The translations under genes and the position numbers were made by a program. From Natronosalvus rutilus (lineage in GTDB: Archaea; Halobacteriota; Halobacteria; Halobacteriales; Natrialbaceae), in the NCBI RefSeq assembly GCF_024204665.1, contig NZ_CP100355.1, forward strand, positions 1,054,001-1,118,000: a DNA stretch of 64,000 nucleotides, given 5' to 3'. Shown piece after piece: positions 1-64,000 of this stretch (position 1 is its first letter; every line of letters starts with the position of its first letter). The notes beneath the pieces are model-generated. The model saw nothing but the letters and a program-made list of their open reading frames with translations. It was not told the DNA's origin and ran no database searches.

Positions 1-1
1 C

Positions 2-499
2 CAGCGGGCCACCCCGCACGCGTGGTCGACGGTCGACGCCGTCCTCGAGGCGACGCGCGTGGCGGCCGGCGCGGTTGCCACTGCCGAGTGGAACGAGGAC
101 GCCCTCGCCGCGGGGGCAGGAGCCGGCTTCTCGACGGCGACCGGCGTCGCGGACCTGCTGGCCGCGAACGGGGTGCCGTTCCGGACGGCCCACGAGATCG
201 TGGCCATCGCCGCCGAGAACGGGGCCGACTACGCGGCCATCGAGTCCGCCGCCGAGGACGTACTCGGCGAACCGCTCGAGAACTACGCCGATTCCGGGGC
301 AGTCGAGTCGGCACTCGACCCTGCGGCGAGCGTGGCCAGTCGCGACTCGACGGGTGGGCCAGCGCCCGACGCCGTCGAGTCCCAGTTCGAGTCCGCTCGT
401 GACGCGCTCGAGAGCCACGAAGTGGCCGTAGGCGACCTCGAGACCGCTCTCGAGACGGCCCACGACGAGCTACGGTCCGAGGTGATGACGTATGCGTGA
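2..499 (+). CDS. argH: argininosuccinate lyase, C-terminal part (5' end outside window)
   Basis: The reading frame is open from base 2 and stops at 497-499, giving the last 165 residues of a protein that starts before the window. The opening residues RATPHAWSTVDAVLEATRVA and the helical C-terminal domain that follows fit argininosuccinate lyase, which cleaves argininosuccinate to arginine and fumarate in the last step of arginine synthesis. The signature loop of the family would lie upstream and cannot be checked. The lysW-arg operon 200 bases downstream on the same strand supports the call. argG is probably just upstream, outside the window. Confidence 0.85.
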   Translation, partial: QRATPHAWSTVDAVLEATRVAAGAVATAEWNEDALAAGAGAGFSTATGVADLLAANGVPFRTAHEIVAIAAENGADYAAIESAAEDVLGEPLENYADSGAVESALDPAASVASRDSTGGPAPDAVESQFESARDALESHEVAVGDLETALETAHDELRSEVMTYA

Positions 500-670
500 G
501 CGTCGTCCCGTTAGTCCTGGCTGGGCGGTGCGGCCGCCGCGATCACCGCCGTCCCCGCCAGGGGACACTATACTATTTCGATGACATTCGAAACAAGATT
601 TGCGGGAAAATAGCATTTTGGCGTCTTTAGGGACGAGTATAGTTTTATAATATATTTGGTAGGTTCGAAG

Positions 671-700
671 GATTTAAGGTACCTCGTCCCCGAGAGGGGA
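671..700 (+). promoter_or_regulatory. lysW-arg operon promoter with a hairpin between TATA box and start
   Basis: gatttaag at 671-678 is a haloarchaeal TATA-like box about 30 bases before the lysW ATG, so the transcript should be nearly leaderless. A second, longer AT stretch lies at 641-656. Between the TATA box and the start is a small inverted repeat (tcccc at 687-691, gggga at 696-700). Its position between TATA box and transcription start suggests an operator; that role is inferred. Nothing else stands out in 500-705. Confidence 0.5.
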
Positions 701-705
701 GTACA

Positions 706-870
706 ATGACAGAATGCGTCGAGTGTGGGGCGGACCTGACCCTGCACGACGATCTGGAAGTCGGAGAAATCGTCGACTGTACCACCTGCGGAGCCGAACT
801 CGAAGTCATCGACACCGAGCCGCCAGTCCTCGAGCGAGCCCCCGAGCTCGAAGAGGACTGGGGTGAGTGA
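706..870 (+). CDS. lysW: amino-group carrier protein LysW
   Basis: A 54-residue acidic protein with a zinc-ribbon pattern: CVEC near residue 4 and CTTC near residue 25. It ends in EDWGE, the family's C-terminal signature, whose last Glu carries the growing amino acid. In archaea LysW shields the amino group of glutamate (arginine route) or aminoadipate (lysine route). A complete diaminopimelate lysine operon lies at 11.5-17.5 kb, so this LysW probably serves arginine only. Its stop overlaps the GTG start of the ligase gene, so the two are co-translated. Confidence 0.9.
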   Translation: MTECVECGADLTLHDDLEVGEIVDCTTCGAELEVIDTEPPVLERAPELEEDWGE

Positions 871-1769
871 CCTTGCATATAGGAATCCTCTACTCCCGGA
901 TCCGCAAGGACGAGAAGCTCCTCCTCAACGAGCTCCGCGAGCGCGGCCACGAGGTCGAAAAGATCGACGTGCGCAAGGAGACCTTCGACGTCGCCGAGGC
1001 CAGCGAGACCTTCGCGGACCTCGACCTCGTCGTCGACCGCTGTCTCGCCACCAGCAGGAGCCTCTACGCCACGCGCTTCTGTGAGGCCTACGGGGTCCCT
1101 GTGGTCAACAGCAACGAGACGGCCGAAATCTGCGCCGACAAGGTCAAGAACAGTCTCGCGCTCGAGTCCGCGGGCGTCCCCACGCCTGCGACGAAGGTCG
1201 CGTTCACCAAAGAGAGCGCCCTCGAGGCCATCGAGAGCTTCGGCTACCCTTGCGTCCTCAAGCCCGTCGTGGGCTCGTGGGGGCGCCTGATGGCCAAGAT
1301 CGACTCCCGTGACGCCGCGGAAGCGATCCTCGAGCACAAGGCAACCCTGGGGCACTACGAGCACAAGGTGTTCTACGTCCAGGAGTTCGTCGCAAAGCCC
1401 GGTCGCGACATGCGCGTGCTGGCCGTCGACGGCGAACCCGTGGCGGCGATGGTTCGCTCCTCGGACCACTGGCTCACCAACGCGGCCAAGGGCGCCACGA
1501 CCGAGCCCTTCGAGCTGGACGACGAGGCGCTCGAGTTGGTCGCAAAGGCCAGCGACGCCGTCGGCGGGGGTCTGCTGGGTATCGACCTCATGGAAACTGG
1601 TGATTCGTACACCGTCCACGAGGTCAATCACACCGTCGAGTTCAAGGCGCTCAACGACGCCGTCGACGTGGATGTCCCCGGGACCGTGGTCGACTGGCTC
1701 GAGGCGAAGGCCGAGGCCACGACCGAGGAGGACGGGGCAAACGACACCGAACTCGAGGTGACGCTGTGA
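867..1769 (+). CDS. argX: glutamate--LysW ligase (ArgX/LysX, ATP-grasp)
   Basis: 300 residues, starting at a GTG that overlaps the lysW stop. This is an ATP-grasp ligase of the LysX/RimK family. It has an N-terminal GILYSRIRKDEK segment, the conserved KPVVGSWGR at about residues 132-140, and the metal/ATP-binding segment EVNHTVEFK at about 252-260. It joins the amino group of glutamate to the C-terminal Glu of LysW. The glutamate (ArgX) rather than aminoadipate (LysX) role is inferred from the neighbours argC, argB, argD, argE and argF. The sequence motif alone could also be read as LysX. Confidence 0.85.
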   Translation: MTLHIGILYSRIRKDEKLLLNELRERGHEVEKIDVRKETFDVAEASETFADLDLVVDRCLATSRSLYATRFCEAYGVPVVNSNETAEICADKVKNSLALESAGVPTPATKVAFTKESALEAIESFGYPCVLKPVVGSWGRLMAKIDSRDAAEAILEHKATLGHYEHKVFYVQEFVAKPGRDMRVLAVDGEPVAAMVRSSDHWLTNAAKGATTEPFELDDEALELVAKASDAVGGGLLGIDLMETGDSYTVHEVNHTVEFKALNDAVDVDVPGTVVDWLEAKAEATTEEDGANDTELEVTL

Positions 1770-2854
1770 TGGCCACGGGCGCACAAGCCGCGGACGACGC
1801 GACGGCGACCGACGCCGAGACCGTCACCGCCTCCGTCGTCGGCGGCACCGGCTTCACGGGCGGGGAACTCCTCCGCCTGCTCGCCGGCCACCCGAATTTC
1901 GAGATCCAGCAGGCCACGAGCCGCTCCGCGGCGGGAAAGAGCGTCGGCTCGAAGCACCCGCCTCTGCGCGGGAGCGACCTGCGATTCAGCGACCCCGAGG
2001 ACCTCGAGTCCGTCGACGTGCTCTTCACAGCGACGCCACACGGCGTCTCGATGGGCCAGATCGACGAGTACCTCGACGTCGCGGACACCGTGGTCGACCT
2101 CTCGGCGGACTTCCGCCTCGAGAGCGAGGAACAGTACGACGAGTGGTACGACGGGCACACGAGTCCAGAGTACCTCGAGCGCGCGGAGTACGCCCTCCCC
2201 GAGATCAACCGCGAGAACCTCGCTGGCGCCGACTTGGTCGCTGGCGGGGGCTGTAACGCCACCGCCACGATCCTGGGACTGTACCCCCTGTTCGAGCACG
2301 GTCTCCTCGAGGGGGGAGAGCAGATCGTCGTCGACGTGAAAGTCGGCTCCTCGGAAGGCGGCGCCGGCGGCGGCGAGGCGTCCTCCCACCCCGAACGTTC
2401 GGGTGTCGTCCGCCCCTACGCGCCGACGGGTCACCGCCACGAGGCCGAGATCGAGCAGTTCCTCGGCACCTCGGTGGCGTTCACCTGCCACGCGGTGGAC
2501 ATGGTTCGCGGCGCGAGCGCGACGAGTCACGTCTTCCCCTCGGGCCCGGTCTCGAAGGGCGACCTCTGGAACGCCTACCGCGAAACCTACGAGGACGAAC
2601 CGTTCGTCCGCATGGCCGCCGGCGGCTCGGGCGTCTACCGCTACCCCGAACCCAAAGCGGTCGCGGGGACGAACATCGCCGAGGTCGGCTTCGAGCTCGA
2701 CCCCTCGAACAAACGGATCGTGGTCTTCTCGGCCATCGACAACATGATGAAGGGCTCGGCCGGACAGGCCGTCCACGCCGCGAATATCGCACTGGGGCTC
2801 GAAGAGACGGCCGGACTCGAGTTTACGGGATTGCATCCCGTGGGGGCGCCCTGA
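1769..2854 (+). CDS. argC: LysW-glutamyl-phosphate reductase (ArgC/LysY)
   Basis: About 361 residues. The ATG at 1769 overlaps the argX stop (TGATG); a GTG at 1766 is an alternative. The N-terminal NADP-binding loop VVGGTGFTGGELLRLL lies near residues 23-38, and the active-site cysteine is in GGGCNATATILG near residue 162. The enzyme reduces LysW-bound glutamyl phosphate to the semialdehyde. Length and motifs fit the ArgC family, and its place between the ligase and the kinase fits the LysW pathway. Confidence 0.92.
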   Translation: MATGAQAADDATATDAETVTASVVGGTGFTGGELLRLLAGHPNFEIQQATSRSAAGKSVGSKHPPLRGSDLRFSDPEDLESVDVLFTATPHGVSMGQIDEYLDVADTVVDLSADFRLESEEQYDEWYDGHTSPEYLERAEYALPEINRENLAGADLVAGGGCNATATILGLYPLFEHGLLEGGEQIVVDVKVGSSEGGAGGGEASSHPERSGVVRPYAPTGHRHEAEIEQFLGTSVAFTCHAVDMVRGASATSHVFPSGPVSKGDLWNAYRETYEDEPFVRMAAGGSGVYRYPEPKAVAGTNIAEVGFELDPSNKRIVVFSAIDNMMKGSAGQAVHAANIALGLEETAGLEFTGLHPVGAP

Positions 2855-2855
2855 G

Positions 2856-3758
2856 ATGACAATAGTAGTGAAGATCGGCGGCGCTCGAGCCGTCGACCCC
2901 GCGGAAGCCCTGGCGGACGTAGCTCACCTCGTAGCCAACGGCGAGCAGGTCGTCGTCGTTCACGGCGGCTCGACGGCGGTCGACGAGACACTCGAGGAAC
3001 TGGGCGAGGAGCCCACCTACGTCGAGACTCCCAGCGGCGTCGTCGGGCGGTTCACCGACGAGCGCACTATGGACGTGTTCAAGATGGTCATGCCCGGGAA
3101 GCTCAACACCGACCTCGTCGAGGCCCTGCAGAACGAGGGCGTCGACGCGGTCGGCCTTTCGGGCGTCGACGGCCAGCTCCTCTCGGGGAAGCGGAAGTCG
3201 GCCGTCCGCGTCCAGGAGGACGGCAAGAAGAAGATCAAGCGCGGCGATCATTCCGGGACCATCGAGGACGTCAATGCGGGCCTCCTCGAGACCCTGCTCG
3301 CGGGCGGGTACGTCCCCGTCGTGGGCGGACCCGTCCTCGGCGCCGAGAAGGACGGCGGTTGCACCGCGGTCAACGCCGACGCCGACCGCACGGCCGCGGC
3401 CGTCGCGGGGGCGCTCGAGGCCGACCTCGTGCTCCTGACGGACGTCTCGGGGATCTACGCCGATCCCGAAGATGAGTCGACAAAGATCGATGAGGCGACG
3501 GACGAAGAGTCGTTCGCGGCTGTCGAGGACGCCGCCGAGGGCTTCATGACGAAGAAGGTCATGGCCGCGAAAGAGGCCCTCGAGACCGGCGCGAGTTCGG
3601 TCGTGGTCGCGGATGCGAACGCGAACGATCCCGTCTCGAATGCCATCGCGGGTCACGGGACGACGATCACCCCTGGCGCGCTGGGCCTGGGGCTCAATGG
3701 CGAAACTGACGATGACGACGCGGACGAGAAGGCGGCGCTCGAGGTGACCAACCAATGA
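2856..3758 (+). CDS. argB: LysW-glutamate kinase (ArgB/LysZ)
   Basis: 300 residues, one base after the argC stop. This is an amino-acid kinase fold: the phosphate loop KIGGARAV lies at the N-terminus, followed by VVVHGGST, GLSGVDGQL and a C-terminal nucleotide-binding half containing LTDVSGIYAD. It phosphorylates the side-chain carboxyl of LysW-bound glutamate. The last 30 residues form an acidic tail typical of haloarchaeal proteins. The stop overlaps the ATG of argD by four bases. Confidence 0.92.
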   Translation: MTIVVKIGGARAVDPAEALADVAHLVANGEQVVVVHGGSTAVDETLEELGEEPTYVETPSGVVGRFTDERTMDVFKMVMPGKLNTDLVEALQNEGVDAVGLSGVDGQLLSGKRKSAVRVQEDGKKKIKRGDHSGTIEDVNAGLLETLLAGGYVPVVGGPVLGAEKDGGCTAVNADADRTAAAVAGALEADLVLLTDVSGIYADPEDESTKIDEATDEESFAAVEDAAEGFMTKKVMAAKEALETGASSVVVADANANDPVSNAIAGHGTTITPGALGLGLNGETDDDDADEKAALEVTNQ

Positions 3759-4906
3759 GCGGGTTCGTCTTCTCCGAGAAACCCATCTCGATCGCCTCGG
3801 GCGAGGGCGCGTTCCTCACCAGCGAGGACGGCACCGACTACCTCGACCTCGGCGCGAGCTACGCCTGCACGCCGACGGGTCACTGCCACCCGCAGGTAGT
3901 CGAGGCGATCCAGGAGCAGGCGGGCGAGTTGCTCTACGTCCAGGGTTCGTACCCGGTCAAGTCCCGGACCGACCTCCACACCAGGCTGGCCGCGCTCGCC
4001 CCCGGCGACCTCGAGAACGTCTGGCTCTGCAATTCAGGTACCGAGGCTAACGAGGCGGCGCTGAAGTTCGCCCGGAGCGCGACCGGCGGGACGAAGATCG
4101 TCGCCGCGAAGCGCGCCTTCCACGGCCGGACGGCGGGGACGCTCTCGGCGACGTGGAAACCGAAGTACAGGAAGCCCTTCGAGCCGCTGCTCCAAGACGT
4201 CGAGTTCGTCACCTACGGGGACGCAGACGAGTTATCTGACGCCGTCGACGACGACACCGCCGCGGTGATCCTCGAGCCGATCCAGGGCGAGGGCGGCATC
4301 CACCCCGCGCCGGCGGGCTACCTCGAGGCGGCCCGCGAGGTCACTGAGGCGACGGGGACGGCACTGATCTTCGACGAGATCCAGACGGGACTCGGCCGGA
4401 CCGGGACGACGTGGGCCTGCCAGAACGAGGCCATCGGCAGCCCCGTCGAGCCCGACATCCTCACGACCGCGAAAGGGCTCGCCAGTGGGCTTCCGCTCGG
4501 GGCGACGCTGTGTGCCGACTGGATCGCCGAAAACGCCGGTCCCCACGGGTCGACGTTTTCGGGGAACCCGCTCGTCTGCGCAGCCGCGAATGCCACCATC
4601 GACGTCCTGGTCGACGAGGATTTAGCAACCAACGCCGCCGAGGTTGGCGACGCCCTGAAAGCCGAACTCGAGGCGTCCGACGTGTCCCTCCGGGACGTCC
4701 GCGGCGAGGGCCTGATGCTCGGCCTCGAAGTCAAGCGCGGGGCCAACCGCGTGCTCCGGGATCTCGCACTCGAGCATCAGATACTCGCCCTGCCGGCGGG
4801 TCGAAGCGTCGTTCGGTTGCTCCCGCCGCTGGTTCTCGAGCGCGAGCACGCAGCCCAGGTCGTCGACGCACTGTCGGCGATTCTCACACCCACGGCAGAG
4901 CAATGA
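3755..4906 (+). CDS. argD: LysW-ornithine (acetylornithine-type) aminotransferase
   Basis: 383 residues of class-III PLP aminotransferase. The PLP phosphate contacts are in NSGTEANE (about 93-100), the cofactor aspartate is in FDEIQTGLGRTG (Asp near 207), and the Schiff-base lysine is in TTAKGLASG (near 240). It transfers an amino group to LysW-glutamate semialdehyde. No separate dapC-type aminotransferase gene accompanies the lysine operon in this window, so this enzyme may also act on the succinylated intermediate of lysine synthesis, as ArgD does in some bacteria. That second role is inference. Confidence 0.9.
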   Translation: MSGFVFSEKPISIASGEGAFLTSEDGTDYLDLGASYACTPTGHCHPQVVEAIQEQAGELLYVQGSYPVKSRTDLHTRLAALAPGDLENVWLCNSGTEANEAALKFARSATGGTKIVAAKRAFHGRTAGTLSATWKPKYRKPFEPLLQDVEFVTYGDADELSDAVDDDTAAVILEPIQGEGGIHPAPAGYLEAAREVTEATGTALIFDEIQTGLGRTGTTWACQNEAIGSPVEPDILTTAKGLASGLPLGATLCADWIAENAGPHGSTFSGNPLVCAAANATIDVLVDEDLATNAAEVGDALKAELEASDVSLRDVRGEGLMLGLEVKRGANRVLRDLALEHQILALPAGRSVVRLLPPLVLEREHAAQVVDALSAILTPTAEQ

Positions 4907-4925
4907 TTCGAGACATGGAAGAACA

Positions 4926-6113
4926 ATGACGCAGGCCACGCCAGAGATGGACGCGAACGAAACGGACGAGGCGGCGACCGCTCCCGCCGACGAGACCGAC
5001 GGAAGCGAGACGAGCACCGACTTCGAGTCGAGCGCAGTCACTCGAGCGGCGGCTCGCGAACTGCTGATCGACCTCGTCTCGACCCCGTCGCCCTCGGGCA
5101 AGGAGGACGCGGCAGCCAAAGTGCTCGCCGACTTCTTCGAGAGCCACGACCGCGAGGTCTGGATAGACGAGGTCGGCAACGTACGGGCGCCGGCCGACGA
5201 TGCGGTCCTCCTGACCTCCCACGTCGACACCGTCCCGGGAGAGATTCCGGTTCGGGTCGAATCGGCGAGCGACGAGGACGTGGACGCCGAGGTCGCGACC
5301 GCAGGCGAGGATGTCCTCTGGGGCCGCGGCAGCGTTGACGCTACCGGCCCGCTGGCCGCGATGGCCGTCGCCGCCGTTACCACCGGCCTCTCCTTCGTCG
5401 GCGTCGTCGGCGAGGAGACGGACTCGCGAGGCGCGCGCCACCTCGTCGCCGACCGGGAGGCACCGGGTGCCGTGATCAACGGCGAACCCTCCGGAGTCGA
5501 CGGCATCACGCTGGGCTATCGCGGCTTCCTGGCCGGCACCTACGTCGCCACCAGCGAGTCCGGTCACACCTCCCGGCCTGAACCGAACGCCATCCAGCAG
5601 GCCACTCGCTGGTGGTCGGCCGTCGAGGATGCCTTCGAGCCCGACGATTACGAACCCGTCTTCGAGCAAGTGACCGCCAAACCCGTCTCGCTCGAGGGCG
5701 GCACCACCGAGGACGGCCTCTCCGTGGAGGCGACCCTCGAGGCACAACTCCGCATCCCGCCGAGTCTCGACGCCGACAGCGTGAGAGAGACGGCGGAAGC
5801 CGCCCTCGAGGTCGGCACCGTCTCCTGGAAGGAGCCGATCCCGCCGGTGATGGAGAGTCCACGCACCGAAATCGCACGGGCGTTCCGTGTCGCGATCCGG
5901 CAGGAAGGCGGCGAGCCGAGACTCCTCCGGAAGACCGGAACGAGCGACATGAACCTCTACGCCGGCGCGTGGGACTGCCCGATGGTCACCTACGGCCCCG
6001 GCGACTCGGACCTCGATCACGCCCCCGACGAACGCCTCTCGCTCGCGGATTACGAGCGCTCGATCGCGGTCCTCGAACGCGTCGGGAACATGCTCCGGGG
6101 GGAGGACGCGTGA
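4926..6113 (+). CDS. lysK: [LysW]-ornithine hydrolase (LysK/ArgE, M20 family)
   Basis: 395 residues. A low-complexity acidic N-terminal extension of about 38 residues precedes the catalytic domain. M20 metallopeptidase landmarks are present: LLTSHVDTVPG (metal His/Asp), GRGSVDATGPLAAMA (bridging Asp) and VGEETDSRGARHL (catalytic Glu pair). It releases ornithine from LysW. The start follows argD by 19 bases, and the stop overlaps the argF start (TGATG). A second M20 gene at 11534-12658 lies in the lysine operon, so the two can be assigned by context. Confidence 0.88.
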   Translation: MTQATPEMDANETDEAATAPADETDGSETSTDFESSAVTRAAARELLIDLVSTPSPSGKEDAAAKVLADFFESHDREVWIDEVGNVRAPADDAVLLTSHVDTVPGEIPVRVESASDEDVDAEVATAGEDVLWGRGSVDATGPLAAMAVAAVTTGLSFVGVVGEETDSRGARHLVADREAPGAVINGEPSGVDGITLGYRGFLAGTYVATSESGHTSRPEPNAIQQATRWWSAVEDAFEPDDYEPVFEQVTAKPVSLEGGTTEDGLSVEATLEAQLRIPPSLDADSVRETAEAALEVGTVSWKEPIPPVMESPRTEIARAFRVAIRQEGGEPRLLRKTGTSDMNLYAGAWDCPMVTYGPGDSDLDHAPDERLSLADYERSIAVLERVGNMLRGEDA

Positions 6114-7078
6114 TGACGGGCGACTCGAGTCGTCCCGCCCACGCGAGTCGCTCGGCGGCCGGAATCGAGGGTGACGTGCGCCACCTGCTCGACATCGACG
6201 ACCTCTCTCGCGAGGAACTGTTTACCGTCCTGGACCGGGCGGCCGATTACAAACTCGCCCAGACGCGCGGCGAGGGCCACGCCGACTTGCCAGGGAAAAC
6301 GCTGGGCATGCTCTTCCAGAAGCCCAGCACTCGGACGCGCGTCTCCTTCGAGACGGGGATGACCCACCTCGGCGGTCACGCCATCTTCCTCGGAGCCGAC
6401 GACATCCAGCTGGGTCGTGGCGAACCACTCAAAGACACCGCGAGGACTCTCTCGCGGTACGTCGACGCGGTGATGGCACGGGTGTTCAAACACGAGAATA
6501 TTCGGGTGATGGCCGAGTACGCGGACGTGCCGATCGTCAACGGGCTGACCGACGACGCCCACCCGTGCCAGACGCTGGCTGACCTCCTGACGATCCGCGA
6601 GCGCTTCGCCGACCTGGATTCCGTCTCGGCGACCTGGATCGGCGACGGGAACAACGTTGCTCAGTCGTTCGTCCTCGGCTGTGCGCTCGCCGGAATCGAC
6701 CTCACGGTGGCGACGCCCGAGGATCACGGCATCGACGAGGCCGTCCTCGAGCGGGCGGCCGATCTCGGAACGGCGCCGACGGTTACGCACGACCCCGTCG
6801 AGGCGGTGACGGACGCGAACGTCGTCTACACCGACGTCTGGGTCAGCATGGGCCAGGAGGACGAACGCGAGATTCGCCTCCGGGCGTTCGAGGGGTTCCA
6901 GGTCAACCAGGAACTGCTCGAGCACGCGCCCGAAGCGGCCGTGATGCACTGTCTGCCGGCCCACCGCGGTGAGGAGATCACCGACGCCGTCATTGAGAGC
7001 GAGCGTTCGATCGTGTTCGATCAGGCAGAAAATCGGCTCCACACCCAGAAGGCGGTGTTGAGCTGGTTGCTCGAGTAA
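6113..7078 (+). CDS. argF: ornithine carbamoyltransferase
   Basis: 321 residues from the ATG at 6113, which overlaps the previous stop; the open frame runs further upstream but only as a shadow of lysK. The carbamoyl-phosphate loop PSTRTRVSFE lies at about 71-80, HPCQTLADL mid-protein, and the ornithine-binding HCLPAHRG near 279-286. It converts ornithine and carbamoyl phosphate to citrulline in the cytoplasm. It closes the seven-gene arginine operon; argG would be the remaining enzyme. Confidence 0.95.
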   Translation: MTGDSSRPAHASRSAAGIEGDVRHLLDIDDLSREELFTVLDRAADYKLAQTRGEGHADLPGKTLGMLFQKPSTRTRVSFETGMTHLGGHAIFLGADDIQLGRGEPLKDTARTLSRYVDAVMARVFKHENIRVMAEYADVPIVNGLTDDAHPCQTLADLLTIRERFADLDSVSATWIGDGNNVAQSFVLGCALAGIDLTVATPEDHGIDEAVLERAADLGTAPTVTHDPVEAVTDANVVYTDVWVSMGQEDEREIRLRAFEGFQVNQELLEHAPEAAVMHCLPAHRGEEITDAVIESERSIVFDQAENRLHTQKAVLSWLLE

Positions 7079-7271
7079 CTCGAGCGACGCGGCCGCTTTC
7101 CTGTCCGCGCTCGAACGATGCGCGGCTGCGGTCGACTGTTGGTGGACGAACTCCTGTGCGAGCAGCAGTAGGCGGAAAACGAGAGACGCAGACGCTTCAA
7201 CGGCTGTCGGAACGTGTTCAGGATCGGATTGAGGCGGCCTCCTGTCGTTCCTCGAGGCGAAAAATCCCATG

Positions 7272-7280
7272 TTTTTATAT
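7272..7280 (+). promoter_or_regulatory. TATA box of the candidate small RNA
   Basis: The run tttttatat lies in an otherwise GC-rich intergenic stretch, about 26 bases before the first hairpin of the structured region at 7302-7440. The region between the argF stop (7078) and this box shows no gene. Confidence 0.5.
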
Positions 7281-7301
7281 GGAAGAACCTGCTATCCCGA
7301 G

Positions 7302-7440
7302 TTAGCAGCACGTTAGACAGGCTGCTGCGCACCGCGGATGCCGTGTGTATGGGGTGCCCGGCAGACGCGGGCGAGCGATGGGGGGAAACCATCCACCACC
7401 AACCGATCCACTGGGGGGATCGCCTGTTTCCGTTTTTTCG
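7302..7440 (+). ncRNA. candidate structured small RNA (four consecutive hairpins, T-tract)
   Basis: Downstream of a good TATA box the sequence folds into four short hairpins in a row: agcagc 7304-7309 with gctgct 7321-7326; ccgcg 7332-7336 with cgcgg 7366-7370 (inner gcc/ggc); gatgg 7377-7381 with ccatc 7389-7393; and cgatcc 7404-7409 with ggatcg 7417-7422. A T6 tract follows at 7433-7438. No convincing protein is encoded; the frame through here (7214-7597) is arginine-rich and lacks haloarchaeal composition. I do not recognise a known RNA family: it is too short for RNase P and lacks the SRP GGAAG loop. It could be an H/ACA-type guide or a regulatory RNA. Nothing else is seen in 7441-7605 apart from an attaa box near 7572 that probably serves tfs. 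Confidence 0.4.
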
Positions 7441-7605
7441 CGGTCGTGACGGAACGGCGAGCACGATGCTCGAGCGTCTCGACGCCTCAATCGCCCTCGA
7501 GGCCCTTCGCCGCTCGGTTTCCGTTTCCTTGCTCGAGTCTCTCGATTTCCTGCCGTCCGCGGCGGAACGCGCCATTAATGTGTCTCGACTCCCGTAGCCG
7601 GATAC

Positions 7606-7914
7606 ATGGAATTCTGCGACGAATGTGGCTCGATGATGAAGGCGGACGATGGCTACTGGGTCTGCGGTAGCTGCGACTTTACGAAACCGAAAGGCGACAG
7701 CGACGAGTACGTAGTCACCGAAGACCAGGAGGCGACCGAGGTGATTGAGTCCTCCGACGAGACGTCGCTCCCGAAGACCGAGGCCCGGTGCCCCGAGTGT
7801 GGCCACGACCAGGCGTACTGGTACCTCCAGCAGACGCGCTCGGCGGACGAGTCCGAGACCCGGTTCTTCATCTGCGCGGAGTGCGAGTACAAGTGGCGCG
7901 AAGACGACAACTGA
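7606..7914 (+). CDS. tfs: transcription factor S (TFIIS-like)
   Basis: 102 residues with two zinc ribbons. The N-terminal one is CDEC...CGSC (residues 4-25), the RPB9-like half. The C-terminal one is CPEC...CAEC (about 65-95), which carries the QTRSADE stretch that reaches the RNA polymerase active site and stimulates RNA cleavage in backtracked complexes. This full two-ribbon layout is that of archaeal TFS. It is a single gene, followed by a strong hairpin shared with the convergent trmI. Confidence 0.93.
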   Translation: MEFCDECGSMMKADDGYWVCGSCDFTKPKGDSDEYVVTEDQEATEVIESSDETSLPKTEARCPECGHDQAYWYLQQTRSADESETRFFICAECEYKWREDDN

Positions 7915-7933
7915 TCCTCGCGGAATCGATCAC

Positions 7934-7971
7934 TCGAGTTCGTCATTGACGCCCGTAGCGGGCGAACTCGA
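7934..7971. terminator. bidirectional hairpin between convergent tfs and trmI
   Basis: A nine-base inverted repeat (tcgagttcg 7934-7942, cgaactcga 7963-7971) encloses a second stem cccg/cggg (7952-7962). It sits between two convergent stop codons, so it most likely helps end both transcripts. The motif atcactcga recurs three times around it. Confidence 0.45.
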
Positions 7972-7994
7972 TAGTTAATCACTCGACCGATCGA

Positions 7995-8849
7995 TCACTC
8001 GAGTCGAGCCACGATCAGGTACCCGGTGTGGCCGACGGGGGCGGTCGACGGCCGCGACCCCCGGTCGTCGAAGGTCATCTCCCGCTGGATGGTCTCGCGG
8101 GTGACGACATTCGAGAGTCCGGCCTCGCGAGCGGCCTCGCTGGTCTCGCGGGCGGTCTCGACGAACGGGCTGTAGACGGCCACGAACCCGCCCTCGGCAA
8201 GGAGGTCGGGCGTGTGCTCGACGATGGTCGGCGCGTCGCCCGTATCGAGGGTGAGGACGTCGAAACCGGGGCCCGCTGCGAGGGTCTCGAGGTCATCTCG
8301 AAGGTCGCCCGTCCGAACCTCGACGTCGCTCGAGACGCCACCCAGGGCCATGTTCTCCCGTGCGACGTCGGCGAACTCGGGGTCGCGCTCGTAGCTCACC
8401 ACCGATGCGCCAGCGCGGGCCATCGAGGCCGCGAGGACGCCGGTTCCGGTACCGGTGTCGAGCACGCGGTCGCCGACACCGATGCCAGTCTCGCCGATCA
8501 CGAGGCCGACGTCTCGTGGCACCATCGGGGCGCCGGTGCGCTCGAAGTGATGGAAGAGGTCGGGACCGCGGAGCTTTCGGACGCGAAACTCGGTGCCGAG
8601 GTGGGTCTCGAGGACCTGCCCTGGTTCGACGTCGGTGGGGACCTCGAGGACACCGAGGTCGGAGCCGAACTCCTCGCCGGGCTGGACGAGGTGTTCGCGG
8701 TCCTCGTGGACGAGCAGGACTGGCGGTCGGTCGGTGGGTTCCGCTTCGGCTTCGGCTACCGGTTCGCCCGCGTCGCTCGCGTTCACGTCTGCGTTCGTGT
8801 CTCGCTCGTCAGTCCCACTCTCGTCTCCACCGTCAGGTAATCCCGTCAC
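7995..8849 (-). CDS. trmI: tRNA (adenine-N1)-methyltransferase TrmI
   Basis: About 284 residues from a GTG at 8849, 13 bases after the nac stop; an upstream extension of the frame runs through nac and is not real. After an acidic linker of about 40 residues come the family's N-terminal beta domain (RPPVLLVHEDREHLV...GSDLGVLEV) and a class I SAM fold with VLDTGTGTGVLAASMA and SYERDPEF. Archaeal TrmI makes m1A at positions 57/58 of the tRNA T-loop. The gene appears co-transcribed with nac. Confidence 0.88.
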   Translation of the reverse strand: MTGLPDGGDESGTDERDTNADVNASDAGEPVAEAEAEPTDRPPVLLVHEDREHLVQPGEEFGSDLGVLEVPTDVEPGQVLETHLGTEFRVRKLRGPDLFHHFERTGAPMVPRDVGLVIGETGIGVGDRVLDTGTGTGVLAASMARAGASVVSYERDPEFADVARENMALGGVSSDVEVRTGDLRDDLETLAAGPGFDVLTLDTGDAPTIVEHTPDLLAEGGFVAVYSPFVETARETSEAAREAGLSNVVTRETIQREMTFDDRGSRPSTAPVGHTGYLIVARLE

Positions 8850-8862
8850 GCGAGTACCGGGC

Positions 8863-9261
8863 TCACTCGAGGCGTTCGACTGCGGCTGCGAGGTCGCCGT
8901 CCTCGGCCTCGAGGGCTTCGCGGGCTTCGTCGTCGCTGACGCCGGTGCGGGCGGCGACGATTTCGATGTCCGAGTCGGGGATGGCCGACCCGGTATCGGC
9001 GCCGGATTCGTCGGTGTCCGCGTCGGCGCCGCCAGTGTCACCGGCACTCCCGCGCTCGCGCTCCTCAGGCGTCCCGATGACCTGGTAGGTCTCCTGGCCG
9101 CGGGCGTCCATCTTCGTGACGTCCGCGTCGGTGAAGACGAGGTCGTGGTCGGCCGTCCGGATGATGACCTCCTCGGCGTCGATTTCGTCGACGTCGATCC
9201 CCATCTGTTTCATCATCTGTTCCATCTTCCGTGGATTGAGTCCGCCGCCACCTCCAAACAT
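8863..9261 (-). CDS. nac: nascent polypeptide-associated complex protein (archaeal NAC)
   Basis: 132 residues from the ATG at 9261. The N-terminus [19 protein letters not shown] is the conserved ribosome-binding start of archaeal NAC. It is followed by the NAC beta domain (about 25-70), an acidic linker, and a C-terminal UBA domain (about 95-132) rich in [19 protein letters not shown] binds nascent chains at the ribosome exit site. It is followed closely by trmI on the same strand, a pairing often seen in haloarchaea. Confidence 0.92.
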
Positions 9262-9351
9262 ACTCGAGACGTGGCCAGCCGCGGGCAAAAACCCACCGGA
9301 ACCGTCTCTCGCGTCCCTCGCGTCCCGCAACGTTCTTTGGGGCCTTCGCGG

Positions 9352-9403
9352 CCTCCGCGTCTGTTGAACCCTCGTGCCCTTCGCGTCCGTTGTACCCCGT
9401 GTC
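9352..9403. repeat. imperfect 26-base tandem repeat upstream of nac
   Basis: Two adjacent diverged copies (9352-9377 and 9378-9403) share the core cgcgtc-gttg-accc, and weaker versions flank them on both sides (from about 9312 to 9430). The stretch lies in the 204-base gap between nac and the next gene and is not coding. Confidence 0.4.
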
Positions 9404-9465
9404 CCTCGGGCCTGCTGCGTCTCTGTTGGCATCTCGACTCGAGCGACGAAACCCGAGATACAACC

Positions 9466-9972
9466 TCACCGGAGGCTTCCGGACTCCGGTGAATCGCCGC
9501 TCTCGAGGTCGTCACGTCCGCGCCAGCTCCACAGGCCGAGCACCATCAACGTGACCCCGAGGATCGCGATGACCGCCCAGACGCCGATCTGAGTCGCCGT
9601 CAGCGCCGATCCGGTAAACAGGGTGGTCGCCTGGAGCAAGAACGCGACGAGCAACAGCAGTCCGAACATCGAGGCGATGGCGACACCGATCCCCTCCCGG
9701 ATCGCCCATTGAAGCTCTTCGGCGTCGCGGTCGGCCGTCTCGGTGTGGTCACGCGATCGAATTTCCTCGTCGGCGTCGACGTAGCCGGGCGTCGCCCACG
9801 GCGTCTCGAGGTAGCCGATCACGTACGAGAGCGTGGCCCCGGCGACCATCACGACGGCGAAGGTGACCACCCCAGCGACGAGCGTCGGTGGGGCGAACAA
9901 GAGCGTGATCACGGCCGCGGCGACGACCGCCCCGCCGAGCATGACCAGGAATCGTCGGAGTCGTGGAAGCAT
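9466..9972 (-). CDS. conserved haloarchaeal membrane protein, function unknown
   Basis: 168 residues from the ATG at 9972. Two transmembrane segments lie at about 9-30 and 32-52. A charged acidic loop follows (DADEEIRSRDHTETADRDAEE), then two more segments at about 88-110 and 122-145, and an acidic tail. I recognise no enzymatic motif and cannot name a family. It stands alone between nac and a divergently transcribed methyltransferase gene. Confidence 0.65.
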   Translation of the reverse strand: MLPRLRRFLVMLGGAVVAAAVITLLFAPPTLVAGVVTFAVVMVAGATLSYVIGYLETPWATPGYVDADEEIRSRDHTETADRDAEELQWAIREGIGVAIASMFGLLLLVAFLLQATTLFTGSALTATQIGVWAVIAILGVTLMVLGLWSWRGRDDLESGDSPESGSLR

Positions 9973-10152
9973 ACTACCTCTATGCCACCGAGTACCATAG
10001 GTCTATCACCGGTCAGTGTACTGACTCGAGTCGGGACCGACGTACGACCTCGATCGTGCGACTCGGGGACTCGAGAGGACGGTGGCCTCGAGCGCGCGGC
10101 AACGGTCGGACGGTCGACATCTATACAGCACTCCTCGACTGATAGCGAGCCA

Positions 10153-10920
10153 GTGACCGAGGAACACGATGGAAAACGGGAGACGGCCGTTGCGTTCGAC
10201 ACCGCTACCGACCACTACCTCGACAGCGACGTCCATCGCCGCGGCGCCGACCTCGAGCGACTGACGTCGTGGTGTGCGGATGCGACGTGCGCCCTGGACG
10301 TCGCGACGGGCGCGGGCCACACCGCTGGTGCCGTCGCCGCTCGAGGCGTTCCAACCGTCGTCGCGAGCGATGCCGCGCCGTCCATGGTCGAAACTGCCGT
10401 CGACGCCTTCGACGGCCTCGAGGGGGCCGTCGTCGACGCCGAGCGCCTTCCGTTCGCCCGCGACGCGTTCGATGCCGTCACCTGTCGGATCGCCGCCCAC
10501 CACTTCCCGAACCCGACGGCGTTCGTGAGCGAGGTGTCCCGCGTGCTCGAGTCAGGTGGAACGCTCGCGCTCGAGGATAACGTAGCGCCCGTGGACCCGT
10601 CGCTCGGCGAGTTCATCAACCGCGTCGAACGGCTCCGTGACCCGACCCACATCGAGTCCTACACGATCGAACGGTGGCACGAGTGGCTCCGCGAAGCGGG
10701 GTTCGCGCTCGAGGAGACGGTTCAGCTGCGAAAGCAACTCGAGTTCGAATCCTGGACCGACGGCCAGTCCTGTACCGGCGAGGAGCGAAAACGGGTCGAA
10801 CGAACGCTACGGGAGGCCTCCGACGAGGCGGCCGAGACGTTCGACATTCGGGTCGAAGACGGTCGCGTCGTCTCGTTCGCCCCGCTCAAAGCGCTGGTTC
10901 GAGCGCGACGCCTCGAGTGA
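10153..10920 (+). CDS. class I SAM-dependent methyltransferase (UbiE-like)
   Basis: 255 residues from a GTG at 10153, chosen because ctatacag at 10121-10128 is a TATA box at the leaderless distance. Motif I is ALDVATGAGHTAGAVA, the acidic motif ASDAAPSMVE follows, and a post-motif with AAHHFPNPTAFVSEVSRVL gives way to the GGTLALEDN strand, as in UbiE/COQ5-type small-molecule methyltransferases. The substrate cannot be told from sequence, and no neighbour suggests a pathway. Confidence 0.75.
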   Translation: MTEEHDGKRETAVAFDTATDHYLDSDVHRRGADLERLTSWCADATCALDVATGAGHTAGAVAARGVPTVVASDAAPSMVETAVDAFDGLEGAVVDAERLPFARDAFDAVTCRIAAHHFPNPTAFVSEVSRVLESGGTLALEDNVAPVDPSLGEFINRVERLRDPTHIESYTIERWHEWLREAGFALEETVQLRKQLEFESWTDGQSCTGEERKRVERTLREASDEAAETFDIRVEDGRVVSFAPLKALVRARRLE

Positions 10921-10939
10921 GACGGGTAGAATCACTGAG

Positions 10940-11440
10940 CTAGTCGTCCGCCCGACTCGCTCCGCTCCGAACGTTCACCGCCATCCCTGACTCGAAGTCG
11001 AGGATCGACTCGCCGTCGAGTTCCGCGCGGCCGACTGCGAGCAGGTCGCCCCGCTCGTGGACGACGAGCACCTCGTCGCCCGGCCGAATCTCGGGCCCCG
11101 CCTCGAGGACGAACTTCGAGAAGACGTTCTTACCGTCGCGGACGAACGGTTCGCTCTCGTCGTCGACGACGATTCGGTAGGCAGGCGGCTCGAGCGCCTG
11201 GTGGAGGCGGCGGCCGCCCTCGAGGCCGAGGGTGAAGCGGCCGTCGGTGCCGAAGGAGACGATTCGCCCACGGCCAGCGTGGATCTGCTGGGGACGACCC
11301 GAGGTCGTCCGTTCGATGCGACGGTCCTCGCCGGGCGGGAACAGCGCCGCGCCGGCGCCGGCCCCGAACTGGTAGTCTGCGATGGTCCGCAGGTCGGCAT
11401 TTTCGTCTCTCCCGCTCTCGTCGACGGCGTGCCCGTTCAT
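10940..11440 (-). CDS. PUA-domain RNA-binding protein
   Basis: 166 residues. The N-terminal stretch DYQFGAGAGAALFP resembles the domain that precedes PUA in archaeal tRNA-guanine transglycosylase-related proteins. The C-terminal half (VFSKFVLEAGPEIRPGDEVLVVHERGDLLAVGRAELDGE) is a PUA domain. It probably binds structured RNA, perhaps as an archaeosine or ribosome-related accessory protein; the exact role is unknown. It is convergent with the methyltransferase gene, 20 bases apart. Confidence 0.75.
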   Translation of the reverse strand: MNGHAVDESGRDENADLRTIADYQFGAGAGAALFPPGEDRRIERTTSGRPQQIHAGRGRIVSFGTDGRFTLGLEGGRRLHQALEPPAYRIVVDDESEPFVRDGKNVFSKFVLEAGPEIRPGDEVLVVHERGDLLAVGRAELDGESILDFESGMAVNVRSGASRADD

Positions 11441-11533
11441 TCTTGGTCTCTACCGCCCGTTCGCGCGGACTCGAGGAAAGGGCTTCGGACCCGGATCCGC
11501 CTTGTGGATCGATGCTCGCCCGGTGCTCGCCAC

Positions 11534-12658
11534 TCACGGCGACTCGAGCACTCGCTTCACGGCCTCCGCTCCCGCCCGAACGGCGGCCGTTTCGACGTAC
11601 TCCCGTGGGGAGTGAGCAACGGCGCCGTCCTCGTCCGCGAGCACCCCCGGTCCAAAGACGACAGTAGGCGCGTGGGCGGCGAAGTAAGAGGCCTCGGTGG
11701 CGGCCGTGAACGGGCGCACCTCGCCTCCGCTCGCCGCCGCAAGGGCGTCGACGATCGACGTCTCGGCGTCGGTCGCCCAGGCCTCGAGGAACGGCGTCGG
11801 CCGCTCGGTGAAGGCGAAGTCGACGCCGACGTCGGCAGGAACGGCCGCCTCGAGGTGGGTCACCAGCGCCCGCTCGAACCCGTCTGCAGTTTCGGGTGGA
11901 ACGCTCCGCCGATCGACCGTGAGGCGAACCCTGTCGGGCACCTGGTTGGTGGCCTCGCCACCCTCGACGACCGTCGGCGTGAGCGTCGCGGCCCCGAGGT
12001 TGGGGTGGGTAGGCGGCGCGTCCTCCCGGTCGTCGAACGTCTCGAGCGCCCCCAGAACCTGCTTGAGGGCGGCCACCGCATTGACGCCCGACTGCGGTTC
12101 GGCGGCGTGAGCGTTTGTCCCCGAGAGTTCGACCGTCCCCTCGAAGCGCCCCTTCGCGGCGGTGCAGACGTCGAGGCCGGTCGGCTCGCCGACGATGACG
12201 GCGTCGGCGTCCTGGATTGGCGAGTCAGGCCGGGAGGCGAGGGCGTGGGCGCCTGTCGAGAGAAGTTCTTCGTCGGGGGTGATCGCGAGCGTCACTCGAT
12301 TCGCTGTCTCGGCCTCGAGAAACGCGGCGAGCAGCGCGGCGACCTGTCCCTTCGCGTCACAGGATCCACGGCCGCGGATTTCGCCGTCCCCGACCTCGAG
12401 CGGGACGTGCGGTGAGACGGTGTCGATGTGGGTGTTGAGGACGTAGTGTAGGTCACCGTCCCGCCGTTCGTTGGCTGTCGCCGGCTCGCGCGTCGCCAGC
12501 ATGTTCCCCGCCTCGTCGAACGTCCCCTCGACCCCGTGGTCCTCGAGGGTCTCGACCAGGAAGGCTCGCATCTCCGCGACCCCGGCGTCGGGGTGGGAAG
12601 GGATTTCGACCGCGGCCTTGAGGAAGGCGATCGGGTCGAACCCCTCCGAATCCCCCAT
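11534..12658 (-). CDS. dapE: succinyl-diaminopimelate desuccinylase-type M20 peptidase
   Basis: 374 residues from the ATG at 12658, which overlaps the dapF stop (TGATG). M20 landmarks: VLNTHIDTVSPH (metal ligand), GRGSCDAKGQVAALLAA (bridging Asp), ITPDEELLSTGAHAL (catalytic Glu) and VGEPTGLDV. It is the last gene of the lysine operon, whose dapD makes N-succinyl intermediates, so removal of succinate from succinyl-diaminopimelate is the likely reaction. The specificity comes from context; M20 sequences alone do not settle it. Confidence 0.85.
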   Translation of the reverse strand: MGDSEGFDPIAFLKAAVEIPSHPDAGVAEMRAFLVETLEDHGVEGTFDEAGNMLATREPATANERRDGDLHYVLNTHIDTVSPHVPLEVGDGEIRGRGSCDAKGQVAALLAAFLEAETANRVTLAITPDEELLSTGAHALASRPDSPIQDADAVIVGEPTGLDVCTAAKGRFEGTVELSGTNAHAAEPQSGVNAVAALKQVLGALETFDDREDAPPTHPNLGAATLTPTVVEGGEATNQVPDRVRLTVDRRSVPPETADGFERALVTHLEAAVPADVGVDFAFTERPTPFLEAWATDAETSIVDALAAASGGEVRPFTAATEASYFAAHAPTVVFGPGVLADEDGAVAHSPREYVETAAVRAGAEAVKRVLESP

Positions 12659-13545
12659 CACGGGTCGAACGACGAGAAGTGGGTCGTCTGCACCTCGCCG
12701 TCGAACTCGTGTTCGACCGGGCCGATCAGGGTCGCGGTGTCGCCGTCGAAGACGACCTCGAGATCGCCGCCCGGTGGGCTAACGGAAATCGAGTCGCCGT
12801 CGGCGAGCCCCAGTCGGCGGGCGGCCGCGGCGATGGCCACCGCACCGGTTCCGCAGGCATCGGTTTCGCCCTCGACGCCGCGTTCGAAGGTTCGCTGGCG
12901 GAACCCGTCACCCTCGACGCTCGCGAGGTTCACGTTCGTCCCCAGCGGAAAGTCCTCGGCGTGGCGAACCGGCTTCGCGACGGCCTCGAGATTGACCGCG
13001 TCCACGTCCTCAACGAACGCGACGGCGTGTGGAACGCCCGTGTTGACAACCGTGACCTCGAGGCCCTCGATGGATTCCTCGACCACGGGGTCGTCCGCGA
13101 GTACTGGAATCGACTTCGGGTCGAAGGTCGGTTCGCCCATCTCGACGGCGATCCGGTCGTCCTGGTCTTGGTCCTCCTCGCCGCTCCCGTTGCTCCCGTC
13201 GCTCTCCACGCGATAGGCGTGGCGCGTCCCGGCCTGGGTATCGATCATGACCTCGTCGCTCCCGGTACGCTCCATGGCCCACCGGCCGGCGCAGCGGGCA
13301 CCGTTGCCACACATCGGCGCCGTCCCGCCGTCGGGCTGGACGAGCGTCATGATTACCCGCGGCGGGTTGTACCGGTCCTCGAGCGCCAGGAACAGGATGC
13401 CGTCGGCGCCGACGCCCGCCTCGCGGTCGCACTCGCGTGCGGCCAGCCCCCGACGGTCGGGGACGTACGTCTCGGCGTCGATCACGAGGAAGTCGTTGCC
13501 GGTCCCGTGGTACTTCTCGAAGTGGACGTCGGCGAAGGCGCTCAT
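12658..13545 (-). CDS. dapF: diaminopimelate epimerase
   Basis: 295 residues. The N-terminal KYHGTGNDFL signature is present, with the two catalytic cysteines in MCGNGARC (near 79) and DACGTGAVA (near 231), both at the expected spacing. It interconverts LL- and meso-diaminopimelate. A polar insertion (SDGSNGSGEEDQDQDD) around residue 115 is a halophilic loop expansion. The start overlaps the lysA stop by ATGA. Confidence 0.95.
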   Translation of the reverse strand: MSAFADVHFEKYHGTGNDFLVIDAETYVPDRRGLAARECDREAGVGADGILFLALEDRYNPPRVIMTLVQPDGGTAPMCGNGARCAGRWAMERTGSDEVMIDTQAGTRHAYRVESDGSNGSGEEDQDQDDRIAVEMGEPTFDPKSIPVLADDPVVEESIEGLEVTVVNTGVPHAVAFVEDVDAVNLEAVAKPVRHAEDFPLGTNVNLASVEGDGFRQRTFERGVEGETDACGTGAVAIAAAARRLGLADGDSISVSPPGGDLEVVFDGDTATLIGPVEHEFDGEVQTTHFSSFDP

Positions 13546-14891
13546 CGGGACACCTCCCGCGGTGAGCCGCGGTTCGGTTCGTCGCTATCGACCTCGCCAT
13601 CTCCAGCGGCCCGCTCGAGTCGAACGACGTCCTCAAGCGTCTCGCGGCGCCGCGAGAGCGTCGCCAAGCCGTCGGCCTCGAGGACGACCGAGGCGGGCCG
13701 CGGACGGGAGTTGTACGTACTCGCCATCTCGTAGCCGTAGGCGCCGGCGTTGCCGATCGTGAGGAGGTCGCCACGGGCCGTCTCCGGCAACGAGCGGTCC
13801 GTACAGAAGACGTCCGAACTTTCGCAGATGGGGCCCGTCACCGTCTGCGGGGTCTCGGGCCGATCGACGGCGTTGGCCTCGAGGTTCCGGATCGGATGGT
13901 ACGACCCGTACATCGCCGGTCGAGCCAGCGTCGTCATACCCGCGTCGACGCCCACGACGGTCGTCTCCGGGGCGTCCTTGACCGTGTTTACCCGCGTCAG
14001 GAGCACCCCGGCGTCGGCCACCAAGTACCGACCGGGTTCGATCGTCAGTCGGGCGTCGACTTCCCCCAGTGCGTCACGGGTGGCTTCGGCGACCGCCTCG
14101 AGGTCGAGCGGCGCCTCGTCCTCGCGGTAGGGGACGCCGAAACCGCCGCCGACGTCGACGAACTCGAGGCCTGCCTGCGCATCGGGAGCGGCGGTCAACG
14201 CCTCGTTCACCTCCCGCGCGAGGTCCCCCATCCGCGAGACGAACTCGCGGTGAGCGTCCAGGTCGTCGCTCGAGACGCCGGAGCCGACGTGGGCGTGGAC
14301 GCCGACGACGTCGAACCCGCGCTCGGCGGCGTCGACGGCCGTCTCGACCGCCCTGTTCGCTGGAACGCCGAACTTCGCGTCCGCGCCCGTCCGAACCTTC
14401 TTGTGGTGGCCCGCGCCGATGCCGGGGTTCACGCGCAGGCAGAGCCGGCCGTCGTAGCCGCGTTCCTCGAGGCGATCTATGGTGTCTTCGGCGCCGGCGG
14501 TGATCGTTAGCGCGTGATTGTCGGCTGCCGCGTCGACCGCGAGGTCCAGGTCCGTCGCGGGCGGGTTGACCGCCGTGTAGTGGACCCGCTCGCCCGGCGC
14601 GCCCGCCTCGAGCGCCCGGACGAGTTCGCCGGCGGAGGCACACTCGATGCCCGCGCCAGCCTCGAGTAGCGTCTCCAGTACCCTGCCGAGCGCGTTCGCC
14701 TTCGCTGCGAACATGATCTCGCTCTCGGGGAACGCGGTCTCGAGTCGCTCGTAGTTCTCGCGGACGCGCTCGAGGTCGAGGACGTACAGCGAGGTCCCGT
14801 AGTCGTCGGCTAGGTCCCGCAGGTGGCTCGCGCTCCAGTCGCCGAGGCGGCGAACTGGCGGGTTCGGTACCCCCGATTCGGCCGCGCTCAT
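13542..14891 (-). CDS. lysA: diaminopimelate decarboxylase
   Basis: 449 residues from the ATG at 14891, which overlaps the dapD stop; the frame stays open upstream only because it shadows dapD. The Schiff-base lysine is in MFAAKANALG (near 64). VHAHVGSG, the glycine-rich DVGGGFGVPY phosphate site, IEPGRYLVADAG and GPICESSDVFC (second active-site Cys) are all present. It decarboxylates meso-diaminopimelate to lysine and uses PLP. The C-terminus has a polar tail of about 25 residues. Confidence 0.95.
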   Translation of the reverse strand: MSAAESGVPNPPVRRLGDWSASHLRDLADDYGTSLYVLDLERVRENYERLETAFPESEIMFAAKANALGRVLETLLEAGAGIECASAGELVRALEAGAPGERVHYTAVNPPATDLDLAVDAAADNHALTITAGAEDTIDRLEERGYDGRLCLRVNPGIGAGHHKKVRTGADAKFGVPANRAVETAVDAAERGFDVVGVHAHVGSGVSSDDLDAHREFVSRMGDLAREVNEALTAAPDAQAGLEFVDVGGGFGVPYREDEAPLDLEAVAEATRDALGEVDARLTIEPGRYLVADAGVLLTRVNTVKDAPETTVVGVDAGMTTLARPAMYGSYHPIRNLEANAVDRPETPQTVTGPICESSDVFCTDRSLPETARGDLLTIGNAGAYGYEMASTYNSRPRPASVVLEADGLATLSRRRETLEDVVRLERAAGDGEVDSDEPNRGSPREVSR

Positions 14892-15787
14892 TGGTCTCGT
14901 AACACCTCCTCGCGTTCGGAGCGCTCGAGTGTCCGGTCCTCGAGGGCGGTCGCGACGACGGCGGGCTTGTACGCCCCGCCCTCGAACAGGTCGTGGTCGC
15001 TGATCGAGGACTCGACGAACCGGGTGAATGCGCGGCGCTCCGCGGGCAACTCGCCGTAGATGATCTCCTCCTCGACGAGGTCGTAGACCGGGATTCGTGG
15101 CGTGAGTAGCGTGTTCTCGCCGACGACGGAGTTCTCGCCGACGACGAATCCAGAGGTGACGCGACAGCCTGCGCCCAGCGAGACGCCGTCTTCGATGACG
15201 ACCGGGGCGTTCTCGACTGGCTCGAGGACGCCGCCAATCAGCGTGTTGGCGCCGAGCTTGACGTTCGCGCCGATCTGGGCGCACGAACCCACCGTATCGC
15301 AGGAGTCGACGAGCGTTCCGTCCCCGACGTGGGCGCCGACGTTGACGAACGCCGGGCTCATCAGGATGCAGTCCGATCCGACGTGAGCGCCCCGGCGCAC
15401 GACTGTGCCGTCGGGCGTGTTTCGGGAGCCGCGCTCGCCGAAGTCGCTCGAGTCCGCGAGCGGGAGCACGTCGTTGTAGGTGACGCCGCCGTACTCGCGG
15501 GCGCGGGTTTCGCGCAGGCCGAAGTTGAGCAGGATGCCCTGCTTGACCCAGGCGTTGGCCGTCCACTCGCCGTCCTCGCCGTGGGGTTCGGCCGCGCGAA
15601 CGTCGCCCGCCTCGAGCGCGTCGAGGAAGGCCTCGAGCGTCGCCATGTCGTCTTCGGTCGCTGACTCGGCGTCGACGCCGTTCGCCTCGTAGCGGTTCCA
15701 CAGGTCGGTGATCGCGGATTCGAGTGCGCTCGCGTCCGAGTTTACGTTCGAATTCGCGTTCGTATTGCCGTCGGTCGATGGACTCAT
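14888..15787 (-). CDS. dapD: tetrahydrodipicolinate N-succinyltransferase
   Basis: 299 residues. An N-terminal Asn/Ser-rich stretch (residues 5-18) precedes a helical domain with WTANAWVKQGILLNFGL. A left-handed beta-helix of hexapeptide repeats follows (about 125-240, for example GSDCILMSPAFVNVGAHVGDG). The family transfers succinate from succinyl-CoA to tetrahydrodipicolinate. Its presence means this organism uses the succinylase branch of the diaminopimelate route. The start overlaps the dapB stop by ATGA. Confidence 0.92.
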   Translation of the reverse strand: MSPSTDGNTNANSNVNSDASALESAITDLWNRYEANGVDAESATEDDMATLEAFLDALEAGDVRAAEPHGEDGEWTANAWVKQGILLNFGLRETRAREYGGVTYNDVLPLADSSDFGERGSRNTPDGTVVRRGAHVGSDCILMSPAFVNVGAHVGDGTLVDSCDTVGSCAQIGANVKLGANTLIGGVLEPVENAPVVIEDGVSLGAGCRVTSGFVVGENSVVGENTLLTPRIPVYDLVEEEIIYGELPAERRAFTRFVESSISDHDLFEGGAYKPAVVATALEDRTLERSEREEVLRDQ

Positions 15788-16551
15788 GCTGAAAGTACCT
15801 CCGAAAAGTCGTATCGGCCGGGTTCCTGGCCGGCCAGCCAGACCGCCGCGTCGACGGCGCCGGCGGCGAAGACCCCGCGGTCCTCGGCGCGGTGGGTGAG
15901 TCGCAGTTCCTCGTGGTTGCCGGCGAGGACGACCTCGTGTTCCCCCGTTACGTTCCCGGCTCGCAGGGCGTGAACGCCGATCTCGCCCGCTCGACGCGGC
16001 TGCTCGCCTTCTCGGCCGTGGACGCGATCCGTGAAGTCGCCGGCCGATTCAATCTCCTCGAGCAGTCGGTTAGCCGTCCCGCTCGGGGCGTCGCGCTTGC
16101 CGTTGTGGTGGGTCTCGACGAGTTCGACGTCGTAACCGGGCAGGCTCGCAACGGCGTCCCCGACGAGCGCGAGCAGCGCCTGGACGCCGCGAGCGAAGTT
16201 CGGACTGTGAAGCAGCGCGGTTTCGTCGCCGTAGGCCTCGAGCTGTGACTTGTCCTCGTCGGAAAATCCCGTCGTCCCCGTGACGAACGGGACACCCGCC
16301 TCGGCGCAGGCGGCGGCGTACTCGAGCGCCGATTGCGGTCCCGTAAAATCGATTACCGCGTCCGGGTCGCGCTCTTCGAGCAAGGGGTGGATCTCGAGAG
16401 CGGACTCGATCTCGATGCCTGCGAGGCGCTCGACGTCGGTGCTCCGGTTGACCGCGAAGGCGACCTCGCAGTCGTCGCGGTCCGTGAGCACGCCGAGGAC
16501 GCGTCGCCCCATGCGGCCGGCTGCGCCCGTGACGCCGACCCGGACGCTCAT
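15784..16551 (-). CDS. dapB: 4-hydroxy-tetrahydrodipicolinate reductase
   Basis: 255 residues from the ATG at 16551, overlapping the dapA stop. The N-terminal Rossmann motif GVTGAAGRMGR is followed by VIDFTGPQSALEYA, FVTGTTGFS and the signature VETHHNGKRDAPSGTA near residue 145, which holds the catalytic His pair and Lys. It reduces the dapA product with NAD(P)H. Confidence 0.95.
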   Translation of the reverse strand: MSVRVGVTGAAGRMGRRVLGVLTDRDDCEVAFAVNRSTDVERLAGIEIESALEIHPLLEERDPDAVIDFTGPQSALEYAAACAEAGVPFVTGTTGFSDEDKSQLEAYGDETALLHSPNFARGVQALLALVGDAVASLPGYDVELVETHHNGKRDAPSGTANRLLEEIESAGDFTDRVHGREGEQPRRAGEIGVHALRAGNVTGEHEVVLAGNHEELRLTHRAEDRGVFAAGAVDAAVWLAGQEPGRYDFSEVLSA

Positions 16552-17465
16552 CACTCGGCCTCCGCCCGGGAGGTGGGCTGGTTCTCAAGGTCCTCGAGGA
16601 TGGCCTCGAGGTCCTCGCGGTACTCGTCCTGGAGGCGGGTGAGCGGCGGGCGTAGCCTCGCGGGGCCGTACCCGCGGATCGCCATCGCCTCCTTGACTGG
16701 GATGGGGTTCGTCTCGACGAAGAGTTCGCGCATCAGCGGCCCGAGTTCGTGGTGGATGGCCCGGGCGCGCTCGTAGTCGCCCTCGAGGGCGGCCCCGACC
16801 ATCGCGACGGTTCGCTCGGGTTCGATGTTGGCGACGACGCTGATGCCACCGCGTCCGCCGATCGAGAGCATCGGGAGGGTGAGCGCGTCGTCGCCCGAGA
16901 GCACCGAGAAGTCCGAGTCAGCGGTCCGCTCGACGATTTCGCCGATGACGCCGAGGTCGCCTTCTGCGGCCTTGTAGCCGCCGATGTTCGGGTGGTCGGC
17001 CAGTTCGACGACCGTGTCCGGTTCGATCGTCCGGCCCGTCCGCGAGGGCACGTTGTAGACGATCTGGGGCACGTCGACCGCGTCCGCGATGGTCCGGTAG
17101 TGCTCGAGCAGACCGCGCTGTTCGGGCTTGTTGTAGTACGGCGAGATTAGGAGGAGGCCATCGGCGCCGGCATCGGCCGCGCGCTCGGAGAGTTCGAGCG
17201 CCTCGCGCGTGTTGTTCGAACCGGTGCCCGCGATCACGGGCACGTCGTCGACGGCGTCGATCACCGCCTCGAGCACGCGAACGTGCTCGTCGTGGGTCAG
17301 GGTGGCGGATTCGCCAGTAGAGCCGACGGGGACGAGGCCGTCGACGCCCGCGGTCTCGAGGCGCTGGGCGTCCGCGCGGAGTGTCTCGTAGTCGATTCGC
17401 TCGTCGGCGTCGAAGGGCGTGCACATCGCCGGGAAGACGCCCGTGAAGTCGATGTCGTGTGTCAT
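16551..17465 (-). CDS. dapA: 4-hydroxy-tetrahydrodipicolinate synthase
   Basis: 304 residues of class I aldolase barrel. GSTGESATLTHDEH is near 48, the catalytic tyrosine is in YNVPSRTG (Tyr 137) and the Schiff-base lysine is in GGYKAAEGD (Lys 165). It condenses pyruvate with aspartate semialdehyde. It is the first gene of a six-gene operon (dapA-B-D-lysA-dapF-dapE) in which every junction overlaps by one or four bases. I could not place its TATA box with confidence in the 454 bases upstream. Confidence 0.95.
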   Translation of the reverse strand: MTHDIDFTGVFPAMCTPFDADERIDYETLRADAQRLETAGVDGLVPVGSTGESATLTHDEHVRVLEAVIDAVDDVPVIAGTGSNNTREALELSERAADAGADGLLLISPYYNKPEQRGLLEHYRTIADAVDVPQIVYNVPSRTGRTIEPDTVVELADHPNIGGYKAAEGDLGVIGEIVERTADSDFSVLSGDDALTLPMLSIGGRGGISVVANIEPERTVAMVGAALEGDYERARAIHHELGPLMRELFVETNPIPVKEAMAIRGYGPARLRPPLTRLQDEYREDLEAILEDLENQPTSRAEAE

Positions 17466-17919
17466 TGGTGTGGGTTTGTCGACCGTGGGTCGTGGGCCGT
17501 GGGTTCTGCAATCGAGAGCGGCGCGAAACGACCGCGCTGCCCTCTGAAGTGTGAATTGTTAGACCGTGCGTTCGATCCGAAACGTGCCCGAAACGAGGGT
17601 GCTAATCTCGCAGTGAGCACTCTTACGCACGTTTTTTCGATTTTGTGGGGCGAAAACGAGGAGTCGCGTCGCTCCGGGCCGTCGAACGGGCCTCGACCGC
17701 GAGCGTAACGCGACGCATACGAGACACACGGCAGTCGAGGAACTTATCGGTTGCGCCTCTCGTCAAATCTGCCTGGCGTGTTATCACGCGACGGATTCCA
17801 GCGTCGGTCACATGGTTGACGGCTCGAGTTGATTGGCGGCCCGAATTTCGGGCACAAATCGGCTCGAGTCCGTGACTTCCCGCGATATTTATACGTCTGA
17901 ATCGCTAACTGGAGCGCGT
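17466..17919. other. dapA/htpX divergent intergenic region
   Basis: 454 bases without a gene between the divergent dapA and htpX. It holds two short palindromes: gcgtg/cacgc around a four-base loop at about 17777-17790, and cccgaa-t-ttcggg at about 17841-17853, the latter some 35 bases before the htpX TATA box. They could be operators. No RNA gene is evident. Confidence 0.4.
17885..17894 (+). promoter_or_regulatory. htpX TATA box
   Basis: atatttatac lies about 30 bases before the htpX ATG at 17920, consistent with a nearly leaderless transcript, and supports this start over upstream in-frame codons. Confidence 0.6.
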
Positions 17920-18753
17920 ATGAACGACTTTGGATTGAAAGTCCGGATGGCAATCGTCGGTTCGATCCTGTTCGGCTTCTACCTTCTCGGGGGTTTCGTC
18001 TTCGCCGCCGCCTTCGGCGCGCCGCTGTACCTCGTCCTGGGTGTCGGGATCGTCGTCGTCCCGGCGATTCAGTACAAACTCGGGCGATGGATGGCCGTCA
18101 GGAGCGTTGGCGCCGAGGACATGCCCGAATCCGGGCAGTACCAGGAGATCCACCACATGACCGAAACGCTCTGCGATCGGATGGGCCTCGAGACCAAACC
18201 GCGGCTCATGGTCGCTGATATGGGCGTCCCCAACGCATTCGCCACCGGCCGCAAGGGCGCCGGCATCGTCGTCGTCTCGACCGAACTCATCCGGTTGCTC
18301 GAGCGCGACGAACTCGAGGGCGTCATCGCCCACGAACTCGCCCACATCAACAACCGCGACGTGATCACGATGGTGCTCGGCCAGTCGATCGGCATGATCG
18401 TTAGCTACGCCGTCTTCTTCGTCGTTCGCGGGATGGGCGAGAACAACATCGGGAGCTTCGTCCTCGCGTACGTCGCCTCCATCGCGGCGAACTTCCTCGT
18501 CATGCTGTTCGTCATGGCGATCAGCCGCTACCGCGAGTACGTCGCCGACGCCGACGCCCGCGAGGCCATCGGCGCCGGTGACCCGCTGGCTCGAGCCCTC
18601 GAGAAGATTTCCCGGGGCGCCGAGGGGCGCGAGTCGAGAATCGACGACAGCGTTAGCGCGCTGTGCATCCTGAACACCGACCGGAGCCTCCTCCAGCAGG
18701 TGCTCTCGACGCACCCACCGACGGAGAAACGCATCGCGCGGCTGCGGAACTGA
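17920..18753 (+). CDS. htpX: membrane zinc metalloprotease HtpX
   Basis: 277 residues. Two N-terminal membrane segments (about 8-32 and 34-50) are followed by the zinc site HELAH (His138, Glu139, His142), two further hydrophobic segments (about 150-205) and a downstream conserved block YREYVADADAREAIG that supplies the third ligand. It ends with STHPPTEKRIARL, a hallmark of the family. It degrades misfolded membrane proteins. It is transcribed alone from the TATA box at 17885. Confidence 0.93.
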   Translation: MNDFGLKVRMAIVGSILFGFYLLGGFVFAAAFGAPLYLVLGVGIVVVPAIQYKLGRWMAVRSVGAEDMPESGQYQEIHHMTETLCDRMGLETKPRLMVADMGVPNAFATGRKGAGIVVVSTELIRLLERDELEGVIAHELAHINNRDVITMVLGQSIGMIVSYAVFFVVRGMGENNIGSFVLAYVASIAANFLVMLFVMAISRYREYVADADAREAIGAGDPLARALEKISRGAEGRESRIDDSVSALCILNTDRSLLQQVLSTHPPTEKRIARLRN

Positions 18754-18775
18754 TCACGCAGCGGAGTCGATCTGC

Positions 18776-19378
18776 TCACCCACCCGACTCGACCTGAATC
18801 TCGCCGATCATCGTCCCGATGTGCACCTCACAGACGTACTGGGTCATCTCCGACGTGGCCTGGAGCGTCAGCGTCTGGGTTTCGCCCTCCTCCTCGATGA
18901 TCTCGGTCTGGTAGTCCTCGACGACCTCGTCGTTGTCGTCCCAGATCACGATGTTGTGTGGCTGGCCGTCGGCGTTCTCCCAGGTGATGTCGTACTCCTG
19001 GCCCTCGGTCAGGATGAGCGTCGGGTTAGTCTCGCCCTCGATTGGCGCCGGTTCGACGCCCTCCCACCCCTCGGTGATTCCGTCGAGGACGATTTCGTCG
19101 ACGCCCTCCCACTCGCCGGAACCGCCCGCGGCGGTTTCGTTGGCATCTCCGGTTTCGTTGGCATCTCCGGTTTCGTTGCCGGCCTCGGTCTCGTTATCCG
19201 TTCCGCCAGCACCGGTCTCGTTTTCGTCGCCACCACCCGTTGTCTCGTTGTCACCGCCGGTGGTGTTGTTCTCCCCCGGTCCTCCCCCTTCCGTGCAGCC
19301 CGCGAGCAGTGCCAGGGTGACACCGGCGCCCGCGGCGGAGAGCACTCGCCGTCGTGATACTGAATTGTCTCTTTCCAT
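18776..19378 (-). CDS. Tat-exported lipoprotein, blue-copper (cupredoxin) domain
   Basis: 200 residues. The N-terminus has a twin-arginine signal (SRRRVLS, residues 8-14) and a lipobox LLAGC (Cys28). A long low-complexity Gly/Asn/Glu/Thr linker (30-95, with GDANET repeats) holds the domain away from the membrane. The C-terminal cupredoxin fold keeps a full type-1 copper set: His141 in QPHNIVI, then Cys183, His186 and Met190 in YVCEVHIGTM. It is a halocyanin-like electron carrier; its partners are not evident from the neighbours. Confidence 0.85.
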   Translation of the reverse strand: MERDNSVSRRRVLSAAGAGVTLALLAGCTEGGGPGENNTTGGDNETTGGGDENETGAGGTDNETEAGNETGDANETGDANETAAGGSGEWEGVDEIVLDGITEGWEGVEPAPIEGETNPTLILTEGQEYDITWENADGQPHNIVIWDDNDEVVEDYQTEIIEEEGETQTLTLQATSEMTQYVCEVHIGTMIGEIQVESGG

Positions 19379-19557
19379 GGGACTCCCTTCACCCGTGAGA
19401 CGGATAAGCCGATACCAGTCACTCGCATGGTTCGCGACCGGCGAAAGGACCGAATTTGGCCGCCTCGAGTCGATTCGACCCCATTTTCCCTCCCGGCGTT
19501 CTTTTCACGACATTGGAGATGGAAGCGGTTTTCACGGTGGCCCACACAAGACACCGT

Positions 19558-20055
19558 ATGACAGACGTTCATCCGGGCCAGCGCGTCGCGGTTCTGGTCG
19601 ACGCGCAGAATCTGTATCACACCGCCCAAAGCATCTACAGTCGAAACATCGACTACTCGGAACTCCTCGAGGAGGCCGTCGACGGCCGTCAACTCACACG
19701 TGCGATCGCCTATGTCATCCGGGCCGATTCGCCCGAGGAGGAGAGCTTCTTCGAGGCGCTGTACGACATCGGCTTCGAGCCCAAGATCAAGGACATCAAG
19801 CGCTTCTCGGACGGGACGAAGAAGGCCGACTGGGACGTCGGGATGAGCCTCGACGCCGTCACGCTCGCCAACCACGTCGACACGATGGTCCTCTGTACCG
19901 GCGACGGCGACTTCTCGAGGCTGTGCTCGCACCTGCGCCACGAGGGCGTCAAGGTCGAGGTGATGGCGTTCGAAGCCTCGACCGCCGATGAACTCGTCGA
20001 GGCGGCCGACGACTTCGAGGACCTGGGTGAGCGCCACGAGACGTACCTCCTCTAA
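19558..20055 (+). CDS. NYN-domain protein (LabA/DUF88 family, putative RNase)
   Basis: 165 residues from the ATG at 19558; an in-frame upstream extension lacks conservation-like features. The conserved acidic residues of the PIN-like NYN nuclease fold are visible in VLVDAQNLYH, KADWDVGMSLDAV and VLCTGDGDFSRLC. The fold usually cuts RNA with bound metal. It stands alone, so its substrate is unknown. Confidence 0.82.
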   Translation: MTDVHPGQRVAVLVDAQNLYHTAQSIYSRNIDYSELLEEAVDGRQLTRAIAYVIRADSPEEESFFEALYDIGFEPKIKDIKRFSDGTKKADWDVGMSLDAVTLANHVDTMVLCTGDGDFSRLCSHLRHEGVKVEVMAFEASTADELVEAADDFEDLGERHETYLL

Positions 20056-20235
20056 CGCGCTGGCTTCTCGCTCGCTCTCGAGTGTCCGTCTTCGGCCTGT
20101 CCATCTTCGCCGTGTTCGTTCACTTCTTCTCGGGCCTGTCGCTCCCACGACCTTTGGTACAATAAGTATAGTATGTCTCGACGGCGGACTCGAGCTACCG
20201 TCTTGGTCCAGAAACCGCTCGAGCGTCTCGACGCC

Positions 20236-21189
20236 TCACTCGCCCATCGACGGCACCTGGACGCTGTTGAGCGCGCTGTCGATCACCGTTGCCCGATCGA
20301 CGCCACGAACGTCCGCCTCGGTCGTCAGCACCAGTCGATGGTCGAGGACCGGGTGAACGACCGCGTGAACGTCCTCTGGGGCGACGTAGTCCCGCCCGGC
20401 GAGCACTGCTCGCGCCCGACTGGCCTCGAACAGTCGCTGGATGCCCCGCGGCGAGACGCCGACCTGGACGCGGTCGTCGGTACGGGTCGCCCGGCAGACG
20501 TCGATCAAGTACGCCCGGATGGCGGGGTCGACGGTCACCGTCTCGGGAACGTCCTGTAGCGCCAGCACCGCCTCGCGGTCGACGACGCTCTCGACCGTGG
20601 GCGTCCTGGACTGGCGACTCGCTCGACGATCGATCAGCGTCAACTCGCCGTCGCGGTCGGGGTACCCCATCGACGTCTTGACCATGAACCGGTCGATCTG
20701 GGCCTCCGGGAGCGGGAACGTCCCCTCCTGCTCGACGGGGTTCTGAGTCGCGATGACGAAAAACGGCTCCGGCAGGTCGTACGTGTCCCCGGCCACCGAC
20801 ACCTGTCCCTCGCCCATCGCCTCGAGCAGGGCGGCCTGAGTCTTCGGCGGCGCGCGGTTGATCTCGTCGGCGAGGACGACGTTCGCGAAGATCGGGCCGC
20901 GTTCGAACTCGAAGGTCGCGTCGTGTTCGTTGTAGATGTGCGTGCCCGTGATGTCCGCCGGGAGCAGGTCAGGCGTGAACTGGACGCGGGTGAACTCGAG
21001 GTCGAGTGCCGTCGCAATCGTCTGGGCGGTCAGCGTCTTCCCCGTGCCGGGGACGTCCTCGAGCAGGACGTGGCCCCGGGCGAGGATGGCGGTCAGTATG
21101 GTCTCGAGTCGCCCGGACTCGCCGACGACGGCGGTCTGGATCTCCGCGAGGGTGGCCTCGCCGGTTTGCGCGGCCTCGGGAACGTTCAT
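20236..21189 (-). CDS. MoxR-type AAA ATPase
   Basis: 317 residues from the ATG at 21189, which lies 27 bases after a TATA box. Walker A is in LLEDVPGTGKT (about 42-52) and Walker B in VVLADEINRAPPKTQAALLEAM. ATQNPVEQEGTFPLPEAQIDRF is the MoxR signature. MoxR ATPases act as chaperones that mature or remodel partner proteins, usually with a VWA-domain (DUF58) protein encoded next to them. No such partner is present in this window, which is unusual. Confidence 0.9.
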   Translation of the reverse strand: MNVPEAAQTGEATLAEIQTAVVGESGRLETILTAILARGHVLLEDVPGTGKTLTAQTIATALDLEFTRVQFTPDLLPADITGTHIYNEHDATFEFERGPIFANVVLADEINRAPPKTQAALLEAMGEGQVSVAGDTYDLPEPFFVIATQNPVEQEGTFPLPEAQIDRFMVKTSMGYPDRDGELTLIDRRASRQSRTPTVESVVDREAVLALQDVPETVTVDPAIRAYLIDVCRATRTDDRVQVGVSPRGIQRLFEASRARAVLAGRDYVAPEDVHAVVHPVLDHRLVLTTEADVRGVDRATVIDSALNSVQVPSMGE

Positions 21190-21212
21190 GCCTGCTGTCA
21201 CCGCGGGAGCAC

Positions 21213-21218
21213 TATATA
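21213..21218 (-). promoter_or_regulatory. TATA box of the MoxR gene
   Basis: tatata, read on the minus strand, is centred 27 bases upstream of the ATG at 21189. This favours that ATG over the GTG 12 bases further upstream and implies a leaderless mRNA. Confidence 0.6.
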
Positions 21219-21262
21219 CGGTTCGGCCGTTTCGTCGCGCCGTCTCCCGAATCGCCGCCGAC

Positions 21263-22177
21263 TCACGCGCCGCTGACGAGCGCGATTACGACGAACAGCG
21301 TCAGCACGGACGCCACCGTCGTCACGAAGACGTTGAGCGAGGCGAACCGTTCGTCGCCGCCAAGCTCGCTCGAGAAGACGTACGTCGAGACGGCCGTCGG
21401 CATCGCCAGCATGACGACCGCGGCGGTGAACGTCGCGTCGTCGACCGCGAGTGCGGAGAAGATCGCCCAGGCAACGGCAGGCATGACCGCGACCTTCATC
21501 GCAGTCACGGCGCCCGTCGCGACAGGATCGAGTTCGGGCAGATCGAACTCGAGGGAGGCACCGACGCAGACGAGCGCGAGCGGAAGCGCCAGGGTGGCCA
21601 GGACGTCGAGGCCAGCGACGAACGGCCCCGGCACCGAGAGGCCGACCGAGCCGACGACCATGCCAGCGACCAGTGCGACCAGGACGGGGTTCCCGAGGAG
21701 TCGAACGAACTGGCGTCTCGCGCTCGTTTCGGCCCCGTTGAACGCCACGAGAATCGTGATCGTCAGGGGCGCCTGGAGCAGCGTCGCGATGCCGAGGATC
21801 ACGCTCGCGATCGCGGTTACACTCGCGTCGAAAGTCGCCGCGACGAGCGGAATCCCCAGGTAGCCGAGGTTCGAGTGGTAGGACTGGACGACGGCGACGC
21901 TCCGCCGGGCGCTCGAGTCGCGTTTGCGGTGGACGGTCCACGCCAGCGCCGCCGTGGTCGCCAGAACGGCGACGATGCCGACGAAGAGGGCCGGCGAGAG
22001 CAGCGACGCGATCGCCTGGTCGTAGGTGGCGACGAAGATCAGGGCCGGCATGGCGACGTAGTAGGTAGCGGCGTTCAGCCGCGTCGTCCGCGTCGCGTCG
22101 AGGATCCCGGCCGTTCGGAGTCCGGCGCCGGCGAGCACGACGGCGAGCAACGCCAGCAACCGGAACAGAACCTCCAT
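21263..22177 (-). CDS. AEC (auxin efflux carrier) family transporter
   Basis: 304 residues from the ATG at 22177; an ATG at 22210 would add 11 residues that do not look like part of the first membrane helix. About ten hydrophobic segments are arranged as two halves. Typical AEC features are the conserved YYVAMPALIF in helix 2, SYHSNLGYLGIPL in the centre and MPTAVSTYVFS near the end. The family exports small carboxylates or auxin-like acids; the substrate here is unknown. Confidence 0.8.
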   Translation of the reverse strand: MEVLFRLLALLAVVLAGAGLRTAGILDATRTTRLNAATYYVAMPALIFVATYDQAIASLLSPALFVGIVAVLATTAALAWTVHRKRDSSARRSVAVVQSYHSNLGYLGIPLVAATFDASVTAIASVILGIATLLQAPLTITILVAFNGAETSARRQFVRLLGNPVLVALVAGMVVGSVGLSVPGPFVAGLDVLATLALPLALVCVGASLEFDLPELDPVATGAVTAMKVAVMPAVAWAIFSALAVDDATFTAAVVMLAMPTAVSTYVFSSELGGDERFASLNVFVTTVASVLTLFVVIALVSGA

Positions 22178-22222
22178 GCCCGTCCCCAGTGGACTCACGG
22201 ATTTGATCATTCGGATCTCGGT

Positions 22223-22273
22223 CGCAGTCGCCTCAAGTCCACCGCCTCGACCGCAGTCGCCTCGAGTCCACCG
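22223..22273. repeat. 22-base direct repeat in the 22.2-22.4 kb promoter region
   Basis: Copies at 22223-22244 and 22252-22273 differ at one base and are spaced 29 bases start to start, about three helical turns. They lie upstream of the TATA box at 22371 and of the AEC gene on the other strand, so they could be a regulator site. That is inference. Confidence 0.45.
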
Positions 22274-22370
22274 GCCCCACCGCTCGTCGACCCGTCGTCC
22301 ACTCCAGCCCCGGGCGCCGTGTCGTCAGGCAAGCTACCGTGCTCGAGTCGGGAAAGCCGTCGTACTCGAG

Positions 22371-22378
22371 TTTAAATA
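22371..22378 (+). promoter_or_regulatory. TATA box for the 22401 gene
   Basis: tttaaata is centred about 26 bases before the ATG at 22401, the standard leaderless distance. It supports a real gene starting there even though its frame is broken. Confidence 0.55.
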
Positions 22379-22400
22379 CCAGCAGGCGGCAGGAGCGACC

Positions 22401-23041
22401 ATGGTCGAGGTTGAGGCGACGGCGACGACCGTCTCCGGGGTGGCGTTCGTCTGCGCGACGGTGTGGAACACGTACTCGACGCCTCAGCGCGTCCGCGTGC
22501 GAAGTACCGTACCCGGACCGACGTGGTCGCCGCGAGACGGCGAGGGGGCGACGGCTGAGTGGACGGCCTGTCTCGAACCCGGCCGTCGTCGGGGTTCGGA
22601 TTCGCGACGCCGGTGTCCGATGCGGTCGACGACGCGGCGGCGGCAGAGCGGACGCTGGCGTCCGACGGATCCGCCGATCTCACAGGCGCTCGAACCGATG
22701 CTCGAACTCCTGATCCCATCGACGCTCGAACCGAACTCGAGGCGGCACTCGAGTCCCCAGTCGAACTCGTATCGGCCAAACGGGGGGATTGCGAGGACGG
22801 ACCGGCCCGACCGGACGACGTCCTGGCGTCGCTCGCGCCGTGGGCGCCGGTCGGTGCGGTTCTGGACGGTGGCTCCAGTTGGGATTCCGATACTGCGCGC
22901 GATTCAGATCATGATCCCGATCCTGGCCGCGGTACTGGCGCTTCCCCCGAGCCCGCGAACCGTTCTCGAGTCACCCACTCCTCTCGCATACCCTACCCCT
23001 ATCGAGCCATCCACCTTCCTCGAGATCCCCTGGAACGATGA
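22401..23041 (+). pseudogene. haloarchaeal minD-neighbour protein with an apparent frameshift
   Basis: The frame from the ATG at 22401 (MVEVEATATTVSGVAFVC...) looks like real coding sequence as far as EWTACLEPGRRRG. Sense then jumps to another frame (GFGFATPVSDAVDDAAAAER...) that runs to a stop at 23039-23041, overlapping the minD ATG. One extra G in the G4 run at 22591-22594 would join them. The joined protein, about 213 residues, has a beta-rich N-terminal domain and an acidic low-complexity C-terminus. From memory it resembles small haloarchaeal proteins (DUF7857-like) encoded beside minD homologues. The cause may be a sequencing error, a true mutation or -1 recoding. Confidence 0.6.
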
Positions 23042-23741
23042 TCGTCGCCGTCGCCAGTGGAAAAGGCGGCGTCGGTAAGTCGACGATGGCGCTAAATCTC
23101 GGCGCCGAACTCGGAGCGGTCGTCGTCGACGCGGACCTCGCCGCCGCCGACCTCCCGGCAGGATCCGGACGCGGCCCGGACCTCCACGACGTCCTCGTCG
23201 GCCGGGCGACGCCCCTGGACGCCGTCGATTCGACCGGGTCCGTCCGGATCCTCCCCTGCGGTCGTACCCTCGAGGGTGCTCGGGCGTCGAACCTCGCCGA
23301 ACTCCCGCGTATCGTGGACGCGCTCGACCGACGCTACGGTCGCGTCGTCGTCGACTGCCCGGCCAGACTGGCCCGTGACGTGGGAGTACAACTCGCCAGC
23401 GCGGACGCGGCGGTGCTCGTCACGACGCCGTCTAAGGTCGCCATCCACGACCCGTACCGAACCTGCCAGCTCGCACTGGCGCTCGAGACGCCGCTCGCAG
23501 CAGTTGTGGTCAACCGATCGCGTTCCCGTCGCGACGAATACCTACTCGATCCAGTCGAGCGCCACTTCGGGGCACCGGGGTGCGGATCGAAACGCGACCC
23601 GCGATCGCAGAGGCGCAGTCGATGGGCCGCCCGCTTCGCACAGTTGCGCCCGAGTGCCCGGCGCTCGACGCGCTCGAGACGCTCTCGCGAGTGATCGAAC
23701 GCCGTACTTGTCGACATTCCGGACACGTCGAAATTCAGTAA
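23038..23741 (+). CDS. minD: MinD/ParA-like ATPase with an apparent frameshift near the C-terminus
   Basis: The N-terminus IVAVASGKGGVGKSTMALNL is the deviant Walker A of MinD/ParA. VVVDADLAAADLP and VVVDCPARLARDVG follow, and TTPSKVAIHDPYRT fits the switch regions. As written, the frame ends at 23694 with an arginine-rich tail. One more G in the G4 run at 23577-23580 restores VRIETRPAIAEAQSMGRPLR and a typical ending, stopping at 23739-23741 (about 234 residues). The ATPase probably positions membrane or surface structures. It overlaps the preceding broken gene by ATGA. Confidence 0.75.
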
Positions 23742-23789
23742 TTTTCGCCGTCCGGAACACCTTTCCGAACCGTCCGTCGATCTGTATCC

Positions 23790-24740
23790 ATGACGGATCT
23801 TCGATCACCTGCCGAGACCGCCGTTCGACAGTGCCTGGCCCTCGAGCCCGACGAATCGTGTGTCGTCGTTACCGACGACAAGCGGGTCCAGATCGGGGCG
23901 GCGCTCTATGAGGTGGCGAGCGAGATCACCGACGATGCAGTGATCGTGCGCTACCCGCCAGGAGAGACCCACGGCGGCGAACCGCCGGCGCCCGTAGCAG
24001 CCGCGATGGCCGAGGCGGACGTCGTCCTCGCGCCGACGAGCAAGAGCCTGAGCCACACCCGAGCGCGAACGGAGGCCAACGAGGCCGGTGCTCGCGTCGC
24101 GACTCTCCCCGGGATCACCGAGGACGTCTTCACCACTGGCCTGGACGCCGACTACGAGGCGATCGCGGCCCACTGTACGGACGTTCGCGAGCAGGTCGAC
24201 GGTGCCGACGAGGTTCGCGTGACGACGCCTATCGGCACCGACGTCACGTTCGGTATCGGCGACCGGCAGTTCCTCTCGGACACCGGCATCGTCCACGAAC
24301 CCGGCCGGATGTCGAACCTCCCCGCCGGCGAGGTGTTCGTCAGCCCCAAGACTGCCGACGGGACTTTCGTCGTCGACGGCACCATGATGCCCCACGGGTT
24401 GCTCGAGCCAGGTCAGACGCTCGAGTTCGAGGTCGAAGACGGCCTCGTCACCCGGATCTCGGACCCGGAAATCCGCGAGACGGTCGAGACGGCGGCCGAG
24501 GAGATCGGCGACGCGGCGTACAACCTGGCGGAACTGGGCATCGGGACGAACGTCGCGGTGACGACGCTGGTCGGGAGCGTCCTGCTGGACGAGAAGGCGG
24601 CCGGGACGGTCCACATTGCGATCGGCGACGATGCGGGGATCGGCGGCGACGTGGAGGCGCCGATTCACCTGGACGGGATTCTCCGCGAGCCGACGGTGTA
24701 CGCCGACGGCGAGGAGGTGGCGCTGCCGACGGGCGAGTAG
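23790..24740 (+). CDS. aminopeptidase of the M29/AmpS (COG2309) type
   Basis: 316 residues. The C-terminal half carries the probable metal ligands seen in this family: LEPGQTLEFEVEDG, ELGIGTN, AGTVHIAIGD and APIHLDGIL (Glu, His, His, Asp). The N-terminal half is an alpha/beta domain with DDAVIVRYPPGETHGGEPP. The gene is monocistronic. The M29 fold is shared with NicX-type dioxygenases, so the peptidase activity is the usual annotation and has not been shown here. Confidence 0.75.
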   Translation: MTDLRSPAETAVRQCLALEPDESCVVVTDDKRVQIGAALYEVASEITDDAVIVRYPPGETHGGEPPAPVAAAMAEADVVLAPTSKSLSHTRARTEANEAGARVATLPGITEDVFTTGLDADYEAIAAHCTDVREQVDGADEVRVTTPIGTDVTFGIGDRQFLSDTGIVHEPGRMSNLPAGEVFVSPKTADGTFVVDGTMMPHGLLEPGQTLEFEVEDGLVTRISDPEIRETVETAAEEIGDAAYNLAELGIGTNVAVTTLVGSVLLDEKAAGTVHIAIGDDAGIGGDVEAPIHLDGILREPTVYADGEEVALPTGE

Positions 24741-24965
24741 TCGTTCTGGGTCGTCTCCGTTGCCGTTATCGGACCTACCGTCTCGAGTCGCTTTCTCTCT
24801 CCCGTCGCCTCGAGCCGCCACTGTCGATTAATCGTCGTCTCGAGGGCTCAGTTTTCTGCGGACTCGTCGCTCGAGCCACGGCCTCGCTCGAGAGCAGCCA
24901 CGACCCGCACGCCTCACCCTCCCCAGCCGCTTCGCTCGCCGCTGGCTCGCGAATCCCTCGCACGA

Positions 24966-25004
24966 GCCGAACCGCGACTCACCGCGGGTTCGCCGCGGTT
25001 CGGC
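24966..25004. repeat. perfect 11-base inverted repeat
   Basis: gccgaaccgcg at 24966-24976 pairs without mismatch with cgcggttcggc at 24994-25004, leaving a 17-base loop. It would fold stably in RNA from either strand. It may terminate the aminopeptidase transcript or form part of an untranslated RNA. Confidence 0.5.
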
Positions 25005-25031
25005 GCGCGCCACGGTGGGTGGTCGCTGGGC

Positions 25032-25071
25032 TGAAGCGGTTGGGTCCTCCTCAAGCGTCGGACCCGCTTCA
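25032..25071. repeat. bulged hairpin before the zinc-finger gene
   Basis: tgaagc (25032-25037) pairs with gcttca (25066-25071) and gggtcc (25042-25047) with ggaccc (25060-25065), with a four-base bulge. It ends just before the TATA-like ccttttac, so it is either a terminator of the preceding structured stretch or an operator. Confidence 0.4.
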
Positions 25072-25107
25072 ATCGCCTTTTACGCCCGGAGCCTGTAGAG
25101 GCGTGCT

Positions 25108-25773
25108 ATGAGCGATACCCACGCCCAGGACCAGGACCGAATCCCGACGCCCTGTCCGTCGTGTTCGCCCGACCTCGAGACGGTCCACGAGGTGCTCTCG
25201 CCCGGCGGCGGCAGCCTCACCGTCCGCTGCGGCGAGTGCGGCCACGTCCACAAGATTCAGCCCGAGCCCGACCGCGAGGAGACCCTCGACGTCGTCGTCT
25301 CCCAGGACGGCGAGTCCTTCACCGCGAACGTGACCACGCCCGAGGACGAGACCGTCGAGGTGGGCGACGAGTTCCTCCTCGAGACCGAGGACGTGCTCGC
25401 GACCGTCCGGGTCACGAGCATTGAACTCGAGGGGGACAAACGCGTCGAGTCGGCCCCGGCCGACGAGGCCGCGACCGTCTGGACCCGCGAGGTCGACAAC
25501 GTCTCGGTCAACGTCACGATCCATCCCCAGGATGGTCGGCGAGAGGATAGCCGGAGTCTCACCGTCTACGTTCCGGGAGACTACGAGTTCACCGTCGGGG
25601 AGACCGACTCCTTCGGCGACGACGAGTTCGAGATCGACGCGTTCGTCGTCCGCGGCGACGCCGAGGGCTATCACCGCGACCGCTTCGAGGAGGCCGGCGA
25701 CATGGCCTTCGCGAAGGATGTCAAGCGGGTCTACGCCTACGACGAGACGAGCACGGCCTGGTCGGCCTGGTAG
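25108..25773 (+). CDS. HVO_0476-type zinc-finger protein
   Basis: 221 residues. The N-terminal zinc ribbon has CPSC (residues 16-19) and CGEC near residue 45. The rest is an all-beta acidic region with EETLDVVVSQDGESFTANVTTPEDETVEVGDEFLLE, followed by a C-terminal alpha/beta part ending KRVYAYDETSTAWSAW. It matches the haloarchaeal family annotated as HVO_0476 family zinc finger protein. It may bind nucleic acid, but no function is established. The TATA-like ccttttac near 25079 supports a leaderless ATG. Confidence 0.8.
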   Translation: MSDTHAQDQDRIPTPCPSCSPDLETVHEVLSPGGGSLTVRCGECGHVHKIQPEPDREETLDVVVSQDGESFTANVTTPEDETVEVGDEFLLETEDVLATVRVTSIELEGDKRVESAPADEAATVWTREVDNVSVNVTIHPQDGRREDSRSLTVYVPGDYEFTVGETDSFGDDEFEIDAFVVRGDAEGYHRDRFEEAGDMAFAKDVKRVYAYDETSTAWSAW

Positions 25774-25846
25774 GCGGTTTCTGCTCGCGATCACGCTCAC
25801 GACACGCTCGCGATTTACGACCACGACCACGATCTAGATCGAGACC

Positions 25847-26497
25847 ATGACCCACGACGCTCCCCGAAACCGACGCGACGAACGCGAACGACTCGCCAAA
25901 ACCGTCGCCGCTCGTAACGGGATCGACGACCGCGTCCAGTCGGCGCTCGAGTCCGTCCCCCGGCACGCGTTCGTTTCCGAAGACCGACGGATCAACGCTT
26001 ACGCCGATCGACCGCTGCCCATCGGCAACGACCAGACGATTAGTGCCCCACACATGGTCGCCGTCATGGCCGACGAACTCGCCCTCGAGTCCGGCGACGC
26101 CGTCCTCGAGATCGGCACGGGGTGTGGCTACCACGCCGCGGTCACCGCCGAACTGGTCGGCGCCGACAACGTCTACAGCGTCGAGTACGATCCCGAACTC
26201 GCCGACGACGCGCGAGGTCGTCTCGCTGACCTCGGCTACGAGGCCGTCGTCGTCCGGACCGGCGACGGGCGCGACGGGTGGCCCGAGCACGCCCCCTACG
26301 ACGCGGCTTACCTGACCTGCGCGGCTCCCGCGTTCCCCGACCCGGTCGTCGAGCAGGTCCGCCCGGGCGGGCGACTCCTCGCTCCGCTCGAGGGCGGGTT
26401 GGGCTCTCAGACGTTGACGTTCGCTCGAAAGCGCGAGGACGGGTCGCTCGAGCGCGAGGAACGCGGGGCGGTACGGTTTGTTCGGATGCGTGGTTGA
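25847..26497 (+). CDS. pcm: protein-L-isoaspartate O-methyltransferase
   Basis: 216 residues. The family signature NDQTISAPHMVAVMADEL near residue 60 is followed by SAM motif I, VLEIGTGCGYHAAVTAELVG, and VRTGDGRDGWPEHAPYDAAYLTCAA. It methylates damaged isoaspartyl residues to start their repair. gatttacg near 25816 is a TATA-like box at the leaderless distance. Two more methyltransferase-like genes follow directly on the same strand. Confidence 0.92.
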   Translation: MTHDAPRNRRDERERLAKTVAARNGIDDRVQSALESVPRHAFVSEDRRINAYADRPLPIGNDQTISAPHMVAVMADELALESGDAVLEIGTGCGYHAAVTAELVGADNVYSVEYDPELADDARGRLADLGYEAVVVRTGDGRDGWPEHAPYDAAYLTCAAPAFPDPVVEQVRPGGRLLAPLEGGLGSQTLTFARKREDGSLEREERGAVRFVRMRG

Positions 26498-26575
26498 GAC
26501 AGGCGGCGAGCGATCGGTGTGACGAACGAGTACGCGTGCTTTTTCGACTCCGCGGACCATCGACGACTCGAGGAC

Positions 26576-27487
26576 ATGTCACAGCCACCTGCGATGCCAT
26601 CGCTCGAACTCTGCTTGCTCCTGCGCGCCGCCCGCGAGACCGGCGCGCTCGAGGCGCTGATGACCACCGCGGAGACGCCGACCGACCTGGCGAGCGAAAC
26701 CGACCTGAGCGAACGCGCGGCCGAGACGCTCGTTGACGTCCTCGAGGCCGAGGGATTCCTCGAGGACGTCGTGGGCGCGTACGAACCCACGAATCGCTCG
26801 CTCGGCTTTCTGGCGAAGGCGGACGTCCGGTCCATCGGGTCGCTTCCCACGACCCTGGATCGGCTGGACCGGGGTCTCGAGACCGACTGGCTCCTGACCG
26901 ACGACCGGCCGACCGAGACGGACACCGAGCGGCGAAACCGCCTCGGCAGGGCAGCGGCCGCGGACGAGGCGACGACTCGCGCGCTCGTCACCGCGGCGAT
27001 TCGCGTCGCTCCCGAGGCCCGACGCGTCCTGGAAGTCGGCGGTGCGCCAGGACGACGTGCCGTCGAGTTCGCGCGCCGTGGGGTCGACGTCACGTTGTAC
27101 GGCGACCCGGAGGCCGTTACCGACTCGCGGGCCATCCTCGCCGGCGAACCGGTGGCCGTGCTCGAGGGGGCAGTCGTCGACGGATTCGACCTGATCGTTG
27201 CCGTCGATCAGCTGTCGTGCCTCGGTCCAGCGGCGAACGAAACGCTCGTCGACGCTGCGGCGGACGCCCTCGAGCCAGGCGGCTGGCTCGTCGTCGCGGA
27301 ACGACTCGAGGGGCCGCCAGCGACGCGGGTCGCCGTGGAAACCCTGCTCGAGACGACGGCGGGGCGCGTCTACCCGACCGATAGGTACCGCGAGTGGTTC
27401 GAGCGAGCGGGGCTCGAGCGGTGGACCGTCGAGTCGGTTCCCGGCACGGCGTATGTTGTGCTCGCTGGCCGGCGCTCGCTCGCCTGA
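26576..27487 (+). CDS. SAM methyltransferase with N-terminal winged-helix dimerisation domain
   Basis: About 303 residues from the ATG at 26576 (MSQPPAMPSLELCLLL); a GTG at 26519 would add 19 residues. The first 100 residues form a winged helix like plant and bacterial O-methyltransferases (ETGALEALMTTAETPTDLASE...AAETLVDVLEAEGFLED). The C-terminal SAM domain has VLEVGGAPGRRAVEFARRGVDVTLYG and a GGWLVVAERL strand. Motif I is modified (GGAPGRR), so SAM binding should be checked. The substrate is unknown. It sits between two isoaspartyl methyltransferase-like genes. Confidence 0.72.
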   Translation: MSQPPAMPSLELCLLLRAARETGALEALMTTAETPTDLASETDLSERAAETLVDVLEAEGFLEDVVGAYEPTNRSLGFLAKADVRSIGSLPTTLDRLDRGLETDWLLTDDRPTETDTERRNRLGRAAAADEATTRALVTAAIRVAPEARRVLEVGGAPGRRAVEFARRGVDVTLYGDPEAVTDSRAILAGEPVAVLEGAVVDGFDLIVAVDQLSCLGPAANETLVDAAADALEPGGWLVVAERLEGPPATRVAVETLLETTAGRVYPTDRYREWFERAGLERWTVESVPGTAYVVLAGRRSLA

Positions 27488-27549
27488 CGTGACAACGAGT
27501 TGCCCACAGCAAGCGAGTCGTTGATTACCGTCGCGGCGATACCGTCTCT

Positions 27550-28284
27550 ATGGATCCGGCGGTACTGCGCGAGGACATGGTCGACGGCCTCGTCCACGAG
27601 TCGAAAGGCGTCCTCGCGGACGAGTCGCTCGCCGTCGCCATGCGCGACGTCCCGCGCCACGAGTTCGTCGAGAACGAGTCGGCAGCCTACGCCGATCGAG
27701 CCCACGAGTGTCACGGAACGCGCGTGCTGGCCCCCAGCACGGTCGCGCGATTACTCGAGGCGCTCGCCCCTCGACGTGGCGACTCCGTCCTCGTCGTCGG
27801 GGCCGGCGTTGGCTACACCGCCGCCGTTCTCGCGGAACTCGTCGGCGAGACCAACGTCCACGCCGTCGACATCGCCCGCCCGATGGTGTACGAGGCTCGT
27901 GCGAACCTCGAGCGAGCAGGGTACGGCGGCGTCCTCGTCGACTGTCGAGACGGGGCCCGCGGATTGCCGGCGTACGCACCGTTCGATCGGATTTTACTCG
28001 AGGCGGCGACCGTTTCGCCCCCCAGGGAACTGCTCGAGCAGTGTCGCGAGGGCGGCCGGATCGTGTATCCGCGGGGCGCTCAGCCCCAGCGCCTCGAGGC
28101 GCGTCGGCCCGACGGCACGACCGAGCGATTCGGCGCTGTCTCGTTCGAACCCCTGCTCGTCGACGGCGAGCAGGTCGGGGCCGTCGAGCGCAACCGGACG
28201 GCTCGAGAGGACGTCGAACACGCGACGCGCCGTGCCCAGTCCCGAACCGGCTGGGAACGAGAGTGGATCGAGTGGGAGGGATAG
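27550..28284 (+). CDS. second protein-L-isoaspartate methyltransferase-like protein
   Basis: 244 residues. The SAM motif VLVVGAGVGYTAAVLAELVG and the strand AYAPFDRILLEAATVSPP match the isoaspartyl methyltransferase family. However, the substrate-loop signature QTISAPHM of the first copy is replaced here by GTRVLAPSTVA. That suggests an altered substrate or loss of repair activity. The C-terminal 60 residues (ARRPDGTTERFGAVSFEPLLVDGEQ...) extend beyond the usual length. The copy is diverged from pcm, so the duplication is not recent. Confidence 0.8.
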   Translation: MDPAVLREDMVDGLVHESKGVLADESLAVAMRDVPRHEFVENESAAYADRAHECHGTRVLAPSTVARLLEALAPRRGDSVLVVGAGVGYTAAVLAELVGETNVHAVDIARPMVYEARANLERAGYGGVLVDCRDGARGLPAYAPFDRILLEAATVSPPRELLEQCREGGRIVYPRGAQPQRLEARRPDGTTERFGAVSFEPLLVDGEQVGAVERNRTAREDVEHATRRAQSRTGWEREWIEWEG

Positions 28285-28286
28285 CC

Positions 28287-28739
28287 TCAGTTCTCGATGA
28301 CGACGATTTCGGTGTTCGACTGGTCGTCGACGTAGTCGGTGTTCGTCGGCGGGACGACGTCGACCTGGAGCGTCCCGGTTCGCTGGCCCTGTCTGAGCGT
28401 CGGGTCGAGTCGCAGGGTGACCTCGCCGTCGCTTCCGGTCTCACCTTTGACGGCCGAATCCAGCCAGGCATCGTCGCTCATCACGATGACGGTCGCGTCT
28501 TCGACGGTGTTGCCGTCGTCACCGAGGACGGTGAGATCGACGCTCGTCGTTCGACCGGCGTCGACCGTCACGGGGTCGATCTCGACGTCCGTTTCCGTCT
28601 CGGCCAGCGTTCCGATTCCGCCGAGCATGCTCATCATGATCGCTGGGCTGGCGACGCCGACGACGAGCGCGATGATCAACCTGATGGGGAGTCCTTCGAT
28701 CGCCCTGTCGTCCGCGCCGAACCGATGTGGTGGTCGCAT
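28287..28739 (-). CDS. membrane-anchored DUF7382-type protein (archaellin/pilin-like N-terminus)
   Basis: 150 residues from the ATG at 28739, placed 26 bases after a clear TATA box. A basic, polar N-terminus (FGADDRAIEGLPIRLIIALVVGVASPAIMMSML) leads into one membrane helix (about 18-40), as in type IV pilin-like and archaellin-like proteins. The remainder is an acidic beta-sandwich domain (VTVDAGRTTSVDLTVLGDDGNTV...), probably Ig-like, outside the cell. I believe it belongs to DUF7382, from memory. It is convergent with the methyltransferase gene, two bases apart. Confidence 0.7.
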   Translation of the reverse strand: MRPPHRFGADDRAIEGLPIRLIIALVVGVASPAIMMSMLGGIGTLAETETDVEIDPVTVDAGRTTSVDLTVLGDDGNTVEDATVIVMSDDAWLDSAVKGETGSDGEVTLRLDPTLRQGQRTGTLQVDVVPPTNTDYVDDQSNTEIVVIEN

Positions 28740-28760
28740 GGCCGGTCTGGCCCCTCGTTC

Positions 28761-28770
28761 GTATATAAAT
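28761..28770 (-). promoter_or_regulatory. TATA box of the 28739 gene
   Basis: Read on the minus strand, atttatatac is centred 26 bases upstream of the ATG at 28739. It implies a leaderless transcript and excludes the longer reading that continues upstream to 28931. Confidence 0.65.
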
Positions 28771-28829
28771 CCACGGCTGAGAGGTCCAGTCGACACTCGA
28801 GGGGTTCGAAAAGTGGGGTGGGGGGTTAA

Positions 28830-28846
28830 GGGGGGGGGGGGGGGGG
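28830..28846. repeat. G17 homopolymer tract
   Basis: Seventeen consecutive G residues on the plus strand, preceded by further G-runs (28814-28825). The tract lies about 60 bases upstream of the TATA box of the membrane-protein gene (minus strand) and about 100 bases downstream of the regulator's stop. It is non-coding. Such a tract is prone to length change and to sequencing error. Confidence 0.9.
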
Positions 28847-28900
28847 TGGCGACAGTCTGTCTCAGATCGCCAACTAATGGTATGGACGCGGGGCCATTAA

Positions 28901-28915
28901 AAATAGCTTCTATTT
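28901..28915 (-). terminator. probable terminator of the Bat-type regulator gene
   Basis: On the minus strand, just after the stop at 28945, aaatag-aag-ctattt forms a tight hairpin followed by a T/A-rich stretch. Further on, taatgg (28875-28880) pairs with ccatta at about 28893-28898. The AT-rich pocket contrasts with its surroundings and fits transcript ending. Confidence 0.45.
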
Positions 28916-28944
28916 GTTTAGATGGTCTCAAATGGAGATACTAA

Positions 28945-31062
28945 TTAATTAGAGTCGAGTCCGAACGCCAGCGTGACCAGCTTTCGCTGGGCCGCTCGCA
29001 GGTGATAGTGGTAGGTCGGCGGCGTCACGTCGAGGGCCGCAGCGAGGTCCTCGCCCGTGCTCTCGCGTGGCCACTCGAAGAACCCGCTGTAGTGGGCCGC
29101 TTGCAGCGCCTCGAACTGCTTGGCTGTCAGCGACTCCTCGAGGCGCGCGTCGAATCGGGTGCTTGAGACGCTCGCCGTCGTCTCCCGGCGAGCCGTTAGT
29201 TTCGTCTCCGGATAGTGGTCTTGAATCGATTCGACCAGTGCTCGCGTATCGATCTGGCTCGGGACCGACAGCGCGATGGTCGTTACGTCGTCGCTCGTCG
29301 TGGTCGACGTCACGTGGGCGTCGTACTCTCGCAGTATCTCGACGAACGGCGTCGGCGTGATCGTCACCTCGAATAGCGTCGACTCCTCGCCGTCGGAGAC
29401 GACTGAGAGGGAGTCGACCACCGCCCATCGCTCCGCCAGCTCGAGGATCTCGTCGATCGGCGGCTCCTCGATCGAAACGAACAGGACGGTCTCCTGGGCC
29501 CGGTCGATGATTCCCTCCAGGGTGATCGTCCCGGAGGCGATCGTTCCGATCCGATTGAACAGCATCTGCGGGTCCTGACACTCGAGTTCGATCTCGAGTC
29601 GACTGTCGGTGAGCATCGCCTGGGTGCGCTCGACCGACCGAATCGCGTGGCCGATCGTCTCGCCGAGTTCGCCCAGGACCTCGCGCTCGCTCTCGCTGAT
29701 CGCGTCGGCCTGCGGGGCGTGGACCACGATGGCGCCGTATCGCCGCTCGGCGTCGACCAGCGGCACGGCGAGCACCGTCTGGTAGCCGTAGGTGAGCGCC
29801 GCCTTTCGCCGGTCAGCCCACGCCTCGTCGTCGAGCACGTTCTCGGCTACCTGCACCGATTCGGTCTCGAGCGCGCGCTCGATCAGGGCCGCTTCGGGCG
29901 CCCCGGCCCCGTCCTCGCGAACGCGGTCGACGTAGGTGACGTCGATTCCCTCCCAGACGGTCGGCGACGGCGTCTCCTGGCCCGCGGTGATCCACGCACA
30001 GAGGTAGCGGTCGGTTTCGGCGAGGCGCTGACAGACCGTCCGCTCGATCTCTTCGCGAGTCGAGGCCTTGGCGATCCCACGGTTGATCGCCCGGACGATC
30101 TCGTTCGTGTGATTCAGCCGGGTCAGCTCCTCGTTTTGCTCGGTGAGTGTACGGTCGTGTTCGCGCAGTAACTGCTCGCGCTCGGCCCGGTCCAGGGCAG
30201 CCTCGGTGTTTGCCCCCAGAATGTAGAGTAACTCGCGCATCGACTCGTCGAACCGGTCGGGTCGCTCGCTCCCGGCGACGACGACCCCGTGCGTCCCGAG
30301 GGGAACGACGAGTTTACTTCGGCTCACCGTGTCGGCGACGTCCGTCACCCCTGCCGCCCGGACGTTGGGGTAGTACTGCGGTTCGCCCTCCGAGAACGCC
30401 TCCCAGATCAGCCCGTCGCCACGCCCGATCGTCTCCGCGGGCGTCAGCAGCTGGCGCGTCTCGGCCGTTGACGCCGCGTGAGCGAGCGCCCCCTCGGCGG
30501 GTTCGAATCGATACGCGGAGACGATCGGCACCTCGAGGATCGCGCCTGCGGTTTCGACGGCGGCCTCGTAAATCTCGCGCTTCGTCCCCGCTCGCATCAG
30601 GTCGCGCGTGGTATCGTGGAGCGCCGTCAGCGTCCGTTCGTACCGCCGTTCGTTCTCCCGGAGCTCGGTCTCCGTCCGGTACTGTGAGACGGCGTTTGTG
30701 ATCTGGTTCGCCAGCAGGGTGAACCGGTCGCTCCCGGGCTGTTTCTGGAGATACTGGGTCACCCCGGCGGCGATCGCTTCGCTCGCGATCTCCTCGGAGC
30801 CCTTCCCAGTGAACAGGATGAAGGGCAACTCCGGATCCCGCTCGCGGACGGCCTCGAGCAACTCGAGTCCGTTCGTGCTGGGCATGTCGTAGTCGCTCAC
30901 GATACACTCGATGGGGTCGGTCTCGAGGACGTCGAGGGCCTCGTCCGCGCTCGAGACGTCCGTCGCCGCGATGTCATCGCGTTCGCGCTCGAGCATCGTC
31001 GTCGTCAACTCGGCGAACCTGGCGTCGTTGTCGACGACCAGGACGCGCATGGTTTCGGTCAC
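28945..31062 (-). CDS. response regulator with two GAF domains and bacterio-opsin-activator HTH
   Basis: 705 residues from a GTG at 31062; the ATG at 31050 is four codons on. Order: receiver domain (6-120; phospho-acceptor Asp57 in IVSDYDMP, Lys in YLQKQPGSD), GAF (about 150-295), coiled coil (about 295-335, EREQLLREHDRTLTEQNEEL), second GAF (about 335-480), Bat-associated domain (about 495-630) and C-terminal HTH_10 (about 645-700, LTAKQFEALQAAHYSGFFEWPR). It is a one-protein sensor and transcription activator of the Bat type, responding to a kinase and probably to a small molecule or redox/light cue. No kinase gene is adjacent. Confidence 0.88.
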   Translation of the reverse strand: MTETMRVLVVDNDARFAELTTTMLERERDDIAATDVSSADEALDVLETDPIECIVSDYDMPSTNGLELLEAVRERDPELPFILFTGKGSEEIASEAIAAGVTQYLQKQPGSDRFTLLANQITNAVSQYRTETELRENERRYERTLTALHDTTRDLMRAGTKREIYEAAVETAGAILEVPIVSAYRFEPAEGALAHAASTAETRQLLTPAETIGRGDGLIWEAFSEGEPQYYPNVRAAGVTDVADTVSRSKLVVPLGTHGVVVAGSERPDRFDESMRELLYILGANTEAALDRAEREQLLREHDRTLTEQNEELTRLNHTNEIVRAINRGIAKASTREEIERTVCQRLAETDRYLCAWITAGQETPSPTVWEGIDVTYVDRVREDGAGAPEAALIERALETESVQVAENVLDDEAWADRRKAALTYGYQTVLAVPLVDAERRYGAIVVHAPQADAISESEREVLGELGETIGHAIRSVERTQAMLTDSRLEIELECQDPQMLFNRIGTIASGTITLEGIIDRAQETVLFVSIEEPPIDEILELAERWAVVDSLSVVSDGEESTLFEVTITPTPFVEILREYDAHVTSTTTSDDVTTIALSVPSQIDTRALVESIQDHYPETKLTARRETTASVSSTRFDARLEESLTAKQFEALQAAHYSGFFEWPRESTGEDLAAALDVTPPTYHYHLRAAQRKLVTLAFGLDSN

Positions 31063-31214
31063 GTCGGACCACGCTCCGCGTCTCGAGGTGACGGTTCCAC
31101 AGCGTCAGCCTTGAGAGTGTGGTCTACAATGACTCGGGGGACGACGTCGCTCATCATCGGAAGATGAACCGGTGTGTACTAAATAATTAGTATTCCGTGA
31201 ACGTGTTACCCAAC

Positions 31215-31640
31215 TTACGGCGACGATAGCGGAATTTGCTCGTCCAGCTCGTACTCTTCTGCCCAGTTTATCGATGGGTGTGCGATTTTCGATTCAAACC
31301 GGAGTTCCATTTTCTGCTCCGTCACATCTTCGATATCGACCCAGTATAATGTCTCCGTCGGCGGATAGCGAACGAGAAAGGCATCGATCTTTCCATCGTA
31401 GGTCTGCTCATGGTAGTCGCCGCCTCGAGTCGTCTGAGAGTGGGTATTGAATCTGATCGTGTGTTCTTTGTTTTTCCACGCAGTTTTACATTGAATGCGA
31501 TGACAGGTTTCTCCCGCGTCGATGATGAGGTCGTACGGATCGTTATCTCCGAAAGGAATTGATACGCTGAGACCACGAGCAACAAGGTGCGCTAAGATGG
31601 CTGCCTCCGTCTCGTCTCCAACGTTCTTCGAATTACTCAT
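31215..31640 (-). CDS. PD-(D/E)XK nuclease family protein (group I intron endonuclease-like)
   Basis: 141 residues from the ATG at 31640, with atttatca about 27 bases upstream as TATA box. The nuclease core is visible: Glu near 10-12, Asp37 in PYDLIID, and the Q-x-K motif IQCKTAW (50-54). It resembles the PDDEXK_5 family found with group I introns and mobile DNA. Its base composition is lower in GC than its neighbours, and it sits 128 bases from the 3' end of tRNA-Asp, a common integration point, so transfer is likely. No intron or target is visible here. Confidence 0.72.
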   Translation of the reverse strand: MSNSKNVGDETEAAILAHLVARGLSVSIPFGDNDPYDLIIDAGETCHRIQCKTAWKNKEHTIRFNTHSQTTRGGDYHEQTYDGKIDAFLVRYPPTETLYWVDIEDVTEQKMELRFESKIAHPSINWAEEYELDEQIPLSSP

Positions 31641-31768
31641 AGAATAGATTGCTTCCCTTTCGTTGATAAATGTGAGATTCTGGAAATGGGCATGGAATTC
31701 ACTCAGTCGCGACTTTGTCGTTCGAAAATCGACGAACTAGCCGCTTACGAATTTGAAGTATGAGAAAG

Positions 31769-31841
31769 CGCCCGAGGCGGGATTTGAACCCGCGTCACAA
31801 CCGTGACAGGGTTGTATGATGGGCCACTACACCACCCGGGC
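31769..31841 (-). tRNA. tRNA-Asp (anticodon GUC)
   Basis: 73 bases on the minus strand. The acceptor stem starts gcccggg and ends ctcgggc, followed by discriminator G. The T-arm contains gggttcaaatcccgc, and the anticodon arm is caacc-ct-GTC-ac-ggttg. All four arms fold without mismatch except a GU pair. CCA is not encoded and no intron is present. ccttaatac (minus strand, about 31872-31880) is a likely TATA box. Confidence 0.95.
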
Positions 31842-32219
31842 ACCCTGCAACTCTTTGTTTCCCGGTCGCAGTATTAAGGCTTTCCAATCGGTGACGGTTT
31901 GGTAGGCCGGGACGCAACACGATTTATTGAATTTTCGATTCCGTTCGAACTGTTCGAGACGACCCGAACCTCGAGCCAGACTAGCTATCGAACGGCGAAG
32001 CGAACTACCTGACGAACGGTTGCCAATTCTCCGCAAAGGATTTAATCAATACGTGTGGTACGTACTGGTATGTGACGCCGCCGGCGACGGGTGATGGCCG
32101 GCGGGCCGACTAGCCGTGCCTGTGGGGCAACTTAGTAACCGTTAAATGCCTTCCGGCAATACGTCCCTGTAGTATCTCGTGACAGCCGCTTCTCCCCCGG
32201 TAGGCCGGACCAACAACAC
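31842..32219. other. divergent region between tRNA-Asp and rpoH
   Basis: 378 bases without a gene. On the minus side is the tRNA TATA box (about 31872-31880). On the plus side are two TATA-like boxes, at about 32040-32047 (atttaatc) and 32140-32148 (gttaaatg). Between them is an inverted repeat, ccgccggc 32078-32085 with gccggcgg 32097-32104. The second box would give rpoH a leader of about 50 bases; the first would begin a transcript at the hairpin. Confidence 0.5.
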
Positions 32220-32447
32220 ATGGTAGACGTAAGCCAACACGAACTCGTGCCAGAGCACACCATCCTCGACGAGGAGGTACTTGAGGACGTGCTCGACGAG
32301 TACGACATCGACCGTACAGACTTGCCGAAGATCAAACGCACGGACAAGGCGCTGCCCGACGAAGCCGAGGTCGGGGACGTCATCAAGATCGTGCGAAACT
32401 CGCGAACGACGGATCAGGCCGTCGTCTATCGACTCGTGGTGGAATAA
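32220..32447 (+). CDS. rpoH: DNA-directed RNA polymerase subunit H
   Basis: 75 residues, the archaeal homologue of the C-terminal domain of eukaryotic RPB5. [14 protein letters not shown] and [26 protein letters not shown]...VVYRLVVE match the family along its whole length. It is the first gene of the rpoH-rpoB2-rpoB1-rpoA1-rpoA2-nusA block, and the rpoB2 ATG follows the stop immediately. Confidence 0.96.
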
Positions 32448-34022
32448 ATGGAACTGGATCGAACACTCAGACGGGACATCTCGCGGGAGTATTTTTCGAA
32501 AGAACGACTGGCCGAGCATCACTACCGCTCGTTCAACTCCTTCCTCACTCGAGGGATGCAGGAGGTCGTCGACGAGAAGGAGACCATCGACACGGACATC
32601 GGCGACAAGGAAGGCGAGGAACCCGTCCGCGTCGATCTCGGGGACGTGCGCGTCGTGACGCCCCGAGTTCGCGAGGCCGACGGGTCCGAGGAACTGCTCT
32701 ACCCGCAAGAGGCCCGCCTGCGCAACATCACCTACTCCGCGCCCGTCTTCATGGAGATGAGCATCGTCAAGGGCGAGGAGGGCGACGAGCGCGTCGTCGA
32801 CTCGACGGAGACGAAGATTGGCCGGATGCCGATCATGGTGGGCTCCGAGAAGTGTAACATCGCGGGCTTTTCCGACCAGGAACTCATCGAAATCGGTGAG
32901 GACCCCGCCGACCCAGGCGGCTACTTCATCGTCAACGGCTCCGAGCGCGTGTTGATGACCAGCGAGGACCTCGCGCCGAACAAGATTCTCGCCGAGTACG
33001 ACACGAAGTACGGCGACGAGATCCAGGTCGCCAAAACCTTCAGTCAGCGCCGTGGCTACCGCGCTCTGGTGCTGTGTGAGCGAACCCGGAACGGCCTGCT
33101 CGAGGTCTCGTTCCCCTCGGTATCGGGATCGATCAACTTTGTCACGCTCGTGCGCGCGCTGGGTCTCGAGTCCGACGAGGAGATCGTCCACAAGGTCTCG
33201 AACGACCCCGAGGTCGTCAAGTACATGCTCGAGAACCTCGAGGAGGCGGAGGTGCAGACGAAAGAGGAGGCCATCGAGGCGCTGGGCAAGCGCGTCGCCT
33301 CCGGCCAGGGCAAGAACTACCAGCTCAAGCGGGCGAACTACGTGATCGACCGTTACCTCCTGCCTCACCTCCACGAGGAGGGTGTCGAGGAGGAGGACGT
33401 CCGAATCAACAAGGCCCACTACCTCTGTCGGATGGCCGAGGCGTGTTTCGAACTCGCGCTCAACCGGCGCGAATCCGACGACAAGGACCACTACGCGAAC
33501 AAGCGGCTCAAAGTCAGCGGCGACCTGATGCGCGACCTGTTCCGGACGGCGCTGAACAAGCTGGCACGCGACGTGAAGTACCAGCTCGAGCGCGCGAACA
33601 TGCGAAACCGGAACCTGTCGGTCAACACCGTCGTGCGCTCTGACGTCCTGACCGAACGACTCGAGCACCCCATCGCGACGGGGAACTGGGTCGGCGGACG
33701 CTCCGGCGTCTCACAACTGGTCGACCGGACAGACTTCATGGGCGTCCTGAGTCACCTGCGCCGGCTTCGGAGCCCACTCTCGCGCTCGCAGCCACACTTC
33801 GAGGCGCGAGACTTGCACGCGACCCAGTGGGGTCGCATCTGTCCCTCCGAGACGCCGGAGGGGCCGAACTGTGGGCTGGTGAAGAACTTCGCACAGGCGA
33901 TGGAACTCTCCCAGCACGTCGAGGACGAACAGGACCTGAAACGCGAACTGGCGTCGATGGGTGTCGAGGGCATTCCCGGCATCGAGGGCGTCGAACGAAC
34001 GACAACGAGTGCGGACGACTAA
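32448..34022 (+). CDS. rpoB2: DNA-directed RNA polymerase subunit B''
   Basis: 524 residues, equal to the N-terminal part of the beta/RPB2 subunit, split as in halophiles and methanogens. Recognisable blocks are FFIVNGSERV-like YFIVNGSERVLMTSEDLAPN, the lobe region, and HPIATGNWVGGRSGVSQLVDRT before CPSETPEGPNCGLVKN at the C-terminus. It forms the upstream part of the polymerase cleft. rpoB1 begins three bases after its stop. Confidence 0.96.
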   Translation: MELDRTLRRDISREYFSKERLAEHHYRSFNSFLTRGMQEVVDEKETIDTDIGDKEGEEPVRVDLGDVRVVTPRVREADGSEELLYPQEARLRNITYSAPVFMEMSIVKGEEGDERVVDSTETKIGRMPIMVGSEKCNIAGFSDQELIEIGEDPADPGGYFIVNGSERVLMTSEDLAPNKILAEYDTKYGDEIQVAKTFSQRRGYRALVLCERTRNGLLEVSFPSVSGSINFVTLVRALGLESDEEIVHKVSNDPEVVKYMLENLEEAEVQTKEEAIEALGKRVASGQGKNYQLKRANYVIDRYLLPHLHEEGVEEEDVRINKAHYLCRMAEACFELALNRRESDDKDHYANKRLKVSGDLMRDLFRTALNKLARDVKYQLERANMRNRNLSVNTVVRSDVLTERLEHPIATGNWVGGRSGVSQLVDRTDFMGVLSHLRRLRSPLSRSQPHFEARDLHATQWGRICPSETPEGPNCGLVKNFAQAMELSQHVEDEQDLKRELASMGVEGIPGIEGVERTTTSADD

Positions 34023-34025
34023 CAC

Positions 34026-35855
34026 ATGAGTAGCCAACAACGAGAAGCCAAGGTGTACGTCAACGGGTCGCTGGTGGGTACGCACCCGGACCCGGAAAAG
34101 CTGGCCGAACAGATTCGCGAAGCGCGACGCATCGGCGACGTCAGCGAAATGGTCAACGTCTCGGTGAAAGAACGCACGCGCGAGGTCATCGTGAACGCCG
34201 ACGCGGGCCGTGCTCGTCGTCCCCTGCTGGTCGTCGAGGACGGTGAACCCCGCATCACGGACGCCGAAATCGAGGCCCTTCGCGACGGTGACCTCGAGTT
34301 CGAGGACCTCGTCGACCACGGCTACATCGAGTTCATCGACGCTGAGGAAGAAGAGGACATCTACGTCGCCGTCGACGAGGACGATCTGAACGACGACCAC
34401 ACCCACCTCGAGATCGATCCCTCGCTGATCTTCGGGATCGGTGCGGGGATGATTCCCTACCCCGAGCACAATGCGAGTCCACGAATTACGATGGGGGCGG
34501 GGATGGTCAAGCAGTCGTTGGGCCTACCTAGCGCGAACTATCGTATCCGGCCGGACACGCGCCAGCACCTGCTGCACTACCCGCAGCTGTCGATGGTCAA
34601 GACCCAGACGACCGAACAGATCGGGTTCGACGAGCGCCCTGCTGCCCAGAACTTCGTGGTCGCCGTCATGAGCTACGAGGGGTTCAACATCGAGGACGCG
34701 CTGGTTATGAACAAGGCGTCCGTCGAGCGCGCGCTCGCTCGCTCGCACTTCTTCCGGACCTACGAGGGCGAGGAGCGCCGGTATCCGGGCGGCCAGGAAG
34801 ACCGCTTCGAGATTCCGAGCCAGGACGTTCGCGGCGCTCGCGGTGAGGAGGCCTACACCCACCTGGACGAGGACGGCCTCGTCAACCCCGAGACGAACGT
34901 CGACGAGAACTCCGTCTTGCTCGGCAAAACGAGCCCACCGCGGTTCCTCGAGGAACCCGACGACATGGGCGGCCTCTCGCCACAGAAGCGCCGGGAGACA
35001 TCTGTGACGATGCGTTCGGGCGAATCCGGCGTCGTCGACACCGTCACCCTGATGGAGGGAGAGGACGGCTCGAAGCTGTCGAAGGTCTCGGTGCGCGACG
35101 AACGAATCCCCGAACTCGGGGACAAGTTCGCCAGCCGCCACGGCCAGAAGGGGGTCGTCGGTCACCTGGCGCCCCAGGAGGACATGCCCTTCACCGAGGA
35201 GGGCGTCGTTCCCGACCTGGTCGTCAACCCTCACGCCCTGCCCTCGCGGATGACCGTCGGGCACATCCTCGAGATGATCGGCGGCAAACTCGGCGCGATG
35301 GAAGGTCGTCGCGTCGACGGCACGCCGTTCCTCGGCGAGGACGAGGACCAACTTCGCGGCGGACTCGAGGAGGCCGGCTTCAACTCCGCGGGCAAGGAGG
35401 TCATGTACTCGGGCGTGACGGGCGAGAAGATCGAGGCCGAAATCTTTGTTGGCGTCATTTTCTACCAGAAGCTCTACCACATGGTCTCGAACAAACTGCA
35501 CGCCCGTTCGCGCGGGCCGGTGCAGGTGCTCACCCGTCAGCCCACCGAAGGGCGCGCCCGCGAGGGTGGGCTGCGCATTGGGGAGATGGAGCGCGACGTG
35601 TTCATCGGCCACGGGGCGGCCATGACGCTCAAGGAACGCCTGCTGGACGAGTCCGACCGCGAGTTCATCCACATCTGTGGCAACTGTGGGATGAGCGCGG
35701 TCGAGAACGTCGAGCAACGTCGGGTGTACTGCCCGAACTGCGACGAGGAGACCGACATCCACGAGATCGAGATGAGCTACGCGTTCAAGCTGCTGCTCGA
35801 CGAGATGAAGGCCCTCGGCATCGCCCCGCGACTCGAACTGGAGGACGCCGTCTAA
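34026..35855 (+). CDS. rpoB1: DNA-directed RNA polymerase subunit B'
   Basis: 609 residues, the C-terminal part of the beta/RPB2 subunit. [31 protein letters not shown] (active-centre contact), [12 protein letters not shown] and the C-terminal clamp zinc finger CGNCG...CPNC (about 550-575) are all in place. It pairs with B'' to complete the subunit. The start ATG follows the rpoB2 stop closely, so translation is coupled. Confidence 0.96.
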
Positions 35856-35858
35856 CAC

Positions 35859-38822
35859 ATGCAACACAGCACACCCAAAGACATCGGATCGATCAACTTC
35901 GGGCTCATGGAGCCCGAAGAGTACCGGGAGATGAGCGCGACGAAGATCATCACCGCCGACACCTACGACGACGACGGCTTCCCCATCGACATGGGGTTGA
36001 TGGATCCCAGACTGGGCGTCATCGACCCCGGACTCGAGTGCAAGACCTGTGGGAAGCACTCGGGGTCGTGTAACGGCCACTTTGGCCACATCGAACTCGC
36101 GGCGCCGGTGATCCACGTCGGCTTCACCAAACTCATCCGACGACTACTCCGCGGGACCTGCCGTGAGTGTTCGAAGCTCCTGCTCACCGAGGACGAGCGC
36201 CAGGAGTTTCGCGACCAGATCACGGAGTACCGAAAGCTGGGTCACGACCTGAACGACGTGACGAAGGCGGCGATCCGGCAGGCACGAAAGAAGGACCGAT
36301 GTCCGTTCTGTGCCGAAATCCAGTACGACATCGACCACGAGAAGCCGACCACGTACTACGAGGTCCAGCAGGTTCTTACGAGCGAGTACTCCCAGCGCAT
36401 CGCCGGTGCGATGCAGGGCAACGAGGAGGAGGGCATCGACCGAACGACGCCCGACGAACTCGCAGAGAAGACCGACATCGAGCTCACCCGGATCAACGAG
36501 ATCCTCTCGGGTTCGTTCCGTCCGCGCGAGGATCAGCGCAAGGCGATCGAGAAGGCCCTCGACATCGACCTGACCGAGGAGGACACGAACAAGCTGATGC
36601 CCTCGGACATCCGCGACTGGTTCGAGGCGATCCCGGACGAGGATCTCGAGGTACTCGGCATCGACGCCAGTCGTTCCCGTCCCGAGTGGATGATTCTGAC
36701 GGTGCTGCCGGTACCGCCGGTCACCGCTCGCCCGTCGATCACGCTGGACAACGGTCAGCGCAGCGAGGACGACCTCACCCACAAGCTGGTCGACATCATC
36801 CGGATCAACCAGCGGTTCATGGAGAACCGCGAGGCCGGTGCGCCCCAGCTGATCATCGAGGACCTGTGGGAACTGCTCCAGTACCACGTCACGACGTTCA
36901 TGGACAACGAGATTTCGGGCACGCCGCCGGCGCGACACCGCTCCGGACGGCCCCTGAAGACCCTCTCCCAGCGGCTAAAGGGGAAGGAAGGCCGGTTCCG
37001 CGGTTCGCTGTCCGGGAAGCGTGTCAACTTCTCGGCCCGGACCGTCATCTCACCCGACCCCACCCTGAGCCTCAACGAGGTCGGCGTCCCCGACCGCGTG
37101 GCGACGGAGATGACCCAGACGATGCTCGTCACCGAACGCAACTTAGAGGAGGCTCGACGCTACGTCGCCAACGGGCCGAACAGCCACCCCGGCGCGAACT
37201 ACGTGCGACGACCGGACGGCCGCCGCCTCAAGGTGACCGAGAAGAACTGCGAGGCGCTCGCGGGGCTGTCCGAGGAAGGTGAACTCGAGAGTTCCCAGAC
37301 GATCGGTCCAGGCTGGGAGGTTAACCGGCACCTGATCGACGGCGACATCGTCATCTTCAACCGCCAGCCGTCGCTTCACCGGATGTCGATCATGGCCCAC
37401 GAGGTCGTGGTCATGCCGTACAAGACCTTCCGGCTGAATACCGTCGTCTGTCCGCCGTACAACGCCGACTTCGACGGCGACGAGATGAACATGCACGCCC
37501 TACAGAACGAGGAGGCCCGCGCGGAGGCGCGCGTCCTCATGCGCGTGCAAGAACAGATCCTGAGCCCCCGCTTCGGAAAGAACATCATCGGGGCGATTCA
37601 GGACCACATCTCCGGGACGTACCTGCTGACGAAGGACAACCCCCGGTTCAACGAGACGCAGGCGCTCGACTTGCTCCGGGCGACCCGGATCGACGAATTG
37701 CCCGAACCCAGCGGCATCGACGACGAGGACGAACCGTTCTGGACCGGCCGGGACGTCTTCTCCGAACTGCTGCCCGACGACATGAACCTCGAGTTCACGG
37801 GAACGGTCGGTGACGACGTCGTCATCGAGGATGGCCAGCTCGTCTCCGGAACGATCGCCGAGGACGAAGTCGGCGAGTTCGGCGGCGAGATCGTCGACGC
37901 GATCACGAAGCAGTACGGGAACACGCGCTCGCGCGTCTTCATCAACGAACTCTCGACGCTCGCGATGCGGGCGATCATGCACTTCGGGTTCTCGATCGGG
38001 ATCGACGACGAGACGATTCCGGCCGAGGCCGAAGCGCGCATCGACGAGACGATCGAGGAGGCCTACGATCGCGTCGCGGAACTCATCGAGGCCTACGAGC
38101 ACAACGAACTCGAGAGCCTGCCCGGGCGGACGCTCGACGAGACGCTCGAAATGAAGATTATGCAGACGCTCTCGCGGGCGCGTGACAACGCGGGGAACAT
38201 CGCTGAGGAGCACTTCGAGGGCGACAACCCCGCGGTCGTCATGGCCGAATCCGGGGCGCGTGGCTCGATGCTCAACCTGACCCAGATGGCCGGCTGTGTC
38301 GGCCAGCAGGCAGTTCGTGGCGAGCGGATCAACCGCGGCTACGAGAACCGCACCCTGAGCCACTACCAGCAAAACGACCTCTCCGCGGAGGCCCACGGCT
38401 TCGTCGAGAGTTCCTATACGGTCGGCCTGGACCCACGGGAGTTCTTCTTCCACGCGATGGGTGGCCGCGAGGGGCTGGTCGACACGGCAGTCCGGACCTC
38501 GAAGTCCGGCTACCTCCAGCGTCGGCTGATCAATGCGCTCTCGGAACTCGAGGCCCAGTACGACGGCACCGTCCGGGACACGGGCGACACCATCGTGCAG
38601 TTCGAGTTCGGCGAGGACGGCACCTCGCCAGTGCAGGTGGCCTACGACGACGACCACGACGTCGACGTCGAGGGCATCGCCGAGACGGTGCTCGAAGAGG
38701 AGTTCGACTCCGAGGCCGAGCGCGAGGCGTTCCTCTCGGGCAAGCGGATCGAGACGAACCTCTCGGAACACGCCGACAGCCGTCGAGTTGCCGAGCCCGA
38801 GGGGGTGAGCTCGGATGACTAA
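35859..38822 (+). CDS. rpoA1: DNA-directed RNA polymerase subunit A'
   Basis: 987 residues, the N-terminal two-thirds of the beta'/RPB1 subunit. The N-terminal zinc site [17 protein letters not shown] is near 57-75, further cysteines lie around 105 and 148, and the catalytic magnesium loop [12 protein letters not shown] is near 534. The bridge helix region comes later. The C-terminus is acidic. It overlaps rpoA2 by eight bases. Confidence 0.96.
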
Positions 38823-40041
38823 GACCGAGAACGTCTTCGTCCAGGACTACGACGTCGACGACGACGCCATCGTCATCGTCGAGGATAGCGAACTCCCGCG
38901 ACGGCTCAAGGATCGCGTCTACGCGGTGCTCGAGGATCAGGGAGACGTAACGATCGAGCAGGCCCAGGATATCGTCAGCGCCGTCGAAACCGAGTACGTC
39001 GAGACGCGCGTCGACCCGCTCGACCCCGTCGGGACCGTCAGCGCCCAGTCCATCGGGGAGCCCGGGACGCAGCTGACGATGAACACGTTCCACTATGCAG
39101 GGGTTGCCGAGATCGACGTCACCCAGGGACTGCCCCGACTGATCGAACTCGTCGACGCCCGGAAGACGCCGGACACGCCGACGATGCAGGTCCACCTCGC
39201 AGAGGAGTACGCGACCGAACGCGAGAAAGCTCACGAAGTCGTCTGGAACATCGAGGCGACGAAAATCCTCGCGCTGGGCGACGTGTCGACGAACGTCGCC
39301 GACATGCGCGTCCAGATCGACCTCAACCAGGACACGCTCGAGGAGCGACTCATCACGGCCGAGGAGGTTGCCGAGATCATCGAAGACTCCCTGGGCGTGT
39401 CGACGACCCAGCAGGGAACCCAGATCGAGTTCGGCCCAGAAGAGCCGTCCTACCGGGACCTCCTCCAGCTGGTCGAGGAGCTCCGGGACATCACGTTCAA
39501 GGGGATCGAGGACATCTCGCGGGTCGTCATCCGCCGGGAGGACCTCGAGGTCGAGACCGACGATGGCGTCGAGGAGCGCGAGGAGTTCGTGCTCTACACC
39601 GAGGGGTCGGCCTTCGGCGACGTGCTCTCGATCGAGGGCGTCGACGCCTCGCGGACGACCTGTAACAACATCCACGAGATTCACCGCAATCTCGGCATCG
39701 AGGCCGCCCGCGAGGCGATCATCGAGGAGACGAACAACACGCTGGCCGAGCAGGGGCTCGACGACGTGAACGTTCGCCACCTGATGCTGGTCGCCGACAT
39801 GATGACCAACGAGGGGACGATCGAGTCGATCGGTCGTCACGGCATCTCGGGTTCGAAGGACTCCGTGCTCGCCCGCGCGGCGTTCGAGGTGACGGTCAAC
39901 CACCTGCTCAACGCCGCCATCCACGGAGAGATCGACGAACTCGACGGCGTCACCGAGAACGTCATCGTCGGCAAGCCGATCAAGCTCGGTACCGGCGACG
40001 TCGACCTGCGGATGGGGTCGTCGCCGAATCGGGCGGACTGA
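38815..40041 (+). CDS. rpoA2: DNA-directed RNA polymerase subunit A''
   Basis: 408 residues, the C-terminal third of the beta'/RPB1 subunit, starting inside the end of rpoA1. The trigger-loop region is recognisable as [25 protein letters not shown], followed by [19 protein letters not shown] and a C-terminal part with [22 protein letters not shown], a jaw/cleft element. No intein interrupts it. Confidence 0.96.
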
Positions 40042-40081
40042 CACGCGAAACGACTCCGTTTTCTAGACGCCCTATACCAAG

Positions 40082-40501
40082 ATGACCATCACCCTCGAGG
40101 ACGACGCACGCCAGTTCATCGCCCTATTCGAGGACGTCTCCGGAATCTCCGGCCAGGACTGTCTCGTCTTCGAGGACCACCTGGTGATCGTCGTCCCCGC
40201 GGGGACGATGGGGCAGGCAGTCGGCGCCCGCGGACAGCACGTCCAGCAGTTCGAGCGCCGAACGGGGCGATCCGTGAGGCTAGTCGAGGGCTCGAACGAC
40301 CCCGAGGCGTTCGTGGCGAATACCCTGGCGCCCGCGGCGGTCCGCAACGTCACGATCAGCGAGAACGACACGACGGTCGCCTACGTCGAGGTGCCCGAGG
40401 ACGACCGTGGGGTCGCCATCGGCACCGACGGCCGACGAATCGAGGACGCGCGGACGCTCGCCGACCGTCACTTCGGGATCGACGACGTGCAGTTAGCCTG
40501 A
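40082..40501 (+). CDS. nusA: archaeal NusA-like transcription factor
   Basis: 139 residues with two KH RNA-binding domains. The first has IVVPAGTMGQAVGARGQHVQQFE and the second VEVPEDDRGVAIGTDGRRIEDA. Archaeal NusA lacks the S1 and N-terminal polymerase-binding domains of the bacterial protein, and this length is normal for it. In most haloarchaea rps12 follows directly; here two unrelated genes intervene. Confidence 0.92.
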   Translation: MTITLEDDARQFIALFEDVSGISGQDCLVFEDHLVIVVPAGTMGQAVGARGQHVQQFERRTGRSVRLVEGSNDPEAFVANTLAPAAVRNVTISENDTTVAYVEVPEDDRGVAIGTDGRRIEDARTLADRHFGIDDVQLA

Positions 40502-40610
40502 GCGTCCGCTCGATGTGCTGCGTTCGTCCTCTCGCCTCGAGGACGCCTTGATATCGGCGTTCCTCGAGAAGCCCCGAACGTATACGGTCGTTCGTGACAG
40601 ACCGACAGGC

Positions 40611-41822
40611 ATGACCGACGATGGGCCAACCTACGGCCGGGAACGGCTGACCGAGATCTACACACAGGGAATGCTCGCCGGACAGCCACCCTCGCTGCCG
40701 CCGTCCTACGAGGCGCTCGAGACGGCAGCCGAGGCGGAACTCGAGCCAGAGGCGTTCGGCTACGTCGCAGGAAGCGCCGGAGCTGAACGGACGAAAGCGG
40801 CGAACCGGACGGCGTTCGAGCAGTGGCGGATCGTCCCGCGGATGCTCAGGGACGTCGCTACGCGGGACCTCTCGGTCGACCTGTTCGGCGAAACCTACCC
40901 CGCTCCGGTTGCGCTGGCACCGATCGGGGTTCAGTCGATCCTCCACGAGGAGGCGGAACTCGCCTCGGCGCGGGCGGCCGCCGGTCTCGGTCTGCCGTTC
41001 GTCCAGAGCACCGCCGCCTCCGAGACGCTCGAGGACGTCGCCGTGGCAACCGGCGACGCGCCCGCGTGGTTCCAGCTCTACTGGAGTTCAGATCGCGACC
41101 TCACGGAGAGTTTCGTCTCGCGCGCGGAAATCGCGGGCTACGAGGTGCTGGTCGTCACGGTCGACACGCCGATCATCAGCTGGCGCGAGCGCGACGTCGA
41201 ACAGGCGTACCTCCCGTTCCTCGACGGCGAGGGCGTCGCGAACTACTTCTCGGATCCGGCGTTCCGGGACCGGCTCGCCGATCCGCCCGAGGAGAACCCC
41301 GACGCCGCGGTCATGAAGTTCGTGGACGTCTTCGGCGACGCCTCACTGACGTGGGACGACCTCGAGTGGCTCGCCGGTCTCACCGACCTGCCGATTCTCG
41401 TCAAAGGAATCGTCCACCCGGAAGACGCCTCATTGGCGCTCGAGTCCGGCGCCGACGGCGTAATCGTCTCCAACCACGGCGGGCGCCAGGTCGACAACGC
41501 GCTCCCTGCGATCGAAGCGCTCCCTCGAGTGGTCGACCGACTGGCCAGCGAGGGGTACGGCGACGCTCCGGTACTCTTCGACAGTGGCATTCGTCGCGGT
41601 GCGGACGCCGTCACGTCGCTTGCCCTCGGCGCCGAGATGATCCTGCTCGGACGCCCCTACGTGTACGGCCTCGCGATCGACGGCGAAGACGGGGTTCGGG
41701 AGGTCTGCCGGAACTTTCTGGCGGACCTCGACCTGACGCTCGGACTGGCGGGTCACGCGTCCGTCACGGAACTCGACCGGTCGTCGGTCGTTCCCGCGGA
41801 CGGTTCGTTCGAACTCGAGTGA
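40611..41822 (+). CDS. FMN-dependent alpha-hydroxyacid oxidase (lactate/glycolate oxidase type)
   Basis: 403 residues from the ATG at 40611, which is 28 bases after the TATA box cgtatacgg (40579-40587). It is a TIM barrel of the LldD/glycolate oxidase family: APIGVQSILH and QSTAASETLEDVA at the FMN, and the active-site signature SNHGGRQVDNALPAIEALP with catalytic His near 289. Lactate 2-monooxygenase is a common annotation for this type. It has its own promoter, so it is an insertion in the rpo/rps cluster and not part of that operon. Confidence 0.88.
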   Translation: MTDDGPTYGRERLTEIYTQGMLAGQPPSLPPSYEALETAAEAELEPEAFGYVAGSAGAERTKAANRTAFEQWRIVPRMLRDVATRDLSVDLFGETYPAPVALAPIGVQSILHEEAELASARAAAGLGLPFVQSTAASETLEDVAVATGDAPAWFQLYWSSDRDLTESFVSRAEIAGYEVLVVTVDTPIISWRERDVEQAYLPFLDGEGVANYFSDPAFRDRLADPPEENPDAAVMKFVDVFGDASLTWDDLEWLAGLTDLPILVKGIVHPEDASLALESGADGVIVSNHGGRQVDNALPAIEALPRVVDRLASEGYGDAPVLFDSGIRRGADAVTSLALGAEMILLGRPYVYGLAIDGEDGVREVCRNFLADLDLTLGLAGHASVTELDRSSVVPADGSFELE

Positions 41823-41936
41823 TGGCGGTGTGGTTGGTTCATACGCACCCAGAGAAATTCGCCACCGGGACGATTTCGCGGACAAATCGGGCACAACAGT
41901 AAAATACGTCCGGTCGGGTCTTTTGCCCAGGAAAGA

Positions 41937-43646
41937 ATGTCCGGATTACAGAAATTCAAGAGAAATTGTCGATCTTTTACGATCGTAACTATCGTCACAG
42001 TGTTGCTTCTCGCGACGACGAGCGGGGCCGCGGTCAGCGTTTCACCCGTCGGAACGACTGCTGTAGCCGACTCGTCCACGGGTGATCAGGTTCCGAACCC
42101 CATCGCGGCAGGGACCTACGAGGGACAGGAACTCGAGGCGGGCCAGTCGGTCACCTACGATGCGAAACTCTCCGAAGGCGAGTACTTCGCGGCTGTTGCA
42201 CTATTTGAATCCGGGACGGACCTCCGAGTAACGATTCGTGACCGGAGCGGGACGGTAGTCGGCGAGACGTTCAGTGACACGGGTTTCGAAGTCGCCGAAC
42301 TTCCGTCGGTGGACGAGGGCGGCACCTATACCGTCGAAATCGCGAACGAAGGCTCCACGGCGGCGACGTTTACCCTCGACGTCTACCACGACAGCGGCTC
42401 CGAGACTGGCTCTGAGCCGTCGACCGACGACGTGCCTGACCCACTCGAGGAAGGGACCTACGAAGGACAGGAACTCGAGGCGGGCCAGTCGGTCACCTAC
42501 GAAGCCGAACTCACCGAGAACGATTTCTTCTCGGTTTTGGCGGACTTCGATTCGGACGCCGACATTGCCGTGACGATCCGTGACCCGAGCGGATCGGCGG
42601 TCGGTGAATCGTTCCCGCACGACGATTTCTACGCGGCGGACCTCACTAGCGCACCTACCGACGGAACGTACACGGTCGAGATCGAAAATCGAGGCGAGAC
42701 GGCAGTCACGTTCGTTCTCGACGTCTACTACGACGGGTTCGAATCCGATCCGTCCAGAGCGCAAGTTCCGGATCCGCTCGAGAACGGCTATTTCCCTGGT
42801 CTCGAACTCGAGGAGGGCGAGACGGCCACCTACGATGCCGAACTGGAAACCGGCGACCTCTTCACCGTGAGTGCGCTTTCCGGCACCGACCTCGAGGTGA
42901 CGGTCACCGACCCGTCCGGGTCCGCCGTAGGGACCGACGTCCGAGACGGAGACTACCGGGCCGTCAACGTGGTCGGCGCACCCACCGACGGGACGTACAC
43001 GGTCGCGGTCGAAAACCGCGGCGAGACGGCGACCGAAACCGACCTCAGCGTCCTGTACGAACCGACCCCGGCCGTCCTCGAGAACGGATCGTTCGAAGGA
43101 ACGGTCGACGGGATGGACTTCGACATTTCCATGATCGATCTGAACGCGGGCGACGACCTCTCGGTGACGATCACGTCCGACGACGCGGCCGGCCTCGACG
43201 TAACGCTCTTCGACTCGGCGACCGAAGAACTCGCCACCGGCGAACACGGAGACGGCACCGTTTCCCTCGACTTATCCGATGTCGAATCAAGCGACACTCA
43301 TCTGCTGCAGGTGTACAACGCCGGCACGTCCGAGGTCGACTACGAACTCGAGGTTTCACACTCCGGACAGGCCAACGCGACGGAGAAAGCGGAAGTGGAA
43401 GGCGAGGAAGCACGTGACAGCGGAGAGGAGACGAACGAGAGCGAGTCGAACGAGAGCGAGTCGAACGAGAGCGAGTCGAACGAGAGCGAAACGACCGAAA
43501 ACGCTGACGGCGATGGGGACGAATCCGATGCGACCCGCCAACCTGGCGACGAAATGCCGGGGATGACCGCCTCCGGCGCGTCCCTCGCCCTTCTGGTCGT
43601 CTCGTCGCTGCTACTCGGACGAACCCGTGTCGACGACGACGCCTGA
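41937..43646 (+). CDS. secreted surface protein with four beta-domain repeats and C-terminal anchor
   Basis: 569 residues. A signal peptide occupies residues 1-44 (basic, then hydrophobic). Four repeats of about 100 residues resemble pre-peptidase (PPC-like) beta domains: about 50-150, 165-265, 280-377, and a diverged fourth at 378-478. Each of the first three begins PxPxxxGxxxGxELExG. An acidic Ser/Asn/Glu linker (NESES units) follows, then PGMTASGASLALLVVSSLLLGRTR, a hydrophobic tail like the PGF-CTERM signal cut by archaeosortase (PGM instead of PGF). It is probably anchored at the S-layer. Its binding partner is unknown. Confidence 0.8.
   Translation: MSGLQKFKRNCRSFTIVTIVTVLLLATTSGAAVSVSPVGTTAVADSSTGDQVPNPIAAGTYEGQELEAGQSVTYDAKLSEGEYFAAVALFESGTDLRVTIRDRSGTVVGETFSDTGFEVAELPSVDEGGTYTVEIANEGSTAATFTLDVYHDSGSETGSEPSTDDVPDPLEEGTYEGQELEAGQSVTYEAELTENDFFSVLADFDSDADIAVTIRDPSGSAVGESFPHDDFYAADLTSAPTDGTYTVEIENRGETAVTFVLDVYYDGFESDPSRAQVPDPLENGYFPGLELEEGETATYDAELETGDLFTVSALSGTDLEVTVTDPSGSAVGTDVRDGDYRAVNVVGAPTDGTYTVAVENRGETATETDLSVLYEPTPAVLENGSFEGTVDGMDFDISMIDLNAGDDLSVTITSDDAAGLDVTLFDSATEELATGEHGDGTVSLDLSDVESSDTHLLQVYNAGTSEVDYELEVSHSGQANATEKAEVEGEEARDSGEETNESESNESESNESESNESETTENADGDGDESDATRQPGDEMPGMTASGASLALLVVSSLLLGRTRVDDDA
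42111..42502 (+). repeat. near-identical 50-base direct repeat within the surface-protein gene
   Basis: Bases 42111-42160 and 42453-42502 are almost identical, with one silent difference seen, although the domains around them have diverged at protein level. The spacing is 342 bases, exactly 114 codons, so they correspond to the same part of domains 1 and 2. This points to recent duplication or gene conversion. Confidence 0.8.
43437..43490 (+). repeat. 15-base tandem repeat coding for ESESN units
   Basis: The 15-base unit gagagcgagtcgaac occurs three times in a row, plus a partial fourth copy. It codes for a flexible acidic linker before the C-terminal anchor. The copy number can be expected to vary between strains. 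Confidence 0.85.
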
Positions 43647-43801
43647 ACGACTCTTGAGACTGGCGTACGGAATTCTCCGCGCCGCCGAGTGGCGATAGGC
43701 CGCGCTGTGGCCGTAACTCGAGACCGCGAAACGCCCTCAGATCTCTCGAAGGGGTTCGATAAAGCGCTCTCGAGGCGTTTCTCCCGGAGGGAAAAGGGGA
43801 T

Positions 43802-43810
43802 GCTTAAGTG
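43802..43810 (+). promoter_or_regulatory. rps12 TATA box
   Basis: gcttaagt is centred 27 bases before the ATG at 43833, the leaderless position. It shows that rps12-rps7 has its own promoter here, as expected now that the rpo block is separated from it. Confidence 0.55.
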
Positions 43811-43832
43811 CCTTCGTCGGATAGCCATCGCC

Positions 43833-44261
43833 ATGGCAAACGGCAAATACGCCGCGCGCAAACTCAAGAAGGACCGCCAGAACCAGCGGTGGTCCGACTC
43901 TGACTACGCGCGCCGAGCACGCGGCCTGCGCGAGAAATCGGACCCGCTCGAGGGTGCGCCCCAGGCCCGCGGTATCGTCCTCGAAAAGGTCGGCATCGAA
44001 GCGAAACAGCCCAACTCGGCCATCCGGAAGTGTGTCCGTGTCCAGCTGATCAAGAACGGCAAGCAGGTCACGGCGTTCTGTCCTGGCGACGGGGCGATCT
44101 CGTTCATCGACGAACACGACGAGGTCACCATCGCCGGTATCGGTGGCGCGAAGGGTCGTGCCATGGGTGACCTTTCCGGCGTCAACTACAAGGTCGACAA
44201 GGTCAACGGTGTCGCCATGCTCGAACTGGTTCGCGGCAACGCGGAGAAACCGGTGCGATAA
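43833..44261 (+). CDS. rpsL: 30S ribosomal protein S12
   Basis: 142 residues from the ATG at 43833. The conserved loop [20 protein letters not shown] and the C-terminal [20 protein letters not shown] match archaeal S12 (uS12), which lies at the decoding centre. In-frame sequence upstream to 43689 is non-coding, since the TATA box lies inside it. rps7 starts one base after the stop. Confidence 0.97.
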
Positions 44262-44262
44262 C

Positions 44263-44871
44263 ATGAGCGAGCAGGAACAACCCGAACCCGACGCGCCCGC
44301 TGGCGGCAGCGACCTCACTGCCAAGCTCTTTGGCACGTGGGACGTCTCCGAGATCGCCTACAACGACCCCTCGACCGAGCGCTACCTGTCGGTGACGCCC
44401 ATCGCACACACGGCGGGTCGCCACGCGAGCAAGCAGTTCAAGAAGTCCGAACTCTCCGTCGTCGAGCGACTGGCCAACCGCCTGATGCAGACCGAGGAGA
44501 ACACGGGCAAGAAACAGCAGACGCTGAAGATCGTTCGCGACGCGTTCGAGATCGTCAACGACCGCACCGAGGAGAACCCCGTCCAGGTCCTCGTCACCGC
44601 CGTCGAGAACGCAGCGCCGCGCGAGGAGACCGTCCGCCTCAAGTACGGCGGTATCTCGGTCCCCAAGGCCGTCGACGTCGCGCCCCAGCGCCGCGTCGAC
44701 CAGGCCCTGAAGTTCATCGCCGAGGGCGCTCACAGCGCCTCGTTCAAGTCGCCGACGTCAGCTTCGGAAGCGCTCGCCAGCCAGCTCATCGGGGCGTCGA
44801 ACTACGACGTGCAGACGTACGCGATCAATCAGAAAGAAGAGAAAGAACGCGTTGCGGCTGCTGCGAGATAA
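44263..44871 (+). CDS. rpsG: 30S ribosomal protein S7
   Basis: 202 residues from the ATG at 44263, directly after the rps12 stop. A haloarchaeal acidic N-terminal extension leads into [16 protein letters not shown]. The conserved helices [21 protein letters not shown] and [25 protein letters not shown] and the C-terminal [12 protein letters not shown] are all present. uS7 binds the 3' domain of 16S rRNA. The usual next gene, fusA, is 5.1 kb away because of an inserted cassette. Confidence 0.97.
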
Positions 44872-45179
44872 CTGCGTTTCGCTTTCGCTTTTTCCGGTTT
44901 CGATCCGATTTCGGTTACCAACTGGTGATCGCTACCTACCGACTACTGACTGTCGAACCCGAGTCACCTCTCACGTCGAGCCAGCATCCTTCGAGCACGC
45001 TCGACGTTCGTTACCGTCATCCTCAAGTGCGGCCGCGAGAGTGACGTTGCTGGCCTAGACTGCATACGCTGAACGAGCCAGCCGCGACGGATAGCAACCT
45101 TCTCCGACCAGTTTGCTTGCACTTGCCTGCAAGGCGAGTCAGATTTATAGTCCTTGCACGTGGATTCTAAATACTAACT
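44872..45179. other. intergenic region between rps7 and the HalX gene
   Basis: 308 bases with no gene. The first 50 bases are T-rich (cgctttttccgg) and fit termination of the rps12-rps7 transcript. Near the other end is a hairpin-capable palindrome, cttgca 45116-45121 and tgcaag 45128-45133. It lies just before atttatag at about 45143-45150, the probable TATA box of the HalX gene, so the palindrome may be an operator. Confidence 0.5.
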
Positions 45180-45749
45180 GTGTTGTCTATTACGTCACCT
45201 CGCGTCTTCGCCGTTCACCACGACATTTCTCAGGTCGTATCGGATGCTGACGCTCTCTCCGCGGTGTACGACGTTCGCCGCATCGACTTCGACCGATCAA
45301 TCCTTGATCAGCTAGAGGCAGGCGACGACGTCATCCTCGTCGACTGGGAACTCGAGAGTCCGGACCCCAGAGGGGTTCTCGATGCGCTCAGCCAGAACGC
45401 GCCATCGACGCCTATTCTCGCAGTCGCGAGCGACGTCCCGACGGACGACCCCATCGACCGCGGCGCCGACGAGTATCTGGTGACGCCCGTCTCGGTCGAG
45501 AAACTGCGGTCGACGATCGACCGACTGGTTCTCCAGCACGCCTACGAGGAGGCGATGAGCGAGTACTTTCGACTCGCGACGGAGCGGGCGCTGCTCGAGA
45601 ACGAACGCGAGGCGGGTGTCGACGTCGACGAGCGGCACGAGCAGGTACTGGCTGACTTAGACGAGTGGCGAGAGCGGGCGGATTCGATCAGAGGTGAGTT
45701 CTCGCGCGAGGGGTTCGACCGGGCGCTTCGTCGGTTACTCAGCGAATAA
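45180..45749 (+). CDS. HalX-domain regulator with degenerate receiver domain
   Basis: 189 residues from a GTG at 45180. Residues 8-112 follow the response-regulator receiver fold (RVFAVHHD...ILVDWELES...EYLVTPVSVEKL). However, the paired acidic residues that hold magnesium are HisHis (13-14), and the conserved lysine is Thr102; only Asp55 remains. Residues 116-189 are the HalX helical domain (AYEEAMSEYFRLATERALLENE...), a haloarchaeal output module. It probably works without phosphorylation. It is the first gene of the cassette inserted between rps7 and fusA. Confidence 0.82.
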   Translation: MLSITSPRVFAVHHDISQVVSDADALSAVYDVRRIDFDRSILDQLEAGDDVILVDWELESPDPRGVLDALSQNAPSTPILAVASDVPTDDPIDRGADEYLVTPVSVEKLRSTIDRLVLQHAYEEAMSEYFRLATERALLENEREAGVDVDERHEQVLADLDEWRERADSIRGEFSREGFDRALRRLLSE

Positions 45750-45909
45750 CGATTATTCACCCCCGATTTTCTGGCTACCTCGTCGCAGTCCCCTTTTTCT
45801 ATATCAGATCGATGTTTAACTATTTATACTATCAGATTTTCCCATGTATTCTGTGTTTGATTTCTTAAAATAAATTCATTACGTGTCGGTACCATGGATT
45901 GGATGTACT

Positions 45910-46038
45910 ATGACGGAACTTAGCGACTACCTGAAGAACCACCCACGAATGATCGGCGTCCTGTTCACGGCAATGCTGTTGCTGTCCCAGGCGGGGACGG
46001 CCGTTGCTGGAAGCGGAACCTCGTACCACGGACCTTAA
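45910..46038 (+). CDS. 42-residue membrane or secreted peptide (DUF7503-type)
   Basis: A small gene starting at the ATG at 45910 and ending three bases before the end of the convergent CHAT gene. The peptide has a charged N-terminus (MTELSDYLKNHPR), a hydrophobic segment (residues 15-33) ending in AxA, and a tail GSGTSYHGP. A signal peptidase cut after residue 33 would release a nine-residue peptide; otherwise it is a single-helix membrane peptide. From memory it resembles the haloarchaeal DUF7503 family. AT-rich DNA with TATA-like boxes precedes it (45822-45880). Confidence 0.65.
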   Translation: MTELSDYLKNHPRMIGVLFTAMLLLSQAGTAVAGSGTSYHGP

Positions 46039-46041
46039 TTC

Positions 46042-48120
46042 TTACAAATCGTTTACGCTGAGGTCGTTGCTCCAACAAAGTTTATTGTTAGTGATTACTG
46101 GCATTTCCTCTAGTTGAAGGTACTGACTCATCTCTTCTATCGTAATAGTAAACGGACCTATCATTCCTGGCATTAGGAAATAATCTTTAACTTGTTCAAG
46201 ATATGGTGAGAAAATACTTCCTTTTCTTGAAACTGATGCAACATATGTTTCAAGACTAATATCATATCTACACCCATTTTTTTCCAAATGGCATACGTTT
46301 ACATATCCTGTCTCAGATTGGGCAATCGTCGTTGTGCCATCTCCGACCAGTCGATACTGCTGTCCGACGAGACTCTTTTTTCGAGCGAGTTCGAGTGCCG
46401 CGTGAAGCGGATAGCCGCGATTGAGGAGTCGAGCAATTGCAGATCCAACGTTGATTGCACCACTATTAATCACGTCACCGAGCGTGACGATTCCGCCGAT
46501 ACTCCCTGCTTCGACGAGGTGCAGCCCCTGGTCGTGTGACTGGCAGGCGTTGAGCAAAAACGCTTTAGCACCGACGTGCTCAACCGCCGTTCCCGGTAAC
46601 TTTCCGTCTGCACACTGAAATCCCCCTTCGTCGATATGTCCGATGTAATGGAGAAAGTCGCTGTCTCTAGAGAGTACTTCTTCGAGTTCGCCGCTCGTGA
46701 GATCGTAATACTCGGTGACCTGAAACGGGAGCTCCTCCCGGTCTCCGTAGATTCCATTTACTTCTTCCAGTTCCTTCCGCATCTCCGAATCATTACAGAT
46801 GACTTCAATCTCGATGGGATCATCTCGTGGCTCCCGACCAATGTTGTGCTGAAATGCCGATAACGGAGTAGTGCTAGTGATCTGTGCAGACCTGTCGTGT
46901 CTCCACACCTGTTCGATAGTTGCTAACGCTTGTTGGTCGACGTGCTTCGAACTGGATGTGTGTTCTCGTCCTCGACTGGTGTCAGCGCTTCGGACAAAAT
47001 CTCCTCTCGTGAATGATTTGATCGCCTCGATTTGCTCCTGTGGCTGGTTGACATCGTTTTGCTCGTTGTCTTTCACTCGGATGGCTGCGAGGCTATCGGA
47101 AATGAATGGAAGGAATTCGACCGAGTCGGCAGTCGGGTCGAGGTGTGCCTCGAGTCGCCACTCGGGGATGTGCGGTTCGAGTATCGAAAATGGCACGCCT
47201 AGATATGCCTCGAGTTGCTCAGCGAGTGGTTCATCGTATATATCGGCAAGATCGAACTCGAGTGTGGGTTCGACTGCCTTCCGTTCATGAAGCGGAACCG
47301 GAGTCGTTCCCTCCGTTCGAACGATACAATCCAGGAAGAACACCTGCTTCAGGACGCGTTCGACGGTCGCTTCGAATCCTGGATTGCGGTCGAGCGAGTA
47401 TGAAAAACCAGATTTAGTTCGCAACCGCGGCGCTGACCCGGACGTTATCGATGCCCCGAGGTAGTAGGCGAGAGGTGTCACGATGAAGATGTTTCGGAGT
47501 TTCGGTGGCACTTCGATCAGGACGCCAGTATCCGGCTGCTCGAACTGTTCTGGAACGCGAAGTTCGTCGCCGAGTTGAAGTGCAGGCGGGTGTCCCCGAA
47601 GCGTCGGATACGAACGTTCGGGAGACTGTGTTTTTAGGGCTGAGCCAAACATCGATACCGCCGCCATCACGTCCGCTGGATCGCTGGTCGTCGTAATTGT
47701 CCCCGCAGGGCGCGTGTGATACGACCGGACGCCGACGTGGACCTCCGTCGAATCGTTCAGTGATATGTGCGTTCGATCGGAGTCGAAGTAGACGTGTATC
47801 GAACTATCGACGTTGATATACATCTTGAACGGTGTGGACAGTTCGAGCGTATAGGTACCCTCGTCGAGGAACGTCTGTGTTGTCGGCCCGTCGTCGTCGA
47901 TCATTGCTCCCGTTTCGTCACGAATGTGGGGAAAGTCGTTCGTCGGAAGCGTGATCACATCTGCCTGAAATCTAACGGCTGCATCGACGGGGTATCGAAT
48001 ACAATCGGCGCTAACCGGCTTCGGCGACACCGACTCGTGGGTCGTTAATCGGTAGCGATGTCGCTCTATCCGATCGATAATCTCGAGCCCGCCATCGACT
48101 GCTTCGAATGTCGGCTTCAT
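46042..48120 (-). CDS. CHAT-domain (caspase-like) protease
   Basis: 692 residues. The C-terminal third (about 435-610) is a CHAT peptidase domain. The catalytic histidine is in FLHYIGHIDEGG (His495) and the catalytic cysteine in FLLNACQS (Cys526), each after a hydrophobic strand. SIGGIVTLGDVINSGAINVGSAIARLLNRGYPLHAALELAR is the family's helix block. The N-terminal 430 residues, beta-rich at first, have no motif I can name and probably sense or bind a target. GC content is visibly lower than that of its neighbours, which suggests transfer. It follows the RecA-like gene by 67 bases on the same strand. Confidence 0.85.
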   Translation of the reverse strand: MKPTFEAVDGGLEIIDRIERHRYRLTTHESVSPKPVSADCIRYPVDAAVRFQADVITLPTNDFPHIRDETGAMIDDDGPTTQTFLDEGTYTLELSTPFKMYINVDSSIHVYFDSDRTHISLNDSTEVHVGVRSYHTRPAGTITTTSDPADVMAAVSMFGSALKTQSPERSYPTLRGHPPALQLGDELRVPEQFEQPDTGVLIEVPPKLRNIFIVTPLAYYLGASITSGSAPRLRTKSGFSYSLDRNPGFEATVERVLKQVFFLDCIVRTEGTTPVPLHERKAVEPTLEFDLADIYDEPLAEQLEAYLGVPFSILEPHIPEWRLEAHLDPTADSVEFLPFISDSLAAIRVKDNEQNDVNQPQEQIEAIKSFTRGDFVRSADTSRGREHTSSSKHVDQQALATIEQVWRHDRSAQITSTTPLSAFQHNIGREPRDDPIEIEVICNDSEMRKELEEVNGIYGDREELPFQVTEYYDLTSGELEEVLSRDSDFLHYIGHIDEGGFQCADGKLPGTAVEHVGAKAFLLNACQSHDQGLHLVEAGSIGGIVTLGDVINSGAINVGSAIARLLNRGYPLHAALELARKKSLVGQQYRLVGDGTTTIAQSETGYVNVCHLEKNGCRYDISLETYVASVSRKGSIFSPYLEQVKDYFLMPGMIGPFTITIEEMSQYLQLEEMPVITNNKLCWSNDLSVNDL

Positions 48121-48187
48121 CTCAGTAGTCTCTGAAGTCGACCCCGTTCAGACTGGGACACCTGACCGGCGCCTTGATGCACCCCAC

Positions 48188-48958
48188 TCACTGGGTCATC
48201 GGTACCCAGCCGGTGGAGAGGTCGCTCTCTGTGAGCGACCATCGCTCCTGGGCGACGCCGTTCCGTTCTCGAAGTTCGACGACGACATCGAACAGGGGGG
48301 TGATGATCGAGACGGTGCTCGCATCGTGTTCGATGGGGAGCTGGTAGTGGGCGATGCCGCCGGCCGCTCGAGTTCGTCCGTTGAGCAAGTGCAAACACTG
48401 GAACACGGCTTCCCTGCCGTACTCCTCGAGGAACGGCACGAGCGAGTCGACGCCGACGCGAAGCACGCCGGGTTCGAGGTCGCCGTCGCGTTCGAATCGT
48501 TCGATGGCGCTCGAGACGGCGACGCCGACGTCGCCGAGGGTTTCGGCGGTCGTCATCGGTGTCTCGGTGCCTGGTGTCGGAGGTGCTGATGGAGTCGCTC
48601 CCCCCGTCGTCTCTGCCGTCTCCGTCGTTTCCGTCGTTTCCGCCGCCTCCGCCGAGACGCTACGGGTCGTTCCCTGGTAACTGACGATTTCGACGGTCCC
48701 GGAACCTGCGTCGTCGACCAGACGCTCGATGTCAAACTCCGTGCCGGGCGTCGAAATCACGATGCGCTTTCGGTCTTCCTCGGGAGCCGTCCCGAGCAAC
48801 CGGCGAGCGATTACCTGTCGCTGGTCGGCCGCTACGACACCGGTCACGAGGACGTTCGCCCCTCGTCGTTTCAACCGGGACAGTTCGTCGGCGAATGCGT
48901 GCTCCGTCGTCCCATCACGACAATCCTTCCCCGAAAGCATCAGTAGTATGTTCCGCAC
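48188..48958 (-). CDS. degenerate RecA/KaiC-like protein (DUF7504-type)
   Basis: 256 residues from a GTG at 48958; gtttaatg lies about 22 bases upstream on the minus strand, and an ATG at 48940 is an alternative. The segment RGANVLVTGVVAADQRQVIARRLL occupies the place of a Walker A loop but lacks the GK[ST]. VLRVGVDSLVPFLEEYG stands for Walker B. A Thr/Glu-rich linker (about 108-135) splits the domain. It looks like a KaiC-family fold that has lost ATP binding, as in the DUF7504 proteins I recall from haloarchaea. It probably forms one transcript with the CHAT gene. Confidence 0.7.
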   Translation of the reverse strand: MRNILLMLSGKDCRDGTTEHAFADELSRLKRRGANVLVTGVVAADQRQVIARRLLGTAPEEDRKRIVISTPGTEFDIERLVDDAGSGTVEIVSYQGTTRSVSAEAAETTETTETAETTGGATPSAPPTPGTETPMTTAETLGDVGVAVSSAIERFERDGDLEPGVLRVGVDSLVPFLEEYGREAVFQCLHLLNGRTRAAGGIAHYQLPIEHDASTVSIITPLFDVVVELRERNGVAQERWSLTESDLSTGWVPMTQ

Positions 48959-49045
48959 CTATGAAGTATCGAACATTAAACGTTTGGGTCGAGACGACAT
49001 ACCTCGAGCGGGAGGGACGACTAATTGGCAGTGTTCGGCAGTCGT

Positions 49046-49807
49046 TCAATCCGCCGCTCGAGTCCCCTCGCCGACGTACGATCGGGTGGTCTCGACGAGC
49101 ACCTGTCGGTAGGTGCTCGGGTCGGGATCCTGGCTGAGTTCTCGGAATCGCCGTCGGAACGCTTCGAAGTCGATCTGGGGGGCGTCCATCGCCGCCGCGT
49201 GGGCGAGGTCGTACAGGCGGTGGTCGGCGTCGAGCAGGTCGTGTCGCTCGGCGAGTGCGAGCGCGAAGGCCGCGTTGACGGCGGTAATATCGGGATCGGC
49301 GGCGGGGGAGAGTCGTTCGACGCCAGGGCTCGAACCCGGCGGCGTCTCCGGCCGATCACGGAGGGCGGTCGCGAGCGAGGACTCGAGGAACGCCAGCAGC
49401 TTTTCTCCGGGGCCGACCGAGAGCGTGATGTCGTCGGCGTAGATGTCCTTCATGTGGTTGGCGATCTGGTAGCAGTGTGAGAGCTTGTACTGCTCGACGC
49501 GTTGTCCGGCCAGTGCGAGGTAGAGGACCTCTTCCGTCGACTGGACGTGAGAGGGGTGGTCCTGCTCGTGGCGGGCCATGTGGGCGAACTCGTGGAGCGC
49601 GAGTTCGCGCGCCATCGCCGAGGATGCGGCCTGTCTCGAGATGTTGAGCACGTGCCGGTCGTCCTGATGAGCGGCCCAGGTTCGCTCGTCGGGGTCGTCA
49701 CGTAGGTGGACGTAGACGGGGAGTGAGAGGTCACACTCGGTTTCGAACAGGTCCTGGGCGCTGAGAAACGGGGCGGCAGGTCCCGGTCCCTGTATGCGCA
49801 AATCCAT
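49046..49807 (-). CDS. DUF5781-type protein with HEFAH metalloprotease motif
   Basis: 253 residues from the ATG at 49807. HEFAHMARH (His72, Glu73, His76) is a zinc-metalloprotease motif. Downstream helices are rich in Ala/Asp ([29 protein letters not shown]). It fits the haloarchaeal family I know as DUF5781, found beside fusA. It is divergent from fusA with 196 bases between them. Whether it belongs functionally to the CHAT cassette is uncertain. Confidence 0.72.
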
Positions 49808-50003
49808 GTGTGTCCATAACAGGGGTCGGGCGCCTATGGCTCTTACGCCGGTGTTCATCGGCTGTGGATCGAGCACCGGTCGTTGGATGCGTGCTATTAT
49901 CTCACGTAAACTGGTCAATTCGAGTCTCGAGGCGCTCTCCGGGCCCGTTCCCGCCGAGACGAAACAGCACCCTTTTGACCCCGCTACCGGTACAGGTGGG
50001 TAT

Positions 50004-52190
50004 ATGGGCCGACGCAAAAAGATCGTCCAAGAGTGTGAACGGCTGATGGACGAACCGGAGAACATCCGGAACATCGCCATCGCCGCTCACGTCGACCACG
50101 GAAAAACAACGCTCTCCGACAACCTCCTTGCGGGCGCCGGTATGATCTCTGATGAGACCGCTGGCCAGCAGCTCGCGATGGACACGGAGGAAGACGAGCA
50201 GGAACGTGGGATCACCATCGACGCAGCAAACGTCTCGATGACCCACGAATACGAGGACACCAACCACCTCATCAACCTCATCGACACGCCGGGACACGTC
50301 GACTTCGGTGGCGACGTCACCCGGGCGATGCGTGCCGTCGACGGTGCGCTCGTCGTCGTCGACGCCGTCGAGGGTGCCATGCCACAGACCGAAACGGTCC
50401 TGCGGCAGGCACTCCGCGAGGGCGTCAAGCCCGCGCTGTTCATCAACAAGGTCGACCGCCTGATCTCCGAACTGCAGGAAGGTCCCCAGGAGATGCAAGA
50501 GCGTCTCCTCTCGGTCATCCAGGACGTCAACGACCTCATCCGCGGCATGACCGAGGAGATGGACGACGTCGACGACTGGTCGGTCAGCGTCGAGGAAGGT
50601 ACCGTCGGCTTCGGGTCCGCCCTCTACAAGTGGGGCGTCTCGATGCCGTCGATGCAGCGCACCGGCATGGACTTCGGCGACATCATGGCACTCGAGCGCA
50701 ACGACGAGCGCCAGGAACTCCACGAGCGGACGCCGCTCTCGGACGTCGTGCTGGACATGGTCTGTGAGCACTTCCCGAACCCGGTCGACGCCCAGCCCCG
50801 TCGTATCCCCCGGATCTGGCGCGGCGACAGCGAGTCCGAACTCGCCGAGACGATGCGTTTCGTCGACGAGTCCGGCGAGGTCGTCTTCATGGTCACCGAC
50901 ATCTCCATGGACCCCCACGCCGGGGAGATTGCCTCCGGGCGCGTCTTCTCGGGCACCCTCGAGAAGGGCCAGGAGCTGTACGTATCGGGCACCGCAGGCA
51001 AGAACCGCGTCCAGTCCGTCGGCATCTACATGGGTGGCGAGCGCGAGGAAGTCGAGAACGTTCCCGCGGGGAACATTGCCGCAGTCACCGGCCTGCGCGA
51101 CGCCATCGCCGGCTCGACCGTCTCGAGCATCGAGATGACGCCGTTCGAGTCCATCGAGCACATCTCCGAGCCCGTCATCACGAAGGCGGTCGAGGCGAAG
51201 ACGATGGACGACCTCCCCAAGCTCATCGAGACCCTCCGTCAGGTCTCGAAGGAAGACCCCACGATCCAGATCACGATCAACGAGGACACCGGCGAGCACC
51301 TGATCTCCGGACAGGGTGAGCTTCACCTCGAGGTCATCACCCAGCGTATCGAGGCCAACCAGGGCATCCCGGTCAACACCGGCGAACCGATCGTCGTCTA
51401 CCGCGAAGCCGTCCAGCGACCGAGCGACACGGTCGAGGGCATCTCGCCCAACCGCCACAACCGCTTTTACATCTCCGCCGAGCCGCTGACCCAGGACCTG
51501 ATCGAGACGATCCAGCTCGGCGAAGCCTCGATGGACATGCCCGAACTCGAGCGCCGTGAAGCGCTCCAGGAGGCTGGCCTCGACAAGGACACCTCTCAGA
51601 ACGTCGAGCACATCCACGGGACGAACATCCTCATCGACGACACGAAGGGTATCCAGCACCTGAACGAGACGATGGAACTCGTCATCGAAGGGCTCGAGGA
51701 AGCCCTCGACAACGGGCCGCTGGCTGCCGAGCCAGTCCAGGGAACCCTGATCCGGCTGCACGACGCGAAGCTCCACGAGGACACCATCCACCGCGGTCCG
51801 GCACAGGTCATCCCCGCCACGCGGGAGGCCGTCCACAAGTCGCTGATCGACGCCCACATCAAGCTGCTCGAGCCGATGCAGGACGTCCGGATCGACGTGC
51901 CCAACGAGCACATGGGCGCTGCCTCCGGTGAGATCCAGGGCCGCCGTGGCCAGGTCGACGACATGTACCAGGAGGGTGACCTCATGGTCGTCGAAGGCGT
52001 CGCACCGGTCGAGGAGATGATTGGGTTCTCGAGCGACATCCGTTCGGCCACCGAGGGCCGTGCGGCCTGGAACACCGAGAACGCCGGCTTCGACGTCATG
52101 GCCGACTCGCTCCAGCGCGAGACGATCATGGAGATCCGCGAGCGCAAGGGCATGAAGCTCGAGTTGCCGCCGTCGATCACCTACCTCTAA
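50004..52190 (+). CDS. fusA: translation elongation factor EF-2
   Basis: 728 residues from the ATG at 50004, with cttttgac about 28 bases upstream; the in-frame sequence before it is non-coding. The GTPase motifs are [24 protein letters not shown] and INKVD. Domains II-V follow, with the diphthamide loop [14 protein letters not shown] near residue 600, whose His is modified in archaea. It translocates the ribosome. In the ancestral order it follows rps7 directly. Confidence 0.97.
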
Positions 52191-52264
52191 TCGCTCGGTC
52201 TTGCCTTCTCTCGATTTTGCGTCCACCGAGCGGCGGCTCGGCCGAATTGGCCGTCCGAATTCGG

Positions 52265-53011
52265 CTAGTTCTCAACCGTGTTACGCAGCGTTCCGACGCC
52301 ATCGTAGGTAATCTCGACGGTATCGCCCGGTTCGAGCACCCCCGGATTCGCCGGGCTGCCGAAGGCGACCACGTCGCCTGGACGGAGGGTGAATCGCTCG
52401 GAGAGGAAGGCGACAACTTCGAAGGGATCGAACAGCATCAACTCGGTGCTCGCCTCCTGGCGACGCTCTCCGGCGACGTCCGTCCGCATCTCGAGGCGCG
52501 TCGGGTCAACGTCGGTAACGAGCCACGGGCCCAGCGGTGCCGACCCGTCGAAGGCTTTGCGGGCGGTTCGACCCTGCTGGTCGAGGGCGTCGACGTCGTT
52601 CATGATCGTGTAGCCGCGGACGACCTCGGGGACCTGTTCGGGCTCGAGGTCCCGACAGCGTCGGTCGATCACTGCCGCTAGCTCGCCCGCGTAGGTCAGT
52701 TCGTCGGTGAACTCCGGGTAAGGGATGGGCTGCCCGTGTCCGAGCACGGAAGCGGGAGGCTTGATGAAGAAGTCCGGTTCGTCCGGGCGCTCGTAATTCA
52801 TCTGCTCGAGCGTCTCGGCGTAGTTTCTCCCGACGCAGTAGAGCGTCGAGGGGTCACACGGCGGGAGGAGGCGGCCGTCCCGACCGACCTCGTAGGTGCC
52901 GTCGTCGGCGCGGAGGACGGCGCCGTCGTAGCCGTCTTCAGGGGTTGCGGTCCCGACCTCGAGCTGGCCCGAGACGGGCCCGTCAGGGGTCGATAGTCTC
53001 GCGAGTCGCAT
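52265..53011 (-). CDS. fumarylacetoacetate hydrolase family protein
   Basis: 248 residues from the ATG at 53011. The fold signature CVGRNYAETLEQM...FFIKPPASVLGHGQPIPYP is followed by the metal-site region YAGELAAVIDR, GYTIMNDVDALDQQ and GDVVAFGSPANPGVLEPGDTVEI. Members hydrolyse or decarboxylate 2-oxo acids during aromatic or sugar-acid breakdown. It is divergent from a D-2-hydroxyacid dehydrogenase gene, so the two may share a pathway for hydroxy or keto acids. The substrate is unknown. Confidence 0.85.
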   Translation of the reverse strand: MRLARLSTPDGPVSGQLEVGTATPEDGYDGAVLRADDGTYEVGRDGRLLPPCDPSTLYCVGRNYAETLEQMNYERPDEPDFFIKPPASVLGHGQPIPYPEFTDELTYAGELAAVIDRRCRDLEPEQVPEVVRGYTIMNDVDALDQQGRTARKAFDGSAPLGPWLVTDVDPTRLEMRTDVAGERRQEASTELMLFDPFEVVAFLSERFTLRPGDVVAFGSPANPGVLEPGDTVEITYDGVGTLRNTVEN

Positions 53012-53112
53012 ACGGAGGACTCTCGAGGCGAGCGACGTATGTCTGCTGGTCGATCCGGAAGTTGTCGGTGCCGACCCGCTGTGGGTCCTTCGTGAGAGAC
53101 TCACTGGCACAG

Positions 53113-53119
53113 CATATTT
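53113..53119 (+). promoter_or_regulatory. TATA box of the FAD/Fe-S dehydrogenase gene
   Basis: catattt is centred about 29 bases before the ATG at 53145, which it supports as a leaderless start. Confidence 0.5.
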
Positions 53120-53144
53120 GACCGCCCTCCGTGTACGAGGGGGC

Positions 53145-56100
53145 ATGGCAGTTGAGGACGTTCCACCTGTGGCAGGCGACGTCGGATCGCACCTCGAGTC
53201 GACCGGCGGGGACCGCCCACCCGTCGAGGAGTACGCCGCTCTCGCCCAGGCGCTCGAGACGCGCCTCGAGGGCGAGGTCGCCTTCGACGAGTACGCGCAG
53301 TTGCTCTACGCCACCGACGGGAGCATCTACCAGGCCCGGCCGGCCGGCGTCGCCCACCCGACTGACGTCGACGACGTGCGTGCGGCCGTCGAAACGGCTG
53401 CCGAGTTCGACGTGCCGATCCTCCCCCGCGGAGCCGGGTCGTCGCTGGCCGGCCAGGCCGTCGGTCCGGGCTGCCTCGTCCTCGATTTCACCACGCACAT
53501 GGATGACGTGCTCGAGGTCGACCCCGACGGCCGGCGGGCAGTCGTCCAGCCCGGGGTCGTGCAGGATCACCTCGACGCCCGTCTCGAGCCCCACGGCCTG
53601 AAGTTCGCGCCCGATCCGGCCTCTTCGAACCGGGCGACGATCGGCGGCGGCATCGGCAACAACTCGACGGGGGCGCACTCGGTTCGTTACGGGATCACCG
53701 ACGCCTACGTCGAGGAGTGCGAGGTCGTCCTCGCCGACGGCTCGCTGCTCCACGCGCGGGAAGTCGTCCTGGACGGGCCCGAGTGGGACGAAATCGTCGC
53801 GAAGGACGACCGGGAAGCCCGCATCTACGAGACGGTTCGCGGCGTGGTCGAGGACCACGAGGCCGAAATCGAGGCGCGCTACCCCGACCTCAAACGGTCG
53901 GTCAGCGGCTACAACCTTCAGAAGGTGATCTACGAGACCGACGACGGCGAGCGAGCGATCAACCTCTCGAAACTGCTGGTGGGCGCCGAAGGTACCCTTG
54001 GAATCGTCGTCGAGGCGACCCTCTCGCTCGTGACCGTGCCCGAGGAGACGGCGCTAGTCGTGTACTCGTTTTCGGACCTGATCGACGCCCTCGCCGCCGT
54101 TCCCCGCGCGCTCGCCCACGCCGTCAGCGCCGTCGAGTTGATGGACGACGAGGTGTTCCGCCTCGCTCGGGAGTCGGAGGGCTACGCGACCTACGCCGAG
54201 GCCCTCCCCGAGGAGGCTGCTGCGGCGCTCATGCTCGAGTTCGACTCAGAGATAGTCGAGGACTTCGAGGACGCCATCGCAAAAACGACGGCGGAGTTCG
54301 TCGACGACGGCGACGCCTTCGACGCCGTCGAGGCCTACACCGACGACGCCCAGGGCGACCTCTGGAAGCTCCGAAAGGCGGCGATCCCGCTCCTTATGAG
54401 CATGGACGGCGACCCCAAGCCCTACCCGTTCATCGAGGACGCCTCCGTGCCGCCGGCCGAACTGGCCACCTACGTCCGGCGGTTCGAGGAGATCCTGCGA
54501 GACCACGGCACCTCGGCGGCGTACTTCGCCCACGCGGGCGCCGGTACCCTCCACATTCGCCCCATCCTGAACCTCAAGGAGGAGGACGGCGTCGAGACGA
54601 TGCAGGCCATCACCGAGGACGTGACCGATCTCGTGCTCGAGCACGACGGCGCCTTCTCCGGGGAACACGGCGACGGGAAGGCCCGGACGGCGTTCACGCC
54701 CAAGATGTACGGCGAGGACCTGTGGGCGGCGTTCAAAGAGACGAAGACGGCCTTCGACCCTGAATGGCGCCTCCACCCCGGCAACGTCGTCTACCGCGAC
54801 GGCCCTAACGACGTCGGCCCGGATACCGAGCGAGGCGTCGGCGCCGACATGCGTGAGAACCTGCGGTACGGGCCCGCCTACCGCTCGATCGAGCCACGGT
54901 CGACGCTCTCGTTCGACGACGAGGGCGGCTTCGCTCACCTCGTCGAACTGTGTAACGGCTGTGGTACCTGCCGCCAGACCGATAGCGACGTGATGTGCCC
55001 GACCTATCGCGCCTCCGGCGAGGAGATTCAGACGACGCGCGGGCGGGCGAACCTGCTCCGGGCAGCCATCTCCGGCGAACTTCCCCCGGAGGAACTGTAC
55101 TCCGAACGGTTCCAGTCCGAGGTACTCGACCTCTGTGTCGGCTGTAAGGGCTGCTCGAGCGACTGCCCGACGGGCGTCGACCTGGCGAAGCTCAAGGCGG
55201 CGGTCAAACACCAGTACCACCAGGATCAGGGCGCGAGCCTGCGGACGAAGCTGTTCACGAACATCGACCGGCTGGCGGCCCTCGCGAGCGCCGTCGCGCC
55301 CGTCTCGAACCGCGTCCCCGACTTGCCTGGCGTTCGACCCGTGATGGAGCGAACCCTGGGAATCGCCCGCGACCGTCATCTACCATCGTTCGAACGGGAG
55401 ACGTTCCACGACTGGTGGGACGAACGCGGCGGTCCCGCCGTTCCGGAATCCGACGCCGAGGCCGCCGTCGTCCTCTTCTCCGACACCTTCACAACTTACA
55501 GTGAACCTGGCCCCGGGAAAGCCGCGGTTCGCCTGCTCGAGGCCGCCGGCGTTCACGTTCGCGTTCCGACCGACCTCGCCCCCAGCGGCCGGGCGGCCTA
55601 CTCGATGGGGCTGCTCGAGGAGGCCCGAAACCGGGCGAAACGCAACGTCCGCGCGCTGGCTCCCTACGCCGACCGCGGCTGGTCGGTCGTCTTCGTCGAG
55701 CCCTCCGACGCCGTGATGTTCCAGGACGAGTACCGCGACCTGCTCGCCGACGGTGCGAACGTCGACTCGCGGGCGCTCGAGGCCGTCTCGAGCGCGGCGT
55801 TCGGCGTCCTCGAGTACGTCGAACGGGCGGGCCTCGATCGGGAACTCGAGTTCGACGCACCAGGCGAGTCGCTGACCTACCATGGCCACTGCAACCAGAA
55901 GGCGCAGGGGACCGACCACCACGCCGTGGGCGTCCTTCGTCGGGCCGGCTACGCCGTCGACCCGCTGGACTCGACGTGCTGCGGGATGGCCGGGTCGTTC
56001 GGCTACGAGGCCGAGCACTACGATCTGTCGGTGGCCATCGGGAACCTGCTCGCCGACCAGGTCGAGGCGAGTCCAGGCGACCGCGTGACGGCCACCGGCA

Positions 56101-56213
56101 CCTCCTGTCGGAGTCAACTCGTCCAGGTGCTCGCAGGCGAGGGCGAAGACGATGACGAGATGGAGCGCCCACCCCATCCCGTGGAACTGGTCGAGCAGGC
56201 GCGCCTCGAGTGA
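53145..56213 (+). CDS. fused FAD-binding and Fe-S D-2-hydroxyacid dehydrogenase
   Basis: 1022 residues. The N-terminal half is an FAD domain of the GlcD/D-lactate dehydrogenase type (ILPRGAGSSLAGQAVG near 85-100, SSNRATIGGGIGNNSTGAHS). Two 4Fe-4S motifs follow: CNGCGTC...CP near 601 and CVGCKGCSSDCP near 662. The C-terminus is a GlpC/GlcF-like domain with HCNQKA near 913 and CCGMAGSFGY near 944. The first CCG motif expected near 820 is replaced by PSGRAAYSMGLLEEA, so one cysteine pair is missing. It probably oxidises D-lactate or glycolate and passes electrons to the quinone pool. Confidence 0.88.
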   Translation: MAVEDVPPVAGDVGSHLESTGGDRPPVEEYAALAQALETRLEGEVAFDEYAQLLYATDGSIYQARPAGVAHPTDVDDVRAAVETAAEFDVPILPRGAGSSLAGQAVGPGCLVLDFTTHMDDVLEVDPDGRRAVVQPGVVQDHLDARLEPHGLKFAPDPASSNRATIGGGIGNNSTGAHSVRYGITDAYVEECEVVLADGSLLHAREVVLDGPEWDEIVAKDDREARIYETVRGVVEDHEAEIEARYPDLKRSVSGYNLQKVIYETDDGERAINLSKLLVGAEGTLGIVVEATLSLVTVPEETALVVYSFSDLIDALAAVPRALAHAVSAVELMDDEVFRLARESEGYATYAEALPEEAAAALMLEFDSEIVEDFEDAIAKTTAEFVDDGDAFDAVEAYTDDAQGDLWKLRKAAIPLLMSMDGDPKPYPFIEDASVPPAELATYVRRFEEILRDHGTSAAYFAHAGAGTLHIRPILNLKEEDGVETMQAITEDVTDLVLEHDGAFSGEHGDGKARTAFTPKMYGEDLWAAFKETKTAFDPEWRLHPGNVVYRDGPNDVGPDTERGVGADMRENLRYGPAYRSIEPRSTLSFDDEGGFAHLVELCNGCGTCRQTDSDVMCPTYRASGEEIQTTRGRANLLRAAISGELPPEELYSERFQSEVLDLCVGCKGCSSDCPTGVDLAKLKAAVKHQYHQDQGASLRTKLFTNIDRLAALASAVAPVSNRVPDLPGVRPVMERTLGIARDRHLPSFERETFHDWWDERGGPAVPESDAEAAVVLFSDTFTTYSEPGPGKAAVRLLEAAGVHVRVPTDLAPSGRAAYSMGLLEEARNRAKRNVRALAPYADRGWSVVFVEPSDAVMFQDEYRDLLADGANVDSRALEAVSSAAFGVLEYVERAGLDRELEFDAPGESLTYHGHCNQKAQGTDHHAVGVLRRAGYAVDPLDSTCCGMAGSFGYEAEHYDLSVAIGNLLADQVEASPGDRVTATGTSCRSQLVQVLAGEGEDDDEMERPPHPVELVEQARLE

Positions 56214-56314
56214 CCGACTCGAGCGGTGGCCGAGTAGCTACTCCGACCGTTTGCCCGCCGCGGATTTGCGTAAGCGGGGACGCCCTCTTAGTGCCGGGCT
56301 GTCGAACGCCTTCT

Positions 56315-56716
56315 ATGGCATCGATACCGACCGACTTCCACGACATGTTCGAGAAGCAAACGTTCGCCCACGTCGCCACCCTGCTCCCGGACGGGGCGCC
56401 CCACGTTACGCCGGTGTGGGTCGACTACGACGCCGACGCGGATCGCCTGCTGGTGAACACTGAACGCGACCGACGCAAGACGAAGAACGCTCGAAACGAC
56501 TCGCGGATCGCGATCAGCATGACCGACCCGGACAACCCCTATCGGATGCTGTCGGTGACGGGCGAAGTCGACGAGGTCACGACGGACGGTGCGCGCGAGC
56601 ACATCAACGAACTGGCCCAGCGATACATGGGCGAGGACGAGTATCCGAACCCGATTCAGTCCGAACGCGTCATCATCTCGATCAAACCCGAACACGTCAG
56701 CAGTTTCGAAGGGTAG
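56315..56716 (+). CDS. PPOX-class F420-dependent oxidoreductase-like protein
   Basis: 133 residues from the ATG at 56315. This is a split-barrel flavin/F420-binding fold: FEKQTFAHVATLLPDGAPHVTPVWVDYD, LLVNTERDRRKTKNARNDSRIAISM, and a C-terminus typical of the family. Haloarchaea have F420, so use of F420H2 is plausible. The substrate is unknown, and the gene appears to be a single transcription unit. Confidence 0.82.
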   Translation: MASIPTDFHDMFEKQTFAHVATLLPDGAPHVTPVWVDYDADADRLLVNTERDRRKTKNARNDSRIAISMTDPDNPYRMLSVTGEVDEVTTDGAREHINELAQRYMGEDEYPNPIQSERVIISIKPEHVSSFEG

Positions 56717-56899
56717 CTCGTCGGATCGAGCGACGATCCTCTCGTGCCCTTCAGCACGGACGCAGTGTCCGATAACGTGTCTTTCACGTTCCGTGATCAA
56801 CGGAGTGGCTATGTGGGTCGTTAACGTAGGTCGGTTGAACTCGAGACTCCGTGACGCCACTCACCGGGAGCACCCCTGTCACGTCGGGTCTCGAACACA

Positions 56900-56907
56900 G
56901 AGGTGAT
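56900..56907 (+). promoter_or_regulatory. strong Shine-Dalgarno site before the P1 paralogue
   Basis: gaggtgat is an eight-base perfect complement of the 16S rRNA 3' end and lies four bases before the ATG at 56912. Most first genes in this window are leaderless, so this site stands out. It sets the start codon. Confidence 0.7.
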
Positions 56908-56911
56908 CACC

Positions 56912-57226
56912 ATGGAATACATATACGCAGCTCTCATTCTGCACGAAGCCGATCGAGAGATTTCCGAAGAGAGCGTGACCGACGTTCTGGAGGCCGCCGG
57001 CGTCGACGTCGAGGAGTCTCGCGTCAAGGCGCTCGTCGCCGCGCTCGAGGACGTGGACGTCGCGGAAGCCGTTGCCGAGGCGGCCGTTGGCGCGCCGGCG
57101 TCCGCCGCCGCTACCGCCGAGACAGAAGAACCGGAGGAGGAGGCGGACGAGGAACCCGAAGAAGAAGAGCCCGAAGATGAGGACGAAGACGTGTCGGGCG
57201 AAGGGCTCGGGGAGCTGTTCGGGTAG
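56912..57226 (+). CDS. ribosomal stalk protein P1 (L12) paralogue
   Basis: 104 residues. The dimerisation domain [21 protein letters not shown]... (1-58) is followed by an Ala hinge and an acidic Glu/Asp region. It ends [10 protein letters not shown], the C-terminal hook of archaeal P1 that recruits elongation factors. The standard P1 gene sits in the L11-L1-L10-L12 operon. This one stands alone, carries substitutions such as His in ILHEADRE and a shorter hinge, and is therefore probably a second, diverged copy. If the genome has no other copy, it is the only stalk gene. Confidence 0.82.
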
Positions 57227-57290
57227 TCCCGTCCGGACCAGGCCTCGAGACCCGCCCTGCGCTCCACGCATCGAGCATCGCCTCGAGACC

Positions 57291-57675
57291 CTACGTCTCG
57301 AACCCTCCTTCGACGTCGGGCCCCTCGTCGCCCCGTTCGACGTAGCCGTCGTCCAGCATCTCGGCGACGGTTCGCCCGAGGCCGTCTCGTGGTCGATGTC
57401 GAGGGCTTTGCGCCGCTCGGCCGACACTGACGAAGCTGAGTAGTCCACGGCGCTCGCGTCGCCGTCCCAGTAGAAACGAGTTGCTCGAGGAGGTCCGCCT
57501 CGAGCGCGAGTCGTAGTTCGTCGTCGGTCAGGTCGATGTTCCCCGCTCACTCGTTGAATCTCCTTCCAGGGCCGTCGCGGAGGAACGCCTCGAGTTCGTC
57601 GCGGCGAAATGCGTCGGGCCCACCGAGTGCGTTGACCTTTCATCGCGTGCTGCATTCGCACTTCACAGCTTGCAT
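57291..57675 (-). pseudogene. decayed gene of unknown family, at least three frameshifts
   Basis: On the minus strand, coherent haloarchaeal coding sequence can be read only by changing frame: an ATG at 57675 with MQAVKCEC, then KVNALGGPDAFRRDELEAFL, then NIDLTDDELRLALEADLLEQL, then RFYWDGDASAVDYSAS, and finally GLGRTVAEMLDDGYVERGDE, ending at a stop at 57291-57293. The parts are in sensible order, so this is one broken gene, originally about 130 residues. I cannot name the family. Confidence 0.55.
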
Positions 57676-57734
57676 GGTCTGGGCGAACTACCGAGATGCT
57701 GTCAGTTTAGGCATACGAGTTACAGAGAGTCAAG

Positions 57735-58110
57735 GAGAAAGCCCACGACTTTAGTCGGGGGATGAATCCGACAACCCGAGACACAAACCACGAAAATTAA
57801 GTATTCTGATAGCTTACATTTGAGTAAGTCGGACTCGCGGCGAAAACTGGAGTTGGATTGGGGGTCTCCATCAACAAAAAGCAACCCTGCGCTGCGAACG
57901 GCTTGCTCTCCCGATAGGGAGGAAGGGCGATGGCACGTCCCGTGCGGTGCAAGCAGATACCAAGCACACTACGTCTCATCTGAGGCCTGACGCATACGCG
58001 CACAAACCAGAGTACCACCATCTCGATGGGAATTCCGCTTCCGGGGACACAGGAACGGCCTGCTGTCCCACGGAAGGAATCCCACGACTGAAGTCGTGGG
58101 TGGATGTCAA
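57735..58110 (+). mobile_element. IS200/IS605-type remnant (non-autonomous), two right-end hairpins
   Basis: Bases 57735-57764 read EKAHDFSRG in one frame and contain an imperfect hairpin (57742-57760), which is how many haloarchaeal tnpB genes run into their right end. At 58081-58100 is a perfect nine-base hairpin, cccacgact-ga-agtcgtggg, followed by tggatgtcaa, the typical end of this group. No tnpA or tnpB is intact. The sequence between holds no gene. The left boundary is uncertain. A T-rich box at 58134-58143 downstream may serve the next gene. Confidence 0.55.
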
Positions 58111-58238
58111 AGGACGCGTTTTCATCATAGCCTCTTTTTTTATACAGCACCCGAATTGAACTGTTTGCAATATCATTCGACGCTGACAGTCTCCCCTCTG
58201 TGGCAACAACCTATCCCGATCTTCGGTGTGGTTCCGAT

Positions 58239-59525
58239 ATGCGTCTCGTGCAAGTTTTCGTGCCACAGGGAGATAGAGAACTCGTCCTCGAGACGGCGGA
58301 TAGGACGGGCGTTGACTATGCCGTCTCCGAGGAAACGAGCCGCGGAGAATTTGAGGCGGTGGTCTCGATCCCCGTACCGCCGGCCGCCGTCGAACCACTC
58401 CTCTCGTCGTTTCGATCCGCCGGTCTCGCTGAGGACTCGTACATCGTTGTCACGGCCGCAGAAACGATTGTCTCGAACCGAACGACCGAACTCACCGGGA
58501 GGTTTGGCGCGACCAGGATCTCGCGGGAGGAACTACAGGCGCGTGCGGAAGACCTCGCGCCCGCCACTTCGACGTACGTCATCTTGCTTGTCGTGAGTAC
58601 GATCATCTCGACCGCCGGGCTGTTGCTCGATTCCGCCGCGACGATCATCGGTGCGATGGTCGTTGCTCCGTTGATGGGGCCGGCGCTCGCGGCGAGCGTC
58701 GGTGTCGTTGTCGACGAGGACGAACTCGCTACTCGCGGTGTCGTCCTTCAGGTGGGTGGACTCGCGGCTGCGATCGTGACAGCAGCATTGGTCGGCTGGC
58801 TGCTTAGAGGGACGGTACTGCTCCCGCCTGGGCTCGACATCACGACGATTCCCCAGGTCAGAGAGCGGATCACCCCCAACGCTCTTGCGCTCTTTCTCGC
58901 ACTCGGCTCTGGTGTCGCCGGGGTCATTAGTCTCACTCGCAATGTCGGCTCGGTTCTCGTCGGCGTCGCCATCGCCGTCGCACTCGTCCCACCCGCCGCG
59001 ACCGCCGGGCTCGGAATCGCCTGGGGATCCCCCATGGTCGTCGTCACCGCCGGGACGCTCGTCCTCGTCAACTTACTCTCGATCAACCTCACCGCACTGA
59101 TCTTGCTCTGGATCTCTGGCTATCGCCCCCAACAAACGGCGAACATCGAGCGCGTCTATGGCCGGTTACGGTCACGCGTCGTCGTTCTCGTCGTCGCGAT
59201 TGCCGTGCTCTCGGTCGTTCTCGGCGCCGTCACCTACGGGACTTACCAGTCCGCCACGGTCGAACACGATATCCAATCCGAACTGGAAACGATGAGCGAC
59301 GATCCTGCTTTCGCGGAGCTGCAGTTCCGCGAGATCGATGTCGACTACGAACCCCACGATGTCTACACCGGTACCCAACCGTCGGTGACGGTGCTCGTCG
59401 AACGGCCACCAGGCGAGCAAGAACCCGACGACTTCGCCGATCGAGTGCGCGACCGCCTGGAATCTGCGACCGGCGTCGACCTCCAGGTCATCGTGGAATT
59501 GGTCGACATGCAACGGAGCGGTTGA
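58239..59525 (+). CDS. DUF389 (TIGR00341-type) membrane protein
   Basis: 428 residues from the ATG at 58239. The soluble N-terminal part (1-95, MRLVQVFVPQGDRE...) is followed by about seven membrane helices (about 110-345). The conserved ATIIGAMVVAPLMGPALAAS and AVALVPPAATAGLG lie in the membrane core. A soluble C-terminal domain closes the protein. The family's function is unsettled. It lies between IS-type ends and its stop codon coincides with one of them. Confidence 0.82.
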   Translation: MRLVQVFVPQGDRELVLETADRTGVDYAVSEETSRGEFEAVVSIPVPPAAVEPLLSSFRSAGLAEDSYIVVTAAETIVSNRTTELTGRFGATRISREELQARAEDLAPATSTYVILLVVSTIISTAGLLLDSAATIIGAMVVAPLMGPALAASVGVVVDEDELATRGVVLQVGGLAAAIVTAALVGWLLRGTVLLPPGLDITTIPQVRERITPNALALFLALGSGVAGVISLTRNVGSVLVGVAIAVALVPPAATAGLGIAWGSPMVVVTAGTLVLVNLLSINLTALILLWISGYRPQQTANIERVYGRLRSRVVVLVVAIAVLSVVLGAVTYGTYQSATVEHDIQSELETMSDDPAFAELQFREIDVDYEPHDVYTGTQPSVTVLVERPPGEQEPDDFADRVRDRLESATGVDLQVIVELVDMQRSG

Positions 59526-59550
59526 CATCCTACCCGCGCTAAAGCGCGAG
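59523..59550 (-). mobile_element. solitary IS200/IS605-type right end overlapping a stop codon
   Basis: Read on the minus strand: a hairpin cgcgct-tt-agcgcg (59535-59548) followed by gtaggatgtca. This has the same layout as the right ends at 58081-58110 and 61931-61960. Its terminal tgaca provides the TGA stop of the DUF389 gene (59523-59525). No matching left end is seen nearby, so it may be a solo remnant. Confidence 0.45.
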
Positions 59551-59666
59551 CTTTTGGGCCTGTTCATCCCATAACCGTTCCCTGCTCGCCGTCAAATCAC
59601 CACCGCTCGCACACAGTTCGAGAAAATAATAGAAGGATTACATTACCCTCCGATGTAGCTCGTACC

Positions 59667-61529
59667 ATGTTGAGTTCCGTCTGCGCGCCGCTCGCCCAAG
59701 AGCCCACGGTACAGCCGGAGCTCACGACGGACATCCTCGTTGTGCTGGGCGTCGTCGTGCTCGCGCTCGTGCTCTTTCTCACCGAGCGGTTACCGATTGA
59801 TGTGACCGCAATCCTGCTCATCGTCGTCCTCGCTGTGCTGGAGCCATGGACGGGCGTCGATCCGAGCACCGGCATCTCGGGGTTCGCCAACGACGCGACA
59901 ATCACGGTGTTGGCGATGCTCATCCTGAGCGGCGGCATCGCCCGTACTGGACTCGTCCAGGAACTCGGTCATCGGATGGCAGCGTTCGCAGGCGACAGCA
60001 TTCGGAAACAGCTGTTTGTCACTGTCCTCGCCACAAGCCCGGCTTCCGGGTTTCTCAACAACACGCCCGTCGTTGCATTGCTTGTTCCCGTCGTGACTGA
60101 CATCGCAAACCGAGGAAATACCTCTCCATCAAAGCTGCTCATCCCGCTCTCGTACGCTTCGCAGGTCGGCGGCATGCTCACCCTCATCGGGACCTCCACG
60201 AACATCCTCGCTAGCGACATCAGCGCCCGTCTCGGGGCCGATTACCCCGAGCTCCACCGATTCTCGATGTTCGAGTTCACCCAACTTGGCGTGATCGTCG
60301 TCCTCACCGGGGGCCTCTACCTGATCTTTGTCGGACACTATCTCTTACCCGAGCGCATACCGCCGCAGGCGGACTACGTCGCTGAATACAAGGTCGGTGA
60401 CTACATCGCCGACGTAGAGATCATCGCTGACTCGCCGCTCGTCGGGGGGACGGTGGCCGACGCGACCGAACTGCTCGGTCCCGAGGTTGACGTCGTCCAG
60501 ATTGTCCACGGTGGGGATCGGTTGGTCGCCCCCCGTCAGGAGACCCGTATCGAGGAGGGCGACGTACTCGTGGTCCGCACGGATCGAGACGCGATTACGA
60601 TGCTCGAGGGCGTCGCAGCTGTCGAACTCGTCGGCAATCCGCAATCGGCCGCAGAAATCGAGCCAGCCGACTCAGAGGGCATACTCACCGAATTGGTCGT
60701 CTCGCTCGACTCGCAGCTCGTCGGAGAACGACTGGATCCCGAGCACTTCCGCGAGGAGTTCAACGCAGCCGTACTCGGCCTGCGTCACCGTGGAGAACTC
60801 GTCGCAGAGCGAATCGTCGGACGGCGCCTGGAGGTCGGCGATACGCTCCTCGTACAGGCGCCGCCGGAAACGTTGGATCGCCTCTCCAGAGGCGACGACG
60901 TGATCGTCGCTCGGGAACCACCCCGGCGCGAGTACCGTTCAGACAAAGCGCCGATCGCCGTCGCAATCATGATCGGCGTCGTCGCCGTCGCCGCACTGGA
61001 ACTCTACCCCATCCTGCTCTCGGCGCTTGCGGGCGTTGTTGCGATGGTCGTCACCGGCGTCCTCGAGCCGAACGAGCTGTACGACGCCGTCGAGTGGGAC
61101 ATCATCTTCCTGTTGGCGGGCGTCATCCCGCTGGGGATCGCCCTCGAGCAAACCGGCGCAGCCGCGTATCTCGCTTTCTTGGTCGTCTCAACCGCGGGCT
61201 TCCTCCCTACGCTCGTCGTGCTATGGTTGTTCTACATCGTGACCGGCCTTATCACCGAGCTGGTCAGCAACAACGCAAGCGTCGTCCTCATGATTCCGGT
61301 TGCGGTGGCCGCGGCAGCGGCCATCGGTGCGAATCCGCTCGCGTTCGTCTTCGCGGTCACCTTTGCCGCCAGTACTACCTTCCTGGGTCCCATCGGCTAC
61401 CAGACGAACCTGTTCGTCTACGGTCCGGGCGGCTATCGGTTCACCGACTACTTCCGGGTCGGCGCACCCCTACAGTTGCTTCTCTCGGTCGTAACCGTGC
61501 TCGGCATCGCGTTCTTCTGGGGAGTTTGA
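59667..61529 (+). CDS. SLC13-family permease with two central RCK_C (TrkA-C) domains
   Basis: 620 residues. Membrane helices flank a soluble insert at about 225-415. Transport motifs include ASGFLNNTPVVALLVPVV and GTSTNILASD in the first half, and ELVSNNASVVLMIPVAVA and FLGPIGYQTNLFVYGPGGY in the second. The insert carries two RCK_C units (VGGTVADATELLGPEVDVVQIVHGGDRL...VVRTDRDAI; and LVGERLDPEHFREEFNAAVLGLRHRGE), which usually sense ligands. The substrate may be sulfate or a dicarboxylate. aataata at about 59625 is a TATA-like box. Confidence 0.87.
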   Translation: MLSSVCAPLAQEPTVQPELTTDILVVLGVVVLALVLFLTERLPIDVTAILLIVVLAVLEPWTGVDPSTGISGFANDATITVLAMLILSGGIARTGLVQELGHRMAAFAGDSIRKQLFVTVLATSPASGFLNNTPVVALLVPVVTDIANRGNTSPSKLLIPLSYASQVGGMLTLIGTSTNILASDISARLGADYPELHRFSMFEFTQLGVIVVLTGGLYLIFVGHYLLPERIPPQADYVAEYKVGDYIADVEIIADSPLVGGTVADATELLGPEVDVVQIVHGGDRLVAPRQETRIEEGDVLVVRTDRDAITMLEGVAAVELVGNPQSAAEIEPADSEGILTELVVSLDSQLVGERLDPEHFREEFNAAVLGLRHRGELVAERIVGRRLEVGDTLLVQAPPETLDRLSRGDDVIVAREPPRREYRSDKAPIAVAIMIGVVAVAALELYPILLSALAGVVAMVVTGVLEPNELYDAVEWDIIFLLAGVIPLGIALEQTGAAAYLAFLVVSTAGFLPTLVVLWLFYIVTGLITELVSNNASVVLMIPVAVAAAAAIGANPLAFVFAVTFAASTTFLGPIGYQTNLFVYGPGGYRFTDYFRVGAPLQLLLSVVTVLGIAFFWGV

Positions 61530-61599
61530 TCACATCTAAGCGGGCAGGTCTCTAGTCATCTACAATCTACAGTTCTACTGACCAGCTTATCTGAATTAC

Positions 61600-61960
61600 A
61601 GCTGTCAAAACCCCGTCCTTCAGGGCGGAAATACGGCGCGGTCCTCGTCTTGCAAACGCCCATCTCGGAAGGCTTAGGTGCCCCACAGGCGTATACTCGG
61701 ATGTCAACCTGTCGGTTTCCCCGCCGGGTCTTGACGCCCCACAAACTGGCAGTTGACTCGGTGTTTACCTCATCAAAAAGTAAGCCCGTGGGACGCAGAC
61801 CGACAGAAAATACCAGGTAACTCCGAGTCCCGTGCGGGATAGGAGTAACGGATGCGTGGCACCTCCACGAGTTCGTCGGACTCGAAACCGTAACTCTCCC
61901 AACGAACCGCCCATTGGTGGGCGTGGGAAGCCCCGCCGTTTACGGCGGGGAGGATGTCAC
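61600..61960 (+). mobile_element. IS200/IS605-derived element without transposase (MITE-like)
   Basis: The left side has a hairpin (61613-61628, ccgtcc-ttca-gggcgg) after ctgtcaaaac. The right side has a perfect nine-base hairpin ccccgccgt-tt-acggcgggg (61931-61950) followed by aggatgtcac. About 330 bases lie between without a transposase or any other gene. This layout is that of a non-autonomous element mobilised by an IS200/IS605 transposase elsewhere. It fills most of the 514-base gap 61530-62043; nothing else is seen there. Confidence 0.55.
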
Positions 61961-62043
61961 GGACGTATGGCGTCGTACTCGTTGGTAACATCTCGCTGTC
62001 TGGATCCCTCCCGTGCGAGTAACGATGAAGAACTACTGACAAC

Positions 62044-63090
62044 ATGGAGCGAACAGTCATCATAGGCGGTGGGGACGCAGGACTGATCGCCGCGGCGTAC
62101 TTAGAGCGAGCAGACGAGACCGACGTACTCCTCGTCTCTGAACGCGAGTACCACGTGTTCTCGTTTCTCCTCTACGACGTGATTACTGGAACGCCGCTTC
62201 GGCGAGCGCGTCTGGACATTCCAAGTACGTTCCGCGAGAAGGACGTGACCTTCGTTCGGGGCCTGGTCGAGGGTATAGACGCGACCGAGAATCGAATCGA
62301 CCTCCGGAGTGGGTCGCTACATTTCGACACCCTCCTGATTGCCGTCGGCGGCGTGACGGCATACAACATCGACGACCGCAGGCACGTATTCGACATCAGG
62401 ACCGACGCCCGAGAGATACAAAGCGCAGTGAACTCCCCGAACATCCGTGACGTTGTGGTCGTTGGCGGGGGACCAGTTGGCGTTGAGACCACTGCGGCGC
62501 TCTCGTCTGTTGCCGATACTGATGTAACTCTGGTAACGTCTAGTCGCCGTCTGCTCCCCGACTTCCCTCCGCGTGCCAGCAGAATTGCCGACCGGGAGTT
62601 ACGACGGCGAGCCCGACTCAAAACGGGGACACAGGTAATGGAGGTGACTGAAAACGGCGTCGTGCTGGACGGTGACGATACCGAACTGAACGACTTGACT
62701 GTCTGGGCTGGTGGGGTACGGCCGAACCCCGTGATCGAGAACTTTGGCCTCGCACGAAACGAGTGCGGACTGCGCGTCGATTCGCATCTGCGTTGTCTCG
62801 ACACCAACAACGTGTACGCCGCAGGTGACGTCGTCGATTACCCGGAGAAGATGAAGGACGGCTTTTCCGCCGGACTTGAAGCCAGAGCAGCTGCAAAGAA
62901 CCTCCTCCGAGGACTTCGAGGCCAACGACCGATCGAACACGACGTCCGGTGGCATCCGAGAATTGTGGACCTCGGCGGGGGTAATGCTCTCCTCTCGGTG
63001 AACGGGATGGTCTATCACGGCCGAGGACCTGCGTTCGTACGAGCCGTCGCCGTCAAGGGGTATCCATTCTACTGGAAGAGTCGGTACTGA
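62044..63090 (+). CDS. FAD-dependent NAD(P)H oxidoreductase (NDH-2/sulfide-quinone reductase-like)
   Basis: 348 residues. The N-terminal FAD loop is IIGGGDAGLIAAAYLE, the second dinucleotide-binding loop is VVVVGGGPVGVETTAAL near 140-156, and the FAD-closing motif NVYAAGDVVDYP lies near 257. It is shorter than typical NDH-2 proteins of about 390-400 residues and lacks the long C-terminal membrane-binding part, ending VKGYPFYWKSRY. It may be a soluble NADH-flavin enzyme or a rubredoxin-reductase-like protein. The start follows an IS-type remnant by about 85 bases. Confidence 0.78.
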   Translation: MERTVIIGGGDAGLIAAAYLERADETDVLLVSEREYHVFSFLLYDVITGTPLRRARLDIPSTFREKDVTFVRGLVEGIDATENRIDLRSGSLHFDTLLIAVGGVTAYNIDDRRHVFDIRTDAREIQSAVNSPNIRDVVVVGGGPVGVETTAALSSVADTDVTLVTSSRRLLPDFPPRASRIADRELRRRARLKTGTQVMEVTENGVVLDGDDTELNDLTVWAGGVRPNPVIENFGLARNECGLRVDSHLRCLDTNNVYAAGDVVDYPEKMKDGFSAGLEARAAAKNLLRGLRGQRPIEHDVRWHPRIVDLGGGNALLSVNGMVYHGRGPAFVRAVAVKGYPFYWKSRY

Positions 63091-63323
63091 GGATTCTCCG
63101 CTATCGAAACGATACCGAGGAGCCGGTGCGCACTTTTGCAGTTTAGCCACAGCCGCCGAGAGTGGCATAGAACGATTCACACGGCAGTTGATTTCATCGG
63201 ATTTGTAGTGAACGTGCTGGTAGATAGAATGTGCTTATTGACCGCTGGGATTCCTACCAATCAGCGTATCTCGCAGAAAGCTGAACTCGGACTGGAGCAG
63301 CCCAACCGATCAGTTGAGTGTAT

Positions 63324-64000
63324 TCACGCCTCGTCACCGCTTGCAACAGGGAGCGTAAACGAGAAGGTCGCACCTTCGCCCGGTTCGGACTCGACCCAGA
63401 TGTCGCCACCGTGGCGCTCGACAATGCGCTTACAGAGCGCGAGGCCGATTCCCGCTCCCGAGTGCTCGTCTTGCGCATGCAGGCTCTGGAACACCTCGAA
63501 GACACGCTCTCTGTCGTCCGGGTCGATGCCGATCCCCTCGTCGGTGACTGAGACGATTACCTCCGAACCGTTCCGCACAGCGGAAATATCTACCTGTGGT
63601 GGGTCGTCGCCGCTGTACTCGATTGCGTTAGAAAGCAGGTTCTGGAATACCTGGCGTAACTGCCCTGGGTCACCCTCGACGTAAGGCAGCGACTCTGCCG
63701 TGATCACGGCATCGCTCTCCTCGGTCACCATCTGGAGATCCGTGCGGACGTCCGCGAGAACGGCGTCCAGGTCAACCCGCTCGAAGGGATCGCCGCGCGT
63801 TTCGACCCGTGAATACTTGAGCAGCCCCTCGATCATGTCACGCATCCGGTCGGCACCGTCGATGGCGAACTCGATGAACTCCTCAGCGTCCTCGTCGAGT
63901 TCATCCGCGTAGCGGCGCTCGATCAACTGAAGATAGCTCGTGATCATCCGGAGGGGTTCTTGCAGGTCGTGTGAGGCGGCGTAGGCGAACTGTTCGAGAC
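63324..64000 (-). CDS. sensor histidine kinase, C-terminal catalytic part (5' end outside window)
   Basis: The frame is open to the window edge (last full codon at 63998-63996). The H-box [19 protein letters not shown], with the phospho-accepting His, is visible near the edge. The N-box [13 protein letters not shown]1 box [10 protein letters not shown] and G2 box [18 protein letters not shown] follow. The protein ends LPVASGDEA. The sensor domains lie beyond the window, so the signal is unknown. The kinase is of the HisKA plus HATPase_c type common in haloarchaea. Confidence 0.9.

Follow-up and report, generated by a model that had tools for sequence, protein, structure and literature searches.

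Several known systems for cell death and defence work through CHAT or other caspase-like proteases, and in bacterial gasdermin systems the gene for a caspase-fold protease adjoins that of a small protein which may act on membranes. In type III-E CRISPR, Csx30 is encoded next to the CHAT protease Csx29 and is cleaved by it, for which the C-terminus of the substrate is required (PMC10028731). In the haloarchaeon Haloferax volcanii, caspase-like activity has been measured but not traced to a gene, and the authors called for identification of the protein (PMC3615174).

Here, we analyse a 64,000-nucleotide stretch of the Natronosalvus rutilus genome (the window), in which an earlier note, made from the sequence alone, had described a HalX protein, a tiny peptide, a CHAT protease and a RecA/KaiC-like protein as a candidate protease system. 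All four open reading frames are found at positions 45,180–48,958, in the gap claimed for them, with rps7 on one side and DUF5781-fusA on the other. The core of the cassette is a two-gene unit, consisting of a divergent CHAT protease and a convergent peptide of the DUF7503 family; the RecA/KaiC-like protein (DUF7504) and HalX are optional additions to it. As the note had suspected, the two genes appear to encode a protease that has not been described before, together with a peptide partner of its own: in the literature searched we found no published work on haloarchaeal CHAT proteins and no paper naming DUF7503 or DUF7504, both of which are domain-of-unknown-function families in Pfam.

The pair resembles Csx29 (TPR-CHAT) and Csx30 in joining a CHAT cysteine protease to a gene-neighbour partner, of which both the cleavage and the recognition through the C-terminus are putative here. 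It differs in that TPR repeats, Cas7-11 and CRISPR genes are missing from the window cassette and from the recurrent neighbours (beyond the CHAT domain, Foldseek matched nothing with TPR repeats), in that the partner has about 30–190 aa and a short tail that is usually Gly-Pro, and in being haloarchaeal and mostly chromosomal. With bacterial gasdermin pairs it shares a protease of caspase fold and, next to it, a small protein that may act on membranes, but the DUF7503 partner is only 42 aa long, convergent, without a gasdermin fold and replaceable by soluble tail carriers.

The protease and its partner peptide

The CHAT gene (46,042–48,120, minus strand; 692 aa) lies tail to tail with the peptide gene, with 3 nt between the stop codons. 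As the earlier note had it, the gene is AT-richer, with a G+C content of 0.42–0.57 in the CHAT/peptide stretch versus 0.62–0.67. The protein consists of an unmatched N-terminal region (residues 1–352), a disordered linker (353–397) and a CHAT domain (approximately 398–692). Neither Pfam nor NCBIfam detects the CHAT domain in the window protein, which stays below the threshold of Pfam CHAT PF12770, and 2 of 40 homologues match PF12770, at E of about 0.001; this reflects the detection criterion and not a property of the enzyme, and the assignment is carried by the fold and the catalytic dyad. The AlphaFold model is confident (pLDDT 87.9), and Foldseek matches it to SAVED-CHAT (1.2e-6), separase (7.6e-6) and gingipain R (3.1e-5); a profile search of the sequences of solved structures gave nothing useful. 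On its predicted fold, the protein is a divergent CHAT of the clan-CD, caspase/separase-like type. The predicted catalytic residues His495 (codon at 46,636–46,638, minus strand) and Cys526 (46,543–46,545, minus strand) are nearly invariant, with at least 90% conservation in an alignment of 40 homologues, and this, together with the fold match, bears out the claim of a CHAT protease with an intact dyad. SAVED-CHAT and separase have the same protease fold and His-Cys dyad, whereas the haloarchaeal CHAT is without a SAVED domain and its N-terminal region has no confident match in a Foldseek search of the PDB.

The partner gene (45,910–46,038, plus strand) encodes the 42-residue peptide MTELSDYLKNHPRMIGVLFTAMLLLSQAGTAVAGSGTSYHGP, and the existence of this tiny gene is confirmed by a Pfam DUF7503 match covering positions 2–42 of 42 (E=5e-23; 80.8 bits versus a cut-off of 27). 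An HPRM motif (45,940–45,951, plus strand), which is a candidate cleavage site, marks the start of a hydrophobic segment (45,949–46,005, plus strand; Kyte-Doolittle 1.77 over 19 residues) that may be a transmembrane helix or a signal-peptide h-region. Among 98 DUF7503 peptides the Pro of this motif is kept in 98, the following R/K in 96 and the M in 82, and the signal segment (HPRMxGxLF..LLLSQAG) is unusually conserved. An A/V/S-x-A site precedes the tail in 97 of the 98, and GP forms the final residues in 83; in the window the tail is GSGTSYHGP (46,009–46,035, plus strand), placed after an A/V-x-A site. The conserved part of the partner is its C-terminal tail, the last dozen residues. Positive-inside insertion of DUF7503 would point the tail outward and the CHAT protein has no evident signal sequence, which counts against the peptide being its substrate. 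The separase S1 Asp, which sets the preference for Arg, is not kept in the haloarchaeal CHAT in a hand alignment, so cleavage after Arg is unsupported and an Arg-specific cut between the Arg and Met of HPRM is demoted to one possibility. A translation-arrest peptide (Gly-Pro-stop) was set aside, given that the genes are convergent and the peptide cannot act in cis on CHAT translation.

The pair and its neighbours across genomes

A convergent CHAT gene is present at 68/68 DUF7503 loci of the first set and at 19/20 further loci, which were picked without regard to CHAT. DUF7503 occurs in 164 of 194 haloarchaeal genomes, all 164 of which carry the CHAT family, and is missing from all 16 CHAT-less genomes (Fisher 1.4e-15). 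A CHAT match also adjoins DUF7503 in 12 of 13 plasmid records, and copy number varies, with some copies on plasmids; some of the small ORFs are not entered as genes in the plasmid annotation table. The CHAT–peptide pair thus survives the refutation test that the earlier note had set. The cassette often lies at rps7-fusA in the window's own family, and neighbours held together merely by that position would be coincidental; for CHAT and DUF7503 this is refuted, and we regard it as extremely improbable, given that the pair is kept together at many other genomic places and on plasmids, with the two genes convergent at every locus of the first set. Coincidence likely remains the explanation for the adjacent translation genes.

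The pairing goes with an intact active site. The His/Cys dyad is kept in 94/94 peptide-paired CHATs, and all 18 CHATs that have lost it are without the peptide. There are also 17 CHATs with an intact dyad and no recognised partner, which speaks against the partner as substrate, as do four homologues from another class that have no convincing partner.

DUF7504 (48,188–48,958, minus strand; Pfam E=4e-48) is encoded upstream of CHAT and codirectionally with it. Its description as a RecA/KaiC-like protein without a P-loop proved right: Foldseek matches it to KaiC CI (7.6e-9) and the Walker A P-loop is absent from the window copy; its paralogue L006 has a P-loop-like GPSMSGKRE. DUF7504 is thus KaiC-like in predicted fold rather than an established ATPase. 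The HalX protein (45,180–45,749, plus strand) matches the Pfam HalX domain at 28.5 bits versus a cut-off of 23.2 (E=2e-6). Its receiver match falls below the Pfam cut-off, and the receiver keeps the Asp (VDW), whereas the Lys is gone and the acidic pair is incomplete. The dead receiver claimed for HalX may therefore hold for the window lineage but not for other genera, in which HalX homologues beside CHAT have an intact receiver.

DUF7504 is found near the pair in 31 of 56 loci (in 23 of these immediately upstream, on the same strand), HalX in 13 and all four genes together in 12. The genome of the window itself also has DUF7504 and HalX side by side with no CHAT. These findings do not support one four-family system, and a fixed four-gene system was rejected. 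Of the claimed gene orientation, the convergence of peptide and CHAT is the conserved part, whereas a conserved fourfold arrangement is not seen.

A C-terminal tail on unrelated scaffolds

Where a CHAT paralogue has no DUF7503, it is often faced by a convergent ORF for an unrelated, soluble product that ends in [VI]S[TS]YxGP. A convergent ORF ending in GP was found for 24 of 60 other CHATs, versus 0/60 and 1/60 in controls and a shuffle mean of 1.8; these controls, together with the synonymous codon changes, rule out chance Gly-Pro endings. Clade II tails, which are preceded by basic residues (AKR), differ mostly synonymously in pairwise comparison (371 versus 183). In six species of one genus, a soluble tandem array takes the place of DUF7503, with 4–13 copies of a 13-residue unit, [MFY][TN]ADGN..GISGP, that differ almost only by synonymous changes (synonymous only in five of the six species). 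The array CHATs are sisters of CHATs with the DUF7503 tails AAGNNTGIYGP and AAGNTGVIYGP, to be set beside ADGN..GISGP in the array unit. This unit starts before the point at which signal peptidase would putatively cut, and Asp replaces the Ala of that site. HPRM is missing from soluble partners and arrays, so no one cut site suits all partner types. As judged from sequence, the tail is the element common to DUF7503, soluble partners and arrays, that is, at least three unrelated scaffolds.

Roles of the partner

The pairing, the shared tail, the link to an intact active site and both folds are supported by sequence and model. We favour a dedicated protease–partner pair, in which CHAT reads the tail of its own partner and the partner is most likely the cognate substrate, at a probability of about 45%. 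For binding, cleavage, trigger and outcome we infer the following course. CHAT would be a latent caspase-like cysteine endopeptidase, and its unusual N-terminal region probably senses a trigger. The convergent small protein would be its private partner, recognised via a C-terminal tail of about 9–12 residues that usually ends in Gly-Pro. The carrier of this tail varies: in DUF7503 it is a helix of membrane or signal-peptide-like character, elsewhere a soluble stub or an array of tandem units. On the trigger, CHAT would bind the tail and cut the partner; for DUF7503 the cut might fall at the conserved HP[RK]M right ahead of the hydrophobic segment. Cleavage would change the action of the tail or of the membrane stub. 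DUF7504 and HalX would be optional regulators.

The tail could instead act as a pseudosubstrate that keeps CHAT off, as securin does for separase, so that the protease becomes active once the partner is lost, exported or degraded, and arrays are multivalent inhibitors. This possible but rather unlikely role would suit a partner linked exclusively to intact active sites, conserved in its tail and otherwise replaceable, with tandem copies increasing the dose; the DUF7503 tail is exported in the predicted topology and would stay in the cytosol if export were blocked. However, the partnerless CHATs with an intact dyad would be unrestrained, and sequence resemblance to securin was not seen. Multi-copy precursors are typical of peptide signals, and the arrays could be such precursors if DUF7503 were a signal peptide followed by a secreted peptide of 6–9 residues, with CHAT as maturation protease or intracellular receptor. 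The signal-peptidase-like site before the short tail, a tail variable except for GP and the AKR residues ahead of the clade II tail agree with this, and there is a precedent in cyanobacterial PatS and PatX, small precursors of a short signal peptide, of which PatX has a Sec signal (PMC12756182). In both cases several kinds of small protein carry a short conserved motif, and one kind has a Sec signal peptide, in haloarchaea a putative one, although the haloarchaeal pair has no HetR, another motif and a partner gene locked to a protease gene. A signal precursor is nonetheless doubtful, given that the signal segment is itself so conserved, that the array unit includes residues ahead of the putative cut, with Asp for Ala, that soluble partners and arrays show no evident export signal and that no recurring transporter neighbour was noticed.

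The earlier note had offered defence, cell death or signalling as inferred roles, with the peptide as candidate substrate or effector. In a defence or cell-death module the tiny membrane peptide would be the effector, much as a gasdermin is when a caspase-like protease cleaves it. The single hydrophobic helix and the conserved motif ahead of it, variable copy number with plasmid copies and the known functions of such proteases would fit, but we consider this form very unlikely. Five proteins compared with PADLOC models matched none of them up to E=1, no CHAT was found in viral contigs or phage records and no viral DUF7503 was found, so a defence island was rejected; the CHAT family is present in 92% of the 194 genomes, and translation genes recur beside the pair in the window's own family, whereas neighbours elsewhere are mixed. 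The pore-effector idea is also weakened because related CHATs have soluble partners and arrays that share only the tail.

With one short tail on at least three unrelated scaffolds, partner choice by a caspase-like protease becomes cleanly accessible to study. Because DUF7503 is found in the H. volcanii control genome as well as in 164/194 haloarchaeal genomes, the CHAT family supplies a direct candidate, and one that can be tested in a model organism; the enzyme is predicted there from the presence of DUF7503, and the reported cleavage after Asp may fit it or not. Haloarchaea might also use peptide-based control, in which a Gly-Pro-ended C-terminal peptide from single- or multi-copy precursors is a dedicated ligand or product of CHAT. 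We think this unlikely but, if true, archaea would gain one of their first known peptide-signal systems with genetically encoded peptides, and haloarchaeal caspase-like activity would have its orphan source in CHAT.

The CHAT–DUF7503 pair and its neighbours

The four open reading frames lie in the window sequence where an earlier note placed them, and the core of the cassette is two genes: a 692-residue CHAT protease (46042-48120, reverse strand) and a 42-residue peptide (45910-46038, forward strand) assigned to DUF7503 by Pfam search. The peptide gene is convergent with a CHAT gene in all of the first 68 DUF7503 loci, with stop codons from a 20-nt overlap to 206 nt apart. When a further 20 loci were drawn from the DUF7503 match list irrespective of CHAT, 19 showed the same arrangement; in the sole exception (L183) the CHAT gene is 1.4 kb off with a HalX-domain gene in between. 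On named plasmid records the DUF7503 match adjoins the record's CHAT match in 12 of 13, and the PLSDB table shows no gene for some plasmid-borne DUF7503 peptides. Across the same 194 genomes CHAT occurs in 178 and DUF7503 in 164; all DUF7503 genomes contain CHAT and all CHAT-less genomes lack DUF7503 (Fisher 1.4e-15, only indicative because the genomes are related). At four loci in the rps7-fusA region (L044, L059, L189, L201) two tandem CHAT genes surround a single peptide gene, and no partner of its own was recognised for the second CHAT.

Pfam and NCBIfam searches placed no family over cut-off in the window CHAT protein, and of 40 homologues just 2 score against Pfam's CHAT profile. AlphaFold models the window protein with confidence (mean pLDDT 87.9, pTM 0.88; residues 353-397 form a disordered linker), and the CHAT assignment made earlier is correct, because the best solved-structure matches of this model are SAVED-CHAT, separase and gingipain R. 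The KaiC-like protein (48188-48958, reverse strand) is Pfam DUF7504; its model resembles the KaiC CI domain, and it indeed has no P-loop, unlike its paralogue L006, which carries the P-loop-like GPSMSGKRE. The HalX gene (45180-45749, forward strand) scores over the Pfam cut-off for HalX and under it for the receiver domain.

A neighbourhood of all four families had been proposed; the CHAT–DUF7503 pair is its constant part, whereas the other two genes are optional. DUF7504 lies within 2.5 kb of 31 of 56 pairs, mostly directly upstream of CHAT and codirectional, while HalX is near 13 and both are near 12. This nearness is nevertheless far above chance, given that the window's 4.3-Mb genome has 10 DUF7504 and 8 HalX matches. 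HalX and DUF7504 also adjoin each other elsewhere in this genome, without CHAT. Longer DUF7504 genes lie upstream at L153, L154, L158, L162 and L193, the last annotated as a HalOD1 output domain protein. Adjoining fusA, a DUF5781 protein (49046-50080, reverse strand) carries the metalloprotease signature HExxH in the form HEFAH and weakly matches the IrrE/M78 peptidase domain.

A common partner tail

The conserved part of the partner is its tail. Gly-Pro closes 83 of 98 distinct DUF7503 sequences; an A/V/S-x-A site immediately precedes the tail in 97, and 96 have Pro then Arg or Lys ahead of the hydrophobic segment. CHAT genes without DUF7503 have a convergent small open reading frame ending in Gly-Pro in 24 of 60 cases; the identical scan gave 0/60 when run on the CHAT strand, 1/60 when moved further downstream and an average of 1.8 in shuffles. 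In the main group of these, the carrier is soluble and its tail is [VI][ST][ST]YxGP, preceded by a basic stretch such as AKR; pairwise codon differences between 17 distinct tails are 371 synonymous versus 183 non-synonymous. The window's own genome has one such partner, at the CHAT paralogue in L013.

In genus g49, three genomes encode a CHAT 45-46% identical to that of the window, without DUF7503, and the convergent frame encodes a soluble protein in which a 13-residue unit, [MFY][TN]ADGN[SG][SG]GISGP, is repeated 7-13 times, the array terminating exactly at GISGP. Three more species of the genus have 4, 5 and 7 copies, each array convergent with CHAT. At these six loci (L196 4883-5449, L197 4933-5268, L198 2761-3204, L206, L208 and L209), 4-13 copies replace DUF7503, the number differing by species. 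Within each array, changes between units are almost all synonymous (122 versus 0 in L198, 379 versus 41 in L196), and the unit is therefore held at the protein level. The sisters of the array CHATs in the tree, with full local support, have DUF7503 tails AAGNNTGIYGP and AAGNTGVIYGP, matching the unit's ADGN..GISGP. This is most simply read as amplification of the tail in a partner that lost its membrane part.

Partner and active site

Presence of a partner goes with an intact active site. In a tree of 130 CHATs (the L060 row, a masked fragment, was left out of the count), His495 and Cys526 are kept in 94 of 94 partnered proteins (70 with DUF7503, 24 with other Gly-Pro frames), and all 18 that lost the dyad have no partner. 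The latter look like pseudoenzymes, since much of the N-terminal motif is retained and the active-site residues are gone; being confined to a few clades, they represent few independent events. Intact CHATs without a recognised partner number 17, three of them (L044, L059, L152) in tandem with a partnered CHAT. Lost-dyad paralogues occur at L014, in the window's own genome, and at L145, L147, L150 (three in tandem) and L163-L171. The same genome also has a CHAT-like fragment (C1:1016508-1017041, open frame of 212 aa, E=3.5e-15), perhaps a relic.

Possible roles and distribution

Pairing, common tail, association with an intact dyad and both folds are shown by the data; how the two proteins work together is inferred. 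The CHAT protein would recognise the partner's tail, and our preferred reading, with a probability of about 0.45, is that the partner may be its substrate. Csx29 is a precedent, as a CHAT protease that cleaves its gene neighbour and requires the substrate's C-terminus (PMC10028731). That the partner instead inhibits CHAT is rather unlikely, and that it is a signal precursor slightly more so. The outward topology predicted for the DUF7503 tail is a difficulty for all models in which a cytosolic CHAT reads the tail after insertion. Since related CHATs manage with soluble partners, the partner is unlikely to act as a membrane-pore effector. The suggested defence role is unsupported.

One family in a different class of the same phylum has CHAT homologues too; these loci (L213-L216) showed no convincing partner, and the tail partner may therefore be a haloarchaeal addition. 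At two of them, L213 and L215, related frames of a different kind lie convergent to CHAT, and there is no tail partner. A search of open-licence papers returned none naming DUF7503, DUF7504 or this haloarchaeal CHAT family. Caspase-like activity has been reported in Haloferax volcanii, the gene not being given (PMC3615174). Because DUF7503 is present in that genome, we suggest, not as a finding, the haloarchaeal CHAT family as a testable candidate for this activity.
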